This document shows, in pieces, positions 1 to 20,864 of a DNA stretch of 20,864 nucleotides. The position numbers and the translations under genes were made by a program. Below the pieces are notes generated by a model. The model ran no database searches and was not told where the DNA came from. It saw nothing but the letters and a program-made list of their open reading frames with translations. The stretch is taken from positions 1 through 20,864 of the IMG/VR virus record IMGVR_UViG_3300024352_000424, one strand, 5' to 3'. Position 1 is the stretch's first letter, and each line of letters opens with the position of its first letter. Source of the stretch: a virus.

Positions 1-315
1 GAAGCCTTAGAAAAAGCATTAGGAGTTGTAACAACAGCCTGCAAATCTGTAGGAATATCTAGATCAACTCATTATTTATGGATGGAAAATGATCCAGAAT
101 ATCAAAAATTGGTAATTGATCTTCAAGATGTAGCATTAGATTTTGCTGAATCTAGGCTTTTTAAATCTATCGAAGGTGGATCTGATACAGCAACAATTTT
201 TTATTTAAAAACAAAAGGTAAAAGAAGAGGCTATGTCGAAAGGCAGGAGATCACAGGAGCAGACGGCAAGAAAGTTTTTGAAGTCACTATTTTAGATGAC
301 AGCGAAAAGCATTAA
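1..315 (+). CDS. Terminase small subunit, 5' end cut by the window edge
   Basis: The reading frame is open from base 1, so the gene starts upstream; the ATG at 82 is internal. The visible 104 residues begin inside a helix-turn-helix (ALEKALGVVTTACKSVGISR, then STHYLW, about visible residues 2-27), followed by a helical segment and a KTKGKRRGY basic stretch. This is the pattern of small terminase subunits, which recognise phage DNA with an N-terminal helix-turn-helix and deliver it to the large subunit at the portal. The position agrees: its last 20 bases overlap the start of the large terminase gene. Parts of it are AT-rich (16 G+C in bases 61-120), lower than much of the window. The family is assigned from motif and context; the exact subfamily is not clear. 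Confidence 0.82.
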   Translation, partial: EALEKALGVVTTACKSVGISRSTHYLWMENDPEYQKLVIDLQDVALDFAESRLFKSIEGGSDTATIFYLKTKGKRRGYVERQEITGADGKKVFEVTILDDSEKH

Positions 316-1456
316 GACAAATAAAGTATTTAGGCACCTAGAAACTAGCAAAGCTAAGATAATAGTAGAGCAAGGTGGAACTAGATCAGGGAAGACCTAC
401 AATATCCTTCTTTGGATCATTTTTTCATATTGCGAAAAGAACACAGGGAAGATCATCACTATCTGTAGAAAGACATTCCCTGCTTTGAGGGGTACTGTCA
501 TGCGTGACTTCCTGCAAATCCTCAAGGATCATGAGATCTACTCAGAGGATCTGCACTCAAAGACAGCAAACGAATACAGGCTAAATGGCAATGTAGTAGA
601 ATTCATATCCCTTGATATGCCTCAGAAAATCAGGGGTAGAAAGAGGGACTTGCTATTTGCAAATGAGGCCAATGAACTAAGTCAGGAAGATTGGCAGCAG
701 CTACTTTTCAGAACGAATGAGAAGGTGATCCTAGACTATAACCCTTCAGAAGAATTCCATTGGATCTATGACCAAGTACTGACTAGATCGGATGTAGAAT
801 TCTATCAGACCACCTACAAAGACAACCCCTTCCTGGGGGATGTAATCAAGCAAGAGATTGAAAGACTCAAGGAGATAGATGAAAACTATTGGAGAGTCTA
901 TGGCCTTGGAGAAAGGGGACAAAGCAGAAGCCTTGTGTACACCTTCCAAACTTGTAAGGAGATACCAAAGGAGGCAAAACTAGTTTCCTATGGGCTTGAC
1001 TTCGGATTCTCAAATGATCCTACATCTTTGGTAAGAACCTATCTTCTAGGTGATGATATGTACACAGAAGAACTGATCTACCGAACAGGCATGACCAATC
1101 AGGACATAGCCAATGAGATGAAGGTGCTAGGCCTAGATAGAGCCACCGAGATCTTTGCAGATTCAGCAGAGCCTAAAAGCATTGAGGAGATCTATCGAAT
1201 GGGGTGGAATGTAAAGCCTACCATCAAGGGAAGCATCAATCTAGGGATAGACACTATCAGGAGGCATAGGCTTCATGTAATGGAAGGCAGTTTCAACATG
1301 ATCAAGGAACTCAGAAACTACAAGTATATAGAGGATAAAAACGGGCAGATCACCAATAAGCCTGTAGACAATTTCAACCATGCCTTGGATGCACTCAGGT
1401 ATTCGGTGGTGAATAAGATCACGAACAGCCACCTTGGGAAGTACTCTTTCAGATAA
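296..1456 (+). CDS. Terminase large subunit (packaging ATPase and nuclease)
   Basis: A 386-residue motor protein that drives DNA into the procapsid with an N-terminal ATPase and cuts concatemers with a C-terminal RNase H-like nuclease. The Walker A motif is GGTRSGKT at residues 27-34. The Walker B region is RDLLFANEANEL, with the probable catalytic glutamate E124; the usual preceding aspartate is asparagine here (N123), a variant I associate with this terminase group. The nuclease acidic triad is seen as D235 (GLDFGFSNDP), D289 (FADSAEP) and D365 (NHALDALRYS). All motifs are in the expected order and the length is slightly short of the usual 400-550. The start overlaps the small subunit by 20 bases, so the two are probably translated together. 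The portal does not follow, which is unusual. Confidence 0.95.
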   Translation: MTAKSIKTNKVFRHLETSKAKIIVEQGGTRSGKTYNILLWIIFSYCEKNTGKIITICRKTFPALRGTVMRDFLQILKDHEIYSEDLHSKTANEYRLNGNVVEFISLDMPQKIRGRKRDLLFANEANELSQEDWQQLLFRTNEKVILDYNPSEEFHWIYDQVLTRSDVEFYQTTYKDNPFLGDVIKQEIERLKEIDENYWRVYGLGERGQSRSLVYTFQTCKEIPKEAKLVSYGLDFGFSNDPTSLVRTYLLGDDMYTEELIYRTGMTNQDIANEMKVLGLDRATEIFADSAEPKSIEEIYRMGWNVKPTIKGSINLGIDTIRRHRLHVMEGSFNMIKELRNYKYIEDKNGQITNKPVDNFNHALDALRYSVVNKITNSHLGKYSFR

Positions 1457-1488
1457 ATACACGAAACCAAATAAATATATTTCTAGCT

Positions 1489-2097
1489 ATGTGGGATAAA
1501 CTTACAGTAGGTCAATTCATCAGCATCTATGATATCGAATTAAATGCGAATTTGAATATCATTGAGAAGCAACAGAAGATGCTTTCCATTGTGGAGGGGA
1601 AGCCTGAAAGCTACTATGACAATTTCAAGTACAGAGACTTGATCAGCGAATACGGGGAGAAACTTTCTTTCTTTGACAATATGCCTGAAGCGAAGCCTGT
1701 GGACTTCTTGCAGGTAGGGGATAAGCGGTACAAGTTTGTGCATGAATTGCACGAGATCACAGCAGGTCAGTACATTGATATCCTAGCATTCAGTGGGGAG
1801 ATCATGCAGTTGAATAAGATAGCTGCCTGTTTCTTTCTACCTATGGAAGGCAAGAGATATCAGCCATATGGGAAGATTCCTCATGATGTGGTGGCGGAAG
1901 ATTTGCTAGATGCAAAGTTCCTAGATGTGTACGGGTGTATGCTTTTTTTTTGTCAATTATTCAACGAATTAATAGCAGATACAATAATCTCCTCAATGAC
2001 AAATCAGGAACTAGCGAAGAAGGCAGTGGATTTATGGAGAGATGGGGGTGGGTCTATTCCACTAAGCAGGTGGCAGACTTCCAAAATATTAGCGTAG
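1489..2097 (+). CDS. Probable tail assembly chaperone, short (unshifted) form
   Basis: This 202-residue protein starts MWDKLTVGQFISIYDIEL and has a central ITAGQYIDI segment, like tail assembly chaperones of Bacteroidota siphoviruses as I remember them. Such proteins (lambda G/GT type) bind the tape measure protein and recruit tube subunits. Bases 1943-1951 are nine T, read as Leu-Phe-Phe-Cys; after it this frame continues 49 codons to TAA at 2097. A second frame (-1) is open from 1887 to 2216 and carries a separate conserved-looking C-terminal region, so the gene probably makes two products. The start at 1489 follows a 32-base AT-rich spacer after the terminase. It lies far from the tape measure gene (9233), unlike the usual order. 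Confidence is high for a gene and moderate for the role. Confidence 0.7.
   Translation: MWDKLTVGQFISIYDIELNANLNIIEKQQKMLSIVEGKPESYYDNFKYRDLISEYGEKLSFFDNMPEAKPVDFLQVGDKRYKFVHELHEITAGQYIDILAFSGEIMQLNKIAACFFLPMEGKRYQPYGKIPHDVVAEDLLDAKFLDVYGCMLFFCQLFNELIADTIISSMTNQELAKKAVDLWRDGGGSIPLSRWQTSKILA
1944..1950 (+). promoter_or_regulatory. Slippery heptamer T TTT TTT, candidate -1 ribosomal frameshift site
   Basis: In the frame of the 1489 gene, bases 1944-1950 read T-TTT-TTT inside a run of nine T (1943-1951). This fits the X-XXY-YYZ rule for tandem -1 slippage, and both tRNAs re-pair perfectly after slipping. The target frame is open past this point to 2216. I did not identify a clear downstream stimulator stem or pseudoknot. 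The run is also long enough for polymerase slippage, which would give the same products at the mRNA level. Confidence 0.6.
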
Positions 2098-2216
2098 CAC
2101 AAGCCTTTGATTTGGCAGTAGTAGAGTACCTGAATACATTGGCATATTTAAAAGATTATAACAAGGACAAAGAATTACAATATAAAAAATGGTCGTTGCA
2201 AAACAAGATAAAGTAG
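1950..2216 (+). CDS. Probable -1 frameshift extension of the tail assembly chaperone (long form)
   Basis: The -1 frame relative to the upstream gene is open from 1887 to the stop at 2214-2216. If ribosomes slip at T9, the fusion is 154 residues of the first frame plus 88 of this one, about 242 in total. The extension contains FMERWGWVYSTKQ and then AVVEYLNTLAYLKDYNKDKE. A WGW motif followed by a helix ending in a 'YLxYxKD'-like pattern is what I recall from the C-terminal half of chaperones in related phages. No good independent start exists (only a GTG at 1935 just before the T run), which argues for fusion rather than a separate gene. Alternatives are a later slip at the G5 run near 2044, or a true one-base indel. 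The extension overlaps the next gene's start (2189) by 28 bases. Confidence 0.62.
   Translation: MSIIQRINSRYNNLLNDKSGTSEEGSGFMERWGWVYSTKQVADFQNISVAQAFDLAVVEYLNTLAYLKDYNKDKELQYKKWSLQNKIK
2043..2049 (+). promoter_or_regulatory. Alternative, weaker slippery sequence T GGG GGT
   Basis: Within the stretch where both chaperone frames are open, bases 2044-2048 are five G, read GGG GGT in the unshifted frame. A -1 slip here would join DLWRDGG to WVYSTKQ and would also reach the stop at 2216. Re-pairing in the P site would need a mismatch (GGG to TGG), and the slip would lose the FMERWGW part of the extension, so I rate it below the T9 site. Confidence 0.25.
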
Positions 2217-2848
2217 ATGGATTGATCAATGTAGGAGGCTACAGGCTAAAAGGAAATGAACTTGTAGTAAAGGCTGAAGAGATACTTCTTCAGAACATTG
2301 AATCTGCTTTGTTTAGGCTAGGACTTAGACTTGCTGATAATCTTGAGATGAATGCACCAATGGGTGCTACAGGGAAACTCAAGTCTACATTTGGTCAGCC
2401 TGTAATTAGAGAAACAAAAACAGGGTATAGTATTGAGATTAAAACTGATGCATACTACTTTGACTATATAGATAAAGGGGTGAGGGGTGTTGATCATGAA
2501 TTGAAAAACAAAAAGGTATACCCAAATGCTAAAGGTAAATTTTACCAATTTGAAACCTACTTCATGCCTCCTAAAGCCTTGAAGGAATTAGAGGGATGGA
2601 TGCAAAGAAAGAATATAGAAGTAGAAGCAAGGAATATGAGAATATCAGCAGGGGATGAAAAGTTGAGGGGTAGAAGGATGCTTCCACAGATTTCTAGTTC
2701 AGCCCAAAGAATGGCCTACTACATCAAGAAGTATGGTATAGCAGGAACTAATTTTATTCAAAAATCCATAGACCAAGCCAAACCTGAATTTGACATAGAC
2801 ATTCAAACAATAGGGGCAGATTCCCTTGTTTTAAAAGTAAGAAAATGA
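2189..2848 (+). CDS. HK97 gp10-like tail completion / head-tail joining protein
   Basis: This 219-residue protein has the layout of gp10-like neck proteins: an N-terminal helix with ADNLEMNAPMGATGKLKSTF (about 50-70), where basic and helical parts precede a 'P...TGxLxxS'-like turn, then a strand pair with YYFDYIDKGVRG, and a C-terminal helix ending in a GIAGTNFIQKSID motif. Proteins of this family sit at the head-tail junction and help finish the tail. The ATG at 2189 lies in an A-rich context (tataaaaaatgg) and overlaps the frameshifted chaperone end by 28 bases. The last four bases (ATGA) overlap the next gene, suggesting coupled translation. The family is assigned from memory of pattern, so the role is moderately sure. 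Confidence 0.68.
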   Translation: MVVAKQDKVDGLINVGGYRLKGNELVVKAEEILLQNIESALFRLGLRLADNLEMNAPMGATGKLKSTFGQPVIRETKTGYSIEIKTDAYYFDYIDKGVRGVDHELKNKKVYPNAKGKFYQFETYFMPPKALKELEGWMQRKNIEVEARNMRISAGDEKLRGRRMLPQISSSAQRMAYYIKKYGIAGTNFIQKSIDQAKPEFDIDIQTIGADSLVLKVRK

Positions 2849-4026
2849 TAACACTCACACAGCCATCCATCAGCATCCTTCCTGCTTTCAATAGGATTAA
2901 TTATCAGATAGTATCTACGAATGCAAACGAGGTAGGCTTCAAATATGTGGTCAAGGTCTATGACGGGAATGATGACCTGATCACTACTGCATACTATGAC
3001 AGCCCTGCTGATCCTTCTGATGCTGTGGAATTTGATGTATCCAAATTTGTAAGTACTCAATTCACCTACACCAAGGGATTCTATGAGACTGCTACTTCTT
3101 CAAGTTCTACCAATGTCATCAAGGGATATTACCTGAAGTGCTATGAGTACTATGAGGTAGATGGGGACTATGTGATAGTCCTAGCAAGTGAAGTAGTGAG
3201 TGAAACCAAGTACGCTTTTGCAGGTGCTTTCCCTTTGCTTGAATTGAAGAATTGGTATGCAGATCACGCTAAGTATTGGGGATCTAGCAATATTATCTAC
3301 AAGCCTTTGACAGCATGGGATACTATCAAGGTAAGGGAGACAGATGCTCAGGTATTCGGCTTCATAAATACAGGGCTTTTGACAAATGTAGAACTATTGG
3401 TAACCTACAATAACGCTACTACACAGACCTACTATATCACACCTACAGCAGTAGTAACTCCTAGCATTACCTACATTCAAATCACACCTTTGACCTATGG
3501 AGGCAATGTGGCATCTATTCAACTATTTGTAAATTGGAATAACGGATTTGCAAGAAGGTACAAATTTGCTACCCTATATACTCAATCTTGTGGAAGATAC
3601 GATCCTATGCGGATAGCCTATCTAAACAAGTACGGTGCTTTTGATTTCTTTAACTTTGATCTAGTGAATAAGACTAGTTTTCAGATTGAAAAGAAAGGAT
3701 ATGAGAGAAACTACTCTGGTGATATTTATGAAGCCAATGGGATAGTAGTAAAAAATATTAATCCTATCTACTTCACAAATGAGACTCAGACCTGGAAGAT
3801 AATTTCAGACTATGTGAACGATCTACAGGCAGAACTTCTACGGGAACTATACTCTAGTCCTTTGGTCTTTTTGAATGTGGTGAATGATAACTATATCACT
3901 CCTTCTTGGATACCTGTCAAGCCTTCAGCTACTAGCTATGAAGTAAAGAAAACGGCTTCAGATAAATTGTTCAACATTGAACTAGATGTAGAATTTCAAC
4001 TTTCTAACCCAAGACAGGTGATATGA
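2845..4026 (+). CDS. Tail structural protein, probably distal tail / tip component
   Basis: A 393-residue, beta-rich, aromatic-rich protein with no signal peptide or membrane segment. Residues 250-265 contain SCGRYDPMRIAYLNKYGAFD, and the downstream YERNYSGDIYEANG region is followed by a long helix (IISDYVNDLQAELLRELYSS). The 'RYDxxxxAYLNxxGxFD' pattern is familiar to me from structural proteins of Bacteroidota phages that sit between the tail completion gene and the tail tip. The protein probably forms a ring at the tube end or base of the tip. It shares 4-base overlaps with both neighbours (ATGA at 2845-2848 and 4023-4026), so it is part of a tightly coupled tail cluster. No enzymatic motif is visible. 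Confidence 0.65.
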   Translation: MITLTQPSISILPAFNRINYQIVSTNANEVGFKYVVKVYDGNDDLITTAYYDSPADPSDAVEFDVSKFVSTQFTYTKGFYETATSSSSTNVIKGYYLKCYEYYEVDGDYVIVLASEVVSETKYAFAGAFPLLELKNWYADHAKYWGSSNIIYKPLTAWDTIKVRETDAQVFGFINTGLLTNVELLVTYNNATTQTYYITPTAVVTPSITYIQITPLTYGGNVASIQLFVNWNNGFARRYKFATLYTQSCGRYDPMRIAYLNKYGAFDFFNFDLVNKTSFQIEKKGYERNYSGDIYEANGIVVKNINPIYFTNETQTWKIISDYVNDLQAELLRELYSSPLVFLNVVNDNYITPSWIPVKPSATSYEVKKTASDKLFNIELDVEFQLSNPRQVI

Positions 4027-6200
4027 GTGCTAGACTATTTGTAGAAGGAATTGAGGCAGATACCCTAGGTGATATTGATGTAGACTTCACCTTCTCTGTG
4101 GCTGATGTCACGGATATTGAGAGGCGAAATACATCCTATTCCAAGACTATTATCCTGCCAAACACGGCAAAAAATCAAAGCCTTTTCGGGAATATCTTTG
4201 ATATCTCTGTGAATAATGACTTCTATGAAGAAGATGTCAATATTGGGGTAAACTTTAACCCTGCTAAACAGGCACAAGCACAGATCTTCCTTGAAAATGT
4301 CAAAATATTTGATGGAGTTTTAAGGATGATGAAGATAAATTCCAAGGCAGGAGATATCACTTATGAGGTGAATATGTTTGGTAGGCTTCGGGATATCCTC
4401 CACGAATTAGGGGATAAGACTCTAGCAGATCTAAATTTTGCAGACTATGACCATGTTTGGAATAGAACCAATATTGAGAACTCATGGAATCGTACAGAGT
4501 GGGTAGAAGGAGCGCAGAACTATGTCTATCCTTTGGTAGATTATGGCTATTCAGTTGACTCAATCACCTACCCGATCAAGAACTTCAAGCCTGCTGTTTT
4601 TGTAAGTGAGATATTGAAACGGATCTTTGCAGAGGCAAACTTTCAAATCACAGCACCTTTCTTCAATAGCTTCTATTTTAGAAAGCTACTTCTGATCACA
4701 GCGGAAAAGACCATCACTAGGGAAAGCACTACATTACTCAATCAAACTCCAAACCTTCTTCAGATAAATGTCACAAATGATCCTGACTATTCTACCATAC
4801 TGCGCTTTAGTTCGGTGGAGGCTTCAGGATTTACTATCTCTGAACTAGGTTCAAAATTCACATGGACTAAGGCACAGCCTTTGAACACGGGATTGAATTT
4901 GAATCTTAGAGTAAATTTGACTGCGCTTCAAGCCTACACAGATAATGTTTGGACTATCTCTGTTTTGAAGAATGGATCTGAGATTCTATATTCTTCTAGG
5001 AATGTGACCTTCATTCAACAGGGTCAATTATTTGTTTGGGATGTAGCTATCACCGGAGGAATTGACCTAGCACAAAATGACTATTTTCAGATCAGGCTTA
5101 CAGGTGAAGTGGCAGGAGGAGGAGGATATGGGGTAAACTTAGAAACGCAGGTAGTAGTAGCACCTATGGGATCATTCAAGATAGGGAATACTGTCCCTGT
5201 CGCTGTAGAACTTGAGGAAGGGGATATTATGAAGATAGGCTATACATTGCCAAAATCTTTGAAGCAGAGGGATTTCTTGAAGTCTATCATTTCAATGTAT
5301 AACTTATACATAACGCAGGATAGATTGCGGAGAAATGTCCTAGAGATAGTGCCATATAATGAGTTCTACCAAACCTTCAAGGATCAGGCATTAGATTGGA
5401 GTGACAAGCTAGATCAAAGCCAAGACATCACCATTACACCACTTTCAGAATTGACTGCAAAGGAATACAGACTCACCTTTGATGATGATAGTGACTATTG
5501 GAGTACTTCCTATAAGACCAAATTCAATGAGGCATACGGGGAAAGTAGAACGATTATAGATAATGACTTTGTACTAGATACCAAGACTGTTAAGGTGGTA
5601 TTCAGCCCCCCTGTAATGCGTGAACAGGTAGCAGGTAGAATCATGATTCATCTTTACAAAGTAGAGAATGGGGTGAAAGTACCTGATAACTTCAAGCCTA
5701 GAATAGCTTATTGGAAGCCACAGGTAGAATGCCCTTCTTGGAATATTGGATACACTACAGGGAATATAGCATACACTACCTATCCTTATGCAGGTCACTT
5801 AGATGATCCTATTGAGCCTTCAAATGATGTGCTATTCTCTTTCCCTAGGGAAGTCTATTTCTCTGTTGGTTTATATCCACAAAATAGCAACCTATACACG
5901 GGATACTATGAGGGGCTAATCACTTCGATAGGTGATAGGAATAGCAGGCTTTTAGAAGGCTATTTCTACCTAACTCCTACAGATATTTCAAACCTTGATT
6001 TCAGGAAAATCGTGAAGGTAGGCAATCACTATTTCCAACTTGAGAAGGTGGATAAATATAACCCTATTGCAAACGGGTTAAGCTATGTCTCCCTATTCAA
6101 GATACTTAGAAATGTTAGCCCTGTGGACTATGACTACATCCTTCTTGAGAATGATGCTTACATGTTGCAGGAAAACGGGTCTTCAAGATTTTATATTTAA
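4023..6200 (+). CDS. Tail tip / baseplate hub-like structural protein
   Basis: A 725-residue virion protein. The N-terminal region has a run RRNTSYSKTIILPNTAKNQS (about 35-54) followed by LFGNIFDISV, a signature I associate with large tail proteins of Bacteroidota phages. The middle is beta-rich with a glycine-rich turn (VAGGGGYG, about 364-371), a helical stretch KQRDFLKSIISMYNLYITQD resembling segments of phage hub proteins, and several aromatic-rich strands. It ends in DYILLENDAYMLQENGSSRF. Location just upstream of the fibre gene fits a tip protein that anchors the fibre to the tail. Start overlaps the previous stop by four bases, and only five bases separate it from the fibre gene. The hub role is inference; no lysozyme or peptidase motif was seen. 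Confidence 0.65.
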   Translation: MSARLFVEGIEADTLGDIDVDFTFSVADVTDIERRNTSYSKTIILPNTAKNQSLFGNIFDISVNNDFYEEDVNIGVNFNPAKQAQAQIFLENVKIFDGVLRMMKINSKAGDITYEVNMFGRLRDILHELGDKTLADLNFADYDHVWNRTNIENSWNRTEWVEGAQNYVYPLVDYGYSVDSITYPIKNFKPAVFVSEILKRIFAEANFQITAPFFNSFYFRKLLLITAEKTITRESTTLLNQTPNLLQINVTNDPDYSTILRFSSVEASGFTISELGSKFTWTKAQPLNTGLNLNLRVNLTALQAYTDNVWTISVLKNGSEILYSSRNVTFIQQGQLFVWDVAITGGIDLAQNDYFQIRLTGEVAGGGGYGVNLETQVVVAPMGSFKIGNTVPVAVELEEGDIMKIGYTLPKSLKQRDFLKSIISMYNLYITQDRLRRNVLEIVPYNEFYQTFKDQALDWSDKLDQSQDITITPLSELTAKEYRLTFDDDSDYWSTSYKTKFNEAYGESRTIIDNDFVLDTKTVKVVFSPPVMREQVAGRIMIHLYKVENGVKVPDNFKPRIAYWKPQVECPSWNIGYTTGNIAYTTYPYAGHLDDPIEPSNDVLFSFPREVYFSVGLYPQNSNLYTGYYEGLITSIGDRNSRLLEGYFYLTPTDISNLDFRKIVKVGNHYFQLEKVDKYNPIANGLSYVSLFKILRNVSPVDYDYILLENDAYMLQENGSSRFYI

Positions 6201-6205
6201 AAAGT

Positions 6206-9037
6206 ATGGCAGATAAGAGAATAAGTCAACTGATTGAAAGGGTAGACATTGCAAATAATGATGTACTTCCTATAGTAGCAAGTGGTGCTACCACTACCAA
6301 CAAAGTAACTGTTTCAACCTTGCAAGATTGGATGCAAGAGAACCTAGATGTAGGGGTCACTTCTGTAGGTCTATCTATGCCTTCCGCTTTTACGGTTTCC
6401 AATAGCCCTGTAACTGCTTCAGGAAATATCTCTGTAACGGGTGCAGGTACTGTCTCTCAGTACATCCGCGGTGATGGTAGCCTTGCAGACTTCCCTTCTT
6501 CTACCGGTGGCGGATCTTCGGTATCTTACTACTTAAATGGTTCGGTAAACCAAGGAACTATTGGAGGTGTAGCGTATAGAGAACTAAGCAAATCGCCAAT
6601 CATTGGAGCAGGGACTGAATTTACTATCAATGCCAACGGATATATAGCTTCATTCATTACAGATGCAGGTGATCCTAGTTTACTTGAAATCCCAGGAGGA
6701 AATTGGAATTTTGAAACCTATCTTTCTGCTTCTTCAGGTGGTGGAAGTCCTAGCTTTTATGTAGAACTTTACAAGGTAAGTTCAGGTGGTACAGCTACCT
6801 TGATAGCGTCTAATTCAGGAAGCCCTGAGTTGATAGCTTTTGGAACTACCATTAACCCATATTTCTCAAGTTTGGCAGTTCCTACTACTACTCTAGCCTT
6901 GACAGATAGGCTTGCTATTAGGTACTATGTGACTCACTCAGGTAGAACTATCACATTACACACAGAAGATAATCACCTCTGTCAGATCATTACCACATTC
7001 ACCACAGGCTTAACAGCCTTGAATGGGTTAACTGCTCAAGTTCAGAACTTTGCTACAGGTACTAGCGGATCTGATTTCAATATCTCAAGTTCAACTTCTA
7101 CCCACACCTTCAATCTACCTACTGCATCATCTACGAATAGAGGTGCTTTGTCTTCTGCTGATTGGGTAACATTTAACGGAAAGCAAGATGCAGGAAACTA
7201 TGTGACTACTGATACTACTCAGACTATCACAGGAGCAAAAACCTTTTCAGGTTCTTCCCTTAGATTGGCTGCAAATGGAAATGCCGATGCGGTAGTTTTG
7301 CGTAATGTCTCAGGCACTACAGGATCAGATGCAGGGGCTACTACTATCGGTTTCAATGGATCAGATAATATCTTTGTAAACACCCAAAGCAGAGGCGGTT
7401 TTATACTCGGTTTCAATAACTCAGTAGCGAACAGAGAATATACCCTTCAGGATGCCTCAGGTACTTTGGCTTTCACAAGTCAAATCCCTACTAATCCTGT
7501 AGGCGGCACAGGTACTACAAATCAGATTCCTAAATTCACAGCATCTAGCACTATAGGGAATTCTAATCTATCAGATGATGGTTCTGCGGTAACTTGCTCA
7601 ACTGAGTTAAGGGTATTAGGTGCGCTAAATGGTACAACGGCTTCATTAACTTCAACAGGTACTCACCTTTCTTTAATCCGTAATACATTTAACACCTTCA
7701 CTTTTGCGGTTGGTACAGCCTCTGGAATTAGCGGTCTATTAATTGGTAATAATACAGCAGGAACTACTCCTTTGATTATTAATCAATCAAATGGAGCAGT
7801 AACTCTCTCAGGTGCTTTAAACGGGACTAGTGCTACTTTTAGTACTACTTCAGGTTTTGGAATAAATAATAAATATACATCTGAAAATTTAGAGTTGTTT
7901 TTTGGTACTGTTGCAGGTGGTAAAATTGGTATTCAAGCAAAGGTCATAAGTAGCGGAAATACTTATCCTCTTTTTTTGAGTCCTCAAGGAGGTGGAATAG
8001 ATGTAACAGGTGCAGCTACCTTCTCAAGTAGCGTGACGGCTAAAAGTCTAAAAGTAGAAAATACAGGTACTGCTTCATTCCTATATTTTAATAACACCTC
8101 TGCTCCTGCTTCAAATTACATAGCCCTTGGAAGTGCAGCAAATGAGATGTACTTTCAGGTAAATGGTGCGGACAGATTGGTAATTAAGGACAACGGCAAC
8201 GTAGGCATAGGCACGGCTAGTCCTATGTCTTTTGGAGGTTTTACAAACTTGACTATTGCAAGTTCTACAACTACAAATCAGGCTGCACTATTCTTAGTAA
8301 ATTCAAACGCAAGTATTCGGGGATCATTCTACACAAATGGCAGCACAAATGTAAGGCTTGGAACGGCTACTTCTCATGATTTGCTTTTTGATACTGCAGA
8401 CACCGAACGAATGCGCATCACTTCGGGGGGGTACTTGAAGGCTACTAGTGATGGAACTTATGTAGCATCTGGAAGTAACTTTCATGAAATGACTGCTACT
8501 GCAAATGGAACAGATCTTTTATTGATAAGACATAAGGGTACTGATCCTTATGGTTTTGAAATGCAATTTTCTGGAGCAACTCCAAATAATGGAACAAACT
8601 GGTTTCAATATTTTCAAGATGCTACAGCCGCAAGATTTATAGTTCGTTCAAACGGAGGTTTACAAAACTATCAAGCAAATGATGGAAACCTTTCGGATGA
8701 AAGAACAAAGAAAGACATTGAGCCTCTTGAATCTTATTGGGATAAATTTAAGGCTATTGAGATAGTTAAATTCAAATACAAAGATCAGACTCATGATGAT
8801 TTTAATATCGGGGTAATTGCTCAGCAAGTTGAAGCGGTAGCACCTGAATTTGTAGATGTAGATGGATGGGGTAAGCCTGAACTAGATGAAGAAGGTAATG
8901 AGATAGTAAGCGAAGAAGAGCCTTTAAAATCTATTTACACGGCTGATCTTTATCATGCTACTATCAAAGTACTACAGGAAGCAATGGCAAAAATAGAAAA
9001 ACTAGAAGCAGAAATAGATTCACTTAAAACCAAATAA
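6206..9037 (+). CDS. Tail fibre with C-terminal S74 intramolecular chaperone domain
   Basis: A 943-residue receptor-binding fibre. Residues 1-43 (DKRISQLIERVDIANNDVLP) resemble virion-attachment ends of fibres. The shaft is Ser/Thr/Gly/Asn-rich with repeated short patterns such as YIRGDGSLADF, GTTNQIPKFTASSTIGNSNL, DNGNVGIGTASP and ERMRITSGGYLK. From residue 829 the sequence LSDERTKKDIEPLE, then FNIGVIAQQVEAVAPEFV, is a peptidase S74 chaperone domain, which in the family drives trimer folding and then cuts itself off just before the serine (here S830). A terminal helix (about 915-943) looks like a trimeric coiled coil. The gene is longer than the tape measure gene. Base composition varies along it: 30 of 60 G+C at 6481-6540 but 16 of 60 at 7861-7920. 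A G7 run lies at 8425-8431. Confidence 0.92.
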   Translation: MADKRISQLIERVDIANNDVLPIVASGATTTNKVTVSTLQDWMQENLDVGVTSVGLSMPSAFTVSNSPVTASGNISVTGAGTVSQYIRGDGSLADFPSSTGGGSSVSYYLNGSVNQGTIGGVAYRELSKSPIIGAGTEFTINANGYIASFITDAGDPSLLEIPGGNWNFETYLSASSGGGSPSFYVELYKVSSGGTATLIASNSGSPELIAFGTTINPYFSSLAVPTTTLALTDRLAIRYYVTHSGRTITLHTEDNHLCQIITTFTTGLTALNGLTAQVQNFATGTSGSDFNISSSTSTHTFNLPTASSTNRGALSSADWVTFNGKQDAGNYVTTDTTQTITGAKTFSGSSLRLAANGNADAVVLRNVSGTTGSDAGATTIGFNGSDNIFVNTQSRGGFILGFNNSVANREYTLQDASGTLAFTSQIPTNPVGGTGTTNQIPKFTASSTIGNSNLSDDGSAVTCSTELRVLGALNGTTASLTSTGTHLSLIRNTFNTFTFAVGTASGISGLLIGNNTAGTTPLIINQSNGAVTLSGALNGTSATFSTTSGFGINNKYTSENLELFFGTVAGGKIGIQAKVISSGNTYPLFLSPQGGGIDVTGAATFSSSVTAKSLKVENTGTASFLYFNNTSAPASNYIALGSAANEMYFQVNGADRLVIKDNGNVGIGTASPMSFGGFTNLTIASSTTTNQAALFLVNSNASIRGSFYTNGSTNVRLGTATSHDLLFDTADTERMRITSGGYLKATSDGTYVASGSNFHEMTATANGTDLLLIRHKGTDPYGFEMQFSGATPNNGTNWFQYFQDATAARFIVRSNGGLQNYQANDGNLSDERTKKDIEPLESYWDKFKAIEIVKFKYKDQTHDDFNIGVIAQQVEAVAPEFVDVDGWGKPELDEEGNEIVSEEEPLKSIYTADLYHATIKVLQEAMAKIEKLEAEIDSLKTK

Positions 9038-9043
9038 AAACAA

Positions 9044-9184
9044 ATGAAAATCACGCTAACAGAAGACCAAATCAAAATGCTTGAGCAATGGGCAAACGAA
9101 TTGCCTACCAAGTACGGGATGTCCTTCATCCAATTCCTAGCACAGCAAGTGAAGGAGCAGAACCCGAAGGAAGAAGCAGAATAA
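9044..9184 (+). CDS. Small protein of 46 residues between fibre and tape measure genes
   Basis: The frame ATG 9044 to TAA 9184 encodes an acidic helical peptide beginning MKITLTEDQIKMLEQWANEL and ending QNPKEEAE. The start lies six bases after the fibre stop in an A-rich leader (ataaaaacaaatg), the same style as other starts in the window, and codon choice resembles its neighbours. No membrane segment or known domain is visible. A terminator-like hairpin follows six bases after the stop, so the gene probably closes the fibre transcript. Its position suggests a fibre- or tail-associated accessory protein, but nothing in the sequence shows this. I do not recognise a family. Confidence 0.65.
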   Translation: MKITLTEDQIKMLEQWANELPTKYGMSFIQFLAQQVKEQNPKEEAE

Positions 9185-9189
9185 AAAAT

Positions 9190-9210
9190 GGGGAATCAAA
9201 ACGATTCCCC
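9190..9210. terminator. Terminator-like hairpin upstream of the tape measure gene
   Basis: A perfect 8-base-pair stem, GGGGAATC with GATTCCCC, closes a 5-base loop. It is preceded on the + strand by six A (9183-9188), so on the - strand it is a hairpin followed by a T run; on the + strand it is followed by AAACCTTTAA, without a strong T tract. It may stop transcription in one or both directions, protect the 3' end of the upstream mRNA, or mark a processing site. It lies 22 bases before the tape measure ATG. Confidence 0.6.
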
Positions 9211-9232
9211 AAACCTTTAAAAACCCAATCCA

Positions 9233-11443
9233 ATGGCTGAAGAAAATAAAATCATTTTAGATGCGGATGTTAAACCACTTAAGAAACAATTAAGGGAAGC
9301 GACACAGGAATTACAAGTAGCACGGCAGAGATTCGGTGAGTTCTCTGATGAGGCGGTACAGGCTGCCCAAAAGGTGGCTACTATTCGTGACAGCATTGAA
9401 GATGCAAATGAGGCAGCACAGCTATTTGATCCAGGGAAGAGATTTCAGGCATTGACTACGGCAGCCTCCACAGCAGCAGGAGGAATTGCAGCAGTTCAAG
9501 GTGCAATGGCTTTATTCGGATCTGAATCACAGGATGTAGAGAAAGCACTCCTAAAAGTTCAGTCTGCAATGGCCTTATCTCAAGGCCTTTCTCAGTTGAA
9601 AGATATTGGAAAGGTAGGTGATCAGTTAAGCATCACTTTCAAAGGCCTTACAGCAGGTGCAAACGGCTTTAAAAAGGCTTTGATCACTACAGGTATCGGT
9701 GCTTTGGTAGTAGCTGTAGGCCTTCTAGTAGCCTATTGGGAAGACATCATGGCCTTGGTAGGTGGTGTAAGCAAAGAGCAGAAAGACTTGAATGCAGATA
9801 CCTTAAAAGACCTAGAAGCACAGAAGGAAAAACTTGATGCAATTGATGGCCAAACCAATCAGCTAAAACTTCAGGGCAAATCTGAAAAGGAAATCCTTGA
9901 CTTGAAAATAGCCCAAACAGATGAGGCTATCAGGGCAGCGGAGATAAACCTTCAGAATGCACAGGCTACCAAGGACGCACAGGTACAAGCAGCGGAAAGA
10001 AATAAAGCAATTCTTGCAGGTCTATTGAAGTTCATGTCATTCCCATTGACAGCAATCCTTGGGAGCATTGACTTAATCACAAAAGGATTGAGTGCTATTG
10101 GTGTATTAGAGGAATCTACTTCTTTACTAGATCAAAGCACTAATTACCTTGCATCTTTTGTCTTTGATCCTGAAGCAGTAGGTGAAGCAGGTGATGCTAC
10201 TATCAAGGAAGCACAGGCAGGACTAGATAGATTGAAAGAGCAAAGAGCAGGATTTACACTATCCCAACAGGAAGCGGAAAAGGCAGCAGGTGAAAAGTCA
10301 GCAGCGGAAAGAGAAAAACAGGCTAAGGCAGAAGAGGAAGCACTTGCTATTTTACAGGAGGCAAAGAATAAAATGGAGGAGCAGCAGGTACAGGATAGAC
10401 TTGCCGTAGAAAAATCTTACCAAGAAAAATTTGCTAAGTTAAGAGAAGCAGGGATCGAGGATGACGGCAGTCTTGCAGAAGCGCAGAGAAGAGATCTTCA
10501 AGCGATTGATGACAAATACAACAAGGAGAATGCTGAGAAAGAGGCTGAATTCCAAAAGCAATTAAATGAGATCCGGACTCAGATTAGGCTTGAAGGTATT
10601 GTGGATGAAAACGAAAAAGCAAGAGAGCAGATCCTAATCGAGTTTGAAAAGCAGAGACAGGAGATACTTGAGAATGAGAAATTCACAGCGGAACAGAAAA
10701 CTGCACTCGTATTGGAGTTAGCCCAACAAGAGCAACAATCACTTGCAGCACTTCAGTTAACCATTGATCAACAAAAGGCTGCGGAGGATCTAGCGGAACT
10801 TGAAAGAGAGATGGCACAGGCTGATCTATCATTCCAAATTCAAAGGGATTTGCTAGATCAAAAGGAAGCACTTTTAACAGAGCAATTAGAAGCAGGTCTT
10901 ATTACAGAAAAAGCCTATACGGAGGCGATCAGGGAAAATGTCGATGCAAGGATAGAGTTGGATAAGAAGGAAGCAGATGCTAAGTTGGAAAACGCTGCCC
11001 GGGTATCCGGTCTACTTGCCGGAATATCCGATCTAGTTGGGAAGAATACTGCTGCCGGTAAAGCGACTGCTATTGCAGCAACAACTATTGACACTTATCT
11101 TGGGGCGCAAAAGGCTTATGCTTCTCAGTTAATACCCGGAGATCCATCTTCCCCTATAAGGGCTGCCATTGCTGCTGCAATCGCTGTTGCCGGTGGTATA
11201 AAAAATGTTAGGGCGATCGTACGAACTCCTGTTCCCGGTGGAAAAGGTGGTGCATCTGCACCGGACATTTCTGCTGCTGCACCACAGGTGGCTTCTGCTG
11301 TACCTACATTGGGTTCAAGCCCTGTTACAGCACTTGGTCAGGCTATGCAGAATCAACCTCCACTTAGGGCTTATGTGGTAGAAAGCGAAGTTACCGGTAC
11401 TCAGAAGAGGGTAGCGGATATTGAACGAAGAGCAGGTTTTTAA
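9233..11443 (+). CDS. Tail tape measure protein
   Basis: A 736-residue, largely alpha-helical protein with few strands predicted by eye. The N-terminal part (1-110) is helical and alanine/glutamine-rich. Hydrophobic segments lie at about 149-170 (ALITTGIGALVVAVGLLVAY) and 262-295, followed by long charged heptad-like helices from about 350 to 600 rich in E, K, Q and A. The end is low in charge and rich in Ala, Gly and Pro. This layout is that of tape measure proteins, which set tail length and pass through the tube during infection; by the family rule of about 0.15 nm per residue the tail would be near 110 nm. The gene is not next to the chaperone (1489), contrary to common practice. Its last 460 bases have a different base usage (nine CCGG sites), suggesting exchange. 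Confidence 0.88.
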   Translation: MAEENKIILDADVKPLKKQLREATQELQVARQRFGEFSDEAVQAAQKVATIRDSIEDANEAAQLFDPGKRFQALTTAASTAAGGIAAVQGAMALFGSESQDVEKALLKVQSAMALSQGLSQLKDIGKVGDQLSITFKGLTAGANGFKKALITTGIGALVVAVGLLVAYWEDIMALVGGVSKEQKDLNADTLKDLEAQKEKLDAIDGQTNQLKLQGKSEKEILDLKIAQTDEAIRAAEINLQNAQATKDAQVQAAERNKAILAGLLKFMSFPLTAILGSIDLITKGLSAIGVLEESTSLLDQSTNYLASFVFDPEAVGEAGDATIKEAQAGLDRLKEQRAGFTLSQQEAEKAAGEKSAAEREKQAKAEEEALAILQEAKNKMEEQQVQDRLAVEKSYQEKFAKLREAGIEDDGSLAEAQRRDLQAIDDKYNKENAEKEAEFQKQLNEIRTQIRLEGIVDENEKAREQILIEFEKQRQEILENEKFTAEQKTALVLELAQQEQQSLAALQLTIDQQKAAEDLAELEREMAQADLSFQIQRDLLDQKEALLTEQLEAGLITEKAYTEAIRENVDARIELDKKEADAKLENAARVSGLLAGISDLVGKNTAAGKATAIAATTIDTYLGAQKAYASQLIPGDPSSPIRAAIAAAIAVAGGIKNVRAIVRTPVPGGKGGASAPDISAAAPQVASAVPTLGSSPVTALGQAMQNQPPLRAYVVESEVTGTQKRVADIERRAGF

Positions 11444-11454
11444 TACTTAAAGAC

Positions 11455-12495
11455 ATGGATAAGAAACTACCACTATATGAAATGATGATAGGTGATTCTA
11501 TTCAGGATGATGAAGAAGTTGACTTCATTGCCTTAGTAGAATACCCTGCGATTCAGAAGAACTTCCTTGCTTTCAAGGATCAATTTGTAGAACCTGCACC
11601 AAACGAATCAAAGGAGGACTTCCTTCCTAGATGCATTGAATATGTGATCAATGAAGGTAAGGAGTCAGAACAGGCTGTGGCTATTTGTTCCAATCTTTGG
11701 GAAGGTAGATTCCAAGAAGAATCCTACAATGACTACCCACAAAGTGCAAAAGATAATGCAGAGCGTGGAATCCGTTTGAATGAAGAACTAGGTAACAAAT
11801 GTGCTACTCAGGTAGGAAAGGTCAGAGCAACTCAGATCATGAAGGGTGAAAATCTATCAAGGGAAGTAATTCGCAGGACTTATTCCTACCTTAGTAGGGC
11901 AGCAGAATACTATAACCCTGAAGATACAGAAGCCTGTGGGACTATCTCCTACCTTTTATGGGGTGGTGAGCCTATGCTCAGATGGGCAGAAAGCAAGATG
12001 AATCAGGAAGACTTCCATGCGGTAGGCTTCAACAAATTCAACATCCAAAATCCTGAGCAGCGGATCGTGACAGGTGCTTTGATGATTGCAGATTTGCCGA
12101 TCTACAGAAGGGATGGAGATGAAGAATACTATGTGACTTTCTCTGCTGCCGAGATCAAAAAGATAGTTCAAAGATTCTTCAAGAAAGGCTATCAATCTAG
12201 GGTAAATGTAGAACACTCTACCCCTGTAGATGGTGTATTCATGTTTGAATCTTACATCATTGATCGGGAGAAGGGCATCATGCCTCCTAAAGGATTTGAA
12301 GATATCTCAAATGGATCTTGGTTCGGATCTTTCAAAGTGGAAAATGATAAGATTTGGGAAGAGGTGAAGGCAGGTACTTTCAAAGGATTTTCTGTGGAGG
12401 GACTTTTCCGATATGAGAAGACCAATAAAGTGGTGACAGAGGAAGAGCAGATCATGCAACAGATTTTCAAAATCCTAGCACAAATTGAACATTAA
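11455..12495 (+). CDS. Prohead maturation protease, XkdF-like, with inserted modules
   Basis: A 346-residue protein. The N-terminus VDFIALVEYPAIQKNFLAF (about 22-40) and the core from residue 200 (QRIVTGALMIADLPIYRRD, then YYVTFSAAEIKKI) match XkdF-type prohead proteases as I know them. Probable catalytic residues are H254 in NVEHS and S313 in GFSVEG, equivalent to the His and Ser of serine prohead proteases, which trim scaffold and capsid proteins. Between these parts are two extra modules: residues 50-84, with ESKEDFLPRC and then EQAVAICSNLWEG, and residues 91-180, with NDYPQSAKDNAERG, RATQIMKGENLSR and LLWGGEPMLRWA. Both resemble short domains seen attached to phage head proteins. Scaffold and capsid genes follow directly, in agreement with the role. 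The start lies 11 bases after the tape measure stop. Confidence 0.82.
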   Translation: MDKKLPLYEMMIGDSIQDDEEVDFIALVEYPAIQKNFLAFKDQFVEPAPNESKEDFLPRCIEYVINEGKESEQAVAICSNLWEGRFQEESYNDYPQSAKDNAERGIRLNEELGNKCATQVGKVRATQIMKGENLSREVIRRTYSYLSRAAEYYNPEDTEACGTISYLLWGGEPMLRWAESKMNQEDFHAVGFNKFNIQNPEQRIVTGALMIADLPIYRRDGDEEYYVTFSAAEIKKIVQRFFKKGYQSRVNVEHSTPVDGVFMFESYIIDREKGIMPPKGFEDISNGSWFGSFKVENDKIWEEVKAGTFKGFSVEGLFRYEKTNKVVTEEEQIMQQIFKILAQIEH

Positions 12496-12518
12496 AAACC
12501 TATTCAATATTTACAATT

Positions 12519-13115
12519 ATGAACGCAAAAGAAGCACTAGTAGAAATTAAAAAGCTACTTTTCTCAGAAGCAGAAAAGGCTGCTGCCTTCGCAATGACTG
12601 AAGGTAAGCTAGTAGATGGCACAGTAGTAGCCTATGACCTTGAGACAGGTGAGATCTTTGTAGTAGGAGCAGAAGGTGAATCAATCCCTGCACCTGTTGG
12701 AGAGCATCAACTTGAATCAGGTGAGATCGTAGTAGTCCTTGAAGAAGGTAAGATTGCAGAGATTAAGAAAGCAGAAGAAGAGCCATCTATCGAGGTTGAG
12801 ATCGAAGCATCTGCTGAAGAAGTACCTGCTGAAGAACCTGTGAAGGATGAAGCAATGGCCAAAGTAGAACAGGCCATGGGTGACCTTGAAAAGAAAGTTG
12901 AAGAACTTGCTGCCAAGGTAGAAGAAATGGCAAAGAAAAATGAGGAGATGAAACAAGCAGTACAATTGTCTGCTGTGGTTATCGAATCACTAGCCAAAGA
13001 ACCAAGTGACAAAGCAATCTCTGCACCTAACTCTTTCCACAAGGCAATCAAAGTAGAGAAGGAAGACAGATTTGCGAACATTCAAAAAGCATTTCAAATT
13101 TTAAAACAAAAATAA
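12519..13115 (+). CDS. Capsid scaffold protein
   Basis: A 198-residue protein between protease and major capsid genes, the normal place for a scaffold. The first third is compact and beta-like (GKLVDGTVVAYDLETGEIFV). Residues 85-115 are a Glu/Ala/Pro-rich low-complexity linker. Residues 113-160 form a strong charged coiled coil (VEQAMGDLEKKVEELAAKVE and onwards). The C-terminus (about 172-198) is basic and helical, which would suit contact with the capsid shell, as in scaffolds of known phages. No catalytic motif is present. It is separated from the capsid gene by one base, and the leader before the start (atatttacaattatg) is AT-rich. Function is from position and composition rather than from sequence family. 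Confidence 0.78.
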   Translation: MNAKEALVEIKKLLFSEAEKAAAFAMTEGKLVDGTVVAYDLETGEIFVVGAEGESIPAPVGEHQLESGEIVVVLEEGKIAEIKKAEEEPSIEVEIEASAEEVPAEEPVKDEAMAKVEQAMGDLEKKVEELAAKVEEMAKKNEEMKQAVQLSAVVIESLAKEPSDKAISAPNSFHKAIKVEKEDRFANIQKAFQILKQK

Positions 13116-13116
13116 A

Positions 13117-14070
13117 ATGGCCTTAGATTTATCAGCTTTAACTAACTATGTGAAGGAGAATGAATTGCAGCTTACTTCTGCTGCTATCTTCTCTGCAAAA
13201 ACTGCTTCCTTGATCGAAGCAAGAGGAAATGTCCAAGTAGGTATCAAATCTGCTGAGACTATCAACATCATGACTACCGATGCGGTATTCCAAGCAGGTG
13301 GAACTTGTGGTTTCAACTCAAGCGGAACTACTACCATCACTCAAAGAACTTTGACAGTAGGTAAGATCAAAGTACAAGAATCAATCTGCCCTAAGACTTT
13401 TGAAGCAAAATACACTCAAAAGGCTTTGCGTGAAGGTTCTTCCTATGACTACATGGCTTATGCATCTGAGTACTCTGCACAGAAAGTACAGAGAATTGGT
13501 GCTGCTTTGGAAACTGCTATTTGGCAAGGTGACACCACTTCTCAGACTGCGAACCTTAACAAGTTCAATGGCTTGATCAAAATCATTGATGACCTAGGTT
13601 TCGGTGGTGCAGGTGATCCTGTAAAAGGAAATACTTCCAACTTGACTACTTTGACCAAGGCAAACGTAGAACAGGCTGTAGATGAGATTTTCGCCGCTAT
13701 CCCTGCTGCCCTTTTGGACAAGGATGATGTAGTGATCTTTGCAGGAAATGACACCTTCAGAGAATATGTACTTGCATTGCGTGATTCTAACTTGTACCAC
13801 TACCCTGTAGATGCTGCCAACATGGAACTAGTAATCCCAGGTACTTCTATCAAATTGATTGGTGTGAATGGATTGAACGGAACAGACAAGATGTTCGGTC
13901 TTTCTATGAGCAACTTGTACCTAGGTACAGATATGCTTAACGAGCAGGATCGATTCGAATTGTTCTACGCTAAAGAAGCGGATGAAATGAGATTCGTAGT
14001 TGAATTCAAGCTAGGTGTTCAGGTTGCATTCCCTGATGAGGTAGTGTATTGGAAATTGCACGTTGCTTAA
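13117..14070 (+). CDS. Major capsid protein
   Basis: A 317-residue protein with the features of a Bacteroidota-phage major capsid protein: a helical N-terminus (SALTNYVKENELQLTSAAIF), beta segments with ITQRTLTVGKIKVQESICPK (about 73-92), a helix with QRIGAALETAIWQGD (about 128-142) and a C-terminal beta part with EADEMRFVVEFKLGVQVAFP. It forms the shell hexamers and pentamers, probably with an HK97-like fold, though the fold cannot be proven by eye. It comes directly after the scaffold and has the most even, highly used-looking codons of the window. A GC-rich hairpin lies 11 bases after its stop, which may insulate or stabilise its mRNA. The leader acaaaaataaaatgg is A-rich as elsewhere. Confidence 0.88.
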   Translation: MALDLSALTNYVKENELQLTSAAIFSAKTASLIEARGNVQVGIKSAETINIMTTDAVFQAGGTCGFNSSGTTTITQRTLTVGKIKVQESICPKTFEAKYTQKALREGSSYDYMAYASEYSAQKVQRIGAALETAIWQGDTTSQTANLNKFNGLIKIIDDLGFGGAGDPVKGNTSNLTTLTKANVEQAVDEIFAAIPAALLDKDDVVIFAGNDTFREYVLALRDSNLYHYPVDAANMELVIPGTSIKLIGVNGLNGTDKMFGLSMSNLYLGTDMLNEQDRFELFYAKEADEMRFVVEFKLGVQVAFPDEVVYWKLHVA

Positions 14071-14081
14071 TTAAAATTTCG

Positions 14082-14101
14082 GGGAAGGGATTGGCCTTCC
14101 C
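14082..14101 (+). terminator. Hairpin after the major capsid gene
   Basis: A 7-base-pair stem, GGGAAGG with CCTTCCC, and a 6-base loop GATTGG lie in the 57-base gap between capsid and tail-tube-like genes. No T tract follows (TATTCACACT), so it may be a weak terminator, a processing point or a 3' stabiliser of the capsid mRNA. Confidence 0.5.
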
Positions 14102-14127
14102 TATTCACACTCTAAATTGAAAAAAAT

Positions 14128-14631
14128 ATGCCTTGTGCCTTAACTCAAAATTATACCCTTGACTGCAAAGATTCTCTTGGTGGTTTGAAGGAAGTATACT
14201 TTGCAGCAGTAGAGGATGTGGCTTCTTGGACAGGTTCAAATGGCACTTTCACAGGTGTCACTATGGATGCTAACAAGTATTTTTGGAAGTACGATCTTGT
14301 AAAAGAATCTTCCAACTTTGCTGAAGCAGTCAATACCAATGTTCAGAATGGCACAGTATTCTATGCTCAAACTATTGAAATCATCCTTAACAAATTACAA
14401 GTAAACACCCGAAATGAGATCCTTCTACTTGCTAAGAATAGACTCGTAGCAATCGTGAAAGATAACAATGACAAGTTTTGGGTACTTGGTAAGGATAACG
14501 GCCTAGATCTTACAGGTGGCGGATCTGCTACAGGTACTGCCTTCGGTGATCGTAATGGCTACACATTGACCTTCACAGGCAATGAGAAAGAACTAGCACC
14601 ACTATTCACAGGAGTTCCTCCTTTGGATTAA
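14128..14631 (+). CDS. Probable major tail tube protein
   Basis: A 167-residue protein, beta-rich, starting MPCALTQNYTLDCKDSLGGLKE. A central helix (ILNKLQVNTRNEILLLAKNR) is followed by LVAIVKDNNDKFWVLGKDNG and a C-terminal SATGTAFGDRNGYTLTFTG segment. This combination is one I recall from small abundant virion proteins of Bacteroidota phages located next to the capsid gene, usually taken as tail tube or tail subunit. A tube protein is otherwise missing from the window, which supports the call. It sits between two hairpins, the second a strong terminator directly after its stop, so it may be expressed as its own transcript or at high level. It could instead be a head decoration protein. Confidence 0.55.
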   Translation: MPCALTQNYTLDCKDSLGGLKEVYFAAVEDVASWTGSNGTFTGVTMDANKYFWKYDLVKESSNFAEAVNTNVQNGTVFYAQTIEIILNKLQVNTRNEILLLAKNRLVAIVKDNNDKFWVLGKDNGLDLTGGGSATGTAFGDRNGYTLTFTGNEKELAPLFTGVPPLD

Positions 14632-14654
14632 ATATTTGGTTTGTAGTTTATGTG

Positions 14655-14687
14655 AAAAGCACCTTCCTAGTGGAGGTGTTTTTTTTT
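14655..14687 (+). terminator. Strong Rho-independent terminator
   Basis: An A-rich entry (AAAA, 14655-14658) leads into the stem GCACCTTCC pairing with GGAGGTGT, with one bulged T, one G-U pair and a 4-base loop TAGT, and then a run of nine T (14679-14687). This is the classical form of an intrinsic terminator on the + strand, 23 bases after the stop of the tail-tube-like gene. It is the best terminator in the window and splits the late region into two parts, so a promoter or read-through is needed for the portal and lysis genes; I saw no clear promoter in the 34 bases before the next start. Confidence 0.85.
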
Positions 14688-14721
14688 GTGTACATGGGTA
14701 GGCTTTTTAATATTTAAGGAT

Positions 14722-15081
14722 ATGGTTATTATTCAAAAAGGAGAAGCGAGTACTATCTATATTGCCCTATTCGATAAGAGGCAAACGAGCAGCAACACCT
14801 ATACCTTCCTATTTCAGCATGAGGTGACAAAGGAAGAAGTGACCTTAAACCTTACAGATGTGAGTCAATTTAAAGATAGATACTCAGAATTCAATATCCT
14901 ACTAGCATCTTTTCAGAATAGCACTGTAGGCTTTTGGCGGTACTATGTAACTCAGGCAGGAAGTGGTGCAAATATTATAGCCACAGGCAAAATGGAATTG
15001 ACAGCACCAAACCTAAGTACTTCAGGAGTGGTCAGATATGACGGCTACAATGGAAACTACAAAACATACACAACAGCATGA
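14722..15081 (+). CDS. Small structural protein of unknown role
   Basis: I chose the ATG at 14722 (MVIIQKGEASTIYIALFDKR) because an upstream in-frame start at 14686 would lie in the terminator T run. The 119 residues look like a single beta-sandwich: QTSSNTYTFLFQHEVTKEEV, NLTDVSQFKDRYSEFNI, then FWRYYVTQAGSG and KMELTAPN near the end. Similar proteins with a VIIxKGxAxTIxxxL start occur among head-tail genes in Bacteroidota phages in my memory, but without known function. The stop overlaps the portal start (ATGA, 15078-15081), so the two are probably coupled, which points to a head or neck component. Confidence 0.72.
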   Translation: MVIIQKGEASTIYIALFDKRQTSSNTYTFLFQHEVTKEEVTLNLTDVSQFKDRYSEFNILLASFQNSTVGFWRYYVTQAGSGANIIATGKMELTAPNLSTSGVVRYDGYNGNYKTYTTA

Positions 15082-17099
15082 TAAAGTTTTTCAAATTTGA
15101 CCAAGTACCCCTACCTATTTACAAGGAAGTAAAAGGAAAGGATTGGATATACTATGGGGAAAGAAATGACTATCCAAACTACCTACTAAGAATCTACAAT
15201 AATTCAGCAAAGCATAACGCTATTGTTACAGGTAAGGTAGACTATATCTGTGGGAATGGATGGGATGTGAAGTCTGATGATCTGATGGAGAAAGCCAAGG
15301 CTTATGGATTAATTGACAAGGTCAATTCATCTGAAGAATCCTTGAATGAGTTAACTAAAAAGATAACCACAGATTTGACCATATTTGGAGGCTACTATCT
15401 TCAGGTGATTTGGACAAAGGCAACGGGTGAGATTGCAGAACTCTATCATGTAGACTACTACAAGGTCAGAACGAACCTAGACAATAGTGAATTCTATGTA
15501 TCCGACAATTGGATCAAGAATGATAATGTCAACCCAAGACCTGATTTTGAGACATTCCCTGCCTTCGATCCAAACAATAGAACAGGATCACAAATTCTCT
15601 ACTTCAAAGAATACAGAGCAGGTGCAAATACCTATTCCCTTCCTGACTACAGAGGTGCGATCTCCTACATTGAACTAGATATCTCTATAGGTGAATACCA
15701 CCTGAACACTATAAACAATGGGATGTTCTCAAGCAAGTTGATCAACTTGAATGGGGGTAAGGTATCCCAGGAAGAAGAGGATAGAATCGAAAGACAATTC
15801 AAAGACAAATTCTCAGGGTCTAAGAATGCAGGGAAATTCATGTTGGCATTCAATGACAGCAAAGAGAATGAGCCTTCAATAGTAGACCTATCAGGTACTG
15901 AATTGGACAAGCATTTTGACCTTTTGAATAAGACTGTACAGCAGGAGATTTTCTCAGGTCATAAGGTGACAAGCCCTATGCTTTTTGGTGTGAAGACTGA
16001 AGGGCAACTAGGCGGTAGAGCGGAACTCAGAGAAGCATCTGAACTATTCCAAAACACCTATGTGAACGCAAAACAGCGAAGCCTAGAAGAGACCATCAAT
16101 TATTTGTACAAGTTCAATGATGTTACGGCAAAGCTAGAACTTAGAAAGACTGAGCCTATCAACTTTGAATTCTCTGAGGCTATCATTTCTGCAAATATGA
16201 CACAGGAAGAGATCAGAGAAAAACTAGGTCTTTCTCCAATTGAGAAGAAGGAATCAGCAGGATCACAGGACATCATTAACTCTTTGAACAGCCTTTCTCC
16301 TTTGATTGCTACCAAGGTAGTTGAATCAATGGATGTGAACGAATTGCGTGGCCTTATTGGGCTTCCAATCAAAGCAGACATAGTCACACCTACGGCAATC
16401 AATGAAGCCCCTGTAGGAGAGCCTAATGCCTTCCATGACCACAAGCACCTGACCTGTTCAATCTCTGATCATGATGCTGAGATCCTCAAGAAGTTTGAAG
16501 GCAAAGGATTGTCTAGAGATAAATTCAAAATCCTAGAAAGCAATAAGATGTTCTTCAGCAGCATGGATGAGTTTGTGAAAGAAGAACTCTTCGCAGAATA
16601 CATCTTGAATGAGGTGCAAAGAAATATCTTGAAGCAGATTCAGAATGATCCTGCGGTAACAATCCCACAGATTGCAGAAGCTACAGGAATTGATGAAGCA
16701 TCAGTCATTGGAAGAATCAACACCTTGATAGATGACAATGTGATTGAAGAAAAGATTGACAGGGTAGGTCAAGTGACTCGTAAAGTTACCCGGACAGGTG
16801 AAGCAGCAATCAAAAGACTTCAACCTGTGACTTCCTTCCGAGTGCTTTACTCCTATGAGGAACGCAAGAATGTACCTGCTGCAAAAAGCGGAAGCAGACC
16901 TTTGTGTGATAAGTTGTATCAAGATGGAAACAGCCTTCTATTCACACGGGAAGAGATTCAAAACATCTCCAATCAACTAGGATACTCTGTATTCCAACTT
17001 TGTGGGGGATGGTATAGAAATCCAAATACAGGCAGAACTACCCCATACTGCCGACATGAGTGGGTTCGTAATGTAGTAATTGAAAAGACATCAAGATGA
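15078..17099 (+). CDS. Portal protein with winged-helix-like insert and MuF-like C-terminal domain
   Basis: A 673-residue protein, long for a portal (usually 400-550). The first 460 residues have portal features: an N-terminal KDWIYYGERNDYPNYLLRIY segment, an early HNAIVTGKVDYICGNG region, long central helices, and a helix with QQEIFSGHKVTSPMLFGVKT (about 288-307) typical of this portal family. Residues 505-580 look like a winged helix-turn-helix (NEVQRNILKQIQ, VTIPQIAEATGIDEASVIGR, then a basic wing with QVTRKVTRTG). Residues 600-673 hold SRPLCDKLY (C610) and TPYCRHEWV (C658, H660), the pattern of the MuF head-morphogenesis C-terminus. Portals form the dodecameric DNA entry ring. The extra domains may link portal with minor head functions. 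It overlaps both neighbours by four bases. Confidence 0.85.
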   Translation: MIKFFKFDQVPLPIYKEVKGKDWIYYGERNDYPNYLLRIYNNSAKHNAIVTGKVDYICGNGWDVKSDDLMEKAKAYGLIDKVNSSEESLNELTKKITTDLTIFGGYYLQVIWTKATGEIAELYHVDYYKVRTNLDNSEFYVSDNWIKNDNVNPRPDFETFPAFDPNNRTGSQILYFKEYRAGANTYSLPDYRGAISYIELDISIGEYHLNTINNGMFSSKLINLNGGKVSQEEEDRIERQFKDKFSGSKNAGKFMLAFNDSKENEPSIVDLSGTELDKHFDLLNKTVQQEIFSGHKVTSPMLFGVKTEGQLGGRAELREASELFQNTYVNAKQRSLEETINYLYKFNDVTAKLELRKTEPINFEFSEAIISANMTQEEIREKLGLSPIEKKESAGSQDIINSLNSLSPLIATKVVESMDVNELRGLIGLPIKADIVTPTAINEAPVGEPNAFHDHKHLTCSISDHDAEILKKFEGKGLSRDKFKILESNKMFFSSMDEFVKEELFAEYILNEVQRNILKQIQNDPAVTIPQIAEATGIDEASVIGRINTLIDDNVIEEKIDRVGQVTRKVTRTGEAAIKRLQPVTSFRVLYSYEERKNVPAAKSGSRPLCDKLYQDGNSLLFTREEIQNISNQLGYSVFQLCGGWYRNPNTGRTTPYCRHEWVRNVVIEKTSR

Positions 17100-17689
17100 G
17101 TGCAAATGTTCTAATGATTTCGGAGCAGTCCTTCAAGGACTTCACAGTAGCAAGTGCAAATATTGACTTGAAGAATGTGACACAGGTCATCAAGATGACG
17201 CAGGATAGATATATTCATCCTATTCTAGGGACTGCACTCTATGATAAGATCCTGTCCTTGATTGTGGCAGGTACTATCGGGCAAGGTGGCAATGCTGTAT
17301 ATAAGACTTTGCTAGATTCCTACATCACGGATACCCTATTCAACTATGTCCTAGGTGAATTGCCTATGGCATTGCAGTACAAATTCGTAAATAAAGGGGT
17401 AGTGAAGCGGAAGTCTGAGAATATTGAAGAGCCTACCTTCGCAGAATTGCAGTCAATCAGCCAATACTACAAAGGATATGCTGAGTGGTATGCTGAAAGG
17501 ACTATCAATTATCTGTGTGCGAATTCTACCCTATACCCTGAGTACCTGAACCCAGGATCTGATGTGACTACTATTCAGCCTGTATCTAATCAGTACAAGG
17601 TAGCTATCAATCTAGGACGGGGTGACTATGAAGATCACAGACCATACTCAGAAAGATACCAAGGCAACCGATACAAAAAACCTTTCTAA
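17096..17689 (+). CDS. Head-tail connector / head completion protein
   Basis: A 197-residue, mainly helical protein beginning MSANVLMISEQSFKDFT, with NVTQVIKMTQDRYIHPILGT (about 27-46) followed by ALYDKILSLI, and a C-terminal disordered basic tail (YSERYQGNRYKKPF). The 'Q-D-x-YIxPxLGxxLYdxI' pattern is one I associate with gp6-like head-tail connectors of Bacteroidota phages, which dock under the portal ring. Its position directly after the portal, with a 4-base ATGA overlap, agrees. A YYKGYAEWYAERTINYL helix lies at about 122-138. No catalytic residues are evident. The family name is not certain, but the role is reasonably supported by both pattern and context. Confidence 0.75.
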   Translation: MSANVLMISEQSFKDFTVASANIDLKNVTQVIKMTQDRYIHPILGTALYDKILSLIVAGTIGQGGNAVYKTLLDSYITDTLFNYVLGELPMALQYKFVNKGVVKRKSENIEEPTFAELQSISQYYKGYAEWYAERTINYLCANSTLYPEYLNPGSDVTTIQPVSNQYKVAINLGRGDYEDHRPYSERYQGNRYKKPF

Positions 17690-17692
17690 AAT

Positions 17693-17824
17693 ATGGCCTA
17701 TTCCAAGAACGAAAAGAAACTCAAGGAATATCTAAGCAAACAAGATGACTCTAAGCGAACTAGTAGCAAAACTAAAGGCAATACAGGAAGCCCATCCAAT
17801 GATCCGAACCTTCGGAGAGGGTGA
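17693..17824 (+). CDS. Possible 43-residue basic peptide overlapping the next gene
   Basis: An ATG three bases after the connector stop opens a frame to TGA at 17822-17824, beginning MAYSKNEKKLKEYLSKQDDS and then Ser/Lys/Asn-rich. It covers the only 55-base gap in this tightly packed stretch and is charged and helical at its start, which favours a real small gene. Against it, 80 bases overlap the 17745 gene in another frame, and its second half has the look of an out-of-frame shadow. I list it as a candidate only. Confidence 0.3.
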   Translation: MAYSKNEKKLKEYLSKQDDSKRTSSKTKGNTGSPSNDPNLRRG

Positions 17825-18179
17825 TATCTATGACTATGTAGATAATGGCGGAGAGATCGAATACCCTGTCCTTTGGGCTGTGGTAAGACCTGCCCAATAT
17901 TCTACATCCGTAATCAGATACAGGGTAGTCCTTTTGTTTGCTGACTTGCTAACTGAAGATAAGTCAAACAGGCTACAGATACAATCCGATCAGATGCTTG
18001 TGGCTTTGGATGTTCTAGCTAAATTAAAGCTAGATACAGCCTTTTCCTTCAACCCTTCTACAAACGCAAACATTGAATTCTTTCAAGAGCGATTCGATGA
18101 CTTCACAGCAGGTGTATCTATAGAGATAGAGATATCATCTCCTGTACCTTTGAACCTTTGTGCAATTCCTACCACTTAA
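17745..18179 (+). CDS. Probable tail terminator / neck protein
   Basis: A 144-residue protein starting MTLSELVAKLKAIQEAHPMI, then YPVLWAVVRPAQYSTSVIRY, RVVLLFADLLTEDKSNRLQI and QSDQMLVALDVLAKL, ending in beta strands (GVSIEIEISSPVPLNLCAIP). The alternation of an N-terminal helix, central strands and a helix with a 'D...Q.QSD.L.IA.DV' pattern is like small tail terminator proteins that cap the tube at the head end, and I recall such proteins after the connector in Bacteroidota phages. It is the last virion gene before the lysis block. The start follows aacaag and has no overlap with the connector. The role is inferred from pattern and place. Confidence 0.6.
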   Translation: MTLSELVAKLKAIQEAHPMIRTFGEGDIYDYVDNGGEIEYPVLWAVVRPAQYSTSVIRYRVVLLFADLLTEDKSNRLQIQSDQMLVALDVLAKLKLDTAFSFNPSTNANIEFFQERFDDFTAGVSIEIEISSPVPLNLCAIPTT

Positions 18180-18184
18180 AAAAA

Positions 18185-18391
18185 ATGAATGTCTTCCAAA
18201 AGGATGAAATAGGTCTTCCCTCCACACTAGTAGCAATTATTGCCAACATCTTTCAGGCTATTGACTTGATGGATTTGAATGTCTTCTTGACTATCATCAT
18301 CTCACTCCTGTCAATAGTGTGGCTAGTGTTTAAAATCAAAAACGAGAAAGCAATTTTTGAAAGCAGAAAGAAAGATGAAGAAGGGAAGTAG
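18185..18391 (+). CDS. Small membrane protein, holin candidate
   Basis: I chose ATG 18185, in the A-rich context taaaaaaaatgaatg, over an in-frame upstream ATG at 18158 that lies inside the previous gene. The 68 residues contain one strong membrane segment (NVFLTIIISLLSIVWLVFKI, about 33-52), a weaker hydrophobic stretch before it (about 14-30), and a charged C-terminal tail with FESRKKDEEGK. This is the size and layout of a two-helix holin, which would let the amidase encoded two genes later reach the cell wall. It overlaps the following small gene by 17 bases. Other small membrane roles are possible, and a second candidate lies at 19131. Confidence 0.55.
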   Translation: MNVFQKDEIGLPSTLVAIIANIFQAIDLMDLNVFLTIIISLLSIVWLVFKIKNEKAIFESRKKDEEGK

Positions 18392-18497
18392 TGTTCAGAT
18401 CAAAATCACCTTTGGAAAGAGAAAAGGAGGCAAGGCTAAAAAGGCCTATTCAAAGGCATTGAATAAACCTAAAAAGTACAGAGGTCAAGGAAGATGA
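18375..18497 (+). CDS. Very basic protein of 40 residues
   Basis: The frame ATG 18375 to TGA 18497 overlaps the holin candidate by 17 bases and the amidase start by four (ATGA at 18494-18497), so it sits precisely in a coupled gene chain. The peptide begins MKKGSSVQIKITFGKRKGGK and ends NKPKKYRGQGR; about 16 of its 40 residues are Lys or Arg. The RGQGR ending is one I recall in small phage proteins of this host group, which supports a true gene. The charge suggests binding to nucleic acid or to acidic membrane surfaces, but no function can be shown. Confidence 0.6.
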   Translation: MKKGSSVQIKITFGKRKGGKAKKAYSKALNKPKKYRGQGR

Positions 18498-18916
18498 AAA
18501 GAGCCATAAAATATATTGCCATACACTGCACCGCAAGTCCACAAACAGCAACTGTGGCAGCGATTCAAAGATATTGGAGGGATAGCCTTGGATGGAAGTC
18601 CCCAGGTTATCACTTGCTGATAGAACCTAATGGAACGATCCACAGGCTGCTTGATTTTAACGGCATAGCAAACGGGGTAAGGGGATTCAACAAAGAAAGC
18701 ATTCACATCTCCTACATTGGTGGTGTAGATAAGAATGGAAGACCTGTAGACAATAGAACTGCTGTGCAAAAAGAAGCGATTTTATTGTGCATAAATGAGG
18801 TTCTTGAGTGGTCAGATAATAAGTGCCTGATCATCCAAGGTCACAGAGATTTTCCAAACGCAAATAAGGCTTGTCCTTGCTTTGATGCAAAGGCAGAATA
18901 CAGAGGCATAGTATGA
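18494..18916 (+). CDS. N-acetylmuramoyl-L-alanine amidase endolysin (amidase_2 type)
   Basis: A 140-residue single-domain enzyme of the T7 lysozyme type, which cuts the bond between N-acetylmuramic acid and the L-Ala of the stem peptide. Zinc ligands of the family are seen as H11 (YIAIHCTAS), H117 (QGHRDFPNANKACP) and C129 (CPCFDAKAEY). SPGYHLLIEPNGTIHRL (about 36-52) is the standard second motif. No signal peptide or cell wall binding domain is present, so export would need a holin, and small membrane proteins lie on both sides. The length fits the family minimum. It starts by a 4-base overlap after the basic 40-residue gene and ends by a 4-base overlap with the next gene. Confidence 0.93.
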   Translation: MKRAIKYIAIHCTASPQTATVAAIQRYWRDSLGWKSPGYHLLIEPNGTIHRLLDFNGIANGVRGFNKESIHISYIGGVDKNGRPVDNRTAVQKEAILLCINEVLEWSDNKCLIIQGHRDFPNANKACPCFDAKAEYRGIV

Positions 18917-19134
18917 AAGCAATACTAGAATTCAATCTACCTGAAGAGGATCATGAGTTCCTAAATGCTACACAAGGTGCAAAGATGAAGTCTGTGCTTT
19001 GGGAGATGCGTGAATATCTACGGCACAGGCTAAAATATGAGGACTACAACAATGATGAATTTGAAGTCCTAAATGATTGCCAATGCAAACTGACTGACCT
19101 TCTCTTTGAGGAGAACATAGACCTAGATCAATGA
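18913..19134 (+). CDS. Small soluble acidic protein of unknown function
   Basis: A 73-residue protein starting MKAILEFNLPEEDHEFLNAT, followed by WEMREYLRHRLKYEDYNND and an acidic end (ENIDLDQ). The 'xxLEFxLPEE...A...LR...KY' pattern occurs in many small phage proteins that I have seen annotated as hypothetical. No membrane segment or motif for catalysis is visible. It is joined to the amidase and to the following membrane protein by 4-base overlaps, so it is expressed with the lysis genes, but a role in lysis is not shown. Confidence 0.75.
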   Translation: MKAILEFNLPEEDHEFLNATQGAKMKSVLWEMREYLRHRLKYEDYNNDEFEVLNDCQCKLTDLLFEENIDLDQ

Positions 19135-19319
19135 AGATAAAGAACATAAAAGCATGGAAGACTACAGCCCTAGGAATTATACTAATTGGGGCTTCTATTG
19201 CATCCGTATTTGTCAAAGGCTTATCTTGGTCTGATGCATCCTTCGGGATCGGTATAGGACTAGTCCTAATCTTCAGCCCTGATACCATCTTGAGCAGGTT
19301 TGAAAAGTTTGTAAAGTAG
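19131..19319 (+). CDS. Small two-helix membrane protein
   Basis: 62 residues: a basic N-terminus (MKIKNIKAWK), a hydrophobic helix (TTALGIILIGASIASVFVKG, about 11-30), a short loop, a second hydrophobic helix (about 36-50, FGIGIGLVLIFSP) and a basic end (SRFEKFVK). This hairpin layout is common in holins and antiholins and in other small phage membrane proteins. It overlaps the previous gene by four bases. With the protein at 18185 it gives two candidate holins around one amidase; which one forms the hole, or whether one is an inhibitor, cannot be read from sequence. Confidence 0.65.
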   Translation: MKIKNIKAWKTTALGIILIGASIASVFVKGLSWSDASFGIGIGLVLIFSPDTILSRFEKFVK

Positions 19320-19337
19320 AAACCAAACTATTCCTAA

Positions 19338-20219
19338 ATGGAATTAACTAAAATAGCACGTAATGTGCATTCCCTTGCATTAAGCAAAGAGGAAAACCGA
19401 ATTGCCCTTTTGTCTGACATACACTGGGACAATCCAAAATGTGATAGGGATATGCTCAAGAGACATCTTGACTATTGCCTAGAAAATCAAATCCCTGTAT
19501 TTATCAACGGAGACTTTTTTTGTTTGATGCAGGGTAAGGGCGATCGAAGAGGAAACAAAAGCGACATCAGGCCTGAACACAATAACGCAAAGTATTTGGA
19601 TAGCATAGTTGAAACGGCTGTAGAATGGTGGTCACCTTATGCATCAATCTTGACTGTGATCGGGTACGGAAACCATGAGACTGCGATCATCAAATACCAG
19701 GAAACAGATTTGCTTCAAAGATTTGTAGATCTGATGAACTACAAAAACAAGAGCAACATCTTCACAGGTGGATATGGTGGATGGATGATATTTAAATATG
19801 AGGTAAGACCAAGCACTAACATGACCAAGCACATGAAGTACTTTCATGGATCAGGTGGAGGTGGAATAGTCACCAAGGGTGCAATCAACTTGACACGAGC
19901 CTTGGAGACCTATGAGAATATGGATGTATTTGTGATGGGTCACATTCATGAGAACGCTAGTAGAAATGATGTAAGGGATTGCCTGTACTATAACCAAGGA
20001 AAGAGAGCCTACGAACTACAGCAGAAGCAGATCCACCTTGCTATCACAGGAAGCTACAAGGAAGAATATGGTGATGGTAGTCATGGATGGCATATTGAAA
20101 GGGCTGCACCTATTAAGCCTGTAGGCGGTAGAATTCTTACCCTACATGGCAGAAGATTTGTGAAGGATGGATCTGAGAATCATGAATTATTGGTAGACTC
20201 ACATAAGTTCCCACTATGA
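19338..20219 (+). CDS. Metallophosphoesterase (calcineurin-like)
   Basis: A 293-residue enzyme with the complete metal-binding set of the calcineurin-like family: D27 and H29 (LLSDIHWD), D59 (INGDFF), N112 and H113 (GYGNHE), H170 (YFHGSG), H202 and H204 (MGHIHE). Such enzymes hydrolyse phosphomonoesters or diesters with two metal ions, and substrates range from DNA to nucleotides, proteins and lipids. No DNA-binding or membrane part is visible, and the C-terminus (about 240-293) is an extra beta region. It lies among lysis genes and overlaps the next gene by four bases, unlike the replication-module place of nuclease-type relatives. The substrate is unknown; host surface, lipid A-type or nucleotide targets are only guesses. 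Confidence 0.87.
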   Translation: MELTKIARNVHSLALSKEENRIALLSDIHWDNPKCDRDMLKRHLDYCLENQIPVFINGDFFCLMQGKGDRRGNKSDIRPEHNNAKYLDSIVETAVEWWSPYASILTVIGYGNHETAIIKYQETDLLQRFVDLMNYKNKSNIFTGGYGGWMIFKYEVRPSTNMTKHMKYFHGSGGGGIVTKGAINLTRALETYENMDVFVMGHIHENASRNDVRDCLYYNQGKRAYELQQKQIHLAITGSYKEEYGDGSHGWHIERAAPIKPVGGRILTLHGRRFVKDGSENHELLVDSHKFPL

Positions 20220-20755
20220 TAGACAGCGACAAAACCAAGATAGCAGCAGTCTCTTTTTTGATTGGGGTGATAGTAGCTATTATCCTATTCCCTAAGAAGG
20301 AGATAGAGACAATCTACAAGACCAAAATTGATCGATTGACTGATACCCTATACATCACAAGCAAGGACACCATCTACATCCCAAAGACTAAGATAAAAAC
20401 CCAGGTTATAAGGGATACAATACTGATCGATTCTAAGCCTAAAATTAAGGCCTTTGAGACCACTTTTCCTTTTGAGCATGGAAGTACTAAGGTAAGCGGA
20501 GAAGTCCTTGGAGAAGTCCTTAAAATGACTGCTGTGAATGATTACACTTTACCTGTAGTGACTAACACTATCACAGAGACAAAAAAAGAGACCATAGTAG
20601 TCAAACCAAAAGGAATCTACTTAGGTGCAGGAATCAATTCCTTGCTTCGGCCTAGTGGGAAAATTATCTACCTAGATAACAAGTACCTGTTTGAATACAA
20701 CTACAGCCCTATGGATGGTGTGCATCATGTGGGTGTATCTAAAAAACTATTTTGA
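20216..20755 (+). CDS. Membrane-anchored protein, spanin candidate
   Basis: A 179-residue protein with a charged start (MIDSDKTK), one membrane segment (IAAVSFLIGVIVAIILF, about 9-25), then a stretch with alternating beta pattern (DRLTDTLYITSKDTIYIPKT) and a C-terminal part (GIYLGAGINSLLRPSGKIIY) that looks like strands. An N-terminal anchor with a periplasmic part, close to an amidase, fits a spanin that joins inner and outer membranes in Gram-negative lysis. There is no lipobox and no clear coiled coil, so a different envelope role is equally possible. It overlaps the phosphoesterase by four bases and the following gene by one. Confidence 0.55.
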   Translation: MIDSDKTKIAAVSFLIGVIVAIILFPKKEIETIYKTKIDRLTDTLYITSKDTIYIPKTKIKTQVIRDTILIDSKPKIKAFETTFPFEHGSTKVSGEVLGEVLKMTAVNDYTLPVVTNTITETKKETIVVKPKGIYLGAGINSLLRPSGKIIYLDNKYLFEYNYSPMDGVHHVGVSKKLF

Positions 20756-20864
20756 TGTGGATTGAAATAGATGTAATGCTACAAGGCACTTCCCTAGATT
20801 GGAAAGAATTAGGCCTTGACATCAAGCATGAATTTGTCCGTAGAATGGTCAGGCTTCAGGACAT
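20755..20864 (+). CDS. Unidentified gene, 3' end cut by the window edge
   Basis: An ATG overlapping the previous stop by one base (TGATG) opens a frame that runs to the end of the window, 36 full codons. The visible part begins MWIEIDVMLQGTSLDWKELG and continues with a basic helical stretch. I do not recognise it. Codon use and spacing match its neighbours, so it is likely a real member of the same operon. Confidence 0.6.
   Translation, partial: MWIEIDVMLQGTSLDWKELGLDIKHEFVRRMVRLQD

Follow-up and report, generated by a model that had tools for sequence, protein, structure and literature searches.

The gene that follows the terminase large subunit gene in the window (the whole 20,864-nt stretch of viral DNA analysed here, positions 1 to 20,864 of IMG/VR record IMGVR_UViG_3300024352_000424) very probably gives rise to two products, a short protein and a longer protein extended in a shifted frame, through a programmed frame transition at a run of nine T's (T9), which we regard as near-certain. 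Standard decoding of positions 1489-2097 would give the short form of 202 residues, and a fraction of the expression events would slip to the -1 frame at T9, giving a form of 242 residues of which the last 88 make up a domain conserved in its own right. The slip appears to be programmed, as T9 is kept across a superfamily of Bacteroidota-type tailed phages whose main clades are only ~17-25% identical. The complete reading, i.e. a programmed slip, two products and a candidate pair of tail assembly chaperones, has in our estimate a probability of about 0.8; that both proteins are synthesized, their ratio, the machine that slips and their role are what we infer from the sequences.

Organization of the two reading frames

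The features of the gene and its neighbours are listed in Table 1. A previous sequence-only reading of the window had described two frames overlapping without stops from 1887 to 2097, a T-TTT-TTT heptamer at 1944-1950 in the upstream frame, a -1 frame continuing to 2216, and products of 202 and about 242 residues. The ORF coordinates agree exactly with this description, the heptamer is found within the nine-T run at 1943-1951, and translation returns products of 202 and 242 aa, the latter by reading 1489-1950 and then the -1 frame from 1950. At the junction, the codons are CTT TTT TTT TGT in the 0 frame and GCT TTT TTT TTG TCA in the -1 frame. The -1-frame C-terminal domain contains the motifs RWGW and EYLNTLAYLKD. 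The AlphaFold model of the 202-aa short form is helical, with a mean pLDDT of 79.8, and that of the T-like -1 domain is poor (pLDDT 54).

Table 1. Positions of the frameshift gene, its predicted products and neighbouring genes in the window.
Feature	Position	Strand	Basis
Terminase large subunit (TerL), directly upstream	296..1456	+	phrog_6672, E 8e-29
0-frame ORF, short (G-like) product, 202 aa	1489..2097	+	75-100% identity in 80 IMG/VR loci
Predicted fusion product, 242 aa	1489..2216	+	Inferred by translation
-1 frame, open, overlapping the 0 frame up to 2097	1887..2216	+	ORF list, homologue alignment
T9, putative slippage run	1943..1951	+	Invariant in window-type loci; T9 or T10 in distant homologues covering the site
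In-frame heptamer T TTT TTT	1944..1950	+	Phase identical across window-type loci
Position silent for both frames (TTT/TTC, TTG/CTG)	1950..1950	+	T in 60/60 non-redundant sequences
-1-frame C-terminal (T-like) domain, 88 residues past the shift	1950..2216	+	Homologue of the P12024L -1 domain, hhalign E 6.8e-12
Next gene, weakly HK97-gp10-like; begins before the -1 frame ends	2189..2848	+	Pfam PF04883, E 0.012 (sub-threshold)
Tail length tape measure protein	9233..11443	+	phrog_24676, E 1.1e-20

Conservation of the nine-T run in close relatives

With the 202-aa protein as query, IMG/VR yielded 80 loci with identities of 75-100%, making 81 window-type loci together with the window. T9 is present in all 81 and always in the same phase. 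Nearly all of these loci share the offset of the -1 stop (728), and the end of the 0 frame is variable, giving short forms of 159 to 210 residues. Two of the 81 loci are exceptions, L056, whose -1 frame is interrupted by a stop, and L013, with a 0-frame stop just past the run. A second search was seeded by the -1 domain alone and is thus free of bias from the FF codons; T9 and the same frame offset were found in 155/155 records with both halves, a set that overlaps with the 81 loci. In addition, a pattern scan permitting T6-T12 gave at least 92 family matches, with T9 in every one listed, and the eight other matches among those listed were unrelated sequences. Elsewhere in the same loci, T runs of nine or more number only 26 in 1.79 Mb.

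The proposal of a -1 frame transition at T9 with two conserved products is thus strongly supported by the homologue comparison, in which the T run (81/81 and 155/155) and both reading frames proved to be conserved and in which neither homologues with one continuous frame nor copies with eight or ten T's that alter the frame were found. The sequence-only reading had named a one-base indel in the homopolymer, real or introduced by sequencing, as the main competing explanation. Homopolymers are indeed error-prone, and the two halves of the gene are annotated as separate ORFs in phage P12024L (see below); however, 80 other, independent contigs and one phage isolate have the same T9, which excludes such an indel, and selection acts on both frames. 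Sequencing or assembly error, or decay of the gene by a single homopolymer indel, is therefore hardly credible.

Distant homologues

When the AlphaFold short-form model was compared with models of viral proteins, fold matches with E down to 2e-12 were obtained, one of them to a protein of 175 residues from Nonlabens phage P12024S. The matching gene of P12024L, gp40, is located directly 3' of the terminase gene and carries ACTTTTTTTTTATC, including T9, at the homologous place; past the run, the -1 frame of P12024L encodes a KWGW motif and then enters the annotated gp41. The gp40-gp41 pair of P12024L/S (Nonlabens/Persicivirga phage) is thus a true homologue, with T9 at the same place and both domains homologous, but it shares only ~17-25% identity with the window gene, and its annotation lists the halves as two hypothetical proteins and mentions no frameshift. 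The short form of P12024L/S belongs to phrog_32199, which is matched by 12 of 12 sampled members of the P12024L-type clade and weakly by the window protein (E 0.017), and phrog_38404 covers the end of the -1 domain. In clade-versus-clade profile comparisons (hhalign), the short forms match with E 1.4e-10 and 17% identity, and the -1 domains with E 6.8e-12 and 25% identity.

With gp40 and two related proteins as queries, 63, 80 and 54 loci were obtained, with some contigs repeated. The distant homologues number ~190 loci besides P12024L, mostly with 25-57% identity to their own queries. T9 or T10 together with the -1-frame domain was found in 62/62 loci of the gp40 query and, for the two relatives, in 128/128 loci scored plus three by hand; three distant loci stop short of the site. 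The W-G-W motif of the -1 C-terminal domain is common to the distant homologues. Two scans of GTDB bacterial contigs detected no homologue, and the search of a phage genome collection found homologues only in Nonlabens phages.

Long homopolymers in coding regions are often a sign of phase-variable genes, so the run might be a contingency tract at which changes in DNA length toggle the long form. This is most improbable, since no frame-changing length variant occurs in the 81 + 62 + 128 loci or among the matches listed by the T6-T12 scan, and since the T10 copies retain the frame relation, the neighbouring base being different and the gene length unchanged.

Nor is it probable that the two halves are separate proteins, the -1 ORF being started by itself near the run through reinitiation or coupling, an explanation to which we assign only a very small chance. 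The sequence-only reading had held that the -1 frame has no proper start. This needs some qualification for the window, where GTG occurs in the -1 ORF at 1935 and TTG inside the shift site, and gp41 of P12024L has been annotated from a downstream ATG. The statement does apply to 34 of 39 distinct P12024L-type sites, which lack ATG, GTG and TTG from the upstream -1 stop to 60 nt past the start of the run, and 55 of 90 further distinct sites lack them too; nevertheless, the -1 frame of these sites has a conserved FFLSFRER. Many relatives have a -1-frame stop just 5' of the run. A separate start would moreover leave T9 unexplained.

Two further candidates were rejected. Bacteroides phage BT50 has a like gene order with a 213-aa single-frame gene after TerL, and profile comparison revealed homology to neither domain. 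In Flavobacterium phage 6H, gp10 gave a weak fold match (TM 0.34) and is followed by a -1-frame ORF; it was left out because the -1 frame has a stop right after the T-rich site and a clean slip site was not seen. The region of 6H (10044-10927) consists of gp10 and then an unannotated ORF of 105 codons in the -1 frame, and the gp10 profile, phrog_25418, has 293 positions, as though its relatives had a single continuous frame. The region may hold either an unrecognised shift site or an indel.

In some of the distant relatives (L281, 3880-3950; L289, 3154-3983), several hundred bases without a long ORF precede the frameshifted gene, and L281 has a terminator-like hairpin and a T tract upstream of it. 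The tail module in such relatives may have its own promoter upstream of the frameshifted gene.

Selection on both reading frames

For the analysis of selection, a non-redundant set of 60 sequences (<97% identity) was used. No other part of the gene is invariant over as many nucleotides as T9 with the following GTCAA (14 nt), while third codon positions outside this stretch show a mean diversity near 0.4 and Phe codons conserved at other places are a mixture of TTT and TTC, with TTC the commoner. Synonymous diversity of the 0 frame is 0.126 in the overlap versus 0.386 before the site (p 4e-12), and that of the -1 frame is 0.195 in the overlap versus 0.329 past the 0-frame stop (p 0.002). The synonymous-site constraint, the absence of which had been named as evidence against a programmed shift, is thus clearly present, and within the overlap both frames are under purifying selection. 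When codons were randomised with the -1 peptide fixed, the 0 frame was open across the overlap in ~12% of draws (median), whereas it is actually open in 56 of the 60 sequences; in the reverse simulation, with the 0-frame peptide fixed, the -1 frame was expected to be open in ~4% (median). Position 1950 is the sole site of the overlap where a change is usually silent in both frames, and its invariant T, together with the synonymous constraint in both frames, suggests that both products matter to the phage.

Which machine slips

The frame transition might be brought about by RNA polymerase, which would add one U (or drop two) in copying the nine T's, or by the ribosome, which would slip by -1 on U UUU UUU. 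In the 190 distant-clade loci, the first T of the run occupies codon position 2 in most, position 3 in 14 and position 1 in eight, and ten loci have T10. Since the run is never shorter than nine, an in-frame T TTT TTT exists in every locus in any phase; a ribosomal heptamer, however, requires only seven T's. The extra T's on the left and right of the heptamer are 1+1, 0+2, 2+0, 1+2 or 2+1, the sum never being below two. Where a T is lost on the left one is gained on the right, and vice versa, and the length is 9-10 in all three phases. A tree of 62 representatives, in which several deep joins are on long branches and many rows are related, has six changes of run configuration (phase or length), none of them to below nine.

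Bacterial RNA polymerase slips efficiently in vivo at nine A or T, and the dnaX gene of Thermus relies on polymerase slippage at nine T (PMC5009743). The known chaperone frameshifts, on the other hand, are ribosomal, and stimulators are often missing in tailed phages (PMC5009743). Downstream of the site, single-sequence folds are no more stable than those of shuffled sequences, and the alignment fold has weak energies and no compensatory pairs, indicating no conserved RNA stimulator there; this fits slippage by either machine.

We lean slightly towards polymerase slippage, because at least nine T's are kept in all three codon phases and a heptamer alone would not need nine, while ribosomal -1 slippage is a serious contender. 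In its pure form, with the ribosome shifting on T TTT TTT and the flanking T's reflecting coding constraint only, the ribosomal explanation is credible though not preferred: the in-frame heptamer is there in all loci, the chaperone precedents are ribosomal and often do without stimulators in tailed phages, and in the (1,1) phase the left T is needed by a hydrophobic codon and the right T by a -1-frame Leu codon. It is at odds with the compensating gain and loss of T's, which holds the length at nine or ten. A check of coding constraint showed that in the commonest phase the encoded residues can account for the flanking T's. As these T's are partly fixed by coding, the run-length argument for polymerase slippage is carried by the six changes of phase or length, and given their small number and the related rows, we consider it suggestive. 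It may be proposed, tentatively, that the superfamily, widespread yet lacking annotation, comprises tail chaperones of Bacteroidota phages that set the ratio of short to long form by polymerase slippage rather than by ribosomal frameshifting, with run length and not phase under selection.

The dnaX gene of Thermus thermophilus likewise has a conserved nine-T recoding element and yields two products from one gene (PMC5009743). It differs in being a bacterial replication gene, whereas the alternative frame of the window gene is long and encodes a conserved domain; in addition, the slippage in dnaX is transcriptional, whereas in the phage gene polymerase slippage is a candidate mechanism.

Gene neighbourhood and possible role

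The gene had been placed just after the terminase and 7 kb before the tape measure gene, and this is its position (the TerL gene extends to 1456, and the ORF of the tape measure begins at 9233). TerL is directly 5' of the gene in 66/66 window-type loci with enough sequence. Downstream there follow the weakly HK97-gp10-like gene, other genes of the tail region, a fibre gene, which gave matches to tail fibres, and the tape measure gene; the frameshift gene is the first of the tail module. The order of modules in the window is terminase, tail genes, tape measure, protease, capsid, portal and lysis; Bacteroides phages such as BT50 have the same order without a homologue of the frameshift gene.

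We judge it probable that the two products are a tail assembly chaperone pair of the G/GT type. This role is favoured by the frame architecture, the predicted helical short form and the first position in the tail module, and the rest of the 20.9-kb window has no other gene with such a frame arrangement and no other chaperone candidate. It is weakened by the distance from the tape measure gene and by the lack of a profile or fold match. Tail chaperone genes usually adjoin the tape-measure gene, whereas the window gene is not located between the major tail protein and tape measure genes, the latter being 7 kb downstream. The gene had no match to the known chaperone profiles in Pfam and PHROGs; a search of the PDB with the short-form model gave no solved-structure match (best Foldseek E 1.6), and VIA-align gave only Z <3.3, to short helical pieces.

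These points would also suit a two-product gene of another kind, encoding some other morphogenesis or structural protein, the more so as frameshifts occur in phage capsid and tail-tube genes too. Such a role is possible but rather doubtful, considering that the gene stands first in the tail module and the phage has a tape measure, that the short form is predicted to be helical and its extension shows T-domain logic, and that no other gene in the window is similarly arranged.

With lambda G/GT (also HK97 and other siphoviruses), the candidate chaperone gene shares a short product and a -1 extension with a second domain, a strongly conserved slip site, no evident RNA stimulator, and the occurrence in a phage with a tape measure. 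It differs from lambda G/GT in the slip site (G GGA AAG in lambda, T9 in the window gene), in its position directly after the large terminase and 7 kb before the tape measure, and in its short form of 202 aa, and no sequence or fold match between the two was found. In the tail gene E/E' of phage P2, a -1 frameshift likewise occurs at a T-rich site, T TTT TTG; P2 is a myophage, and the run in E/E' is shorter than T9.

Tail-chaperone frameshifts and nine-T slippage in bacteria are both well known; searches of open-licence papers found no description of either type of recoding in this gene family or in phages of Bacteroidota. Through the present analysis, a large family of phage genes, recorded in databases as unknown and in two pieces, would acquire a function-bearing recoding site, and the frame transition would explain why these pieces are separate. 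Gene callers will overlook the long form in all such phages. If it is the polymerase that slips, a homologous logic, i.e. a fixed ratio of two tail chaperones, would be achieved by a different machine, in parallel to dnaX of Thermus versus that of E. coli. The cultured pair of P12024L and Persicivirga sp. IMCC12024 makes the question of slippage directly testable.

Other features of the window

The only other T9 in the window belongs to an element at 14654-14687, where it comes after a hairpin (CACCTTCCTAGTGGAGGTG) 3' of the ORF at 14128-14631; this is an ordinary intrinsic terminator between head genes. The portal ORF (15078-17099, 673 aa) has an extra C-terminal match to a winged helix-turn-helix (PF13412, E 7e-11) beyond the portal domain, which is unusual for a portal.
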